From Polytrichum commune (taxonomy: Eukaryota > Streptophyta > Polytrichopsida > Polytrichales > Polytrichaceae): a stretch of 64,000 bases of DNA. The DNA is taken from assembly GCA_950295325.1 (NCBI GenBank), contig OX485804.1, positions 9,546,001-9,610,000 on the forward strand. The letters run 5' to 3'. Below are positions 1 through 64,000 of the stretch, one piece after another; positions within the stretch are counted from its first letter, which is position 1, and every line of letters starts with the position of its first letter. The position numbers were made by a program, and so were the translations under genes. The notes under the pieces are model-generated. The model was not told the origin of the DNA, searched no databases, and saw only the letters and a program-made list of their open reading frames with translations.

Positions 1-939
1 TTATAAATTACGGAATGTAAAAGGGATTTTTAATTATGCCAAAGTATCTTCCACGCGCTAGGTTGTCTTGACTTAGCGAGGGAGTATGCTACCTTATGAA
101 GGTATTTAGGCAACGTGTTTGAAGACTTGAACGGAATAGAGATTATTGCATTGGAATCTAAAGGAATGAATAAGTATCCTATATAAGATTATAAATCGAT
201 AGGATATAAATTCAAAACATGAAAGATATTGTGGGTAGAAGAATTTAGATGGTTTCAAATTACAAGAGTTATAAACTTGAAATATGTTTTAGATGAATTC
301 AACCATGAAAGATATGGTATGAGGATGTTTCTCTCAGGGAAACACTTAACCTTGACATTACACGTTTGAGAAACATTAGCTTAAGGTCTAAGGTACCTAT
401 CCATTTAAGAGATTATTAAAAAGGAACTACATACTGAGAGATATTGTAGAAGTGTTCTCGTTAAGGGCACTTTCGGGGAACATAAACTTGACAACTTGGA
501 CACTTTATCCCTAGGGATTTATAAAAGGGTCTTGAACACAATATTCTTGATTAAGAAAAGTATTGTGTTACTAAATCTATTTAAAGGTTTAGGAACACCA
601 AACCTTGACATTAGATTCAGGGAAACATAAATCTTAGACCAACTACTCTTAGAGAGTTTATAAGGATATTGGAACTGCATGTTACGGAATTGAGATACAG
701 AAGAATGCAAACACCTTCACGAGACTTAGAGAAGAGAAGATCCAATTTTGGTGGGAGTAACTTCCATGTAAACCGGTTCAGCAGCGGGTTACACCGTCTG
801 AGGCTGGAAGGTTGAAGGTGCCCTCCACACAAGATAGATCACGGAATTAGGCACGTCTACCTTAGCACCTCCTTGCATGCCACAATGAGTTCGGCCTCAA
901 TGAACCAAATATAGGATGCTTTTTGTTCAAACCTCCACA
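1..939. other. Unassigned AT-rich sequence
   Basis: No gene or bounded repeat is recognised here. Loose recurring phrases such as 'catgaaagatat' and 'cagggaaacata' suggest decayed repeat DNA, but no terminal repeats or target duplication were found. Short ORFs on the minus strand show no recognisable domain. Confidence 0.4.
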
Positions 940-1200
940 CCAACTACAAGTATGCACCACAAGCTTCCCGAATATGGTAAGTATCATATGCAAAACAACC
1001 ATCTCCCGACCAAATTGCAAGTTGAGTCAATGGACATTCTAATGAGAGCAATTTTTCTCAAAGGACTTCTTCTTTTTGAAAATGAAAGAGACAAAGGTCA
1101 TCTATTCCAAGGTTACATGCACATGTATCAAGGTGACACTATGAATTGTGAGCGTGTAGGGAGTCCCTTGAATGTGAGATGGGGGATTTAAGTTAATAGG
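940..1200 (+). repeat. Dispersed repeat fragment plus copy of the CACTA-flanking direct repeat
   Basis: Bases ~940-1030 resemble sequence at ~43890-43990 and ~45870-45980 (shared phrases 'aatatgg', 'tatgcaaaacaacca', 'ctcccgacca'). Bases ~1040-1190 form a diverged direct repeat with ~4256-4425; both end in 'cccttgaatgtgagatgggg' followed by 'gattta'. The transposon-rich stretch 1341-4222 lies between these two copies. Confidence 0.55.
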
Positions 1201-1340
1201 AGGCACTCAACATAACATTACTTAGCTAATGAGTTTTGTTCAATTGCCTTGACTTCATATTCAATCTAAAGCAATGTGATTCCGGCATCCGGAGTCTTAA
1301 TTCTCGAATCTACTGCTGGGCCCATGAACACAACTTAGTA

Positions 1341-1678
1341 CACTAAATAGGTAGATTAGTGTTAGATGAAGATTAGTGTTAGATGCAATAGTTACCTAAA
1401 ACACTAATTTTCAACTGATATTACAATTAGTGTTTGAATAGGATTTGAACAAATTATACCTTTTACGAGGTTCTCATATTCTTCTTCCTTCAATTCTTCA
1501 TTCCAAGATTTACAAAATATCATCTAACACTAAATGCGCTCATGTAAATATTTAAAGTTACTACTTGGTACAAATAGTGTTAGAGTTGACATTTAGTGTT
1601 CTAACACTATAGAGACAATTTACATTTAGCATTTTCGTCAACTATTAGTGTTTCCAACACTAATCTACCTATTTAGTG
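1341..1678. mobile_element. MITE with CACTA...TAGTG inverted termini
   Basis: The ends are inverted repeats of about 23 bp: the left end reads CACTAAATAGGTAGATTAGT (1341-1360) and the right end (to 1678) is its reverse complement. Both ends are flanked by TA. The 338-bp interior carries many copies of 'tagtgtt/aacacta' in both orientations, as in subterminal repeats of non-autonomous elements. No coding sequence is seen. The TA duplication would fit a Stowaway/mariner-type MITE while the CACTA ends suggest CACTA, so the superfamily is unresolved. Confidence 0.7.
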
Positions 1679-1717
1679 TAGTTGAATAAAGGTTATGAAA
1701 CTAGAGGGAAAAAAAGA

Positions 1718-4222
1718 CACTACAAGGAAAACACGAAAAAATGACTACGACCATATGACCGGATATGACTATCGGGTTTAGGGCAGTCATGTTGAACCAA
1801 AGTGATGACTAGAAGTGACTTTAGTCATCATATGACTAGGCTTTTAGTCATATTGGACATGACCTAGATGGGAACCGTGTAGAGAACGTGTTGGGAACAT
1901 ATTCTCTCAATATTCTTTATTTTCATAATAGTTATAACGAACCACGTCACTAAGATTAGTACTTAGCTTACTATGATTTTCAGGTCATAATAGTGAATGG
2001 TTTTTATATTGCATTTGGACTTCCTTCGTACTTATTCATGTCGTGAGTCCCTGGTCTTTGATCATTTCAGCAAATGTTTTATGGCATTTTTGTTGGTTGT
2101 ATATTGTATTTTGACAATACAACCATTTTTTACTTATTTGCAATGTTTTTGAGTTCTGTTACTTTTACACAACATCATAGTTTATTTCTTGGCCTTGCAA
2201 TATGCAAACATATAGTCTATACAATCACAAAAAGAATGATATACACCTATAGCTACTATCTTTGCCATGCGACCTTCCTTCCTAATGTCAGACAACATCA
2301 TCTTCCAAATTTGGATCTTCTTCCAAAACGTCCAACGCTCGGTTCAATGTCTTTCATAGTTAGATCCCTGCATCCCCTCAATACGGGGGTACTAGGTGTT
2401 GTGTCAATGAAAGTGGATATGGGTCTTAAGCCATGATGTTCTTCGTCCCTGCCTTACTACAGACTATGCATTTCAGGTCTTCTATCTACCTTTGATGATA
2501 CTCTTGAGCTTCATGGCTCTCTTTGTAAAATAATCTTCCACCCATCTTTTTCTTGTCATTTATAGAAAAAACAATTGTTGCACATGAAGGGGAAAAGCAA
2601 ATGAACTTGTTGAATAAGGGATCAATCAATCAAATTTGAAGAGTGTGAATCATTTGCACATACATTTGATACTCCAAAAATTGTAAAGCAATTTAAGAGA
2701 AGAAACATTGCAATTAAACGCGTTGTTCGAGAACCCTCGTATAATGGATTTATTTATTCATCTAGGACCTTCATGAGTTCTACCTCGTATTCTTCTTCTT
2801 CATCCATGGTGGTGGCATCTTCGTCATTCTTGAGTTCATCATTAATCGCGGTAGGGTTGTTGTTGTACCCGTCTAGGTACTATGTTATCATTCGTACAAC
2901 TTTAAATTCTTCATGTTCGCTTTCAGTATTTGGAGATTCCAATAACTATGTCCAAATTTTGTAGTCATAGAGTCAAGAATAAGGTCTGCATTTAGTCATC
3001 CATATGGTTTCAGAGTTTGTAGTCCTATAATCCAATACAATGTTACATTTTGTCATCCGTATGGAAGTCGGCTGCAACAATTTGTTTTAGAGAGGATTTC
3101 TCACATCTAAAGTTTGGAATTTCTAAACTTTCGCTAAACTATGCCAAATGAAGCAATGAATCCATGCCTCACTCGAGGCCACTATATTGGTTCAATTTAT
3201 TGGGTAATACGTAAATAGTTCATATCCCTCTTTAATTTCTCGTGTTGTTACAATACGGCATATCCCGAGGCTTTGGGGTTCCACGATGTAGGCAACGACA
3301 CATAGTCCCACTGCACATTGGCAATCTCCTCCCTCCCAATAGAGTTATAAATGAAACATGCAATGTTTTCATTCAAAACATCCCCATTTTTTAGACGGTT
3401 TTCTTTAGTAGTAGCATATATTTTATAAACCATGGGTTTGTTTTGTACATACTCAGTTTAAAAAAATAATTGCCCTACAAATGACAATAATCTATCCTCG
3501 GCCTTTGCTGCTTGCAATGAAAATACACCCATTCCATGTATGGAAGTGCTGATATTCTAACCTTCCACTTCCTATTCCAATATGTAAAGGGAGTGAGCTT
3601 CGGAATTGTTCATGAGCCCCATTGCCTAAGCAAAATATCTGTCCCAAAATTACGCGCCAACCTTTGTTGGTCGCTAAATGAACTAGGGTCTTCATCCCTT
3701 TGAAGTAGTAGAGTACCTAAAATTATAGACTGTAAAACACCAAATATTGCAACCTGCACATAATGTCTTCACATTTCCTACAAGATGATTTATTTTAGAA
3801 AGCAATCATGTATCATATGACTATTTTTAGTCACAATATGACTAACAGTAGTCGTTAATGAATGAATGTACTTGTCATATGATTACATGTAATTAAGATC
3901 ATGTAGTCATGTAAATACAGAATATGACTAATTCTAGTAAAAGCACATGACTACACATGACTAAATATAATCATATAGGTATGACTAAATATAGTGAGAA
4001 ATGACAAAGGATCAAGGGACAACCTAAAACGAGGTCCCCAAATCCCATGAGAAACGCACCATGGGGATCAAAATTTGTCCGATATGACCATAGTCATTTT
4101 GTCTGGAGCGATTGGTCCGACATGACCAGGTTGAGGACTAAAAATGGTGGTAGTCATCAATGCATTTTCTTACCTATATTAGTCATAAACCCCAGTCATT
4201 TTTTCGTGTTTTCCTTGTAGTG
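1718..4222. mobile_element. CACTA (En/Spm-type) DNA transposon, probably non-autonomous
   Basis: The left terminus CACTACAAGGAAAACACGAA (from 1718) is repeated as an exact inverted copy ending at 4222; the match continues through 'AAAATGACT', giving about 29 bp. The flanking trinucleotide AGA occurs at 1715-1717 and again at 4223-4225, a 3-bp target duplication as expected for CACTA elements. Both subterminal zones are packed with 'atgact/agtcat' motifs, the usual transposase-binding repeat arrangement. The 2505-bp body has no long ORF; the longest fragments (plus 2074-2436, minus 3248-3433 and 3492-3695) carry no domain I can name. Clean ends and an intact duplication suggest a fairly recent insertion. 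Confidence 0.9.
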
Positions 4223-4640
4223 AGAAAAAAATATTTTACTGGTTGTTGGTTCACTTAATGAGAGCAACTGTCTTCAAGAGGACTTCTCCTTTACACAAAA
4301 CAAAAGGATAATAAAGATTGTCTATTCCCAAGGTTATTGCATGGGTGTGTGTCAAGGTTACACTCCAATTTTGTGGGCCCATAGAGGGTCCCTTGAATGT
4401 GAGATGGGGGATTTATGTCAAATGGAAGCACTTGGAGTGAGGGAAAAAAAATCTCTTACTGGTCATCGATTCATTTAACCATTTCATTGGTACCAATGAT
4501 TCATCATCGTGAGAAAGCATTAGTTGTAGATGAATTGAATTGGCATGTGGATAAATAAATGAAGTGAGTAGGATCAGAAAGGGCAACCTTCTTCAAGAGG
4601 ACTTCTCCTGTGCACTTGTGCAATCACAAGTTTGCATTAG
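4219..4640 (+). repeat. Tandem ~215-bp repeat flanking the CACTA element
   Basis: The stretch starting 'gagaaaaaaatattttactgg' (~4222) is repeated from ~4436 as 'gagggaaaaaaaatctcttactgg', and both copies lead into 'cttcaagaggacttctcct' (~4273 and ~4591). The left flank of the CACTA element (~1700) reads 'gagggaaaaaaaga', so the transposon apparently inserted into a copy of this repeat. A short GATA microsatellite lies at ~4705-4730. Confidence 0.55.
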
Positions 4641-4730
4641 AGCCATGTGGTTGGGGAATGTTTCGCTTTTGCTGTGACAATGAATCAAGTTTTGATAGAA
4701 AGCAAATAGATAAATAGATAGATAGATATA

Positions 4731-5647
4731 CACGACACATCCGATTTGGAGTGACCATGAACGAAGAGCCTCTTCACCAATGGGCTACTACCCTTTGTTG
4801 GAGGTGGGCAGGACCAGACACAGTAAGCAGTATGTGTATGTTTGAGCACTTGAATTGTAGCCAGAGAGTGATATTACCAGTGCTGAATTTAATAATTGTG
4901 CAAATCTTCTTTTTGAAGCTTTGAACTGATTTGATGTCTGCCTTCAAGATGGAGGGTTCATAACAGAAGGTACAACTGGTCAAAAACTTTAACCTTGCAA
5001 AGTTTTCAGGATGACATAGTTTGTTTCTACAACATTCAATTCAAGCCTCACAGGGGCAAAAAAAGATTGAACTTGACTTTAGAGAATGTAGTTTACTACT
5101 TTCAAAGTGCCTCGTTACTTAGATTACGATCACACAAGTAGCTTGCTTCTTATTAATCGTACCTGCACATCTTGCTGCTTACTGTGAAGATATGTTTTGG
5201 ACATTGTGATCAGAGTTCAGTAACTGAGAAAATGGAGTTGAATGGGGCATTTCTTGAAGCCAAATGCATACAGACATGCTGTAGCTGGGGTCTGTTGTGT
5301 TCATGTGGCATGCAAGTTTGAATCTGAGCACATGTTACAAATCAGGTCCTTAAGCTGGTGGAACCCACAAATAGGTCATGGACAATTTCCTCGAGTGTCT
5401 AGTCTAGGCTAGAGGAAAGACTTGATTAATGGAGGCTAGCCATGAAGAACAATGCGATGAGAGATTCCTGATTCCTGGGGTCGTTGTATAAGATGAGAGG
5501 AGGTAGAGACATTCTTGTATTCTGAAAATAATCAGGGCAACGCCTATTTTAAATCCCCTCTGGATCTATTCCTGAGGTGATTGAACAACCCAATAGTGTA
5601 CACTTAAATTAAACCCCCTTAAAATTGATGCAACTATGGTCTATTCC
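4731..5647. other. Intergenic; likely 3' flank of the Mfd-like gene
   Basis: No ORF with a recognisable domain, no bounded repeat. The part nearest 5648 is probably the 3' UTR and terminator region of the minus-strand helicase gene. I do not see an unambiguous polyadenylation site. Confidence 0.35.
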
Positions 5648-8632
5648 TCAAATGTATTTCACAAAAGACGGTAGGCCATTTCGCATCTCTGCCAAACAAC
5701 CAAACACTCGCTCCAGTTGCCGTTCTACGGGCAGCCCAATGAGACCCTTCATCTCAATCCTACCACTTTCAAATGTGAGCGAGTCTCTTATACCATTCGA
5801 AGTGATGGCACAGCTGAGCATTTCAAAAGCCTCCAATTCCATGTGTGTTTCCATCACCACTGTTTTTCCTCGAGTGCGGATGCGGTGAATTCCAAGGTCG
5901 GCCGCTAATCGCTTCACGTACATGGTTTTCAGTAGCATTTCCACAGTCGGAGGTTCGGAACCGTACTCGTTTCGCATTCGATTCGTAAAGAGCATCAGAG
6001 CACTCATGCTTTCGCTGGCTGCAGTTTCGGCATCGTGCATCACTTTGTCTCGAAGTGCAGAGCTTGTGACATACTCACCGGGAATGTGTGTTGGTACTGC
6101 CAAATCCAGCTGAACCTCTGCAAATGTGACTTGCGGGAGCTTTTGGTGATCGACCTTCGACAGACCTTCAAACAGCATTTCGAGGTACAAATCGACACCG
6201 ATTTTCGCGACATCTCCACTTTGTTTCTCTCCGAAAACACTTCCGATTCCTCGGATTGCCATGTCCCGTTCCGCGAGCTGGAACCCCTGGCCTAGCCCAC
6301 AGCAATCTTCGAGGGCGACGAGTCGCTCCAATGCGTCGTCTGAGAGTTGATCTTTTGATGGGTGGAACATGTAAGCATGTGCTTCTCGATCGGCTCGACC
6401 AACTCGTCCCCGAAGCTGGTAAAGCTGCGCGAGCCCGAAGAGCTGGACGTCTTCGATGATGATGGTGTTGACGCGCCGAATGTCGAGTCCACTTTCCACG
6501 ATGCTTGTGCAGAGGAGAACAAGGAACCTGCCTTCGCCAAACTGCTCCATGGATTCCTCTAACGCAGCCGCGCTCTGTTGGCCATGAGCAACACCGATCC
6601 CAACGTTTGGGAAATATGACTCGAGAATTGCCTTTGTTTCTTCCATCCCCTTCACTCGTGGCACCACGTAGAACACTTGACCGCCGCGCTTGAGCTCAAA
6701 GTTGATGGCCTTTTTCACGAGCTCGGGTTGAAACTCAAGTAAATGAGTCGTTATTGGACGCCGCTCGGAAGGTGGTGTGGTTATCAGACTTGCATCCCGG
6801 AATCCACTAAGAGCAAGGTAAAGTGTGCGAGGGATTGGCGTTGCAGATAGAGTGAGCACATCCACTGTTGTCTTCATTGACGTAATTCGCTCTTTCTGCC
6901 TAACTCCGAACCTCTGCTCCTCGTCAACGACCAGTAGCCCAAGGTTATGGTATTTTACTTGGCTGCCGAGAAGTGCATGTGTGCCGACAACAATGCTAAG
7001 ACTCCCATCGTGGATGCCGATGATCACGTCCTTCTTCTCTGCTTCTTTCTGGAACCGACTGAGAAGCGCAACTTTCATGTGAGGGTAAGCTGCAAACCGT
7101 TCACAAATCACCTCATAATGCTGTTTCGCTAAGACAGTGGTGGGAGCAAGCACCATAGCCTGTCTGCCTGAAGCTGCAGCCAAGAAGATTGCACGCAATG
7201 CAACTTCTGTCTTTCCAAAGCCTACGTCACCGCAAATGAGGCGGTCCATCGGTGTTTCTCGCTCCGTCATGTCCCTCTCCACATCTGTGAAAGCTTGTTG
7301 CTGATCAATTGTCGCAGTGTATGGAAACTTGGCTGCAAATGAAAGCACCAAATCTGTACATTTCGGGTACACCGGTCGGGTTTGCTTCAACCGGTGGATG
7401 TAAAGCTCCATCATGTTCACAACCAGCTTCTGTATGGCAACCTTGCCTTTACTCATTCTTTTGTCCCAAAGTGTGGTATCATTCAGCTTACTAAGTGCCG
7501 GTGCACGGCCGACCTCTCCTGGGGAAAAGTATCTGTATAGCAGACGGTTCGCCTGTTTCGCCCGGAGCTTTGCAACACCATCCGAGTACTTCAAGTAGAT
7601 GTATTTTGCAGGTTTTTCCTTCCCCTCCGGAATCTCATACTTGATGCCAATGAAGCACCCTACACCCACCCGCTTGTGCACAACATACTCTCCAACTGAC
7701 AAAGTGTCAGGGTTAACTGCATATGAGAATGTCTCCTCACCAGAATCCGGTAACCCTCGCCGCTTCATCGTGTTTGAAATCGCTTGCATTCCTTGTCGCC
7801 GTTGCTCCAGTAACCGCTCCTTCATCTTCATGGCTGCTTCGGTGTCCATAGGTTTGCTGGAAGCAGACCCCATGCTTTTCCCGCCCTCGTTCTCCAGTTG
7901 TTGGTGCAGATCGTCCAGCAAGTTCGACCCCGTCTGTGAAGTACCCGATTTCCCCCGTGTTACTCCCAAAGATGGCGATACTCCTGAAAATGATGCACCT
8001 GGCCCTACAACTGGTGAAGATAGAGGAAGTGGCTTTTCTGGAATTCTCCCTTTTCGTTTTGGAGCTGCAGGTGCTTCTTGCAATGACCTCAAGGTTTCAG
8101 GTAAAGATGAGGAATGTGAATCTGAATTAGGTGATGCTAAACTACTGCTAATGTTTGGTGTGCCCTTTTCCGCTGTGTCTGTCATCCCCTGAACCCTTGC
8201 CCCTGTAACCCATCTGGATGAAGGTCCAGAATTATGAATAAACCCGCTGCTTAATCCTCTACTTGAACAACTTGAGGGTAAATGCCAACAAATAGGAACA
8301 CTATAAAAGGAGAAGGGATTCAGTTTTGTACACGAGTTTCGCCATATCCCAGGTCCATTAAACTGTGACCTACTACCTACGTATCCACACGAAGGAGAAA
8401 GCCCTCCTCCTCCTCCTATCATTTTCCTATGTCGTGTAGCTAGTGCTGATTTCCTTCTAAACCTTCTTGAAGCAGCAGTTCGTGGGAACGTCAATCGTTG
8501 CCCTAAAAATTCCTTTGATGGCACAATATCTGTGCCATGTAAGTCTCGGGTGCACAATGTGCTGTTTGCAACGATCAGTGGTCTTGATGAAGACCACTGG
8601 CCTGCAGACTCACACAAGCTCCTGAACTCCAT
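5648..8632 (-). CDS. Mfd/TRCF-like ATP-dependent DNA helicase, plastid-type
   Basis: A 994-residue intronless ORF. After a Ser/Arg-rich, poorly conserved N-terminus of ~300 residues (plausible plastid transit region plus linker) come: a CarD-like RNA-polymerase-interaction domain (~310-375, 'GEYVVHKRVGVG'); the superfamily-2 helicase core with Walker A GDVGFGKTE (~468-476), DEEQ box (~570-573), SATPIPRT (~596-603) and the VESGLDI/QLRGRVGRAD block (~712-748); the translocation-in-repair motif region (~787-806, 'AERDMAIRG'); and a TRCF C-terminal domain (~830-945). Bacterial Mfd uses these parts to push stalled RNA polymerase off DNA and recruit UvrA. The N-terminal UvrB-like and UvrA-binding modules are missing, as in the plant homologue family (e.g. 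Arabidopsis At3g02060), so UvrA recruitment is unlikely. The start at 8632 is the first Met of the open frame. The identification rests on many collinear motifs; plastid targeting is inferred. Confidence 0.93.
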   Translation of the reverse strand: MEFRSLCESAGQWSSSRPLIVANSTLCTRDLHGTDIVPSKEFLGQRLTFPRTAASRRFRRKSALATRHRKMIGGGGGLSPSCGYVGSRSQFNGPGIWRNSCTKLNPFSFYSVPICWHLPSSCSSRGLSSGFIHNSGPSSRWVTGARVQGMTDTAEKGTPNISSSLASPNSDSHSSSLPETLRSLQEAPAAPKRKGRIPEKPLPLSSPVVGPGASFSGVSPSLGVTRGKSGTSQTGSNLLDDLHQQLENEGGKSMGSASSKPMDTEAAMKMKERLLEQRRQGMQAISNTMKRRGLPDSGEETFSYAVNPDTLSVGEYVVHKRVGVGCFIGIKYEIPEGKEKPAKYIYLKYSDGVAKLRAKQANRLLYRYFSPGEVGRAPALSKLNDTTLWDKRMSKGKVAIQKLVVNMMELYIHRLKQTRPVYPKCTDLVLSFAAKFPYTATIDQQQAFTDVERDMTERETPMDRLICGDVGFGKTEVALRAIFLAAASGRQAMVLAPTTVLAKQHYEVICERFAAYPHMKVALLSRFQKEAEKKDVIIGIHDGSLSIVVGTHALLGSQVKYHNLGLLVVDEEQRFGVRQKERITSMKTTVDVLTLSATPIPRTLYLALSGFRDASLITTPPSERRPITTHLLEFQPELVKKAINFELKRGGQVFYVVPRVKGMEETKAILESYFPNVGIGVAHGQQSAAALEESMEQFGEGRFLVLLCTSIVESGLDIRRVNTIIIEDVQLFGLAQLYQLRGRVGRADREAHAYMFHPSKDQLSDDALERLVALEDCCGLGQGFQLAERDMAIRGIGSVFGEKQSGDVAKIGVDLYLEMLFEGLSKVDHQKLPQVTFAEVQLDLAVPTHIPGEYVTSSALRDKVMHDAETAASESMSALMLFTNRMRNEYGSEPPTVEMLLKTMYVKRLAADLGIHRIRTRGKTVVMETHMELEAFEMLSCAITSNGIRDSLTFESGRIEMKGLIGLPVERQLERVFGCLAEMRNGLPSFVKYI

Positions 8633-8655
8633 CTTCCTCCTTGTGTCAATGACCT

Positions 8656-9370
8656 GCGGTACTCATCAGCTCCAGAGCTGCAGTGATTTATACACGTGAA
8701 GAAACCCATCTATCATCAAACCCTTATATACTGTGCTTGTAATTGACATCACAGATGCAGTGTCCTAATTTTTTATTTCTTGAAAAACAGAACCACCGCC
8801 AAAGTGCCTCTAAACCCTAACCATTAAGTTATCCATTGCGGTACTCATTAGTTCCAGAGCTGAAGCAATTTATACACGTGAAGAAACTCATACATCATGA
8901 AACCCTTATCCTGTGCTTATGATGGACATCACAGATGCAGTGTCCTAATTTTTAGTTTCTTGAGAAATAGAATCACTGGCAAAGTGTCTCTGAACCCTAA
9001 CCATAAGGTTATCCATTACAGTGCTCAGCAGCTCTAAAGCTGAAGCAATTCATACACGTGAAGAAACTCATACATCATTAAACCCTTACACTGTGCTATA
9101 ATTGTCCTAGTCTTTAGTTTTTTATTTTTTAGTTTTTTAATACAGAATCACTGGCAAAGGGACTCTAAACCCTAACCACAAGGTTATCCCTTGCGGTCAT
9201 CATCAGCTTCAGAGCTGTAGCAGTTCATATAGTGAAAAAACTCATATATCATCAAACCCTTATATTATGGTTACATTTGACATCACAGATACAATGTTCT
9301 AGTTTTTAGTTTCTTAAAACACAGGATCACTGGCAAAGTGACTCTGAATTCTAACCGCAAGGTTATCCAC
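8656..9370. repeat. Four ~180-bp tandem repeats just upstream of the Mfd-like gene
   Basis: Units start near 8656, 8838, 9018 and 9193 (spacing 182, 180, 175). Each runs from 'gcggtactcatcagctccag' (variants) through 'tacacgtgaagaaac', 'tcatcaaacccttat', 'gacatcacagatgcagtgtc' and ends 'ctctaaaccctaaccataag', 'gttatcc'. Each unit carries an AAACCCTAA-like telo-box and an ACGTG core (degenerate in the last unit), motifs often seen in plant promoters. The first unit begins only 24 bp upstream of the helicase ATG, so the array could be 5' UTR, promoter or a 5' intron. Confidence 0.85.
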
Positions 9371-9667
9371 AGATGGGAAAAACTCAGAAAACAAAGAATT
9401 CATGACCTAAAATCTCTGAGAATCACTGGCAGCTGGAAAAATAGGGTAGAGAGTGAAGAAAGTGGCATGAGTACCTATTAAACAGCACCATTGTAGAAGA
9501 TGCGAACTAAGAAATAAGAACCAAATGACTTCATCATGTCAACCGAGAACAGGTGCCCTTCTAGTCCTTGCTTGTCAAGCTGCCAAAAAAGAAATGAACA
9601 CCCCGTTATTACAGGGGAAGAGCCAACTGAATCCACAAATCATAAATTCATTAAAAAGATATATTCG

Positions 9668-9703
9668 CAGGAAGGAAGGAAGGAAGGAGGGAGGGAGGGA
9701 GGA
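9668..9703 (+). repeat. GGAA/GGGA purine tract, G-quadruplex-prone
   Basis: A (GGAA)n run grades into (GGGA)n with at least four GGG runs on the plus strand. A matching pyrimidine tract lies at ~10457-10497 in the opposite sense. Confidence 0.85.
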
Positions 9704-10883
9704 TGGCGCGAGGATGATATCAAAACGTGGACTTCAAAACATGGACATAACCTTCGACCGGTGAGAATTAGGAAATCCGGATAACGTGAGGCTCAAATTA
9801 GCCGATCTTGGCAGCCAGGGTGAAGCAGAAATAAATAGGATGGCGATCGTTTTCACAATGCACCACGCATTGTGATGATGCTTCTTAGTAAGAAAATTAT
9901 CAAACTCTTAAGAAGCAGCAGGGAAACCAGCTTCGAAGGGGAAGAGAAAGAAAACCCTCCCAAGGTCACAAGAAGGGGCAGTGCACTCGAACAATTCTGG
10001 GATGATAATCTTCATGTTTGAGAGGCCAACCCAAAATTTCTGGAATTCAGAATGCCACAAAGTGACATCCAAGGCCAAACCACCTCCATCTCATCACAAA
10101 GGCGGTGAATTTCAACGAGGCCACACACACCATATCCAAAATGCAGCCTCCATATCCGTGACAAAATAGTTTCACCACCTTTGGTGCCTTCGTCACATTT
10201 CCAGCAATTAGTTCTTCACGCCCCTCCCCTCCGCACCGCATACGCAGGGCCCATTATTATTGTCCGAGGACAGAATCAGACTCCCAGAGTGAAGATAGTG
10301 CTACAATTCGAAACCCAAAGAGGTGGGAGGAGGGACAAAAATGTGAAATGCATATGAAGAATAAGCTTACCCAGAAATCTCGTGAAATTCAAACGCTGCA
10401 ACCAAGCAATCTCTTGTTCAGCTTGAGGTTAACTGCCCCTCTCCGGCCTTCCCCATGGCCCTTCCCTCCCTCCCTCCCTCCCTCCCTCCCTCTCAATCTC
10501 TCTCTCCTCGTGTAAGTTAAGTCAGCTATGGCGCTGCAATTCCGAGCAACTTGGTGTTGTAAGTATGTAATGAATGTAATTGGTGGGCGTGTTTGTCGTG
10601 CGTCGCGGATTGCAGATTGCGAGCGAGTGATGAGCGAGGAGGTGGTCAGGCGACATTCACATTGTAAAGTTATGATGTGATTGTTGTGCGGCCGAAACGA
10701 GAAGATTCCGGTTTACGGGGTTCCCTATCCACTGAAAGGGGCTTGGGCTTCGTGGCCTCGTTCTGAGTCACTCAAGCCTCCTAAATGGTGTGCCAGGGTC
10801 TCCTAGATAGCCTCATACAGTGCCTTTAATGGTTACTTTCGGCGACTAGCCCACTTCTCCCAGGATATGAAACATGCAATTAA
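9704..10883. other. Intergenic, relatively GC-rich, includes (TCCC)n tract at ~10457-10497
   Basis: No gene recognised. The (TCCC)n tract gives repeated GGG runs on the minus strand, i.e. in the sense direction of the helicase gene. The higher GC of ~10400-10800 would fit a promoter or transcription start zone, but no TATA box or start can be assigned with confidence. Confidence 0.4.
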
Positions 10884-12224
10884 GGTAGAAATACCATAAC
10901 CCTTGAAATTAAGGTGATTCGCATTGAAGATCTGGTCTGACAATCATGACATAATTTCCCAAGATAGACGAGAAGGATTCATGAAGAATGCAAGTTGTTT
11001 CATATTTTTTTGCCCTATACAAAAAATGCTACAATTTTTCAAAGTGGAAAGTTGTCCAAACCAGTGTTGAACGGGTATGTTGTAAAGTGCATACAGGGGA
11101 GGCCTGGTTTTTGAAAATTTCTTGGAAATGTAGAACATCGAGGTATTGATATTACAAAGGTTTTATATTTTCAAGGTAGGGTATGTGTATGTGGTCTTGT
11201 AAAATTTCTTGAATTTTAGGGTACGTGTTATGGTGTGATTTTTTTTCATATACCAGGGTGCCCAGTGCAAGGGTATGGTATGTCATTTTAAGGTTTTTAA
11301 GAGAGAATTTAATTACTTAATATTTTAATTTAAAAAAAAAAATCCAAAACAGATGAAGCATGAACTTGAGCAAACTGATCAAATTGAATCATGATTTGAA
11401 TTTATCAAATTGTCATGCTTGACTAAGTATTGAATCGGATCAACATGGACTACTTCGACCAACATCAGAAAATCAAGTTAACCTCCAGCACTTAGCACAG
11501 ACAACAGATCCAATTCCTACACTATGAATAAGAACATACAAGCTTCATTCATCGTGCACAGTTATGCACACAATTTAACCACTCCGATCTCATAATCAAC
11601 ACCATGACAACTACTCACAATTGGACACTTGCCATACTGGCCTAATTCCTGCAATTGTCTCTCACAAAACTGGCAGAAGACACAAGTAATTGAGCACTGA
11701 TTGATGTTTGCAGGCAAATCAAAGAGACATTCCGATTCTACATATCATTTGCATAGATCTAGAGCCATAAGAGTGAGAGCGATGTTTTCAGCTATGGAAT
11801 GCTCTTGTTAGTTCTTATCAACTGCACATGATGAGCTCCTTCACATCTCTCAAGTGCTCAATACAATACAGGGTATATTATGTAATTCAAAATACCATGC
11901 TCATAAAAGAAAGAGGCTCAGAAATAGTCACTAAAGAAGATCGATGCAGTGGTGAATCATGTATGTATACTTGCTACAAATCCTGTCACAATTTTTCTGC
12001 ACCTCTCACTATCATTCAAACACGCTCCTGTACAGAACACAAGCATGTTGTTTGCAAGGCATAGTTAAAACATTCCATTCTGGCACATAAGAGAGCACCA
12101 ACTCTACTATAGTAGATCCACACACATAGTATAAAGAGAGAATAGTTTGAATTCCCTGAGACATCTCTCCTGTGAATACAAAATTTCTGAATACCCACTC
12201 CGGATAATTCAACTACCTACATTC

Positions 12225-12317
12225 CTGACCCTGAAGTGGAGAATTCGAGAAGACGATAGAGATTCTCACATTTCTTCACTCTGCATTGAGCCGAAAGTTG
12301 AGATGGGGAGAAGAAAC
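12225..12317 (+). repeat. 93-bp exact direct duplication, copy 1
   Basis: From 'ctgaccctgaagtggagaat' to 'ggggagaagaaac' this segment appears identical to 12601-12693 by eye. The two copies are 376 bp apart start to start. No coding function is evident. Confidence 0.9.
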
Positions 12318-12600
12318 GAGGGTGATCATTCTGGAGTCCCCTCGGATACAGATCTAGAGTCTGGCGCCATATTGTCCATGACGGAGGAGGCGAGTGCACT
12401 GGCTCCTAATCGATAGGATCCAATGAACTCTGCGTTCAAATCGAATACCTTGGTCTGTACATGCAGACACGTACCTCTTCATCTAAAGTACTCTGTGTGC
12501 AGAATTGATCGCTTGCAGCTGGAGCTCCGTTACTTTGTAACCTAATCCAAGATGTCGATCGTCTCAAAGGCGAGGTGGGAAGAACTTACATTTGTCTTGT

Positions 12601-12693
12601 CTGACCCTGAAGTGGAGAATTCGAGAAGACGATAGAGATTCTCACATTTCTTCACTCTGCATTGAGCCGAAAGTTGAGATGGGGAGAAGAAAC
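12601..12693 (+). repeat. 93-bp exact direct duplication, copy 2
   Basis: Second copy of 12225-12317; identity stops abruptly on both sides. The lack of divergence indicates a recent local duplication or gene conversion. Confidence 0.9.
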
Positions 12694-13053
12694 TGAAGAA
12701 TGAAGGTGAAGAAGATTAGATCCGTGTATGCTGGTCCATGTATCCCAGGATGAGAAACTAACTTCAACTATCTACTTAACTGAAATATAAGATGTACAGA
12801 TGTTTAACGATCATCAATCACACAGGGCAATATGCTCAATGAAATGCTCAGATATGCATGAGTTGTAGCTCTTCTCTTTATTTCAACCCAGGTTAGAATC
12901 AAACCAGAGTGAAAGAATTTGTGTCAAAACTTTGTTGCCAGGGATGCATAAATTCGATTCCGAACCAGAGCATACACTAACAGTTTGTCGCAGCCATCAG
13001 GTAACCCACAACAGACAAACAAACAAATTTCCTGCTACAAACTGGGATGCAGT

Positions 13054-13240
13054 AGCAATGAACGGGGAGAACCAACCGCTAGATACAGATGAACCGGTTG
13101 AGTTTGAGACATAAGCGGTTGAAGTTCAAGACTTCAGGAAAATTACCCATCATTTAAGAGGAATCTGTGGACCATCTAGGGTTTTGACGTTTTGACCGAT
13201 TATGCCCAACATCTCCCCGGACACTGTGCAGTAGGAACAG
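13054..13240 (-). repeat. Interspersed repeat family, copy 1
   Basis: Read on the minus strand this contains 'gggagatgttgggcataatc', 'gtcttgaacttcaaccg' and 'gcggttggttctcccc', matching in order the copies at ~25905-26120 and ~32106-32320. Mixed orientation and non-homologous flanks indicate a mobile repeat. No terminal repeats or coding capacity were recognised. Confidence 0.7.
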
Positions 13241-13314
13241 ATCACATGTGACTCAACCCAAACGAAAGAGGTGCACAAAAGACGACATTGAAGTCTTCAA
13301 AGTGACTGACTGAC

Positions 13315-13528
13315 CTTGCCAAGCAACTTCTTCCTCTGCAGCAACTGCCTCTCCGATGAGAGCATTGGTTTCCACAAAGCGCTGAACAGTTGAACCTGTT
13401 GCTTCAGTGTGCGTCTCTCCCTCGGTACCTCCGCAAGAGAGACTCACGTTGCCAATCGCAACTGTCTCTTCATGAGCACAAACACCCTCATCGTCAGACA
13501 AAAGTTGAATCGTTGCTACAGACTCCAT
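13315..13528 (-). CDS. Possible first coding exon of an unidentified gene
   Basis: On the minus strand an ATG in good context (gcc ATG g, 13528-13526) opens 71 codons rich in Glu, Val, Thr and Ala, followed by CAAG|GTCAGT, a good splice donor (exon end 13315, phase 1). The frame stays open ~140 bp upstream of the ATG as well. No domain is recognisable in this acidic peptide (starts MESVATIQLL). No convincing downstream exon was found; the next 75-260 bp are the interspersed repeat at 13054-13240. It may be the start of a gene disrupted by repeats, or a chance ORF. Confidence 0.3.
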
Positions 13529-14259
13529 GGCGACAAATCTCACTCCCCGAAACACCCTAAGCAATCTCCTAAATCCTAACCCAGAATCACTAAACTTGTT
13601 TAGCAAACACAAAACGGAATTACCTCTTCTTGAAGGTGCAACACCCTCTCTCCCACATTAATCAACGTTGCTAGCTTAACCCCAGCAACAAAGCTCCACT
13701 ACCTGTAGTACGCTGTGCACACAACAAACCAGTACATCGCCGGAAGCAGGCATAATGAACAGAGACGTGCATGTTTAAGGGTTTCCAAGCTCATCGTTGA
13801 GCAAGGTACGGGTTAGTGACCAGGTTTAGGGTTGGCAGTGAGTCCAGGGCCCGGGTATGAACCTGGTATTTGCACACTGCTTGGTAGTTCAAGCTGGTAT
13901 CACAAACCAGTGTACATACCCTTTTACAGACCCGTGTGCGGGACAGATACCCGTTCAACACTGGTCCAAACCCCTCCTCGTTCACTAGATTCTCCCTACA
14001 CAAAACACGGTAATCCGCATTTCCATACAGAACATCGCCTAAATCGGTTACCTCATGAGTACATTAACACTTGACTCCCATTGGCTACACTAAGTGTACA
14101 CGCATTGAAGTTGTTGCCGAGCCATGATCGATTTTAGAAATGGCACTTCACCATTATGATGGCGGTCAAGTGCACAACTAGAGGGTGGTAAACGGGTTAT
14201 GGTATTTCTACCTGACCTAGTACGAGATGGTTAGCAAATCCAAAGCCACCTTCCTCATA

Positions 14260-14900
14260 CAGTAATCTCCCGCTTAAGTACGCACCCATTTAAGTACGCA
14301 TCCCGGTTAAGTGTGCACTTGTTTTGACAAAATTTAGTGTTCATACTTTATTGTTTGAATATGTCATGTAGAGTCATTTGTCGCGAATGCATGAATTTTT
14401 TATGCTTGGCATTAAATGTCAGTTTGTTGACGTTTCGCTAAAACGTCTCAAACAATCGTCACAATTCATCATACATCTGTCTAGCTTCCATTTGAACATC
14501 GGACCAAAGCACTTGGTCGTCGATGTCGAGGACAGTGTTGTATAGAGCTTGAAAACCTTTGAAGTCGGTAGCACTTTCAGATTCAACAAATGTCTCAATA
14601 GGTTGGATTTCGTTGCAATGTGTTCTCCGGATTGTCCCAAACTTTCCGGATGGTGCCTACACTGGCTTCATACTCCCACCCCAACGCATGTTTGCTCAGC
14701 GCGTTCGGCTTGCTCAACTTTGCAATGATTTCACATCGTTGGGCTTCAGTCAAGTGGGTTGCCTCAAGTTTCATCTGTTTCCCTTTGCAATTCATTGAAT
14801 CAAAAGGTCTAGAAAGCGATATGAGTAAAGTACACACCTACCAATTAAGTGCGCACCAACAACTCCGGTTCAAAGTGCCTACTTAAGCGGGAGATTACCG
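14260..14900 (-). mobile_element. Pogo/Tigger-like DNA transposon, deletion derivative
   Basis: Left end CAGTAATCTCCCGCTTAAGT (14260 on) and right end (to 14900) are inverted repeats of ~26 bp with two mismatches. TA flanks both sides (14258-14259 and 14901-14902), the target duplication of Tc1/mariner/pogo elements, and termini starting CAGT with CCCGC fit Tigger-like ends. Several 'ttaagtacgcac'-like repeats sit inside the left end. The interior encodes the remains of a helix-turn-helix transposase N-terminus on the minus strand. At 641 bp it lacks the DDE catalytic core and cannot be autonomous. Confidence 0.85.
14440..14837 (-). pseudogene. Pogo/Tigger transposase N-terminal HTH fragment, frameshifted
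   Basis: The minus-strand frame from 14837 contains 'LTEAQRCEIIAKLSK' and 'VGTIRKVWDNPENTLQ', the pattern of the N-terminal psq/CENP-B-type helix-turn-helix in Tigger/pogo transposases ('LT..QR.EII..L.....S...IA...GVS..TI..IW'). A frame change near 14617 leads into a second stretch ('ESESATDFKGF', 'WSDVQMEARQMYDEL') that fits the following CENP-B-type linker, then a stop. The catalytic domain is absent. The family call comes from motif resemblance and the element ends. Confidence 0.65.
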
Positions 14901-15743
14901 TAGTTTTTGGAGCTCCTATGAATGTTGTTATTCATTAAGGGCTCTGTGATGCTCCACCCAATTTATCATTGATGACGATATGTGAGTTAGATAGTGGAAA
15001 TTACAACCAAATAATATTGGTATATTTATTTGGAGTTTATGATTTGTAATGTTCGATACTTATTAAATCAAACTCACATAATGAGACTATTTATAAGTTT
15101 TGTATTTGAATATTGACATGTACCATTTGGGGGGGGTGCTGAAAATTGTCCCATGTTTCATGATATTACTTTATGTAAACTCAAACAAAAGGATTTAGGG
15201 GCAAAAAGACCGTTTTATAACATTGAGGTTCCAAATCAAACGGAAGGTTTATTATTAGATGTAGTTTGATCTAATGCTTACTTTGGAGTGGACGTACAAA
15301 AGAAAGTTGTACAAGGTGAGATTTAAACTACGTTCATATAGTTGGAACTAGAATAATCATCGTTGTTTTTCATCAAATATTTTTAGAAACACTTGACTAT
15401 AAATAAAAATATTTCTAATTGATCCGCCCCCTCAAGCATGCTTCAAAAATGGGTAGCATTTCTTGCCTTGCAAACCCTTGGTATTTGCCGTCCCTATCCA
15501 TATAAACTTTCTCTCAAACCCCTACACATCTTCAATCTTATTCACAACCAACTTATATTGATAACCAGAGAAAGAAGAAGTTGCTACATATCGAGCTTCA
15601 ACCTCCAAAATTATTTAACTATGTACAATTGAGCCTATAACACAGTAGTGGGCCGAGAGGGCTTTAAAAAAAATGAGAATAATGTCAAGTGGATGATAAT
15701 AAGTGACCCAAGAGCGAAAGATATAGAATGTGGAAGTTGGTGA

Positions 15744-16122
15744 GGCACCACGGGCCTTGGCTTGGTGGTTAGGGCTCATGGCCCCCAATGAGGAGGTTGT
15801 GGGTTCTATTCCTCATGCTGGCGTGCTGCTCACCACCTCAGTCCACCCAACTATGGTGGGGGGTCCTTGGACTTTGTTGTATGGGTACCTCAAAGTCCTT
15901 TGGGGGGATACCATGTCCGGTATCTTCAAGGCACTAGCTGTGCTAGTGGCTAGCTAGGAACTAGTATAGTGTGTCACTATAGTGCCCATCCTCGAAAGGG
16001 GAGAGTAGTATTGCCCCAATGTCCCCTTGTCCAGTGGGCATCGGGTCATTGACATTACGAACGGACACTTTATTCACGCCGGCCTCCTGCTAAAAAGGGA
16101 CCGGAGTTTCTATCTATCTATC
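15744..16122 (+). mobile_element. tRNA-derived SINE with (TCTA)n tail
   Basis: The head carries RNA polymerase III promoter boxes: box A-like TGGCTTGGTGG at 15758-15768 and box B-like GGTTCTATTCC at 15802-15812, correctly spaced. The body is GC-rich and unrelated to tRNA; the 3' end is a (TCTA)n tail (16110-16122), not poly(A). A 13-bp target duplication, tggaagttggtga, flanks it at 15731-15743 and 16123-16135. A 75-aa ORF across it is incidental. A degenerate fragment of the same family lies at ~24269-24338. Confidence 0.9.
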
Positions 16123-16135
16123 TGGAAGTTGGTGA

Positions 16136-17639
16136 AATCAAATCATTTTCATGCTAGGATCTAACCGAATCAAGAAAAACACTTAAAACTTGGCAACCAT
16201 GACAGTACAAGCAAACTTTCATGAAATCAAGGATTGTGCTTTATGGTTGCTTGAGATAAAGATGCAAGTTTTTATATTATGTAGAGCCTTTGTATTACAT
16301 ACTTACCTAAGTCATGCCTAGTTATGAGTTGCTCAAGGGATGAAATCTCTCTACCTTCTTTGTTTCTCCTACTTTCATTTGGGCTCAAATTGAGCATCCT
16401 AGAAGAGGACCTTGAGGACAACTGTGAGCCCAAAAGGGTGCCCACATTTAGTCTTAGACCCTTGAAACGTTAGTTGATGCACTTTGAAGTAGCATGTTAC
16501 TTCACAAAAATATAAAAAGAGTGAAATGTTAGTCTTAGAAGTACCATGTTGTAAGAGGCTAGGATGTGAGTTGTTATTGTGTTTTTACCTTCGGAAGGAT
16601 TTGAGTGAATGAGGATAGGTAAGGAGAACTTGGATTGAGTAGTTAGTGAGTAGGCTAGTACAAATGGATGGAGACAACCAAAGTGACTCAAAAGGCAAGT
16701 GCATTCGAATTGGGATGAATGGAGGATCACATGGAGCGCACAAGTGGACCACCTCATCATGGCCACTTAATGGGGAAGGCCCAAGGAAGAATGCAAGGTG
16801 GAGGATAAGCAAATTCTCAAAGCACCAATCAAATCACGAGTTAAGCATCGTGGTTTGAATTAAGTGGTGAGCGACGATTTGGGAAAGTAAGGGGAGAAAG
16901 TTATGGCGGCGGAAAGCGAAGGAGGCTAAGTTTGGGTTGAAGCATCCCAAGTTTGGTAAAGTGTGGTAGGTAGAAAGCCAAGGCTAGTTAAATGTTCGAA
17001 TTAGGATCCTTGTTGATCATTTGAGGGAGGAAGACTTAGAAGATAGGATTGGCGCCTACTAAGTAGGAGGAAATCTCAAGGGCTTATCGTGAGCCTTGAG
17101 GGTGCTCACCCCCTCAAGCTTACTATATAATCCCTCATTCTTCCCTCACTCATCCTCTCTTTCCTTTGTGCTCCAAGGCACCCCACGAGTTATAAGTGTG
17201 GGTGTGGGAAGCCATATTGGAGCACATGTGTGTGCTTAGTTTTTAGTTTGAGAGCCAAGGCTTGTTAGCCTTGAAGAGGGCTTGACCTCTTGGTAGAATT
17301 AGTGTTGACGTGAAGGATTTTAAAGTTAATTCATGATTCCAATTTGTGGTACTTTAAGTTCATGTTTTGAATACACGTGGTTGCAAGTTCCATGTTTAAG
17401 AGTTGAGCACTTGATGTTGTGATGAGTGCAAAAATATACTTGTGTGGATTAGTTAGTCTTAGTGAAGTTAGGAAATTCTCTCTCCCCCTCTCCTCTCTAG
17501 GATTTTAGGATTTTAGGATTAGAGAAGAATTGTGTGATTAGAAAGGGGTTGTTAGTAGAATTAGGGAAATTAGGTAGGAAGATTAGTTAAGGGCTTGAAT
17601 AATTAGTGAGGTAGTTGGGGATTACAACTACAAAGTTGT
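16136..17639. other. Intergenic
   Basis: No gene or bounded element recognised. A short palindrome 'gagccttgagggtgctcaccc' lies near 17090, followed by 'tactatataatccc' and a CT-rich stretch, which could be a decayed promoter or LTR, but no partner LTR was found. Confidence 0.35.
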
Positions 17640-17960
17640 GGGTTCATGAAGGAGCTGGGTTTATGAAGGAGCTGGGTTTGTTTAGTTAAAAAGTAAAGAG
17701 CTGGGTTTATGAAGGACCTGGGTTTGTTTAGTTAGAAGCTAAGGAGCTGGGTTCATGAAGGAGCTGGGTTTATGAAGGAGCTGGGTTTGTTTAGTTAGAA
17801 GCTAAGGAGCTGGGTTTATGAAGAAGCTGGGTTTATGAAGGAGCTGGGTTTGTTTAGTTAGAAGCTAAGAAGCTGGGTTTATGAAGGAGCTGGGTTTATG
17901 AAGGAGCTAGGTTTATGTAATTAGAAAGTAAAGAGATGGGTTCATGAAGGAGCTTAGTAG
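17640..17960 (+). repeat. Minisatellite based on 'gagctgggtttatgaag'
   Basis: About 320 bp of nested repeats. The 17-bp core 'gagctgggtttatgaag' is reiterated and organised into a longer unit of ~60-75 bp ending 'tttgtttagttagaagctaa'. At least four longer units are seen with small differences. Confidence 0.9.
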
Positions 17961-19245
17961 ATAGCCTACCTAATTAGCTCATAGACAAGTAGTTAGTTAC
18001 ATTATGCTAGTTAGTGTTATGTGTGGCTTTCACAAGTAAATGTATTTGAGATTGACTATAGAGAATGGTGTTTTTTTTAACACTTGCATCCTCTCTTTAA
18101 AAATAAACCACGTGCACAACTTAATGGAGAATGTGGAGCACTCTCGCGATGGCAAGACAAAGGAAGCAAAGACCAAAGTTAAATCCAAGACCACTTGAAG
18201 GGTGAACCTTGCACTATGGACTCATCCAAGTCCAAATCCAATACCGCGGAGGAATGTGAGCCCAAACCCACTACTCGGACTACGGACGCTTAAGGGTGGG
18301 GGGTTTGGCCTCACAACAACAATGCAAATCCAAACCTCTCTACAACTCTCTAGTTTCGAGACTCTTTGCTTACCTTTTTCACATGGTTATCTTATTAGCA
18401 TAACCTATATGGATATTCAAAAACTTAAATAGAGACATTAATGATAGATGATGAATACTAGTGAGGATCCTTTGTCAACATATTGAGGATCGTAATGAAT
18501 CATGCATTAGAATTAGAGAGTGGAAAAATAACAAAAATAAAAAACTTAGTTAAAATTAGGCCCAAACCTTCATCCCCCATCCAAGGAGCTCCTTTGCAAG
18601 TGATAAAATGCCTAGAATTGCTTTGATCCCTCATTATCCACAAACAAATCATTGCTTGCTTGTAAGGCAAAATGACATGCAAGGAAGAAAAATGTCGATT
18701 CTATATTTTTAGGTCCTAAATGCCTAGGAGTGTGAAGGTTGGCTAGGGGAGTTGCATCAATTACCTTATGTAGCTAGTTTTGGTATTCCACAAATTGTTG
18801 AATAAGAAATACATCCAAGAGGGCCCCATGGTTGATGGCCTAGATACTTTTAAATGTCACTGTCACCATGGTAAATACAAAGGATTTTGGTAGGCAAAAA
18901 ATAAGATTATTCTACAAAATCGTAGGAAATTTTTGCATGTCTTCACAAAAGAAAGTGTTGAATGTTTCGATGTTGGGGAACGTGTCCTCAACATCAACCA
19001 AAATGTGACATGTGGGCGAGCGGTTGTATAGGGACCGAGTCCACTTTTCCAATGGTTGATAGCAATTCCATAATATTATATGTTGTTCTCTTTAGTCATA
19101 AAATGTGGTTTCCATGATGACTACAATAATAATAATAATAATAGTAATAGTGTTCTTTGCACATTTCATGTAGTATTTGTTCACCAATTTCCCACCCATG
19201 TCTATGTGGGCATGCTGAAGACTTTATTACTTGGCTTCCATACCT

Positions 19246-19292
<47 letters not shown>

Positions 19293-20047
19293 GGTTATGT
19301 ACAAGCATGACAAAACTTATTGGAGGTCTCAAAAATTATAAAATGAAGCCTTGTCAAGGAATTGATCAAACACCTTTCTTCAACAAATGATGTAATTCAT
19401 ACCAACCATGGGTTGTCGTTTTTAGTACAGATTAAGGGCATGCTCATTCGTGGACTTGAGCACAACATCAATGTATTGCACAAGGAATACGAGATGCAAA
19501 TTTCTAAGATATGGGTTTATGAGAGGATGTGAGAATGAGAGTGTGAGGGCAATTGAAATTGATGTGGGAATGTGTAAGTCGATGATCAACTATGAGTGGT
19601 AAGGACAATGTGACAAGTGAGCCACATTCCAAGAGCACTAAGGTAGACAACTAGCCTTCAACAATTACTTTCAATAGCTTTAGCCTCTTCTTATGTGCAA
19701 TCGTTTATTGGAAGGAAAAAGAATGTCGTTGTTTGCCAAGTATTTTTTACAAATCAATGCCTTGAGAGTGAGATCAAGGTGATAACATGTCAAAATGTGA
19801 CAAATTTCAAAGAGCACATATGTGAGTGATCTTCAATAAGTAGTTGGTGATGAGCACATGATAAACCCTTCACAACCACTACAAATGTGAAGAACATGTC
19901 CAATTCAATTCTAGTGCTGAAATCTACTTGTATAAAACGTGCCCAAAATGAAATGTACATGTATGTACCATGCCCAAAAATGGTGGTTGAAACTTTAATG
20001 TTGAGTACTTTGGAGTTCATCACAAAGGCCATAAGCCATCTTTGACT
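17961..20047. other. Intergenic with microsatellites
   Basis: Contains an (AAT)n run at ~19125-19150 and a compound (TG)n(GA)n run at ~19246-19288. No gene supported; the short ORFs spanning the microsatellites are artefacts of the repeats. Confidence 0.5.
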
Positions 20048-23000
20048 TTAGGTTGTCAACGAAATTATCAAATTGGAGATCTCGTACTCGTCGAGAAGAA
20101 GTCTATGGGCGATGAAAGCAACTTCTGGCTTCTGGTGAGGCCACGTTGCCTGTGCTTTCTCGACCGTCGGATTTGACAGATGTAACCCTCCTCCCTTGAT
20201 CTCCTCCGTCCACTGCGTGTGCAAACAAACAACAGATAGTAGAGAAGACATACAGACACTCACTCGCTCTTTGCCGATTCTCTTCGCCAGAGGTCATCCA
20301 ATTACGCATTCTCTGTTTGGATTGGATTGGTGTCAGTAGGGTTTCAAAGTTGGGGTCTAGATTTGTGTGGCATAGAAAGATTGTGTTGTGAAGGTTGGGA
20401 GCAGGGTTGTCTATTGTGTCGTGACGGAGGCTAATCTCGGCATAATGTCGTGCCGTCACGACACGTATCCGTCACGACATTATGCCGGATGCTGTCTTTA
20501 TCCTGAAGGACTTGAATTTTACCGAATTTTGTGTGTAATTACATTACCCCATTTCGGACACGTAGGATGTAAGATGTCCATGTGTGATGACATGTCAGCA
20601 AAGTAGAGGTAAAGTGGGGAAAAAATTACTAGCCCCCGTCCGCCCCCGTTCCCGCCCTGTCCCCCCCCCCTGGTCCGCCCCGTTCCCACCCCGTCCCCCC
20701 CCCGTCCGCCCCACACACTCCTTAGTCATATTTTACTACTTTGATTTTAACAGAATGGCAAAATGGTTTACCTGGCGCTAGGCATATCCACGTCCACGTC
20801 GGCCTTTTCTGCCACATAGGACGCCACCTTGGCAAGAAGGTAAGTATTTTACCCACCCTACTAGCTGCCCCCTAGGTTGACCCTACGTGGACCCTATTGT
20901 GTTGTGACGGAGGGGTCCGTCACGACACGACACGTCATGACGTCGGGATAGACAACCCTGGTTGGGAGCCATTGGCTACTGGAGTGTGTAAATTTTAGAG
21001 TTCTCTTCTTCGGAATCGCATTTCCATGCGAGCAACAAGAGGTGAGCGACATGCAGGGTAGATGAATTACGTCGTAGTAGTTCCTTCTTAATTCACCAAG
21101 AAGTGAGGCAGTCGGAGATGGAATTGCCTGTTTGAGAGGGAATTGTCTACATATTTGCAGTTCCTTGTGCAAGGGAAACAGTGTCTTGGAGGAATTTGCT
21201 TCCGTGCGGAAAGACCACAACCGCACATATTTGCAGTGAGATTTTTTTTGTAGGTTCTCCTCTTCTCTTCCAGTAGAGAAGGAGATTAAGAAGATTGCTT
21301 TGTGGGAGTGAGGAGTGCTTGGGAATAAAAATACCTTGGATTTGACGGCCACCGCATAAGTAAACCCAAATCTGACACTGTCTCTGTCACCTTCGGGTTT
21401 AATCTCACCGTTCTTCCCTCTGTCGGAGTCCTTTCCAGGAGCAAAGAGTAGAGTCACCTGGCTCTCATCAGTGGCATAATTCGTAGCCAGGATCACAGCA
21501 GCACTAAATTCCATTTTGGGATCCCACAATCTAATAAAGCAACCCTCAAAGGATGGATATGGCCGAAGAGCCTCAGGCAGAAGCTCACTGAAATTAGGTT
21601 TGTGGGGGTCCAATGGATGTCTTTGAGCAATCTCAGTTTCGTCAGGCAATGTAGGCACATTCTCCCAATCAAACTCTTGCTCCTTTGATTTCGTGCTTTT
21701 CCCATCCGTGGAGCTTTTTCCGTTGGTGGATATTTTCTCCTTTGAATCACTTGAGATTTCTTCCTCCTACTGCTTCGACTCATACTCTTCTAATATGTTG
21801 TTGGCCGCAGCTTCGAAAACCTCTTTCCTCGAGTTGTCTGGGTCTAATTTCTCCGTGATGCCTGTGGTAGTGGAGGTAGAGTCTTGGGATTGAGCTCGAG
21901 GCACCATCTGCATAACGACAGTGCTGGCATGAATACATTATTTGAGTGCAGAAATTTCTTAATCCCGAATTCTGAGCCTTTAAATGCGGTACCGCATATG
22001 TAATGATTCTCTATGTTACAGTAGTTTCAGCAATTAGAGGTTTGATGATGTAATTGAATGATGTTATACGCCAGATAGTGTCTCAGCATCTGCACAATGA
22101 GAAAGTTGGCATAAGTACATTCAAGAGGCCAAAAATTTCTAAATTCTGAATTCTGAGCCTTTCGATGACCGCATTTGTAATGCTTCTCTATGTGACCGCA
22201 GTTTCAGCAATTACAAGAGGTTTGATGTAATCGTAATAAGATGCTATTATGCCAGATACTCTCAGCATCAATGAGAACTTGACACAGCAAGGTATCTGAA
22301 GGTAGTCAGCATAACCCATCATAGGTTCGTGGTATTCTAGTGGCATCCATAAGCATGTCACTTGCAAGAATCTTATAAACTTACAGAATTTTTTGAGTGA
22401 GCAATTCACAAGTCTCTGCATGAGAACAACAGAGAAGAGAAAGGGGTTTTGATGTAAATGTTATTTTGCCAATATTATTCACATCAATGAGAACTTCAAA
22501 CAGAAAGGTACGTGAATGTAAATCAACATCGTCACTTCGTGATGTTCTCGTGGCATTCATAAGAACATCACACGCAAGAATCCTCTAAACTTGAAATAAG
22601 TCTTTTTGGGTGACGATGATGACTAACTCACAGATTTGTATGAAGCCTCAGAACGGCTGGCTGGAGAGTGAGCCTTAAGTGAAGCTATGGCTAATGGATT
22701 ACCTTATTGTGAAGTGAACCATATCCTCCTTCTGAATCTAAGATGTTGATCAAACCTTCCAAGCCTCCCATGACTGAATCAAGCAGTTGCTCTCCATAAG
22801 AAACAGCATCTCGAGCGAATTTCGGCAGCTGTTACACAATGAACATAGCAGTATAACGTTAACCACAATGCCTAGTAGTTCTGGTCATTCATATAGCATA
22901 TTCTTCCAAGGACTATTGAAATTCACGTTCTGTCTCTACCTATTCACTAGATAACTATCTGCATCATACAGTACAGCCTTTTCCAAGTAACATGAGTGCC

Positions 23001-23154
23001 AGAATTGAAACAAAAGAAACTAGAATCTGATTTGCCACTTAAAGAAACATCACAAGCAAGATCTTCATACCTTGGTTATAGTAGAAGAATTTTTCCGTGA
23101 AGGATGCACTGCAGCTGCATTTAAAACCTCCCGACTTTCTAGTACCGCGGTGAC
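20048..23154 (-). CDS. Split gene (4 phase-0 exons), weakly tocopherol-cyclase-like, with in-frame stop
   Basis: Exons read on the minus strand, all AG|...|GT bounded and phase 0: 23154-23071 (28 codons), 22828-22703 (42), 21907-21335 (191) and, less surely, 20212-20048 (54 plus stop). No start codon was found, so upstream exons may be missing. Exon 2 reads like a helical segment ('YGEQLLDSVMGGLEGLINIL'). Exon 3 holds an acidic linker and then 'FEGCFIRLWDPKMEFSAAV' and 'DESQVTLLFAPG', which resembles the 'FEGW(Y/F).RL' opening of tocopherol-cyclase-like proteins; the conserved Trp is Cys here. That family call is weak. A TAG at 21769-21767 (codon 47 of exon 3) interrupts the frame, so this is either a young pseudogene, an allele with a nonsense change, or a sequence error. 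The last intron carries a hAT-like insertion. The exon structure is strong for the first three exons; the product is not identified. Confidence 0.5.
20402..20960. mobile_element. hAT-like non-autonomous transposon in the last intron
   Basis: Termini are inverted: CAGGGTTGTCTAT at 20402 and its complement ending at 20960. They are flanked by a perfect 8-bp duplication, gttgggag (20394-20401 and 20961-20968). An 8-bp duplication with CAGGG ends is the hAT signature. The subterminal regions carry repeated 'cgtcacgac' motifs in both orientations, including a hairpin around 20438-20487, and the middle has a C-rich stretch (~20636-20712). No transposase is encoded in its 559 bp. Confidence 0.9.
21910..22650. 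repeat. Two successive degenerate tandem duplications inside an intron
   Basis: Bases ~21910-22088 and ~22089-22270 are diverged copies (~180 bp; shared 'gaattctgagcctt', 'tttcagcaatta', 'gaggtttgatg'). Bases ~22271-22486 and ~22487-22650 are another pair (shared 'caatgagaactt', 'gtggcat', 'cataag'). Both lie between exons 2 and 3 of the split gene and seem to have arisen in place. Confidence 0.65.
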
Positions 23155-24268
23155 CTGCACAAGATTTACAGGAAAAGTAAGTCGAAGGAGCACAAGCATC
23201 CCTCAAGCCATTAAGCTTAATTTAGACAACCACAGACTAAACACTTTATTCTTGCTGACGGCCATGTTGATCAAAAAGTTCTTGTCACGTCATCACGCAG
23301 TTGCCCAAAGCTCACAGCAAATACTTTTGTCAGCCATTACAACAATTACATCAGGAACCTTGGGAGCATGAATTTTTACAGCATAGTAGTAATCCATCAC
23401 TGCTTTGTGCAGTTCTCTATGCTTATGGATGCGATTACTTCCGCATCGGTTTACTCAAGGTGCATGCGCCCAATTTGTTGGATAATAGAAGTGTGATCAA
23501 AAGGCCACAGTATAATTTAAGTACGTGCATGTATATTGAGTTTCGCAGATTAGAGTTATCCTTAAATTTAATGGGACTTTTTTTGGGAGTTGGTCCCCCA
23601 TGATTTTCCATTCGGTACGAAGGTTGAGATTCGTCAACTTCGTGCTTTGCCAACTTCCTTGCGGACTTCTTCTCCCACCAGTGGTGGCATGGGCCTTTGG
23701 CCCCTAGCGGTTCGTTAAGTCCACCTCGACTATCACTTCTTTTCTAACTCTTCTACCCTTCCATCTCTCGGGAGTTCACTAGGTGGGGATTAGCAAATGG
23801 CATGATTTATAATTTAGTTTGCAGTTCATTCTTTCAAGATGATTATTATATTGGAGTAGGAGTAACATAGTGTCCATTCAAACCCCATATTATAGTTGTA
23901 TGTAATATAGCATTCTACAATTGCCACAATATTAATTTACATTGTTTTTAATGTAGTGTGTGCTTCTGTGTAGCATGTGTAACATATCTCAATTTTTTCC
24001 TACATTAGGTTTACTGGAAATATGCTACACTTTATGTGGAAATATGGATGTACCCTTGATACAGCGGTGGGCCCTAGGGGTTTTCAATCAACTTTCATCC
24101 AAGCACCAACCTATAAGTTCCAATGCACTTCCAAAACCAGGAGCAAACATAGCAACCAATCTCATGAGCTCAACAATCTACAGAGTTTGAGAAAAGAGAG
24201 AGAAGAAACGTTGGTCCTTATGGGATCAGCGTGATTGAAATGCATGTTCGACCCACCCTTGGTACTAT
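23155..24268. other. Intergenic or 5' region of the split gene
   Basis: No further exon could be joined convincingly to the gene ending at 23154. A minus-strand ORF at 23435-23653 has no recognisable domain. Confidence 0.3.
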
Positions 24269-24338
24269 GCCCACTGGGCATAATAACAATGGTGCATGAC
24301 TACTAACCCCTCTCGGGGTGGGCACTATAGTAACCAGG
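24269..24338 (-). mobile_element. Degenerate SINE fragment
   Basis: On the minus strand it reads 'actatagtgccca', then a diverged middle including 'gagtagt'-like sequence, then 'agtgggcat', in the same order as ~15975-16041 of the intact SINE. The head and tail are missing. Confidence 0.55.
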
Positions 24339-25904
24339 GTAACCAAGGTGATCATGGAAACTTAGTGATTGGATGATTTTTGTATGGGTGATGTTAATGT
24401 GGTTGTGATGTTTATAAGGGTATGTGCTTTGTGTTTCTTCGTGTGGTGGTCTCCGAGTGGGCTACTTAGTGGTTCTTTAAATGTGGGGGTTATTAACATC
24501 GGTTTAGTGGTTTGGGTTCAATTCTTAATGGCCTCTTACAAGCATTGTATTGTGATGTAAGTGACTTGGCATATGCTATGTGAGTTTACTTGGTGGAACA
24601 TATGACCATCAACCCTTGCCGTGGATTGTAACAATTCTTTGGCTCTCGTTGGCATTTATTATTTTCTTTTAAATTAATTAATTTTTGGTGGGTATTTGGG
24701 GTTGTTATGTAGGTTGTGTGTCTATTGGTAGTGGTTTGTTATTTTCTATTCTCCTTTTGTGTAGGATTATGGACATGGCATGTTGTATGGCAATGGCGTT
24801 GATTTCCTCAAATGTGTGTTTGATGCTTATTTTGGGGATTTTAAATATTATTTCAATATTTTTCATAGAAGGTGTGTGTGTGGCTGCCCTAGCACTTGCC
24901 GTGATGACTATTAGTGGGTCTACCTTTCATCCTCTATTGATAATATTGTCTATTACTAGTTTTTATTTTTTTATTATAGTATCATCTAATATTCTATCAT
25001 TACAATATGTGAATTCCATGAATTGTATTAATAGGTTCTCATTCAGTTCGCGTGGTGGTGGGGATTAATATGGTAGTCCTTTCACACATATACAGAGTTT
25101 GACTACCTATGCCCCTCCCATCTTTCCATTTGATGTCTAGAAATTGCAACAATGCATGCAAACAAAGCTGATCAAAATCTTGACACAAATGAGGTTATAA
25201 ACCGGAAGCGCGTGATTGTTGATTCCTTATCTCAATACATTAGTAGGTCCTTCCAATCCCTGGCAATTCCTAACTCATCCTTCCGATTGTGGAATAGAGG
25301 CATAACACATTTGAACGTATTCATGCCCAAATATTAGTAAATGCACTTGAACACACTCAATGCAACCACTTAATTGTGGCCACCTTCATCCTCCGAGCAG
25401 CCTAGCCCCGGTTGTAGTCTCATCTTGCGCTTGGCTTCATGAAACCATTCGCACACCTCAAGAAAGTTTCTATCTCACAGAGGCCATCACACTTCCCTCG
25501 AATCGCACAGGCAACATCGCAACTTTGGTATCTAGGAAGCAAGCTTGAAATAAACTTGCGAAGCATATGCAACAGGTCTGTGCGGAGCAAGCCACAGTCA
25601 ACCACATGGGATGATTACAAACAAAATTTGTCCACAAAATTACGTTCTCAGTCAAGCTCACTCCTAACGTTGCTTGGGACCATCGGTTTAAAACCTTGGT
25701 TTCATTGCACTTGGTTGTGTTATATGGGAGGAACATGCCCCCGACAACCTTTGATATTGCCACTGAACGTTCGGTATGGACCCACCGGATGCGGGCTCCA
25801 TTTTAGGTTGGAGTTTGGTTACCACACCGGTTCTAGGTTGGCACCCCCGGGTGCGCCCAGGCCCTAATTCTAACAACATTCGGAATGGTCAAATCAAGGT
25901 GGCA
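24339..25904. other. Intergenic
   Basis: A plus-strand ORF (24685-25068) encodes a hydrophobic 127-residue peptide in AT-rich DNA, with no family resemblance. ORFs near 25152-25880 likewise show no domain. No bounded repeat recognised. Confidence 0.35.
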
Positions 25905-26120
25905 AGGTCATGGGAGATTTTTGGACATAATTGGTCAGTATCCTAGTGTTTCCAAGTCCAACCGGTTACATTTCGACATCTTTCCGTTTTTCTTTATTAA
26001 ATCGGGCCACATTCTATAAACTCCTCTAGAATGATGAGTAATTTTCCTATAGTCTTGAACTTCAACCAGTTTACCTGTAACTAGCAGTTGGTTCTCCCCG
26101 AACATTCCATGGTCGAATTT
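25905..26120 (+). repeat. Interspersed repeat family, copy 2
   Basis: Contains 'gggagatttttggacataat', 'cagtatcctagtgttt', 'agtcttgaacttcaacc' and 'gttggttctccccgaacatt', collinear with ~32106-32320 (same strand) and 13054-13240 (opposite strand). Confidence 0.75.
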
Positions 26121-26360
26121 GTTGTGTTTGTTTGGGTCACCTAGTTACCACAACACCACATTGATTATCCCAATTAGCATGTGTCCCTATTTGTAATTTT
26201 GTAGTGTAATAACATCTTACTCTACTAACAAAAGTTCAATAGGTTGTTCAAAAAATATAGAACATAGATGACTTTGGTTGTTAAGATATTACAATCTCAA
26301 TAAATAGTTACAACATTGTGTAACTTTAAAATGTAACACACACTAATTCGATGATTAGTG

Positions 26361-26570
26361 CACTAGAAAATGCGGTCCTAGAACACACTTCTCATTTGAC
26401 ACAACGGTTTTTGCAACATGGCCCCATTTACATGTGTCATGTCATAAATTCAACTGGACACATGTAAATGGGGTCATGTCGCAATGACAACCCATGTGTC
26501 AAATGGGAAGTGTGTTCTAGGCCCCACAATCCTACTACATTAGTGCATGTGTAATTGTGCTCTTGTAGTG
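26361..26570. mobile_element. Foldback MITE with CACTA-like ends
   Basis: The region forms a long hairpin: 'cctagaacacacttctcatt' on the left (~26377) pairs with 'aatgggaagtgtgttctagg' on the right (~26503-26522), and pairing continues to 'ccccatttacatgtgtc' around a ~20-nt loop. The outermost sequences are CACTAGAAAA (26361) and CTCTTGTAGTG (to 26570), matching the common CACTACAAGA-type CACTA terminus. No matching 3-bp duplication is left (gtg versus ata), so the exact ends are uncertain. Confidence 0.6.
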
Positions 26571-26972
26571 ATATCAGAGTGCACCCAAAGGAAAAGCTTC
26601 TTTGATATTTGGTGGAAAATAATTTGAATAGTTGTTGGCAATTAACATAAGTTATACACGTGCTTAAATATAGGCAAGTAGCAACATTGGAGCAGTGACA
26701 CTCAATACCCTCGAACAATGTGTTTCACTATGTTTTTCACCTTTGGATGGATGTATTTGAACTAGCTTGGATATGTGCCATCATGGCTTGTTACACCCAA
26801 CGTGCATATGAATTAATGTTCCAGGTCAACCCAACCCCCATGCACCCATGCACCCATGCAACCATATGTACATGCCCATTTGCACCCCATGTCCATGCGT
26901 GCCATCCATATGCATATATGCCCATGGTTATAAGGCCTCCCATGACTCATCACCATTTACCCCCAAGCCCAC

Positions 26973-28355
26973 GGCTAGGGTGAACCAGCACCTACACTCG
27001 TACCTTTGGGGGATGAAGGCCTCGCGGATGACACTGAAAACGTCATCCTTCTTTATGGGAAAGCCCCCGACATTTTTTCTGCACCCGACCGAAAACTGTT
27101 GCCCGCCCGCCCGATTTCGAAAAAACTAGTGTACTTGCATTTTTGAAGGCTACTTGTCCACAAATCCCATATTGAGTGCACTTCATTTTCAAGGTCTCAA
27201 ATCCAATATATATGTTCACTTCCATTGAGTAAATAAGCAATTGACTAGATTTCATTTTCAAAGTGAAACCGTCAATAAAGCATGCAATTAACTTGGAAGT
27301 CAAAAACATTACAAAATCCTCATTAATATTGAGGTTATAATTTTTGTCACTTACAATTGAAAGGGACCTTGTCATTCTAAAATGAAACTAAAATTCATGA
27401 TTTATTTATTTTAATATAATATAATATAATGTATTCTAGTATAATATTTTTAATATATTATATATATTTAATTATATATATTTAATACCTTCTACTATCA
27501 CAAAGTTTCCATATGCATTTAAACTAGTTAAGTAAGATTGAATGCAACTAAGTCTAATATATTTTGATTAATCCTAATTAAACCCAATTAAATCAGAAAA
27601 TATGCTTACCAAATTAATTAAGCCTAATTAATCATAAATTATATTTACTGGAGTTAATTCCATTTAAATCATGACTAATTCCAGTAAGTACATTTTATAA
27701 TTAATTAGGGTTAATTAATTTGGTACGCATATTTTCTGATTTAATTAGGCTTGAATACGATTCATTAGGATTAACCAGAAATTATTAGACTTAGTTGCAT
27801 TCAATCTTACTTTACTAGTTTAAATGCATATGAAAACTTTGTGATTCTAGAAGGTATTAAATATATAATAATATAATATATATTATACTAGAATACATTA
27901 TATTATATTAAAAATAAAATAAATAAATCATGAATTTTAGTTTCATTTTAGAATGACAATGTCCCTTTCAATTGTAAGTGACAAAAATTATAACCTCAAT
28001 ATTAATGAGGATTTTGTAATGTTTTTGACTTCCAAGTTAATTGCATGCTTTATTGACGGTTTCACTTTGAAAATGAAATCTAGTCAATTGCTTATTTACT
28101 CAATGGAAGTGAACATATATATTGGATTTGAGACCTTGAAAATGAAGTGCACTCAATATGGGATTTGTGGACAAGTAGCCTTCAAAAATGCAAGTACACT
28201 AGTTTTTTCGAAATCGGGCGGGCGGGCAGCAGTTTTCGGTCGGGTGCAGAAAAAATGTCGGGGGCTTTCCCATAAAGAAGGATGACGTTTTCAGTGTCAT
28301 CCGCGAGGCCTTCATCCCCCGAAGGTATGAATGTAGGTGCTGGTTCACCCTAGCC
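26973..28355. mobile_element. Snap-back Mutator-like element (1.38 kb, arms ~680 bp)
   Basis: Almost the entire element is an inverted repeat centred near 27664, with a loop of only some 15-25 nt. Ends start GGCTAGGGTGAACCAGCACC on both sides. A perfect 9-bp duplication, caagcccac, flanks it (26964-26972 and 28356-28364), as in Mutator-like elements. Both arms encode the same spurious 110-residue ORF (minus 27043-27375, plus 27953-28285) differing by very few residues, showing that the arms are nearly identical. No transposase is present. Transcription across it would give long double-stranded RNA. Confidence 0.9.
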
Positions 28356-28364
28356 CAAGCCCAC

Positions 28365-29676
28365 CACCTCCCCACATTTCCCTTACCACACCCATCATTT
28401 GCATGTGTAGTCCCCCTTACTTTTTCACATTTATTTTCTCCTTATTCTAATCACATGTTTATCTTGCGCATGAATCTTTGACATGTGATACTTTTTCTTC
28501 GGAAACTTTATTTGATTTTTAGGCAAGAAAAGTGGGGCAACAACCTCACCACCATCATGTCTTGCATTGTATTTAGATAGTAAGTTGGGATCATGCTTTG
28601 ACTACGGTGTCGTAGTGTAAATACGTACATTATTTACATGTGTACGTATTTTGTGTTTCATGGTGATTCCTTCACTTGGAGATGAAGGAGGAAAGTAAAA
28701 GGGAGTAGAATTAGATTACCTTTTTGTTACTCATAGTTATTCTTAGTAACTTTTAGTTTATCTTTTTTATTCTTATCTATCTTTTTTACTCTTAGTTTAC
28801 TCTTAGTTTACTCTTATTACCCTTTTAGCCTTATTTCTAGTTTTATCCTTAGTTTATCTTTAGACCAATGGATAATTAGAAATCACGTGATGAGGATAAG
28901 AGGAGGATTTGAGGCGTTATCTCATATATTATGTGGTTGAGGAGAAGAGAGTGGGGAGAGACAAGTTTTTTGTTGTTGAAAGCTCGACGGTTGTTGTGTG
29001 TTTTTTTTTAGAAGAGAACTTGAAATAAAATATGCAATTGAGTTTTCATGTGATTGTTTTATCTTGAGTGTTTACATGCTTGAAGGAGAGTGAGCGAAAA
29101 CAAAGTTGTGCTAGTTTGAGTGGAGGGAAGTTTGCTAGCTCTTGCATAGAAAGAGCTGAGACTTCGACCGTCCACAAAAAGACGGACAAATCTTTGTTGG
29201 CAACAATCCTTTGAGAGAGTAAGACTTATTGATAGATTTGTTTTGTAAAGATTTGAAAGATTGAGGAAGTTTTGAGGACAATTGAAGATTCGACGATCCG
29301 GCGAGCGAAACCAGTTGCAGCCAGAAGCCCCGTGCTTTCCTAAAGCGGACCCCTCTCTCCACGACAACGGTAGCTAAAGATTATATGATTCACCACCACC
29401 TTCCAAGCAATTGCATAACATTATTCATGTGCATGGTTGTGTTCCATTCTATATTTAGCATGTAACATGGGCCTCCACTATATTACCTTCATGGGAAGAA
29501 ACATAAAAAATAAGAAGAAATTGACATCAATACAAATAATGAATAGTGCCAGTTTGAATAGTAAGAATAGTGTGAATAATGTTAATATTTTCAACAATAG
29601 TGATGATATTAATAATAATTTCATGGATTAATATTGGGATGAACAATAATTCTTGCGCATAGTGCCGGGAGTATAA
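28365..29676. other. Intergenic, partly low complexity
   Basis: Includes a T-rich stretch with repeated 'tactcttagttt' (~28780-28820). Two overlapping minus-strand ORFs near 29059-29367 have no recognisable domain. Confidence 0.35.
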
Positions 29677-29776
29677 GGGTTAGTTTCCATGTAGGCTGCT
29701 CGCCCACCATATTCTAGGTGGAATCTAAATTTTCACTAGAATATGGTGGGCGAGTAGCCTACTTGGAAACTAACCC
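29677..29776. mobile_element. 100-bp hairpin, Tourist/Harbinger-like MITE
   Basis: The ends are GGGTTAGTTTCCATGTAGGC (29677 on) and its near-complement ending at 29776. About 41 bp pair with two mismatches around a ~18-nt loop. Flanks are TAA on the left (29674-29676) and TAG on the right (29777-29779), close to the TWA duplication of PIF/Harbinger MITEs, and GGG...GTTT ends fit Tourist termini. It could also be read as a small-RNA precursor hairpin. Confidence 0.65.
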
Positions 29777-30295
29777 TAGCTCCGCCCAACTTTCCAAGTT
29801 CAGCCTAAATGTATGAATAATAAACGGAAAATCTCAATTTGTTCAAGTGCTCACGAAATACAATTTGAGATATTCCAAGGTCATGGAACTGACCTACATG
29901 GTTGAATAATGTTACGTGGAGTCCATATGCTTCAAGTTCTTAGTGCGCAAGTTAAGCTTTCAAATTCCAATAGCAAACCCCGGAGAGGTGAGACAAAACA
30001 TGAGCTAGTTGGCACCGTGAAGCAGTTGCTATGTACACAATAACTAAAGCAAGAAGTTAAGGTCGGTGAGTTGGATCGAGCAAAAAGCTAGTCCCAACTC
30101 ACAACTCAAGTCCAAGCCTCACATCCAAAAAGTGTTGCCATGTAGGCATCCATGTCATAGTTGGGAGTTAGGACTTGGGACCCCGTGTGAAGTGGTAAGT
30201 TCCAACTTCCATGCTCTCAACAGTTGAATTTGCATAGGTTGACCTCAAGTGACTTCGGACTTAGGACTTGGAACCCCATGTGAACCGGCCCTAAA

Positions 30296-31975
30296 CACTA
30301 CGCTAAATATTGTATGTAGCGCCTCCAATTTTATTTGTCTTGCTCAATACTAATTATAAACTTCGCATGTAGTGTCTATTAAGGTAGAATTTAGCATTGT
30401 GTTTCAAGAACATAAATGGCCATAGTAAACCAACCCGTCAAAAAATGACTAGTTGGCCACAATTTGTCGAAAGGGTAAAAAATGCTAGTTTACTACTTGA
30501 CGTCAGGTTTGTCCCTAATACATTTAGTTTTTAGAACATCCACTAGTTGGTTTTTGTTTTGTTTTTGGTATTGAACAGTCTATCCAGTAGTAGTAATTAT
30601 TTGGTGTTAGTAACTTAGTTGGTCATAAAATGATTTGTAGGTCCAAAGTCATTAAAATGGCATTGCGAGTCTTTTACTACGGTAGTTGACCGTTCTTTAT
30701 GACCTCAGTGTGCCAAATGGTCATGAACTGGACAGAGGGCAAAAACGCGTCAGGATAGCTAGTTGCAATGTTTTGACATGGTGGCAACCTACCAAGTTGA
30801 TCCACCTAGTAGGTAGATGTTTTGAAGTATATAAGGATTGTCCTATAGCCTTTTGGCTCTCTTAGTACACATATGCGAATATAGCTTAGACTCTTAAAGA
30901 AGGTGTGCATGCTTGTGAATTTTAGATCTGGACAGGTAGCGTCCTGGAAATGTGTGGCAGTCTGGACAGACAACAATCCTAGGAAACAAAGAGTAAGTGT
31001 TGAAAGAGGGATTTAAAGAGCATATTCATCATTGGTATTCTCCTATTGCTACTCTTCTTGTATGCTAACATAGTCCTTAGTGTTGCAAAACAAAGGTGTT
31101 GAATGTGTTATCAAATAACTTGAAAATGTGCATCAAACAACTTGTGATGTAGTACCAAAGAATGCATTCGAATGTAGAATGAGTGGGTATGCATGGACGT
31201 TACGCTCATGGGAGGATGTCCATAGCAAGAAGTTAGAATGACCTGAAAAATGTACCATAGGTTGGTAGAAGGTAAGAGAGGTCAGATCCTGACCTGGTTT
31301 GTGAAAACCACCTCTGGAAGTTGGCGGATCAGACCAAAAACGTGACCTGGTTGGAAATATGAAAGTGGTCAAAATGACTCGAAAACTCTACTTTAGGTTG
31401 GTAGAAGGTCAAAGATGTCGGATCCAAGCTTATATTGTGGAAACAACCTCCAGAAGTTGGCCGATCGGGCCAAAAACGTGAGCTCGTAGGTAGTGTCCAT
31501 GGCATGTTTTCAAGCCTTAAACGGAAGTTTTAGAGGATTAGAAGTCAAAGGAACTTTCTAGGAATGAAGGACTAGCTTGGGAGGTGTTCTTGCAGGGCTT
31601 GGACATGACTAGCAGTGAACTAGTTAATGAAATAAGGAAGGAGTGTAAAAACCCATTAACAATGTCACCAACACTAAATGTAAACCAAACATTATTTGTC
31701 ATTCCTTGTGAAATTTTTTGGGCCATTATAAATTTATAATATTGCAAGCATTGTCACTTGCTAAGTGATTTGTAATCCAAATTGCAATCATCCATGACAA
31801 TATTTCATTACAAAAGTGGTAGGATGCAAAATATACCAATATTGGATGAACAATAAATAAGTTGGGATGACAATATATGACAATGTATGACATTATTCAC
31901 AAGAAGTGTCATTAGAAAAGTTACCACATTGACATGAAATACAATATGACATAAAATACAATGTTTAGTGTAGTA
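30296..31975. mobile_element. Possible old CACTA-type element
   Basis: CACTACGCTAAATATTGTAT at 30296 is matched in inverted form by 'atacaatgtttagtgtagta' ending at 31975 (three mismatches in 20). The flanking trinucleotides differ (aaa, gaa), so no target duplication is proven. No transposase is recognised inside. Within it, ~31232-31367 and ~31370-31500 are a diverged tandem duplication (shared 'aggttggtagaaggt', 'gaagttgg', 'ccaaaaacgtga'). Confidence 0.4.
31232..31500 (+). repeat. Tandem duplication, ~137-bp unit
   Basis: Two diverged copies share 'taggttggtagaaggt', 'gaaa(c/a)caacctcc/ccacctc', 'agaagttgg' and 'ccaaaaacgtga' in the same order. Non-coding as far as can be seen. Confidence 0.65.
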
Positions 31976-32105
31976 GAAATGTGGTACTTTCGTGACACGA
32001 CAATCTATCACCAAGTGACCATAATGACATGGGACGGTATAGTGTGGTGTAACTCCAAATAGTAACACACACTAATTGGGATAATCATTGTAGCATCAAT
32101 GTCTA

Positions 32106-32320
32106 GGGAGATTTTTGGCCATAATCGGTCAATATCCTAGTGTTTTCAAGTCCAACTAATTACATTTTGTGATCTTTCAATTTTCTTTTAATTGGAGGTA
32201 CATTCCATAGATTCCTCAAGAATGACGCATTTTTTCATGGAGTCTTGAACTTCAATCGGTTATTTCTCAAACTGAAGCGGTTCACATGTAACTAGTGGTT
32301 GGTTCTTCCCATGCATTGGA
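32106..32320 (+). repeat. Interspersed repeat family, copy 3
   Basis: Collinear with 25905-26120: 'gggagatttttggccataat', 'caatatcctagtgtttt', 'agtcttgaacttcaatcggt', 'agtggttggttcttccc'. It ends ~240 bp from the stop of the NLR gene. Confidence 0.75.
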
Positions 32321-32556
32321 TAGCATGCATTGTGTGCATCCGATAAGGTCTCCATATCGGAAATATAGGAGGTAGGAACCGCGTCACCAAGGTGTTGTGA
32401 ACACCTCTAGTGTGGTCGGGGGTTAGGAAGATCTCGGCTGTTGATTGGGATATGACAAATCTACCGGTCGCTATGATGTCCCAACTTCTGGCTTCTCTTT
32501 CCCTTGAGTAAAGCTTGCAAAACTTCATGTTGGATGCAATCTCCACCTCCATCCAC

Positions 32557-35500
32557 TCATGAATCTTGGAAGACATTTTTCAAACCAAGTCCTTCATTAA
32601 AAAGACTTGCGGAGGTCAAATTACCCAACGCCTCTAGTATCTCCTTTGGTCTCTCACAATTGTATAAATCCAAGGTGGTCAAGGATTGCAAATTACCCAA
32701 AGCCTTCGGTATCTCCTTCAAGCCCGTACAACCACTTAAATCCAAGGTGGTCAAGGAGGTCAAATTACCCAACGCCTCCGGTATCTCCTTCAAGCCCGTA
32801 CAACCACTTAAATCCAAGGTGGTCAAGGAGGTCAAATTACCCAACGCCTCCGGTATCTCCTTCAAGCCCTCACAATTGTTTAAATACAAGGTGGTCAAGG
32901 AGGTCAGATCACCCAACGCCTCCGGTATCTCCTTCAAGCCCTTACAACCCCTTAAATTCAAGGTGGTCAAGGAGGTCAAATTACCCAACGCCACCGGTAT
33001 CTCCTTCAAGCCCTTACAACCCCTTAAATTCAAGGTGGTCAAGGAGGTCAAATTACCCAACGCCACCGGTATCTCCTTCAAGCCCTTACAACCCCTTAAA
33101 TTCAAGGTGGTCAAGGAGGTCAAATTACCCAACGCCACCGGTATCTCCTTCAAGCTCTCACAATTGTTTAAATACAAGGTGGTCAAGGAGGTCAGATCAC
33201 CCAACGCCTCCAGTATCTCCTTCAAGCCCTCACAATTGTTTAAAGACAAGGTGGTCAAGGAGGTCAAATTACCCAACGCCTCCGGTATCTCCTTCAAGCC
33301 CGTACAACCACTTAAATACAAGGTGGTCAAGGAGGTCAAATTACCCAACGCCTCTAGTATCTCCTTTGGTGTCTCACAATTGTATAAATCCAAGGTGGTC
33401 AAGGACTGCAAATTACCCAACGCCTTCGGTATCTCCTTCAAGCCCGTACAACCACTTAAATCCAAGGTGGTCAAGGAGGTCAAATTACCCAACGCCTCCG
33501 GTATCTCCTTCAAGCCCGTACAACCACTTAAATCCAAGGTGGTCAAGGAGGTCAAATTACCCAACGCCTCCGGTATCTCCTTCAAGCCCGTACAACCACT
33601 TAAATACAAGGTGGTCAAGGAGGTCAAATTACCCAACGCCTCCGGTATCTCCTTCAAGCCCTCACAATTGTTTAAATACAAGATGGTCAAGGAGGTCAGA
33701 TCACCCAACGCCTCCGGTATCTCCTTCAAGCCCTCACAATTGTTTAAATACAAGTTGGTCAAGGAGGTCAAATTACCCAACGCCTCCGGGATCTCCTTCA
33801 AGCCCGTACAACCACTTAAATACAAGGTGGTCAAGGAGGTCAAATTACCCAACGCCTCCGGTATCTCCTTCAAGCCCGTACAACCACTTAAAGACAAGGT
33901 GGTCAAGGAGGTCAAATTACCCAACGCATCCGGTATCTCTTTCAAGCCCGTACAACCACTTAAATACAAGGTGGTCAAGGAGGTCAAACTACCCAACGCC
34001 TCCGGTATCTCCTTCAAGCCCGTACAACCACTTAAAGACAAGGTGGTCAAGGAGGTCAAATTACCCAACGCATCCGGTATCTCTTTCAAGCCCTTACAAC
34101 CCCTTAAATACAAGGTGGTCAAGGAGGTCAAATTACCCAACGCCTCCGGTATCTCCTTCAAGCCCGTGCAACCACTTAAAGACAAGGTGGTGAAGGAGGT
34201 CAAATTACCCAACGCCTCCGGTATCTCCTTCAAGCCCGTACAACCACTTAAATACAAGGTGGTCAAGGAGGTCAAATTACCCAACGCCTCCGGTATCTCC
34301 TTCAAGCCCGCACAATTGTTTAAATACAAGGTGGTCAAGGAGGTCAGATCACCCAACGCCTTCGGTATCTCCTTCATGCCCGTACAACCACTTAAATCCA
34401 AGGTGGTCAAGGAGGTCAAATTACCCAACGCCTCCGGTATCTCCTTCAAGCCTGTACAACCACTTAAATCCAAGGTGGTCAAGGAGGTCAAATTACCCAA
34501 CGCCTCCGGTATCTCCTTCAAGCCCGTACAACCACTTAAATCCAAGGTGGTCAAGGAGGTCAAATTACCCAACGCCTCCGGTATCTCCTTCAAGCCCTCA
34601 CAATTGTTTAAATACAAGGTGGTCAAGGAGGTCAGATCACCCAACGCCTCCGGTATCTCCTTCAAGCCCTCACAATTTTTTAAATACAAGTTGGTCAAGG
34701 AGGTCAAATTACCCAACGCCTCCGGTATCTCCTTCAAGCCCTCACAATTGTTTAAATACAAGTTGGTCAAGGAGGTCAAATTACCCAACGCCTCCGGTAT
34801 CTCCTTCAAGCCCGTACAACCACTTAAAGACAAGGTGGTCAAGGAGGTCAGATCACCCAACGCCTTCGGTATCTCCTTCATGCCCGTACAACCACTTAAA
34901 TCCAAGCTGGTCAAGGAGGTCAAATTACCCAACGCCTCCGGTATCTTCTTCAAGCCCGTACAACCACTTAAATCCAAGGTAGTCAAGGAGGTCAAATTAC
35001 CCAACGCCTCCGGTATCTCCTTCAAGCCCGTACAACCACTTAAAGACAAGGTGGTCAAGGAGGTCAAATTACCCAACGCATCCGGTATCTCTTTCAAGCC
35101 CTTACAACCCCTTAAATACAAGGTGGTCAAGGAGGTCAAATTACCCAACGCCTCCGGTATCTCCTTCAAGCCCGTGCAACCACTTAAAGACAAGGTGGTG
35201 AAGGAGGTCAAATTACCCAACGCCTCCGGTATCTCCTTCAAGCCCGTACAACCACTTAAATACAAGGTGGTCAAGGAGGTCAAATTACCCAACGCCTCCG
35301 GTATCTCCTTCAAGCCCGCACAATTGTTTAAATACAAGGTGGTCAAGGAGGTCAGATCACCCAACGCCTTCGGTATCTCCTTCATGCCCGTACAACCACT
35401 TAAATCCAAGGTGGTCAAGGAGGTCAAATTACCCAACGCCTCCGGTATCTCCTTCAAGCCTGTACAACCACTTAAATCCAAGGTGGTCAAGGAGGTCAAA

Positions 35501-38500
35501 TTACCCAACGCCTCCGGTATCTCCTTCAAGCCCGTACAACCACTTAAATCCAAGGTGGTCAAGGAGGTCAAATTACCCAACGCCTCCGGTATCTCCTTCA
35601 AGCCCTCACAATTGTTTAAATACAAGGTGGTCAAGGAGGTCAGATCACCCAACGCCTCCGGTATCTCCTTCAAGCCCTCACAATTTTTTAAATACAAGTT
35701 GGTCAAGGAGGTCAAATTACCCAACGCCTCCGGTATCTCCTTCAAGCCCTCACAATTGTTTAAATACAAGTTGGTCAAGGAGGTCAAATTACCCAACGCC
35801 TCCGGTATCTCCTTCAAGCCCGTACAACCACTTAAAGACAAGGTGGTCAAGGAGGTCAGATCACCCAACGCCTTCGGTATCTCCTTCATGCCCGTACAAC
35901 CACTTAAATCCAAGCTGGTCAAGGAGGTCAAATTACCCAACGCCTCCGGTATCTTCTTCAAGCCCGTACAACCACTTAAATCCAAGGTAGTCAAGGAGGT
36001 CAAATTACCCAACGCCTCCGGTATCTCCTTCAAGCCCGTACAACCACTTAAATACAAGGTGGTCAAGGAGGTCAAATTACCCAACGCCTCTAGTATCTCC
36101 TTTGGTCTCTCATAATTGTATAAATCCAAGGTGGTCAAGGACTGCAAATTACCCAACACCTTCGGTATCTCCTTCAAGCCCGTACAACCACTTAAATCCA
36201 AGGTGGTCAAGGAGGTCAAATTACCCAACGCCTCCGGTATCTCCTTCAAGCCCGTACAACCACTTAAATCCAAGGTGGTCAAGGAGGTCAAATTACCCAA
36301 CGCCTCCGGTATCTCCTTCAAGCCCGTACAATGCCATAATTTCAAGATGGTCAAGGAGGTCAAATTACCCAACGCTTCCGGTATCTCCTTCAAGCCCGTA
36401 CAACCACTTAAATCCAAGTTGGTCAAGGCGCTCAAATTACCGAACGCCTCCGGTATCTCCTTCAAGCCCGTACAACCACTTAAAGACAAGGTGGTCAAGG
36501 AGGTCAAATTACCCAACGCCTCCGGTATCTCCTTCAAGCCCGTACAACCACTTAAAGACAAGGTGGTCAAGGAGGTCAGATCACCCAACGCCTTCGGTAT
36601 CTCCTTCATGCCCGTACAACCACTTAAATCCAAGCTGGTCAAGGAGGTCAAATTACCCAACGCCTCCGGTATCTTCTTCAAGCCCGTACAACCACTTAAA
36701 TCCAAGGTAGTCAAGGAGGTCAAATTACCCAACGCCTCCGGTATCTCCTTCAAGCCCGTACAACCACTTAAATACAAGGTGGTCAAGGAGGTCAAATTAC
36801 CCAACGCCTCTAGTATCTCCTTTGGTCTCTCACAATTGTATAAATCCAAGGTGGTCAAGGAGGTCAGATCACCCAACGCCTTCGGTATCTCCTTCATGCC
36901 CGTACAACCACTTAAATCCAAGGTGGTCAAGGAGGTCAAATTACCCAACGCCTCCGGTATCTCCTTCAAGCCCGTACAACCACTTAAATCCAAGGTGGTC
37001 AAGGAGGTCAAATTACCCAACGCCTCCGGTATCTCCTTCAAGCCCGTACAATGCCATAATTTCAAGATGGTCAAGGAGGTCAAATTACCCAACGCTTCCG
37101 GTATCTCCTTCAAGCCCGTACAACCACTTAAATCCAAGTTGGTCAAGGCGCTCAAATTACCGAACGCCTCCGGTATCTCCTTCAAGCCCGTACAACCACT
37201 TAAAGACAAGGTGGTCAAGGAGGTCAAATTACCCAACGCCTCCGGTATCTCTTTCAAGCCCGTACAACCACTTAAATACAAGGTGGTCAAGGAGGTCAAA
37301 TTACCCAACGCCTCCGGTATCTCCTTCAAGCCCGTACAATGCCATAATTTCAAGATGGTCAAGGAGGTCAAATTACCCAACGCTTCCGGTATCTCCTTCA
37401 AGCCCGTACAACCACTTAAATCCAATTTGGTCAAGGGGGTCAAATTACCCAACGCCTCCGGTATCTCCTTCAAGCCCTTACAATTGCTTAAATCCAAGTT
37501 GGTCAAGGAGGTCAAATTACCCAACGCCTCTGGTATGTCCTTCAAGCCCGTACAACCACTTAAATCCAAGGCGGTCAAGGAGTGCAAATTACCCAACGCC
37601 TTTGGTATCTCCTTCAAGCCCTCACAATTGTTTAAATCCAAGGTGGTCAAGGAGGTCAAATTACCCAACGCCTCCGGTATCTCCTTCAAGCCCGTACAAC
37701 CTCTTAAATCCAAGGCGGTCAAGGAGGTCAAGTTGCCAACTTGTATAGGAACGTACTCCAAAATTCTACATCCACATAAATTTAGTTCTCTCAAAGAGGG
37801 TAGAGATCCTATGCTCTCTGGTAAGTGTTGAAATTTATAGCATTTTTGTATTGTCATTTCATTCAATGATACCAACCCATAAATACTTTCAGGTAGTGCT
37901 TTTAAGCTGGATACACCCGTAATCACCAAAACCTTCAAATGCAGAAGATTTTCCCATTTCACAAAGGAGATTGGATTTTGCATTTCTTCACCACTAGACA
38001 TGAAGATTTTTTGTTTGCAATTCACCAACAAACAACTTAGATGCTTAGAGTGGTTCACAATAGGTCCTATTGATACCAGACTCTCACACCCTTGATAATT
38101 GAACAATCGAAGAGAAGGCAATGGTTCCTTCATGTCCATGAATCTGACCTCCTTTGTTGGTTCATTGTAGGAAAGACTTTCCATGTGCCTCATATCTTTT
38201 CCAATTTCCTCATTCCATTTTGTAGCATGTATGTTCCACAAACGAGTTCCCATATAGTCGGACTGTGTTTCCACAATCATGCGGCCCATGTCTCGTAATT
38301 GGTCATGCATTTCCAAGCCTCCGTCTTTGCCAATCTTGACCAAAGATTTATCTTCCAAATGTTTCAAGGATTTTTTGGGGTTTTCGTTGATGTTGCTCCA
38401 TATTTGCAAAGCAGTTTCAACTCTTAACATACCATCCGCAAACAAATCTTTGCTAAGAAAACAACACATGTCCAAAAACATGTTCTTGTCTTCTTCATCC

Positions 38501-40950
38501 TTGAGGTCGTCAAAGCTTACTTGTAAGCACTGCCAAAGTTCCATATCGTTTTTTGAACCTAACGATCTTGCCCTTCGTAGCCTTTGCAAAGTCCTCATCC
38601 ATATGCGCACGCGATCAATTCCACATAATGTGGAACCCACAACCTTCAAGCTTAAAGGAAGTCCCCTACAAGTTTCCACAATTCTCTTCGCTATGTCTTC
38701 CACATGAGGTGGTATTTCAAAGACCCTTTGATTGTCACAAACATGTAGAGTAAACAAATTCATAGCTTCATCCAAATTCAACTCGTTTATATCCACTCGT
38801 TGAGCACCTTCAAGGCTTTCGACAAGGCCCCAATCACGAGTTGTGATGATCATTTTGTTCTTCACAGGGGCCACTTTGAAGATCTCAAGATCCATTAATT
38901 CATGGATTTGGTCTACACTACCAATGTCATCTAGAACCATGAGAGTCCTTTGCTTAGTGAATTTTTCCTCCAACAATCTTCTCCCTTCTGCAATGTCAAT
39001 CACATTCTCATGATTCACTCCTAGGTTGCTCAAAATTTCTTTCAATATTTCTAAAATACCACATCCTTGGGCTTTCATGAACGTGAAGCACGATACATCA
39101 AATTCTTGGCACATATGCTCCATCACATACTTTGCCAAAGTGGTTTTCCCCATTCCACCCATCCCGATGATGACCACCATCGAGTGCTTAACCAATTCCG
39201 TTATCACCTTTAACTTTCTTTTGTCCATACCAACAAGCTTCTGTGCACCATTGTGTTGAGCCTTTGTCCTCGTGAGTTCCATGCAATGTATGGATCCGAC
39301 TAACACATCGCATTCTCCTTTGTTTGCATATGTACTAGCCGGAATGTTCACATGATCCACACCGTTCATCTTTCCTGATATAAACCAAACACATGCCCTT
39401 ATCCAACTTACCATCACTTGGAACCACAACCAAAAACAAGATACAAGAGCTTGAAGCAAATGGAACCGATTTTGCCCAAAGGTGTTAAGATTGATCCAAC
39501 CATTCGAGATATTTTGAGTATTCTCCAAAAGCTCCCCTTTTACTTTGCCAAGCCTCATACAAATATGTTCAAACGTTGGCCTTTCTGACGGTTGTAGACA
39601 CCAACATTGTTCTATCAAAGCTGCCAAGGACTTAGGGCAATCAAGGGGCAACTTTGGTCGTTCTCCATCCTCCATACTTTTCTTTATAGATGATGGAGTC
39701 CTTCCTTGAAATGGTGTGGTTGTGGTGAGAACATATGAACACAACATGGCAAAACTAAATACATCGCTTTTGAAAGCATTTGCCTTGCCACCTTTGAGAA
39801 AAGTCTCCGGAGCTCTATACCCAGTCGTTCCTAATTTTCCCAAAGTTGGCTCCTCATACACATCCTTGGCTTTGATTTTTGCAATTCCGAAGTCCGCCAA
39901 CTTCACTTTCACATAACCCATCCCATCCAACTTAGAGTCCCCCCAAAAGTTGACAAGGACATTTTCAGGTTTCAAATCACGATGAGCAACATTCATGTCG
40001 TGAAGGTAAAACATACCTCTTGCAATCTGCATTATAATATCAATGGTAACAAGATAAGATTTTCTCAAAGTCTTGTTGTCCAAATGATCTGCAAGGTTCT
40101 TGTCCATTTTTTCCATCACTATGTAATTCCCAAACTTTTGGTTGTCCAAGATTTCCCCACAACAAATGAACTTAATAATATTGGGATGGCTCAACCCTGC
40201 TAAAACACCCACTTCCTTCCTATAATTTGCATTTGACATAATGATATATTCTTCACCATCAACCTTTTCAAAAACCTTCGCTGCAACGTCTAGGCCAAAA
40301 CACTTTGTCATATATACTTGTCCAACACTACCAATGCCCAGTGATGTTGTCAGTTCAGGACTCCAATGATATGTGGGAAAATTAACAACATCCAACTCCC
40401 GGCCTTCCCCATCCATTCGACAACTCAACCGCTTATGGGCATGCTTCACAATCTCTTGCTCTTCAGGAGATTCTTTTGTTGCTTGAATATGTGCCAACAA
40501 ACGGGACTCCAACGCCTCTTGGTCTTTCTCCACCTCCAAAAATTTGATTGGACTAAAGTTGATGGATTCTTGAAGGCCATGTACATTTACACCCATTGAT
40601 TGAAATTGGCCACACATTGTGTCAAAATTGCATCTCAACTCTTCAAGTACCTCTCGAAACTCCTCTTCATTGTCCATTTGCCATAGTGATGCACGAACCC
40701 AATCAACCTTACCACAATCTTGGATTATTACCTCAACTCTCTTCATAACTCGATACAAATCCTCCATACTTGATCCAAGCTTGACCTTTCCATGCAAAGT
40801 TTTCACCATGCTTTGGATACCCTCCACAAGAAGAGATGATATGTTTGTCATGTGCAAACATTGGTTTCCATTCAACAAATTTGATCCTCGCACCAACTTC
40901 TTCATTTGTGTTGAGCATTGGACCAATAGTAGCATGAAGTTCTCGTCCAT
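32557..40950 (-). CDS. Kinase-NB-ARC-LRR immune receptor with ~71 LRRs
   Basis: One intronless ORF of 2797 residues. Residues 1-180: helical region with an 'EDLYRVMKRVE...DW.RASLW' pattern recalling HeLo/RPW8-like four-helix domains (inference). Residues ~202-470: protein kinase with GIGSVGQV loop, Lys225 (VAAK), HRD 323-325, DFG 353-355, APE 380-382, so catalytically competent in appearance. Residues ~494-526: very hydrophobic linker. Residues ~575-900: NB-ARC with P-loop GMGGMGKTT (596-604), kinase-2 LMVLDDI (670-676), RNBS-B ITTR, GLPL (763-766), RNBS-D FLDMCCF, MHD (881-883). From ~1005 to the end: LRRs, about 71 of them near-identical 24-residue units. Such proteins act as intracellular immune receptors; kinase-NBS-LRR fusions are known in mosses. 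The start is the first Met of the frame. The LRR number is far above the usual 10-40 of plant NLRs. Confidence 0.92.
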   Translation of the reverse strand: MDENFMLLLVQCSTQMKKLVRGSNLLNGNQCLHMTNISSLLVEGIQSMVKTLHGKVKLGSSMEDLYRVMKRVEVIIQDCGKVDWVRASLWQMDNEEEFREVLEELRCNFDTMCGQFQSMGVNVHGLQESINFSPIKFLEVEKDQEALESRLLAHIQATKESPEEQEIVKHAHKRLSCRMDGEGRELDVVNFPTYHWSPELTTSLGIGSVGQVYMTKCFGLDVAAKVFEKVDGEEYIIMSNANYRKEVGVLAGLSHPNIIKFICCGEILDNQKFGNYIVMEKMDKNLADHLDNKTLRKSYLVTIDIIMQIARGMFYLHDMNVAHRDLKPENVLVNFWGDSKLDGMGYVKVKLADFGIAKIKAKDVYEEPTLGKLGTTGYRAPETFLKGGKANAFKSDVFSFAMLCSYVLTTTTPFQGRTPSSIKKSMEDGERPKLPLDCPKSLAALIEQCWCLQPSERPTFEHICMRLGKVKGELLENTQNISNGWINLNTFGQNRFHLLQALVSCFWLWFQVMVSWIRACVWFISGKMNGVDHVNIPASTYANKGECDVLVGSIHCMELTRTKAQHNGAQKLVGMDKRKLKVITELVKHSMVVIIGMGGMGKTTLAKYVMEHMCQEFDVSCFTFMKAQGCGILEILKEILSNLGVNHENVIDIAEGRRLLEEKFTKQRTLMVLDDIGSVDQIHELMDLEIFKVAPVKNKMIITTRDWGLVESLEGAQRVDINELNLDEAMNLFTLHVCDNQRVFEIPPHVEDIAKRIVETCRGLPLSLKVVGSTLCGIDRVRIWMRTLQRLRRARSLGSKNDMELWQCLQVSFDDLKDEEDKNMFLDMCCFLSKDLFADGMLRVETALQIWSNINENPKKSLKHLEDKSLVKIGKDGGLEMHDQLRDMGRMIVETQSDYMGTRLWNIHATKWNEEIGKDMRHMESLSYNEPTKEVRFMDMKEPLPSLRLFNYQGCESLVSIGPIVNHSKHLSCLLVNCKQKIFMSSGEEMQNPISFVKWENLLHLKVLVITGVSSLKALPESIYGLVSLNEMTIQKCYKFQHLPESIGSLPSLRELNLCGCRILEYVPIQVGNLTSLTALDLRGCTGLKEIPEALGNLTSLTTLDLNNCEGLKEIPKALGNLHSLTALDLSGCTGLKDIPEALGNLTSLTNLDLSNCKGLKEIPEALGNLTPLTKLDLSGCTGLKEIPEALGNLTSLTILKLWHCTGLKEIPEALGNLTSLTTLYLSGCTGLKEIPEALGNLTSLTTLSLSGCTGLKEIPEAFGNLSALTNLDLSGCTGLKEIPEALGNLTSLTILKLWHCTGLKEIPEALGNLTSLTTLDLSGCTGLKEIPEALGNLTSLTTLDLSGCTGMKEIPKALGDLTSLTTLDLYNCERPKEILEALGNLTSLTTLYLSGCTGLKEIPEALGNLTSLTTLDLSGCTGLKKIPEALGNLTSLTSLDLSGCTGMKEIPKALGDLTSLTTLSLSGCTGLKEIPEALGNLTSLTTLSLSGCTGLKEIPEAFGNLSALTNLDLSGCTGLKEIPEALGNLTSLTILKLWHCTGLKEIPEALGNLTSLTTLDLSGCTGLKEIPEALGNLTSLTTLDLSGCTGLKEIPKVLGNLQSLTTLDLYNYERPKEILEALGNLTSLTTLYLSGCTGLKEIPEALGNLTSLTTLDLSGCTGLKKIPEALGNLTSLTSLDLSGCTGMKEIPKALGDLTSLTTLSLSGCTGLKEIPEALGNLTSLTNLYLNNCEGLKEIPEALGNLTSLTNLYLKNCEGLKEIPEALGDLTSLTTLYLNNCEGLKEIPEALGNLTSLTTLDLSGCTGLKEIPEALGNLTSLTTLDLSGCTGLKEIPEALGNLTSLTTLDLSGCTGMKEIPKALGDLTSLTTLYLNNCAGLKEIPEALGNLTSLTTLYLSGCTGLKEIPEALGNLTSFTTLSLSGCTGLKEIPEALGNLTSLTTLYLRGCKGLKEIPDALGNLTSLTTLSLSGCTGLKEIPEALGNLTSLTTLDLSGCTGLKKIPEALGNLTSLTSLDLSGCTGMKEIPKALGDLTSLTTLSLSGCTGLKEIPEALGNLTSLTNLYLNNCEGLKEIPEALGNLTSLTNLYLKNCEGLKEIPEALGDLTSLTTLYLNNCEGLKEIPEALGNLTSLTTLDLSGCTGLKEIPEALGNLTSLTTLDLSGCTGLKEIPEALGNLTSLTTLDLSGCTGMKEIPKALGDLTSLTTLYLNNCAGLKEIPEALGNLTSLTTLYLSGCTGLKEIPEALGNLTSFTTLSLSGCTGLKEIPEALGNLTSLTTLYLRGCKGLKEIPDALGNLTSLTTLSLSGCTGLKEIPEALGSLTSLTTLYLSGCTGLKEIPDALGNLTSLTTLSLSGCTGLKEIPEALGNLTSLTTLYLSGCTGLKEIPEALGNLTSLTNLYLNNCEGLKEIPEALGDLTSLTILYLNNCEGLKEIPEALGNLTSLTTLYLSGCTGLKEIPEALGNLTSLTTLDLSGCTGLKEIPEALGNLTSLTTLDLSGCTGLKEIPKALGNLQSLTTLDLYNCETPKEILEALGNLTSLTTLYLSGCTGLKEIPEALGNLTSLTTLSLNNCEGLKEILEALGDLTSLTTLYLNNCESLKEIPVALGNLTSLTTLNLRGCKGLKEIPVALGNLTSLTTLNLRGCKGLKEIPVALGNLTSLTTLNLRGCKGLKEIPEALGDLTSLTTLYLNNCEGLKEIPEALGNLTSLTTLDLSGCTGLKEIPEALGNLTSLTTLDLSGCTGLKEIPKALGNLQSLTTLDLYNCERPKEILEALGNLTSASLFNEGLGLKNVFQDS
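32600..37745 (-). repeat. 72-bp tandem repeat array encoding the LRRs (~71 units)
   Basis: Every unit is 72 bp (24 codons) and no unit breaks the frame. Identical landmarks recur at exact multiples of 72: 'gtatcttctt' at 34941, 35949 and 36669 (steps of 1008 and 720), and 'atgccataat' at 36331, 37051 and ~37339 (steps of 720 and 288). So blocks of 14, 10 and 4 units were duplicated by in-register unequal exchange. Because the unit lacks stops on the opposite strand, it also produces long antisense ORFs that are not genes. Confidence 0.95.
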
Positions 40951-41760
40951 GACGCAATGATTGCCAATTGGAAATCTTCAAAACCCTATATCACAAATTT
41001 CACAAGTTTTCAAAAGTCTAATGTCAAGGAACATAACATAACTTCCGAAGGTGTAGAAAAAACTCAATTTAAAGGTCATCCAAATCTTGTTTCTCAATTT
41101 AAGCCAACGTCCTTTTCCATGTCAATGAACACACCGTTGATTTTCTTTTATCCTTTTTGTTGTTGTCACACAATCATTGGTGTTGGTTTAATATATTGTA
41201 GAAACATGTTTACAAGTGCACAATAAGTACCATAATCAAATTTGATCTTGGTTCTAATCAATATTGAGCACCTCAAGTGAGCCATATCGCATGCCAAACT
41301 AATTGCAATCACATTGATATTCCTATGTCACATGCAAATGTAGAGGTATGTGGTTGAAGATGTTTACCTTTTATTTTTTGTGTAAATCCAAAGATGTACT
41401 AAGACTTAAATCCAATCCAAACTCCGACTAACAACTCTTGCTGTCAACACCAATCAAACTAAGCTCAAAGTTAGCCTCTCTTATTCATCAACCTTGCAAA
41501 TTCTGAAGCATCACATTCATCAAGGATAATCTTCGACTCTAAGATAAACATTTCAAAGCACCACATTGTTTCATATAGTAATTATAATCGTTGTGTGAAC
41601 TATTCGCCAACAATTAAAACAAGTTGTCTATATCCCTCAAAATGCCACATCCAAAACCATTAATCATATTCTATTAAATATCAATTGAAGATCTTAAAAT
41701 CAAAGGCTTAAAATGATCACTCACAAGTGGGAGAGGTCTTCATATTTGTATAAAATGATT
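40951..41760. promoter_or_regulatory. Upstream region of the NLR gene (promoter not resolved)
   Basis: AT-rich, no ORF of note. It must hold the NLR promoter and 5' UTR on the minus strand, but I cannot point to a specific TATA box or start. Confidence 0.3.
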
Positions 41761-44700
41761 AATTATTAAGTCACAAAAATTAACACACAAGATACACAGT
41801 TGGATCCAATTTCTTATGTACACACTTTCATCTTTCATTTTCATCTTCCACTTTCATTTTTGTTTCAACACTAATTGAAAACATGTACCCAATGCCCCTA
41901 AACATGCATACTTTTCCATGTAAGTTAAGTGATACTATTCAGTCGGTGACACTTAATATCATAAACAATGTACCTCCAAGAATCACCTTTCACGGTTTTA
42001 AACATGTCCAGAAGGGATTTTAAGTGATGAAACTACTTCGTGTAGTTGCCAAAAGGTTTGGAGGTCAATTTTTCAATCCACATTACTATGTCGCTCCTAT
42101 TCAAGCTTACATGTATACATGTGACCAAGAGTTGCAATTCACCGGCCCAAACGAACCTCGCGATGGCCATTCCCCTTCCAATATTCTTCAACATCAATCT
42201 TCAACTTACACACCAACCATGGCCAACCTGGAGATCAACACCGTTGTCAGAAAATGAACCGAGAGTTTGACAAATGATAACATCAACAAAAAATGAACAT
42301 GAAAGTGTGTTGCACAATGCAGTTGTTGATCGTACTCAAGGTCACTAAAAATGTTTGCTACACGGATAGAACTGTAGATAAGGATAACATAAGACAAAGA
42401 CGATCTTTGAAGTGAGTGCCTAGTTGTCAAAAATCCACATATTGTTCCAATAGCTACATCACAACTCACAAAAGGATGATCATAGCTTTTGAATTTTCTC
42501 ATGTTTCATATAAAACTACAACTGAGCCTTCTGTATTGTAGGTCATGATCTCTAGAGGAGAGTAAGGTAGACCAACATTGATCTACCATAACAAATATGT
42601 GAACACCTATATGCAACTGGTGTGTAATTAGGTGTGAATTTTAGAACAAACACCAAACATACATGTGTTAAGAAAAGGTTGGACTACGTGCTCAAAATAT
42701 GCTACCAATTCTAGATTCAATAGTCAACATAATTGGGGGGGGGGGGGGGGAGGGCCTATTTAACCGATAATCTTCACTTTGATAAAGAACAAAATATTAT
42801 TATGAGCTCTCAAAGAAATTGGATACAGGCACGATCCGGATGTACTAATCATCTTGCACCAATTTTTGCACGTGTCTCCTATCCTACAAGATGTGGGTGC
42901 AGAGATAAAAGTATCCAAATACAACACATCTACCTTTGGTGCATTTGCCAAGCACATCGAATCTTCTCAACTTGTAAACTCACCTTGGATATTACTTTAA
43001 CCTTCGTTTTGACACTAATTGTAACCATCTTGCCAAAACATATAAAAAAATGTACATAGGCTTCAATGTAAGTTAAGCTTAGGTGAGGTGATATTGTTCA
43101 GAGGGTGTTACTTATTAATACGATAAACAGAGTAGCTCCAAGCAATCACAGGTTGTCAGGAAAGGCTCCTAAACTTTATAGTTATTACTGCTTGCAGGTG
43201 CCAAAAGTTTTGAGGTTATTATATTGGTCCACTTTACTATATGGCTCCTACTCAAGGTCAGAGGTCTGTGACCAAATGTTGCAAATCACCTGCTCAAACA
43301 ATGCTCCCAATGGCCATTCTTCTAACATACTTACACAAGAAATTTCACCAACCATGGCCAACTTGGAAATCAATACAATCATCACCTTGTCCGCCTTCAA
43401 AGTGAATTGGAATCCTTATGGTATATCGGTATCTTAATGTTGGCCTGACTAGTTACTAAGCTGGCCATACTATTCACAACTTTGATTGCACAAAATCATA
43501 GTAGGCTCCAAATCATTTTTCTGTAATCCCTGGCATCACCATTCACAAGTCCAACCTCCCATCAGACAATTTAACCTAATACAAAATCATCTAACCAGAT
43601 AACTCTGAAGTCCTCCCAACCTACAAAGCTCGAATAAAGTATACTACCATTGTTCATGTATCCCAGGCAAGCATGGCTCTAAGTTATATATCCCTCCATA
43701 TAAACACTCAATTAATAAATTAACTTGCAAACTGTTACCAACTATTCATTGTATCTGCATTGAAAACGACTCAAACAACATTACACATGCAAGGCAACCA
43801 ACACCAGCCACAAAAACATACGCCCAATTCAAATGACCCAAGTCCCTCAATAAACCAATATTGAAAGTTTTCCATTCAGTCCTCCTCACTACCTCCAAAG
43901 AATGTACCGAAACTTACAAAATATGGAAGGTGTTGTATGCAAAACAACCAACTCCCAACCAAAAGTCTCGCTGAGTAAAAGGATAACTCAAGTGCATTGC
44001 ACAACGGAAGTAATTCATGTTCGTTTTGACAGGCACTCAAAACGTTTCCTCCACTGGTGGACAAAGATGAGACAAAGACGACCTTCGATTTAAGTGTGTG
44101 ATTCTCAAAAGTCTACAAGTACATGGATTCAAGAGCTACGGAAAAACTCACGAAAGGGATCGTCGAAGCTCTTGAAAAATCTCGTCATTGTATCTTACAT
44201 ACTACAGCTGAGCCTCCTGCCTTGTAGGTGGCAGAGGCAACATGAAAGCGAGTATAATATTCTCATTTGGTGCTAGCGGCTTGTATTAGCCATAAGCTTG
44301 CACAATACACTAGTGTGCAGATCGAACACATAAAGTCTGTCGTCTCTACTCTTGTTGCCTGCTTTGCTCTAAAACATGGTCGGAGGAAGCTTTACCACAT
44401 ACATACAGTATTTCCATTGCAAGGAGGTTCTCTGACATAACTACAAGATACGTGCATAAAAGTCCTACTCTGCAACCTGAAAATATAGTCAGGTATGCAA
44501 GTGCAATGAATTGCAACAAAAGAACCATCTCTCTCACCATACCCCTCACCAATCAGTCACTGTCACTTGCGTGAAGGGCCAGCCACATACTTGGATCTTG
44601 AGCTCAAGGTGGGCAAGCTTGCAAGTTCAGTGTGCCCAGGTGAAAGAATATGAATGTTTTATTTGTGTGTAACATGGTCAGAGTGGCTTGGTTCCCTCTT

Positions 44701-46700
44701 ATTTTGGAAGGATTTTCAAGGTCCAGCCAAAACTTGAACTTGTAATTATTAGACTTGACTTGAACACAAGCTTGAACTTGAGTTTCAATCCAAAATAAGC
44801 GGAGACCAACCTTTAAAGACAAAGTTCCAAAATCTTAGGCACATGTAAGGGCGAAGGTCATTTACCTTGGCCCACCCATCCTGCGACCTTAAGTTTGACC
44901 TCAAGTGGTGTGAGACAACGACCAACGCTACGTGTATGTCTGGAAATCAAAACATTACAGAGGGTAATGGAGGAGAGGAGAGGAGGCACCCATCTCCTTT
45001 CTAAATTCTCTCCTTCACCATTTGCCCCACATTCACATTTTCTTGCCTTCAATCCTTTGTTTGCGTGTGCAGACGACGGCCTTGCTTTGACCAAGTGCAT
45101 GCAAAATAAACATGTGGGATTGAGGGAAATGTGAAAATGAGAGAATGTAAGTTACCCCATCAGTATGTAAGAATCACAACGACCAGGTCGTAGTTCCGGA
45201 AGTATTGCAACCCCGCCACTAAACCTCCATTCGCCTCCATGCCTCCTTCCTCCGACCTGAACTAACTTACAAACTACACTTCCAGCATTGTCGTCATCAT
45301 CTCACTGCTGCCCACATGACATGACCACTTCAAATCTACAGCAACAATATTGCCAAAGCTCCCCCATTCACCACAAACCATAAAAAGCCTTCAAACTGCA
45401 AAGCTCCGAACATCACCACCACCACCACCACCACCACCACCACCACCACTTAACCCTAGTTGCCGCCCAAATCCTACAACCCCGTAAACGGCCTCCCCAC
45501 TGACCTGTAAGCTGTCAACGTAAGCAAAACCATGGTGGAGTCCGCTATGGCAGAGTCTGCTGATGTCTCTGGAAGCTGCAGTGGAAATCACAGCGTTGTC
45601 AGAAAATAAAAACATGGAACTCAAGTTACTTTAGCAACAACAAAACGTGAAAATGCTAACTTGACTTTTGGTGGGCAATTCTAACTCGAAGGGTCCTTTT
45701 GTCGGGGGATGATTCCCGATGATTTTCCGCTGGTTGATTTGCATACAATATCAAATTACACTTTCTTTCCAACTGTGATGCATCCTTGGAGGTGAATGAC
45801 GAGCACCTCCTGATGGCATGCCAGAATGAGTATGACCTTCAAAAACACCCGATGCAGAGCTTTTCTTTTAAACCTCCTCACTACCTCCAAGAGTGCACCG
45901 AAACTTACCCAAATATGGAAGGTGTTGTATGCAAAACAACCAACTCCCGACCAAACATCGAGTTGAGTCGAAGGATAACTCACGAGTGTTGTAGGGTGTA
46001 AATAGTTCTTGTTCATTTTGAAGGCCGCTCAAAATGTTTCCTCTACTGGTGGACAAAGATAAGACAAAGAAGACCTTTGAAGTTAGTATGCACTGGTTCT
46101 CAAAAATCTACAAGTACATGGATACCAGAGCTCTAGAACAACTCACAAAAGGGATCCTCAAAACTTAAAAGAAATCTCATCGTTGTTATTATATACTACA
46201 CCTGAGGCGTTGTCATGTACGTTAGACCTTTTCAAGAATAGAAAGAGTTGTAAGCAAACCTTCCAATACCAACAAAGTCCTCTACTACCCTTTACATGTC
46301 CGCCTTGAAAGTAAGTCGGAATATTTGTGGCATATTGATATCTTACCCTCGCCTTGAACTCAAACTATGCCGGTCACCCAATCACCAACTTCCCCAATAA
46401 CTCATAGTACCGCTCCAAATCGGTTTCGGCCAACCCTGACATCACAATCCACATGTGCACCATCCCATTAGACGATTTAACTTGAAACCAAATCATTCAA
46501 CCAGACACTTCTGAAGTCCTCCCAACCTACAGAGCTCGAATACACTATACAACTGTTGTGCATGTTTTCTTGAGTCAACAAGCATGGCTCTAAATTATAT
46601 ATCCCTCCACGTAAACACTCATTCGATAAACTCACCTAAAAACCATTACCAACTTGTCACTCTACCTGCTTTCGAAACGAGATGTAATACATCACACAAA
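41760..46700. repeat. Diverged multi-copy repeat blocks (three types)
   Basis: Block C: ~41850-42260 and ~42990-43380 (shared 'taagttaag', 'accaaccatggccaac', 'atggccattc'). Block A: ~43380-43760 and ~46280-46680 (shared 'tctgaagtcctcccaaccta', 'aagcatggctctaa', 'ttatatatccctcca'). Block B: ~43880-44215 and ~45860-46200 (shared 'tatggaaggtgttgtatgca', 'aaacaaccaactccc', 'tggtggacaaagat'), with a weaker match at ~42310-42450 and a fragment at 940-1030. Order is C-C-A-B...B-A. No ORF is conserved between copies, so these look like old transposon or duplicated non-coding DNA. A G-homopolymer (~42736-42750) lies inside. Confidence 0.65.
45413..45450 (+). repeat. (CCA)n microsatellite
   Basis: About twelve 'cca' triplets in a row. 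The minus-strand ORF across it shows a poly-Gly run as a consequence; no gene is supported. Confidence 0.9.
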
Positions 46701-48891
46701 CAAAAGAGCTAACATATGAAGCTAAGAACTTGAGGCCCATATGACACACCTCAACCTCACTCCTGATTTGCACTACTACTCCATCATGAATTCAGGTCGC
46801 CGAACCTAAGAGCTAGCTTCTCCACATATATAATATCATTGTCCATCACCTAATTTGACCTTCCAATAGTACCCCATCAAGCATACAAATTTTATCTTAC
46901 AACTTATACAGACCTAGAAAGCAAAACATGATATCTTTCTAAGAGAACAACTTCAGATATTGACGTACAGCAGGTAGATATTCTGCAAGATGAGGAGATT
47001 GAGTGCCATAAAACACACTTGCATATGTGGTGTCGGCCAAAGTACAACCCTCTTTCAACTTCTAGGTTCCTTGTTGGCAGAAGACAAAATGCAAGAGCAA
47101 GGTTTGTCATTTGCCAGAATTTAGCTCAAGTGCAACCTGGTTGGCACAGGGTTATGGTATGATCTAATTGAATTGATTTAAGATGAGCGTAGTTCAGCTG
47201 AATGTATCTGATGAGATCCTGATTTGATGTGAGAGTAACACACGATCCGGTTATCTAAAATTCCCTGCATGATGATGAAGCTAAGAAATTTTGGGAGCTC
47301 GGATTGTACTCTTAAACTTCTTAAAAATCAATAAGGACTGCAGGTGATATTAGTCGCGTTTTTACATATTAGATATTGTACTGGCGTCGATAGAATGGAA
47401 GGTTATGAAATAATTTAGTGATCCATAAGTTTAATCAAACATAGAAAGCAAACTTTCAAGCTTCAGCACTCAGAGTGGGGAGTTTCAATGGTAGTGTATG
47501 ATCTGTATAACCAATTTTGTGCCACCAAATAACAACCCTCCTGGAAACCTCAATATTAATCAAGTTAGCAAGCCTTGCTATAACATTCTTAAGACAAGGA
47601 ATCAAAGTGCACAACCTATTGTGAATATATAAACCACCCAAATCTTAAACTTAGGAAGACCACCTTGAGCAAGTCATTTTCCGATCTAGAGCATAATCGA
47701 TACGACTAGTTAAATTTTAAACAGACATAACAACAATCAAACGCAGCTACTTTACGAATTGTTTGGTCTTGGTGTAGAGATGTATTAGTTGATGGCATGA
47801 CCTACTTTCAAAGTCTCCTCAACTTGTATTATGGGATCGCAAGTTCAATCCTTTCAAGAGATCTCAAAAGGTCAAGGCAATAAACTTGTACTAGGTTAAG
47901 AATGTTATGAAAGCACAAAGATATCTAGCACCGAACACAATACACACAGATGTTCGAGCATGAAATTTATAGAAAATGGAAAAGGTATTAGGTGTAACTG
48001 GTTAAAGAATGTTATGAAACCACAAAGGTTTCTAGCACGGTAGAGAATAGACACTGAATCTGTTCAAATATGAATTCTATCAGAAAGGCACATACTAAAG
48101 ATACTGTTTACTGGCTTAAAAATATTTCTGATATGAAGCACATAGATTCCTAGAAGAGAATAAACACCGATGATCTGCAAGTATGAGAGCTCTAACAATG
48201 AAGAACCTACGTAAGTGGCCACTTTGTTGAATGAGTTTCGGTGAGCTTGGAACTGGTCAAACTAGAGGCTGGAGAGACAGGCACACACGCACGGAGGAAA
48301 TCTGAGAGGATTGGTTAGTTAATTCAATTACACAAAATGTCAAAATCAAGACAAACCACCCAAAGAAAACAAGAAAAAATACCTTGCTAGCTTGAGGCTG
48401 TGACCGACTTGTGATGATGATTTATACACTTCTCACTCGAACGATAAGATAACTGTATCCCTCAATCGACCTTTACAGACACCGTAGCTACTAACCAAGC
48501 CCCCTACCATATGTCACAATGGGAGACTGATTCTTGAACACTAACTTGAAGCTTTCTAAGAAGTGTTTCTCGGAAGATGAATTTGCTAACTTTGTGTTTT
48601 GCACTCATGAGCAACTTAAATAATGTCCTAAGCGATGAAATCAGGTATGAAGGTGTTCCCATTCCGGAATCATGCTTCCTAGCAGTGGCAGCGAACCTAT
48701 CTTGCTGAATTGTCATGCCGCTGTCAAGCTAAAAGTCCAAGTCTGTGCACCTGAACGTCGGAGGCTCCTGTCGGTATGTGTAGAAAATATATATGTACAT
48801 TGAAAGTTGGAAGTTGCATGAAAGAAGGGACCATGGGAAGCTCTCAATGAGTCACTTGAAACTCTCACCCAACAGTGACTCAGGGCCACTT
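46701..48891. other. Intergenic
   Basis: No gene supported. A tRNA-like promoter pattern near 47770-47860 ('gggatcgcaagttcaatcct' as a possible box B) hints at an old SINE but lacks a clear box A and target duplication. Around 47930-48190 the phrase 'agcacaaagatatctagcac' recurs in three diverged forms. Confidence 0.35.
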
Positions 48892-49472
48892 CACACACAA
48901 GGCTGAAGGCCCTTGACCATGGCAATGTAAGAGCTCTCATTGGTCGAAAAGGCGGAGACCGTCCAAGTTCACTTCACACTAGGAGGTGAAGGCCTAAAGG
49001 TCCAAAGAAAAGTTTGTGGATGAAAAGTCTACATGGAGTCCTACATGGCTTGTTGTGGATAAGGGTGCATGGTCTACCGGAATTTGCGTCAGACCCACCT
49101 CCACGAGGTGGGCTTGACGCAAATTCCGGTAGACCATGACTTTTTTAATGTTTTTTCTAGCATGACAGATTTCAGGACAGACTGCATGGAAGATTCCAAA
49201 ACAGATTCCAGGACAAACAAACACCACCAAGTAATTATCTTAAATTGATAAACTTGGAGACATATTATATTAAACCAAATCCTCCCCTCTTTTTCCGCCA
49301 ACAAAATATGCAATGGTCCCGCAACATGGTTCATTCTCACTTCACACTATGCTTGAGGGCCCAAGACTACATAAAATGGCTTTCCCAACACCCATGGTAT
49401 GGCCTTTGGATGAGAGTCAAGGGTCCTCACCATTACAAGGTCACGGCTCTTGGCTCATGTGTGAAGTGACCC
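48892..49472. mobile_element. Harbinger-like MITE candidate
   Basis: The ends are inverted: GGGCCACTTCACACA at 48892 and TGTGTGAAGTGACCC ending at 49472 (one mismatch), and homology continues weakly inward. The trinucleotide TCA flanks both sides (48889-48891, 49473-49475). A 3-bp duplication of the TNA type with GGG... ends fits PIF/Harbinger. The interior repeats 'cacttcacact' and holds the hairpin at 49068-49138. No transposase. Confidence 0.6.
49068..49138. other. Compact 70-nt hairpin
   Basis: 'catggtctaccggaatttgc' (from ~49069) pairs with 'gcaaattccggtagaccatg' (to ~49138), continuing through 'gtcagacccacctc' and 'gaggtgggcttgac', with a loop of a few nucleotides and about one mismatch. 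It could be a fold-back relic or a small-RNA precursor. Confidence 0.85.
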
Positions 49473-49829
49473 TCAATTGGCACTGAAATGAAATGAAGTA
49501 ACGAAAGTGCTTTTAAGGACCGGGATCCGATGATGATAATATTGGATCGGATGACGAGGCAAGTTTGTGGGTAGCCGCATGATAGCATTATTATTTAGCC
49601 TCTATGGCCTACCTACTACAAATGTGTGGGTCTTGAAATTTGGTTGTACTTTTCTCGAACGTTGAACTCGGGACCCGAGTATCATGTGCTCTCACATTGA
49701 ATCTGAGCCATGTCTAAGGTTCTCTGCCCACTTGACCCTAAAGGCTAAATCTCAACCCCCGTTTAGCACATGTAGAGTTTTTTTATTGTACCACGTTCCC
49801 GCCTGTCCTGGTTGAGTGGTCATATATGT

Positions 49830-50957
49830 CTCCCCCAAATATGTTGACTATTAATCTAGAATGTTTACAATATTGTGAGCATGTAGTCCAATCTTGTAAC
49901 CACATGCCGATTTGGTGTCTCATCTTGGAGCCATACCTAACCACATATCACTCAAATACATGTATATGAACAAGAGAAGTCGGTGGATTAGGCACATCTA
50001 CTTTAAATCGGAGCTACACCACTCGTTCCCATTACAGACACCTCTAAATAATTTTAGGGAGGTGTGCTTGATTTGGTTACTTATCTTAGTCCGACAACCT
50101 ATAATTGAGTGGTATGTGGTTAAGCATGTCTCCAAAAATTTGAATGAGAGCAAGAGGCAAGGAGGGGCATGGGAGCTACAAGTGATGTCAAGGGAATTGA
50201 GGTGGGGGCCTATTACATAATGTGTGCATTTGAATCCTTAGACAACCAAGACAATTAGAATCTATATTGAAGGATTCTTTATCAACCGAAAAAATTAATG
50301 TAGTAATTATCGTATTGGGTAACACATGTCCTTTTTGTGTCCATTATCAACAACACACCTTGCCATATACCACTCCAATATAGATGTCCAAATAAAATAG
50401 AGTGTTGGTGTCATACCTTAAGTGATCACATTACTCCCCTCAATTTGTATTAACAACTAAACCTAAAATGCTTAATACATTGAGCACATCCATAGCCCAA
50501 TTTCAGTGTAACACATGTTTTTCTTGGTGTTTATTCTTAGTGACAATCCTTGTCATATACCACTCATTAAGTGTCCAATTAAATACAACGAGCACATGCA
50601 ACCACATAATATTTACATACCTTAAGTGATCACATCATCCCTCTCAAACATGTTAATAATTGAACCTAGAATTGGTTTAACACCTTTGAGCACACAATCC
50701 AATCTCATCATTACACATGTCTTTTGATGTCCATCCTTAATTTAGAGCCTTGCCAATGACATATCACTCAACATGTAGGTGTCCAACTCAAAAATGAAGT
50801 AACAACATAAGCCCCACGTTCCATAAGTGATCATATTACCCCTCTCACTTTTGCTAGCAATTGAACCTACAATGGTTGATATTTTTGAGCACATAGTACA
50901 ATGTCATTGTCACACATATCTTTTTATTGTCCATCTTGAAGCCATTTTGACGGAAAA
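49830..50957 (+). repeat. Satellite-like ~200-bp tandem repeats
   Basis: Recurring order of motifs: 'ttaagtgatcacatta(c)', 'ccctctcaa', 'gttaataattgaacctagaa', 'tttgagcaca', 'caatctcat', 'cacatgt', 'tgtccatct', 'ccttgccatataccactcaa', 'gatgtccaa'. The 'agtgatca' landmark is at 50421, 50635 and 50826 (spacing 214 and 191). More diverged or inverted pieces occur at 49840-50160. The array resumes at 52566 after a transposon insertion. Confidence 0.75.
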
Positions 50958-50965
50958 CTTTTTGC

Positions 50966-52565
50966 CACGGGGGGGTCACACCCCCTTACATTTTGTAACC
51001 ACGTGCGATAATGGGGTATTTAATGGGGGGGTATTTATGCACCTCTCGGTATTTTTTCCCTCCCTATTTGTAGATATAAAGTTGCTTTGACATATTTTTA
51101 AGCACCCTATGTTTATTTGTAATTTTTTAGAGAGACCAATTTTTGGCATCATATTTTTTTTATAAATCGTACAAGTACACAAATAGTGAACGGAATACTA
51201 TAGCATTGCAAAATCAACTATGTGGGCAACAAACGTTCCACACCATCCATCTTATCATTTAATTGGTTTCAATTAGTTATACCAATGCTAAAGCATTCAA
51301 AATGCCATTCAAAACACAACCAATAACACTTGTAGTTTAGTTAAAATATTACCAATGAACATGAAGATAACAAAATGTACAAGCTAACATAGACAAGTTG
51401 TAAACACGGATAGAACAAAACAAGAATTATAATCAATTGTCATAAGACATGAAATTTTGCATAATTATCTACTCCAAAACAAAAGATTGCATTCAATTGA
51501 AAAAACCAAATACAAAAATTGAAAACATTTACTTTAATTGTGTTCACAAACACATTCAACCTTATACCAAATATTTACAATGTGAAGGGTTAGGATATAA
51601 CTATGCACCCTCCAATACATGTCAAGGTACATATCGATATCCTCTATAATGTCATGATAAGACAAAATGTTTTGGAGAGGTTTAACACCAATGATGACAA
51701 ATAACTAAAACTAATTGTTGGCATGAGGCGGGCAACCTTCGAAGTTTCCAACCATTCCATCACGTATCCTCCAAGGCAAAGCACAATCCTCCGAGTCTAC
51801 CATGGTGAGGTGCCAAATGTTGTAGCGCATCATCGATCATCTACAAAAGGTTGTTGTAGCAAAAAGGCAATGAATAGAATGTTGGCATATTAGACACTAT
51901 TAGCAAGACAAGTAAAACTAATAACAAAAATTTATGAAGAATGAACTACATTCCAATCTTAATTCTCATAATTTCATGGCTTGAAAACTAGGTTTTTTGA
52001 GTGAAACACCTGTGTGAATGTTGTGAATGCTATGGAGCAATGAAAAAAACTCCAAAAAATGTGTCTTACCTACCGCCTTTGTGCCACGCTTCACTACTTC
52101 ACCCCTTCACGCTTCACCAACGCAAGACCTCCTACCCAAACGCTTCACCGCCTTCACGCCACTATGCTTGTCCAAACCCTAAGCCAACCCAAGGGCCGTT
52201 GAGAAGTCACAATGTTCCTTCCCCCAAAAAAATCCACAACATTTTCCCTCCATACTAACACTTTTCATTCAAATTTGGACAGAATTTACACAATTCTTCA
52301 TCCAAGTAGTCAAACCCATAATTATTCTATTGATTCTACTACACACATTTGGGGGGATCCAATATCTATAATCCTATTTTTTTTCTATTGATTACTAAAA
52401 TGGAGGAATTATTCACCGCCCTATTTTATATATAATCATGTATGGGACATATTTCCAAAGCTATGGTAGATCTAACGAAGTTATAAAATTTACCCTCAAC
52501 GAATTAAATTGACCCTATTTTTTATCTCACGTGGTTTCTAAAATTCCGAAAGTCACCCCCCCGTG
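50966..52565. mobile_element. 1.6-kb TIR transposon (CACGGGGGGG ends, 8-bp target duplication)
   Basis: Ends CACGGGGGGGT (50966) and its complement (to 52565) are inverted; similarity resumes inward at 'aaccacgtg.gataa' on both sides, giving imperfect terminal repeats of ~60 bp. The 8-bp sequence ctttttgc flanks it at 50958-50965 and 52566-52573. It interrupts the ~200-bp tandem repeat. An 8-bp duplication suggests hAT or a related superfamily. No transposase is recognised among its short ORFs. Confidence 0.8.
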
Positions 52566-52573
52566 CTTTTTGC

Positions 52574-52720
52574 CATGTACCACTCAAATATAGATGTCCA
52601 ACTAAATAGTGTGACCATATAAGACCCACATAGCTTAAGTGATCCCTCCTCAAACATGTTAAAATTAAACTTAGAACAATGTAAACATACGAGTACATAA
52701 CCATATCTCATCCAATAGCA
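52574..52720 (+). repeat. Continuation of the ~200-bp tandem repeat
   Basis: 'catgtaccactcaaatatag', 'atgtccaactaaata', 'cttaagtgatcc' and 'ctcaaacatgtt' follow the inserted element in the order expected of the interrupted repeat unit. Confidence 0.7.
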
Positions 52721-54557
52721 TAATGGTTATTGAGACTTGTCATAATGTTTCATCCGTGGAGGCACGTTACTCATCCATAATTCCCAAATTTTGTCCATGA
52801 GCTAATCGATTAAGACTCTTCACCAACTCGAGTAAGTTTAGGTGGATGACTTGCTGCTCATGCAACTCATCGTCCACTCTCTCTCTTTGGTTGTCTAGTT
52901 CATCATCCAATTATAGCACATGTTTTTTGGGTGTCCATTGTTACTTGCATTGATGTATGCAAATAGGTTGCCTTTGTGAATTGGTTGCCTCTTTACCCAT
53001 GCAAATCACCTTGGGTAAGAACTAGATCATAAATATTTATTATTTTGTATATATGGTCATATGCATAGCAGCCACAATGTATTAACAATTCTTGCATTTT
53101 ATTGCTATGATATTAAATATTCAAAAATTAGTGTGAAATTTTGATAAATAAACACGGGGTAACCTAATTGCACATATCACTGTGCACAACTTGCCATATA
53201 GTAAGATAGAGAGAAAAAAAAAGTGAATGACCACTACTAGTGCACTAGACTAGAAGTAGAATGATTCTTGTGTGGACCCAAAATGGCTTATTGTAAAAGT
53301 GATGGCCTAACAAGGATGTAATGATTGGCTGGATGCATTGATTTGCTGAATGCATTGATTGGTTGAATAGGTCTTGTTTCACGCCACATGGGATCACTTT
53401 TGGATGTCATTGAGTTAACCGTTTTTGGTGGATGCATGTGTAGAGAAGGATATGCATATGCACTTGTATAATAAAGTCTCTATATCTAGGGATGCTCTAT
53501 TATACGAGTAGGGTGTTTGACTTACATGCCTCTTTGGGAAAATATAACTAATTATTTATAGGGCATAAAATCACAAATCAACTTGCATTCCTCGTATTTT
53601 CCTATACTCCATCTTCAAAAAGATTTCAAACCCACTTTTTTGGCCAAACCAACTTAATTTCACCGTTTTCTGTTTTTCTACCTTATTCAAGTTTAGGTGT
53701 CCAATCAAGTACACTCTAAGCTCCATAATATCACCCTTGTGGCAATCAAATTGTACATGATATTATCAAGGAGTTTTGTAGTGTTAGCATGGATGCATGA
53801 TAAAAGAGGATTAGCGTTGCAAGTGACATTATGGAATAACACAAAGTCAACATTGCAATAATGGTCCAATGATTACAATGATGACAATGTGACACGTGCG
53901 AGCGTGTGGCTTGAATTCTTCGGTGGCTTGTTTTGATGTTAAAATCCATGACATATGGGAGGGAAACGTGACAATAAGGAGTGCGATTTAAAAATGAGAG
54001 CATCCGTTTCCTGTGGTTTGGGGATATAAGAGGAGGAGTGACATGAGGAAATTGAGATTACGGAGTTCAAAGCATATTGCAAAGAGTGAGGGGTTGATCA
54101 CACCGGCCACTTCTGACACCATCCGTTAGCATCTCTGGCTGTAATAGTGTGAAAAGTGATGGGCCAACATCTACTTCTGAACATAATCCCCAGCAATTTC
54201 ACGGCTGGAATTGGTGTGATTGGGGCATGACTGCATAAGTAAGGCCCACATACAGCGCAGTTCAAACTTATTAGAATAGTTCGGGAATGGGCTTCATGAG
54301 TGGAGTTCAAGTGCGTGCAATGTGCATGGAACCAGTATAATTTATAAGTATAATTTATGAGGCCTAAAATACTGGAACTTGGACAGCCTATTACTTAGGA
54401 CACAAAAGAGCTTCGCATGCAGACAATCCAAAGTGGTCGGTAGGGTAATTGAATTCGCCACCTCGGATTCCTTAGGGTAGGAGCCAATCAGAAAGGCTGT
54501 GAGGTGGAACTACTGCCAAGGCCCTTGACCCTCCAGCTTCCTCATCTGCCCTGTCTT
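52721..54557. other. Intergenic, upstream of RAD23
   Basis: No gene supported. Small ORFs on the minus strand (53746-54003, 54098-54310) have no recognisable domain. Confidence 0.4.
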
Positions 54558-54749
54558 GTCTCCTCTCCACTCTCCACTCTCCATTCTCCATTCTCCATTC
54601 TACTCTCCTTAACTTAAATCTTATTACATTCTTCCAAACCAAACCTAAGTTATAGACACACATTACAATTTGCATTCCCAATCGCATAGTCATCATCGTC
54701 ATCATCATCTCCAACATCCACCAAATTTGCTTACGGGGAGGAAGAAAGC
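54558..54749 (+). promoter_or_regulatory. CT-rich leader/promoter of RAD23
   Basis: A run of 'ctccactctccattctcc'-type 7-bp repeats (~54558-54605) precedes the ATG at 54750. Such pyrimidine patches are common near plant transcription starts and in 5' leaders. No TATA box is evident, which fits a housekeeping gene. Confidence 0.4.
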
Positions 54750-57700
54750 ATGAAGATATCTGTGAAGACGCTGAAAGGGAACCATTTTGATCTCACCGTC
54801 AGCCCTGCGGACACGGTAAAATGATGGTCTTTATGTCGGTTTTGATTTGGTTTTGGTTTTGGTTATGGTTATGTTCACGTGGTTGTGTGAATTGTGTAAT
54901 GTGGATTGGGGAAAATGGGAGGGTAGGGGATGAGATGGCACGTGATTTGTCTGCATGGAGATCATGATGGTGTTCTTGAGGAGGGTATTTTAATAATGCA
55001 TTTTAAGGGTTGAGTGTACTAGTGCATGTGGGAGTGGATGATTGTTTGATGGGTTCTTGCAACGAGGGGTTGTTGCTTTGGTAGAGTGAAGGTGGACATG
55101 TCCAGTAGAATGACAACGTTGGCTTCTAAATTTATTTTCTTAATGTGTAGTCAGGTTTCGAACGTTTGGTTTGAGGAATTAGGTTTAGTAACAAGTGTGG
55201 TTCTGTCAGGGGTAGTGTATATGGGGATTGATTTTAGGGGTGTGCTGTGTATGTGGTGAGGTTAGTTATTGCTGGAAGTGTTGACGGCGGGAAAGTCCAT
55301 TTGAGAAACCTTGATGGATGGAGGGAAAATTGTTATGACCAATTTTTTGTTGGCAGCATATCCAGGTTAGGGTTTGATAGGTTTTGATTGAGAATGTTAG
55401 GTTGCACTCCATTTTTCAGATTTATGAGGCATATGTTTACAGCTGAGGTAGTTCCTGATGATCACAGTAGTTTGCTCATAAGTTGGCATTTGAACGCCCA
55501 GATTTGGGAACTGCTCACCAATTTGTTAGTGCTTGGGAATTATGATGATGAATGTACAGAGTGAGTGCATGCTGATGGTTGATCAGCCATAACCTGATGG
55601 GAGCATGATGGTTCTTTGTTCAGGTCATAAGTGTGAAGAGGCAGATAGAAGATTCTCAAGGCAAAGAATCATTCCCATGTGCACAACAGCTTCTTATTCA
55701 CCAAGGCAAAGTCTTGAAGGATGACACCACGATGGATGATAACAAGGTGTCAGAAAATGGTTTTCTTGTTGTTATGTTGACAAAGGTAATCCAAATTTTG
55801 CACTACAAAATCATGAGCATAATTACTGTATTGCATTGGACTGCATAATCTGTGCCTGGCTGTAATGAGTGCAGTTGGTTTTATTTGCCCCATAACCTCT
55901 CTAGTTGAACTACTCATGGAGTTGGTACATAATCAGACCTCTTGTCTCTGTGGATATTGTTGGGTAATTAAGATTGTAAAGAGTCAATTTCTGGTTGTTA
56001 AGGAGCTGGAGGTGATGTTCTTTGCTCATGCTGCCTGTAGAGGATACAAGTGCATGCTCACATGCGGAACTCAAAGGCAGAAAGAGGTCAATCGTTCCCT
56101 TTTTCTGGTTGTGCTCTTAGTTTTGTTCTGACATTGTATATCCAATATTGTTGGACGAATAGGCAAAGGGTGGAGCTGCTGCACCTCCTCCCACCTCATC
56201 TGTGACTATGCAGGTACTCTTTTATTGCTCCGTATGTTTGGAGGGTTGAATGCACTCTTCACCTCAGAAGCATATGATTTTGAAGCTGGTCAACTACTAA
56301 CTTTGTGTTTTTCTAAAATTAATCTGGGTCTGTCAGGATCAGTCTATTTTAGGTTTGAGCAATCCTTGTATTGTAAAGTGCATGTTTTGCATGAATGATC
56401 TTAGGCCCAAGCACCTGCAGCTGTTGTATCTCCTCCAGCTCCTGCTCCTAGCCCAGCAGCTCCTGCCTCTCCAGCCGCTCCTGTATCTGGCATGTGAGTG
56501 GGCATCCTTCCGGTGTTAAAATTTTGGCCAGAGTTCATGACTGTTGTGATACCTGGAAGTTATATTGTTTCCAATACTCTTATTATACAGTCTATCTCAG
56601 TTTATTAAAGTACTTCCAGACCCAATCCTTCCAGTTTATGAGTGAAATTTAACTGGTTGTGGTACAGAGATGGTCCATTATCAATACTAGGTGGCTATAT
56701 ATGCTGCTTGAATATACACTAAACGCTGTATTAAACTTCTGATTCTGATTTGTTTTATTTACTACCAGGAGGCATCCTGTCCATAGAGAGACTAGGGTAG
56801 CTTGTTCCTGCTCTGTATGTCTAGTAAGTTTCATTGTATTGGGTCGTTATATTGGAACAGCTCCTGCAGCCAATCACGCGTATATTTCTTTTTGAATATT
56901 TATTGAGACATTTCTTTCAATGGACCTCATGCAATGTGTGGCACTTTTGTAGTATGGAAGGGAAAGAGAGAGGGGGATGGGGGGAGAAATAATATGAACA
57001 CAAGGTAGAATCATAGTCTGTCGAAGGACTTGTAATTTTGTCAATCTTTTGCATGTCCTGATCAGAACTTGCTCCATGTTAATTCATAGCATTTCAAAGA
57101 TCACTGGCATTGGCATTCCATAGTCACCATTTTTACACTGCCCCCCTATGGGTAGGTATTTGCTGTATATTGCCCTTTCTCAAGTGGATGACAGCTTGTA
57201 AGACATGAGAGAGGGGGAGAGAGAGAGAGATTGACTGTCAAAAAAGTGTCAACTGTCCTGCATGTCCTCTTCATTAGTTATTCTGAGGCACAAGTTGTTC
57301 ATTACAGAGCTACTTATGGACAGGCTGCTTCAAATCTGGTGGCTGGGACTACTCTGGAAACAACAGTTCAGCAAATCATGGACATGGGTGGCGGAAGCTG
57401 GAATAGGGACACTGTGGTGCATGCATTACGTGCTGCCTTTAACAATCCAGAGAGAGCTGTGGAATACCTCTACTCTGTGAGTGAAAGTTTAAACCGAAGT
57501 TTAATGTCATGAGCTTGTGCAAGTCTCAATAGGCTCCCAAAACGTTCATTAACGAATAGACCTCCTGATGCTAAGCAACTTTATGGTGGAGTTCTTCAGC
57601 CACTTCTGAAAATGAGACAAGAACCTTCTGACAAAGTTGTCTGCTATATATTTTGAATAAAATTCTGGATGATTTTCAATTACCGCTGTGGAAGCTGATC

Positions 57701-60337
57701 ATGGGCATCATCCATGCTGTCATTTGAGTTTGAAGTATTACACCTGTTTTCAATTCTATGTGGTGACATCAGTAGCATTCATTCTCTTGTTGTCTCTCAT
57801 TATATACTTCAGCGGTATGTAAATGTACAGTATATATATATATTACTGTACATACACTTTCATGTAGAAGTAATACTTGTCTTATTTGCAGGGCATCCCA
57901 GAGGCAGCAGAGTTGCCACCTTCTGTAGTCCGTCCACAAGCAGCGGCTCCTGCGGCCACAATCCCCACTGCACCTGCTCAAGCACTTCCAACAGGGCCAA
58001 ATGCAGCACCTCTGGACCTTTTCCCTCAGGTTGGCAATACATACCAATGTTGGACTTACATAAAATTGAATGCATGGCCTTAATACACAATATCAAAAAT
58101 GGTTTCAAAGAGCCCACCTGACTGTTATCAATATTTTACATAGGTTTGAAGGTTCTTTGACGGTATATCGACCCAAATGGTATCAAAATTTCCTCAAATA
58201 CCTGTACCCTACTGGTATTGTAAAAATATAAAATTCTTATTATGTATATCCATGTGGTATCGGAAACAGGTTCTACCAGTCTGGCATTGGTACATATGTG
58301 TAACGTGTAAAGTTCTGTGCAAAGGGACTACACTAAGAATTCTAGTTAATTGAAATAGAACTCAACTCATAAGATAAGGCAAATGTTATATCCAAGCTTA
58401 TGAGTAGTTGGAACTAAGCTAAGATATGGAGAACTCTTTTCTCTGAGGCATGGGGGGAGCTATAGAAGCAGAGCGGAAGCAAGAGGTATTTTAGGATGCT
58501 TTCATGATGTTGCTCTTGAGCTTCATCTCCATAGCTCATGGTTGGGTGGTTCATGCCACGTAAACTCCTGTAATACCCCTCTAGGCTATACGAGTGTGCA
58601 TTATTGTCCAGGGTGAAGGCCAGCTGTCAATATTACTCATCTTTACTGCTGCTACTAGTTATACTGATGGAGGTATACTTCTCCCCTTCACTTGTGTTGT
58701 TTTGAAGTGACATTTGTTAGTACACTGTGATACTGACAATTCAGATGCATTTCCTAGGTTGGGGTGATTATTTAGCAACTTGTTCAAGAAAAAGGTGTGG
58801 TAGTTATTCTCTGGTTGAAGGTGGCATTTGAGACACTTGCATTACCTGGTAACAAGTATTTGGATGCTCACTCTTCTGTGACTTGTTATGCAGGGTATGC
58901 CTGGTTTGGGTGCAGGTGGAGGTGGGGCAGGAGCTCTAGACTTTTTGCGAAACAACCCACAGGTGCTACTTTGGCGTTACCTGTGCTACTATATGTCTCT
59001 CAAATATAATGTCCTGTGTGACAGCATTCAATCTTTAGTGTACATGTGTATCATGGTTTTAGTTTTATACCCTCACCTTCATCACTTTCAGATGTAATAA
59101 TTGCTTACAAAGGTGCATTCTAGTAGCTCACTGAGGTTTGATGCTCGTTGCATGGCAGTTTCAAGCTCTAAGGACAATGGTCCAAGCCAACCCCCAGATT
59201 CTACAGGTATGGTGGATTTATGCAATTCCAGTGTAAAAGTCTTTTGAAGAGGTTCATTTTCACCACATATTTCTCTACAAACTTACAAAATTGAGGATCA
59301 AGGCTGCTTGACTGACCGTAGAGGTTGTTATTGAAATTGTATGATCACAGCCTATGTTGCAAGAGTTGGGAAAGCAGAATCCTGCTCTCCTGCGGCTCAT
59401 CAATGATAATCAAGCAGAATTTTTGCGACTTCTAAATGAGGCTGGGGCTGAAGGTGAAGGGTGAGATGCACTGCCTTTTCTCTTGCCATTTATATATCTT
59501 AAAGTTTGGAAGTGATCTAATCCTATACACTCAAGCAGCATGGACAATGACTGTATTATTGCCAAGGTATAAACTAGCCAATATATAACAGTTAGAACCG
59601 GATAAACTGTTTCTAATTGAAAAACTTGTAAGGATTATGCAGACTATCAATGCCATCCCTTCTAAGGTTAACCCATAGATCACAAAGAATTTACAACCTT
59701 TAAGACCTGTTCTCAAAAGCATTTTTACACAAGGCTGGTTGCTAATGCCATGATTCCAGCAAATGGGTCAAATATGACATAAAATATCAAAAATTCTCCC
59801 TGCTGTTGATTGCTCATCAATGTTTTGAAGTGCAGGGATGTACTAGGACAGCTTGTGGGAGCAATGCCACAATCAATAAATGTCACACCAGAGGAGAGGG
59901 AAGCTATTGATCGGGTTAGTATTATCAATCTGCTGATCTGGAGGAGTGTAGATTTACCACCATCATGTCTCTTCAAACCACCATTGCTAGAGATATTAGA
60001 ATGAGATTAGTGTGATTGTAGGTAATTTTATCATGCTATCATGCTATCTTCATGAATTTTTTCTTATTCTGAAGTTTCCACCACATTGCAGCATGTTAGC
60101 AGTGTCACTTTAGTTGAATACTATAAATGTGTCGAGTATCACTGGCCATTTGTTAGTTGCCCCACAATAGTTTCTTGTTGATTATAATGTGGATATTTGT
60201 TGACATTTTTGTGGCAGTTGGAAGGCATGGGATTCGATAGAGCTTTGGTTATTGAGGCCTTCCTTGCATGCGACAAGAATGAGCAATTGGCTGCCAACTA
60301 TCTGTTGGAGCATGCTGGGGAGTACGAAGATGCTTAA
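54750..60337 (+). CDS. RAD23: RAD23 ubiquitin receptor / nucleotide-excision-repair factor (11 exons)
   Basis: Exons: 54750-54815, 55624-55785, 56163-56213, 56405-56493, 57308-57476, 57892-58029, 58894-58962, 59159-59206, 59351-59460, 59836-59914, 60218-60337, all with GT/AG borders and compatible phases, total 366 residues. Domains: ubiquitin-like ('[10 protein letters not shown]', ~1-76); Pro/Ala-rich linker; UBA1 ('[20 protein letters not shown]', ~135-178); Pro/Ala linker; XPC-binding ('[20 protein letters not shown]', '[12 protein letters not shown]', ~240-300); UBA2 ('[15 protein letters not shown]', ~328-366). RAD23 binds ubiquitinated substrates through its UBA domains, docks on the proteasome through the UBL, and stabilises the XPC/RAD4 damage sensor. 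Length and domain order match plant RAD23 proteins. The splice model was built by eye; every junction keeps the family sequence. Confidence 0.95.
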
Positions 60338-61753
60338 TTGGAGTTACAATCATGTACAATTCACACACTTTTCCCTTTGTTTGTGTACTTTCCAGCACTC
60401 AAACATGGCTCCTCTATAAAATCATCCAGCGCAACTCCGTAACTTTCTTATTTTGGAGTCTCATGAACCAAGATACAGGTGGGTGTTGTGCAGTGAGGTG
60501 GATATGGACAATTGAAACTGCTGGATATTTGGCACCAATTGTATTACGCATGTGGTTGACTTGTTGAGTCCTTAGGGCTCTCATCCATCACAATCTGTGT
60601 TGCTCAAATTTTGTTAAGTTTATAGGGACTTGTAAATTCCAGGCTTCTTATGAGGTTTAGGGGAGCAGAGAAAAGTGCAGCCTTTTAGTCTGACCTCCAG
60701 ACCAATTTCAACGTAGAGGAGCATATTCAGAAACCTGTGATTTGAGCATTACATTGTTTGGACCCATGGTAATAATATGTTCTTGCAGGGTTATTCTGTT
60801 TGGCTAGAGCCAAAAAATTATTTGAATAGAAGGTGGATGTCAGTTGTAGTCTTGATTGGTTTCTCTGGTCTCTTGAATTACTGTCTCACTTTCTCTTCCA
60901 ACTGCTATGACAGTATGCAAGCATGCAGGTTTGTCCTCCAATTTTCTTTTCATGCAGTTGCTTCCAATAAGCGAGAGTGATCTTGAATGGAAGACGCTTA
61001 GCATATCTATTGAAGCCAGTGATGTTGATCTAGCACAGCCTGATTACCTGTTAATTGTAATCTCACCCTCAAACTTAACATTGCTGCACAATTTTATTAC
61101 AACATATTGGACATGGGATCCATGAGAGGTTCTCATTGTAGATCCTCTGTATACAAGTGTATTCATTGTTTATCATCCATGAGCACTTTAATCGAGTCCA
61201 ACTTCAATTGGATCATTTAAGTGTTAGATGATCAACTGCAACACAAAAGCTTTTTAAAATACTGGAAGGCTTTGTAGAATGCCCTAAAAAAATAGATCTA
61301 AAGGCACTCAATTGTCAAATACTTATGACATTACATTCAGCATCATATCTTACCATCTTATTTTTGAGAAAGCAACACACTTAAGAGTTATATTGAGTAT
61401 TTTTCTATGTAATCAAACAGTTGCAAATTACAAACATATTCCCTTAGAAGAAGAATAATCGTATACAGATTGGGAGCTAATTTTTATTTTAAGCATCTCT
61501 ACAGCATTTGTGATCTTCAAAAGCTTGAACCTCAAGATGCTTACGAGGAGCTCATGAAGGCGAATGCAAACTCCTACATGTGTGCTGTTTCATATGTGTT
61601 TCATTGCTCTCTACAAGTAGTTGGCATTTAAATTTCAGATTCAATTTCAATGGGGACTCAAAAGAGTACTCAAAACATATGGCAAAGTAACACTTGAGAT
61701 GAAATCGAAGGGCCACTTATAGATACTCTAAAGCTAAGTAAGCACACACTAAC
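60338..61753. other. Region between convergent genes; RAD23 3' UTR at left
   Basis: Follows the RAD23 stop. A small ORF within has no domain. RAD23 (plus) and the RG-rich gene (minus) end toward each other here, so terminators for both are expected, but none can be pinpointed. Confidence 0.4.
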
Positions 61754-63890
61754 TTAATATTCTTCCCCTTGATAATATGTTGGAGGTCTTGGCTGACCTC
61801 CCATTTGAGGAGCTCTCGGATGACCTCCCATTTGAGGAGCTCTCGGATGACCTCCCATTTGAGGAGCTCTCGGATGACCTCCCATTTGAGGAGCTCTCGG
61901 ATAACCTCCCATTTGAGGAGCTCTTGGATAACCTCCCATTGCTTGTGGTCTAGGTTGTCTTGCCATGGGCCTTGGACCTCCATAACCAGGAGGCATCATC
62001 TCCCCCCTCATGGTAGGCGCCATTCCTCGAGCAGGTGACATTCCTTGACCGGGTGGCATGGGTATCATCGGAGCTTGCCCTCTCATGGGAGCTCCCCCTC
62101 TTCCTCCTCCAACTGGTTGTTGATGATGTGGAGCTACAGCTGCCCGGAGAAGCATATTTGTTGCATTGTCCACTATCATGTCTGCCAGATTTTCATCAGA
62201 TCCTGCACAAGCTCAACTTTTGGGTGATGAAGGCAAACAAGGTTTCATATCCTAGGAGCTCACTTGATGATGCAACATCATTCACATATTGGTGGGCTCG
62301 CAAGAAATGGATTGTGTCTGTTGCATGTCTCCTCTCCTAAAAACAAATTGTGCATATCCCTACATGTGAGTATAATCACACTCCATTAACAAAATTGCCA
62401 ATAGAAACCATAAATAAGCTAATACAACATACAACTACAAGGAGGGCACACTCCCAAAGGTGTTGACGATTAGATCATACAATTCTTTAAAGCCACACAT
62501 TGACTGGAGTAACTTAAAATCCAGAGAGTGAAGCATGACAAACCTTGCTGTCCTCCTTGTCCGGAGCCATCATTAATAATCATAGCACGGGTCTGCTTTA
62601 TCACCTCTCCAGTGATTGCAGCTCCTATGGGGGCCAAGACGGGTATGGCGGCCTTGCCAAAATTTGTTAGGTTTTTCATCATACCCTTCATTTTCTTGGT
62701 CATCTTCGATTTTCCATCTGTGAGTTGCATTTCCACCACTGCTGGCCTTGAGACTGATGCTGCCATGTCTCTTTCCTGGGTATTGTATTGCACTTGCGGA
62801 TAAGCCATAGCTTCATCAACTGGCTCATCGTAATATTGTCCTCCTCCTGTAGGTTGAAAGTCGTAGTAAGGATGATAAGATTGTTCATCATATTGAGGAT
62901 TGTTGGAGGGAGGAGGGACCCCTCTCCCACGAGGACCAACTTGACCTCGGTCCCGACCGCGACCGCGACCTCGACCTTGTTGGTCTTGGTAAGTGTCGTA
63001 TGGAGGGGGCATTGAGTCGTCGCCATTGGACTCTTGCAACCAACTCGTGACACGATCATTTTGTTCCGCACCTGCATAATGAGGATGAACATTGGCCACT
63101 TGTGAGGACCTTCTTGGTATGTACTTTGGGTAGCTTACATCTCTGTAATCGTCGTGTGAAATTGCTTTGTCTTTCTTGCGTCGTCCCTTCTTGTGTTGTT
63201 GTTGCGCTTTTGCATCGTGTGAGCTAGCATCAGAATGTGAGTCATCACAACCTCCATTGACATACTTTTGAGCATGTGCATCTTGACGTTCCACATGAGA
63301 CTCTGAATTGCAAATTACACTTGTTGAGAACTCAAAGCCATGAGCAGCCTGCTCATCCACATCAACCACTTGAGCATACACCTCGCACTCGATGGTTGCC
63401 ATTGTCGTACCATCATAATTATCCTCTTGAGTGGGGACAATGTCCACCTCATTAATTGCGGTATCATCCTCATGCTCAAGGTTTCCTCGAGGCGCAAAAC
63501 TCTCAGGAATTGAAACCTTCAAACCTTCTGTCTCTTGAAAATCCACATGTGCATCTTCAATGTGGACTTCTCGATTATGCTTGTGGTCATCGTTTGGACG
63601 ATTATTCTGCTCAATGGAAGGCAGGTCCTGCACAGGAAGACTTTTAGTCGAAATTGACAGTTCCTTCAAAAGTAATTTTTATGTATTTTGCAATTCAAGT
63701 GTACATATCTTGACCTCAAAATTTAGATTCAAAACTGCATCATAATTGTGATCAGCGGAAACAAACCTGTAATGCAACTTCTGCATTGTAAACTTGTGAA
63801 GCTTCCATGACTAGGGTCCTTTCAAACTCAAGATGTGTAGATTCTCCACTAATGCCTGTGTCCAAATCTTGCTCGGTGGAAGACATGCCC
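61754..63890 (-). CDS. RG/G-rich low-complexity protein, 3' three exons (5' end beyond window)
   Basis: Minus-strand exons 63890-63767 (enters in phase 1), 63627-62544 and 62202-61754 (stop TAA 61756-61754), joined by GT/AG introns with matching phases; ~552 residues visible. The middle exon is acidic and Asp/His/Glu-rich, then has a basic cluster (HKKGRRKKDK), an RG-rich stretch (GRGRGRGRDRG), a Tyr/Pro/Gln-rich segment and a Lys/Met-rich helix (KSKMTKKMKGMMKNL) followed by a hydrophobic Ala/Ile/Val/Gly stretch. The last exon is Pro/Met/Gly/Gln/Arg-rich with five 9-residue repeats GG(Y/H)PRAPQM. I do not recognise the family. RG-rich and prion-like composition suggests RNA binding or condensate behaviour, as inference only. 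Confidence 0.7.
61797..61941 (-). repeat. 27-bp in-frame coding repeats
   Basis: Five near-identical 27-bp units ('ctcccatttgaggagctctc' plus 'ggatgac') encode GG(Y/H)PRAPQM repeats in the last exon of the RG-rich gene. Length is a multiple of three, so copy-number changes keep the frame. Confidence 0.9.
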
Positions 63891-64000
63891 TGCACATAAG
63901 AATACTTTGGTCAAAACTAATCACAATTTTATTTAGGCGAAATGCCACCTAGTTTGACTTCGATCATTATTTAAATATCAAAATCTCGCAAACCCAAATC

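Follow-up and report, generated by a model that had tools for sequence, protein, structure and literature searches.

The gene described here, from Polytrichum commune, encodes a putative immune receptor of the kinase-NB-ARC-LRR type whose predicted sensor end is built from 71 near-identical modules, and close sister genes in the same genome carry from 25 to 108 in-frame modules, which suggests that such sensors are rewritten by duplication and deletion of blocks of modules. The window, a stretch of 64,000 nucleotides, holds on its minus strand a single open reading frame of 2,797 aa, from ATG to TGA, at 32557-40950, of which the array (32620-37731, aa 1074-2777) forms the C-terminal part. The array as originally predicted is real: Tandem Repeats Finder reports 32611-37731 with a period of 72, 71.1 copies, 90% matches and 0% indels, and read unit by unit there are 71 units of exactly 24 codons from 37731 down to 32620, without a stop or a frameshift, comprising 34 distinct protein units and 39 distinct DNA units. 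Long plus-strand ORFs over the array, for example 32504-36115 (1,203 aa), are presumed to be by-products of an in-frame repeat.

Upstream of the array, the protein kinase domain (aa 200-467, 39550-40353) carries the glycine loop, VAAK, HRDLKPEN and DFG motifs, and the NB-ARC (aa 581-814, 38509-39210; Pfam score 99.4 bits against a cut-off of 23.5) carries P-loop, kinase-2, GLP and MHD motifs. These are followed by a winged-helix domain (aa 817-897, 38260-38502; Pfam WHD_ROQ1) and an entry region with irregular LRRs (aa 960-1073, 37732-38073). Downstream of the array there is only a 20-aa tail and stop (32557-32619), with no further domain among the Pfam families shown. The array is modelled as an LRR solenoid with a pLDDT of 86, and the best sequence match in the PDB is Roq1, over its LRRs. 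The features of a plant NLR, i.e. an NB-ARC with its motifs and a C-terminal, predicted LRR solenoid, are thus both present. For the N-terminal region ahead of the kinase (aa 1-199, 40354-40950) we considered an executioner domain. However, a profile search of the PDB gave only chance-like hits (best E 0.096), a sub-threshold resemblance to Pfam MLKL_N was found in 8 of 15 family members scanned (best E 0.0054) but not in this one, and the fold model reached a pLDDT of only 35, such that no claim is made for this region.

The variation between units is not evenly spread. Of 198 residues that depart from the unit consensus, 107 lie at the five exposed beta-strand positions 5, 6, 8, 10 and 11 (5 of 24 positions), 131 at positions 6, 8, 10, 11 and 13, and 15 at the eight core positions, although position 5 does not vary in this gene at all. 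The model places the variable positions in the beta-strand and the turn after it, while their concave exposure follows from the known LRR fold. The estimate of perhaps a dozen module types in the original prediction is an undercount, as there are 19 distinct strand 7-mers (unit positions 5-11) and 20 signatures at positions 6, 8, 10, 11 and 13. The claim that module types recur in changing order is only partly right: recurring neighbour pairs number 19, against a shuffle mean of 1.2 and a maximum of 6 in 2,000 shuffles, i.e. order recurs in blocks. The largest of these, counting units from 0, consists of units 24-36 (35068-36003) and units 38-50 (34060-34995), which are identical, with exact identity running over 1,055 bp. 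Free cassette shuffling is therefore rejected for this gene. This block structure also speaks against module order working as a code in which, as in TAL effectors, each module type would bind one element of a ligand. Although the recurring module types and the 20 signatures could be read in that way, no ligand is known, and LRRs normally bind proteins with many repeats jointly, making this reading very unlikely. Moreover, TAL effectors have helical repeats of about 34 aa with a two-residue code, while the units here are of 24 aa with strand and helix.

About 40 related loci exist in this genome, and arrays were read at 30 of them. In the closest clade of 12 genes, which includes the present gene (W), in-frame arrays hold 25 to 108 units although the sequence before them is 88.9-100% identical. 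The clearest case is that of the paralogues B29 (C6:37264815) and B30 (C6:37302959), which differ by 1 base in 3,216 before the array (99.97% identity) and have flanks that are 99.975% identical over 3,956 bp and 99.90% over 2,018 bp, yet carry 108 and 64 units, in arrays of 7.8 kb and 4.6 kb. This is explained by one in-frame tandem duplication of the 44 units 6-49 (3,168 bp), with no point difference, the signature of unequal exchange. Its junction lies in a 33-bp stretch identical between units that otherwise differ by 14 and 10 of 72 bases. Linkage between variable sites falls with distance inside a unit, with four gametes in 22 of 88 near pairs and in 58 of 93 far pairs. Units of W are 88.6% alike in DNA, against 81.9% to the other loci compared, and of 72 units (the 71 plus one irregular unit before them) 79% have their nearest relative inside the gene, while 15% tie. 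However, in 11 of 30 array rows at most 25% of units are nearest to their own gene. We also asked whether an array swap from a distant paralogue could account for the difference between W and its 99%-identical sister C3, a broken copy. Units of C3 are nearest to A15 (16.1 of 33, ties shared) and W (11.2 of 33), and the rest to A18, A20 and A16, all members of the same clade, so there is no distant donor among the arrays compared.

It should be noted that an exact duplication such as that of B29 could also arise from false expansion or collapse of arrays in the assembly, and short-read assemblies of comparable fungal arrays are unreliable (PMC12222747). We nevertheless consider an assembly error very unlikely, since 408 Mb in 64 contigs, with contigs of 42-70 Mb, suggests long reads, the units of W are all in register and carry 39 distinct DNA sequences, and similar arrays occur at the 30 loci read. 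Somatic rearrangement within one plant, as in lamprey VLRs, is likewise very unlikely on present evidence. While the arrays rearrange on a short evolutionary scale, and those of Podospora do so during vegetative growth (PMC2873952), the present gene is a complete open frame in the assembled genome, not an incomplete germline gene, and one assembly cannot show somatic change.

Whether the exposed positions are under positive selection depends on the measure and on the genes included. Pairwise pN/pS at the strand sites was 2.25 (bootstrap 1.63-3.49) and 0.22 at the core. It exceeded 1 at the strand sites in W, the A pool and the B pool of paralogues, whereas the interval includes 1 in A16 and C27. 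A group of sites picked after inspection of the variation (6, 8, 10, 11 and 13) gave a larger ratio of 2.59, but we rest on the group fixed from the LRR motif (5, 6, 8, 10 and 11). Counting events, the non-synonymous excess at these positions is significant in a six-gene pool (N133:S19; p 0.0015 or less for kappa 1, 2 and 4), in which, however, only W keeps frame to the end of the array. The combination of W, A16 and A18 gives p 0.056 to 0.004 depending on kappa. In W alone (N18:S2, p 0.05-0.12) and in B11, B29 and B30 together (N36:S8, p 0.07-0.20) the counts are not significant, and we therefore do not call positive selection for the single gene. In the six-gene event count the core shows no clear constraint either (w 0.67-1.38). 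By Fisher test the strand sites exceed core plus other sites, with p 2e-7 in A, 2e-9 in the 14 more distant loci and 0.06 in W alone. In a site-set control, 112 of 4,368 other choices of five non-core positions reach the observed pN in W and 462 the observed pN-pS, while C27 shows no concentration (1,039 of 4,368 for pN). Before the array, dN/dS was 0.22-0.46 in the eight pairs computed.

A further complication for a working system is that only four of the 12 clade genes (W, B11, B29 and B30) keep frame to the end of the array. The other eight carry stops, frame breaks or an interruption, some far inside repeat DNA that goes on: A16 has 44 in-frame units of about 116 and B31 has 25 of at least 92, and A18 also loses frame inside the array. 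These repeat-DNA lengths come from counting units in any reading frame, a procedure whose count of frame changes is meaningless, since it also reports 20 for the intact W. Together with the single-gene event counts and the wide variation in copy number, such losses allow for a reading in which the array behaves like a coding minisatellite. In this view, slippage and unequal exchange would expand it, backbone constraint would keep it foldable in the genes that still work, and surface positions would vary only because they are free to, length and content having no adaptive value. Although this is the most serious of the alternatives, we consider it unlikely in light of the six-gene pool, the pairwise ratios above 1 and the Fisher tests.

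The explanation that we favor, with moderate confidence, is that of a kinase-NB-ARC-LRR immune receptor (NLR) gene with a long tandem array of near-identical 72-bp units as its LRR sensor. Unequal exchange between units, within a gene and between sister genes, would duplicate and delete whole in-frame blocks. This would keep the backbone of the units alike within a gene (concerted evolution), make array length and order change much faster than the rest of the gene, and spread new variants. Selection would keep the leucine backbone and probably favors change at the exposed positions of the beta-strand that line the inner face of the solenoid, and the likely job is detection of non-self by the array, which would switch the NB-ARC and so the kinase arm. 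The analysis itself demonstrates the anatomy, a block duplication between two sister genes, turnover of arrays among paralogues, concentration of change on the strand positions and, in the pairwise measure, constraint on the core, whereas the immune role, signaling by the kinase, expression, and array content setting specificity are inferred from sequence alone. As such, the interpretation given in the original prediction is partly supported: an LRR array in an NLR-type gene, variation mainly on exposed strand positions and a change of module number by unequal exchange hold, while free shuffling and a relationship to lamprey VLRs or TALEs, which differ in anatomy, are not supported, and module order as a code for specificity remains a conjecture without a ligand or functional data behind it.

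The closest parallels are found in fungi. Podospora anserina HNWD and other fungal NLRs with high internal repeat conservation (PMC2873952, PMC4986451, PMC12222747) likewise combine an NLR-type switch with a C-terminal sensor of near-identical tandem repeats, concerted evolution within and between family members, repeat-number variation, which here is seen between paralogues, and diversifying selection at four exposed positions per repeat, which here is only probable. However, these repeats are WD40, ANK or TPR, and no LRR was found (PMC4986451), so the present gene would work like one of these and is not a member. Furthermore, functional het-d/het-e alleles usually have 11 conserved repeats, against 71 here and up to 108 in a sister, NACHT plus HET take the place of NB-ARC plus kinase, and rearrangement in Podospora was observed directly, while here it is only inferred from paralogues. 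Where the fungal criterion asks for repeats over 85% identical over at least 100 aa (PMC4986451), mean pairwise unit identity, which is a different measure, was 0.817 here, and was at least 0.85 in 2 of 31 array rows and at least 0.75 in 29 of 31. In tomato, Cf-2/Cf-5 reportedly differ in LRR number by recombination, with 25 to 38 LRRs (Dixon 1998, cited in PMC10515242), and are thus also plant immune LRR arrays, but shorter. These are cell-surface receptor-like proteins and are not known to carry a kinase or NB-ARC. Brown-algal LRR-ROC-COR (ROCO) genes (PMC11378527) shuffle 72-bp LRR modules, and their positively selected sites 14, 16, 18 and 19 on the concave face have the same spacing as positions 6, 8, 10 and 11 here. 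Each of their LRRs is a separate phase-2 exon, with alternative splicing, next to a ROC-COR GTPase, whereas here the ORF is continuous and no ROC-COR was found among the 25 of 32 Pfam families shown.

Kinase, NB-ARC and LRR occur in the same order in the PK-NBS-LRR (PNL) class of the moss Physcomitrium (PMC3352924, PMC3991678), whose defining N-terminal kinase joined to NBS-LRR (Xue 2012) is present here. PNL genes were, however, reported with conserved phase-0 introns between PK and NBS and between NBS and LRR, while the present ORF runs through both borders and needs none, so only the architecture is claimed and not membership; the descriptions of this class that we consulted do not mention long near-identical arrays. 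The LRR genes of Tetrahymena with 90-bp exons (PMC6564038) also have tandem modules, 1 to 51 such exons per gene in T. thermophila, and ectopic recombination, but with phase-2 introns, and they are not known to be NLRs. Lamprey VLRs likewise use LRR modules as a source of diversity, but are assembled somatically from cassettes, are secreted or anchored, and have capped LRRs. Here, no cap family was found among the 25 of 32 Pfam families shown, and the ORF ends 20 aa after the array. Among the fungal, tomato and brown-algal parallels, none is a kinase-NLR with a continuous array this long, and our literature searches, which did not extend to most subscription papers or to bioRxiv preprints, listed no report of such arrays in a bryophyte NLR.

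A more far-reaching possibility, which we regard as unlikely but cannot exclude, is that moss kinase-NLRs form a germline-plastic recognition system in which sensors of up to about 100 LRRs are rewritten by block exchange so fast that individuals, perhaps even shoots of one haploid clone, carry different arrays, with array content setting non-self or allorecognition specificity, as a plant LRR counterpart of the fungal HNWD system. At the least, our findings warn that short-read surveys of bryophyte NLRs may miscount or truncate such genes. In the literature considered here, internally homogenised, length-variable NLR sensors are described from fungi, with WD, ANK and TPR repeats. Finding the same dynamics in an LRR-type plant NLR, with up to 108 units and a near-perfect before-and-after pair of genes in one genome, would suggest that the strategy arose more than once, and would offer a plant in which to measure how fast an immune sensor is rewritten and whether block exchange changes recognition.

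The window is found at positions 9546001-9610000 of contig C2 of a 408-Mb genome in 64 contigs, of which contigs C2-C7 are 42-70 Mb long and contig C1 has matches up to 69.5 Mb, so that seven contigs are chromosome-sized. On its minus strand, one open reading frame of 2,797 aa runs from 40950 to 32557, and comprises a region ahead of the kinase (aa 1-199), a protein kinase (aa 200-467), an NB-ARC (aa 581-814), a winged helix (aa 817-897) and LRRs. Both the kinase motifs (glycine loop, VAAK, HRDLKPEN and DFG) and the NB-ARC motifs (P-loop, kinase-2, GLP and MHD) are present. From aa 1074 to 2777 (window 37731 down to 32620) there are 71 units of exactly 24 codons without a stop or an indel, after which a 20-aa tail leads to the stop. 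An alignment of the N-termini of 15 family members gave weak Pfam matches to MLKL_N in 8 of 15 (best E 0.0054) and to ATG17_like in 7 of 15 (best E 3.2e-05), though neither was found in the window's own gene; these could possibly reflect a helical executioner domain, which is unproven. Long antisense ORFs (1,203, 571, 528 aa and others) lie over the array on the plus strand, including one at 32504-36115, and are probably a by-product of in-frame 72-bp repetition. Elsewhere in the window, a 994-aa ORF at 5648-8632 on the minus strand carries DEAD helicase, Helicase_C, TRCF and CarD-like domains and resembles a bacterial-type transcription-repair coupling factor, with a 180-bp tandem repeat (4 copies, 8655-9369) just upstream of its ATG, while at 17639-17954 tandem arrays with periods of 17, 46 and 63 bp occur in a stretch with strong G over C skew.

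The consensus of the 71 units is LTSLTTLDLSGCTGLKEIPEALGN. Together they give 34 protein types, 39 DNA types and 19 strand 7-mers, with a mean pairwise identity of 0.817 in protein and of 0.886 in DNA, the latter including one irregular unit before the array. Their order is not random, since recurring neighbour pairs number 19 against a shuffle mean of 1.2 and a maximum of 6 in 2,000 shuffles, and the largest block, units 24-36, returns as units 38-50 with exact identity over 1,055 bp.

The 3,219 bp before the array match 12 loci at 89% or more and, by our tally of 65 rows, 28 further loci at 68-73%. This amounts to about 40 loci, which is a lower bound since 40 of 167 candidates were scored. 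By eye, the matches to the array itself that were inspected (a part of 194 matches, from 150 scored of 3,662 candidates) lie at or within a few kb of such loci. Of the arrays read at 30 loci (31 rows, as one locus was split in two), mean pairwise protein identity is at least 0.75 in 29 of 31 rows and at least 0.85 in 2 of 31. Compared to the identity of 0.886 among its own units, those of the present gene are 0.819 alike to the other loci in that comparison, and 79% of 72 units have their nearest relative in the same gene, while 15% tie. However, in 11 of 30 rows this fraction is 0.25 or less; for the entries L011/L012 and L016/L017 a close copy was in the set.

Several pairs within this family serve as natural experiments. 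On contig C6, between 37.185 and 37.348 Mb (L011, L012, L029, L030 and L031), five kinase-NLR genes lie 35-41 kb apart on one strand with 77, 30, 108, 64 and 25 in-frame units. Two genes of this cluster, B29 and B30, differ by one base in 3,216 before the array, and their flanks are 99.975% identical over 3,956 bp and 99.90% over 2,018 bp. While B30 has 64 units, B29 has 108, and B29 is B30 with units 6-49 (3,168 bp) duplicated in frame, with no point difference anywhere in the array. It should be noted that this exactness could be due either to very recent history or to an assembly error. The junction lies in 33 bp that are identical between units otherwise differing by 14 and 10 of 72 bases, at the border of two units. 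A third gene, B12, matches B29 and B30 fully over the 1,872 bp available before the array, and its first 16 units run in the same order with two single mismatches, after which the array differs. The gene under study (W) and C3, a family member on another chromosome, are a segmental duplication that is 98.94% identical before the array, 97.7% over 8,078 upstream alignment columns and 98.1% over 1,023 downstream. Their arrays nevertheless have 71 and 33 units, share one exact unit type and do not line up in order. As C3 is a broken copy, with two stops before the array and one inside, this shows turnover but not two working genes. Similarly, W and the family member A16 are 97.1% identical before the array, yet none of the 44 in-frame units of A16 is an exact copy of a W unit.

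Counted from the array start, the 12 genes of this clade hold the following numbers of in-frame units: W 71, C3 33 (one stop), A15 29 (five units with stops), A16 44, A18 56, A20 40, B11 77, B29 108, B30 64, B31 25, B12 30 and C27 61 (two units with stops). Repeat DNA goes on past a frame break in A16 (about 116 units in all), A18 (about 66), A20 (at least 45), B31 (at least 92) and C27 (at least 68). Four of 12 genes (W, B11, B29 and B30) keep frame to the end of the array. A16 and B31 are open from the ATG up to their frame break, and A18 is open in the part fetched, whereas A20 has a frame break already before the array, and B12 ends after 30 units in other DNA, with more units farther on. 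At 1270959-1278265 of contig C2 (L016 and L017), several array matches recur at an offset of 3,454 bp, so part of the array of that gene and what follows it looks duplicated in tandem; 3,454 is not a multiple of 72, and the repeat DNA there runs to about 116 units with the frame lost after 44. Many family members are thus decaying, or the assembly has small errors.

Exchange may also occur inside units. Among 23 informative sites in the 39 DNA types, all four gametes occur in 22 of 88 pairs within 12 bp and in 58 of 93 pairs more than 24 bp apart. This fits within-unit exchange, which would make new module types, although recurrent mutation adds to it.

In order to test for selection, site groups were set from the LRR motif (strand-exposed positions 5, 6, 8, 10 and 11; core positions 1, 4, 7, 9, 12, 15, 18 and 22), the 'other exposed' group leaving out position 13. 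Pairwise pN/pS in W is 2.25 (bootstrap 1.63-3.49) at strand sites, 0.22 (0.12-0.34) in the core and 0.92 elsewhere. The A pool (W, C3, A15, A16, A18 and A20) gives 1.56, 0.49 and 0.67, and the B pool 1.48, 0.25 and 0.47, while single arrays give strand values of 1.15 (0.93-1.61) for A16, 1.76 for A18, 1.48 for B11, 1.59 for B30 and 1.12 (0.93-1.42) for C27. We must however take into account that these ratios weight shared ancestry, and therefore events were also counted on minimum spanning trees with kappa set to 1, 2 and 4. At strand sites this gave N18:S2 for W (p 0.12-0.05), N133:S19 for the A pool (p 0.0015 to 5e-6), N69:S12 for W+A16+A18 (p 0.056-0.004), N36:S8 for B11+B29+B30 (p 0.20-0.07) and N166:S42 for 14 more distant loci (p 0.25-0.009), where edges longer than four changes were skipped (4 of 38, 25 of 204, 20 of 120, 9 of 79 and 62 of 275). 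Core events were N4:S6 in W, N37:S17 in the A pool (no clear constraint), N4:S5 in B and N16:S44 in the distant loci (strong constraint). Comparing strand sites against core plus other sites, Fisher p is 0.06 for W, 2e-7 for A, 0.001 for W+A16+A18, 0.005 for B and 2e-9 for the distant loci. As a control, among all 4,368 choices of five from the 16 non-core positions, pN reaches the observed value in 112 (W), 30 (A), 91 (B) and 1,039 (C27), and pN-pS in 462, 432, 72 and 490. As such, concentration on the strand is clear in W, A and B and not in C27, and positive selection is supported in the pool and only suggested in this gene. Before the array, dN/dS in eight pairs is 0.22-0.46.

An AlphaFold2 model of aa 960-1649, based on an alignment of four window segments, has a mean pLDDT of 86 and a pTM of 0.77, and predicts a regular solenoid with a strand at unit positions 6-8 and a helix at 20-24. 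The best PDB folds include LRR ectodomains of plant receptor kinases and SHOC2, while by sequence the best match is Roq1. In this model, positions 6 and 8 are in the strand, and 10, 11 and 13 follow it; that these face the concave side is inferred from the known LRR fold.

How does this compare to what has been described elsewhere? Brown-algal ROCO genes show positive selection at four concave sites, 14, 16, 18 and 19, in 72-bp LRR exons (PMC11378527), with the same spacing (2,2,1) as positions 6, 8, 10 and 11 here, a possible convergence. Tomato Cf-2/Cf-5 vary from 25 to 38 LRRs (PMC10515242). None of these, the Podospora HNWD genes included, is a kinase-NB-ARC-LRR gene with a continuous 71-unit array, and a survey of fungal NLRs found no LRR (PMC4986451). 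In Physcomitrium, PK-NBS-LRR genes are known with phase-0 introns at domain borders (PMC3352924, PMC3991678). The present ORF needs none, and we therefore claim the architecture and not class membership. A P. patens kinase domain of such a receptor gave a modest, variable response in Nicotiana benthamiana (PMC11218826). From this one genome, and from sequence alone, module order as specificity, a ligand and the immune role are all inferences. Our best reading is that of an NLR sensor rewritten by unequal exchange, with its backbone homogenised and its exposed positions diversified, which is the way Podospora HNWD genes work, where rearrangements were seen in most of 143 selected mutants (PMC2873952).
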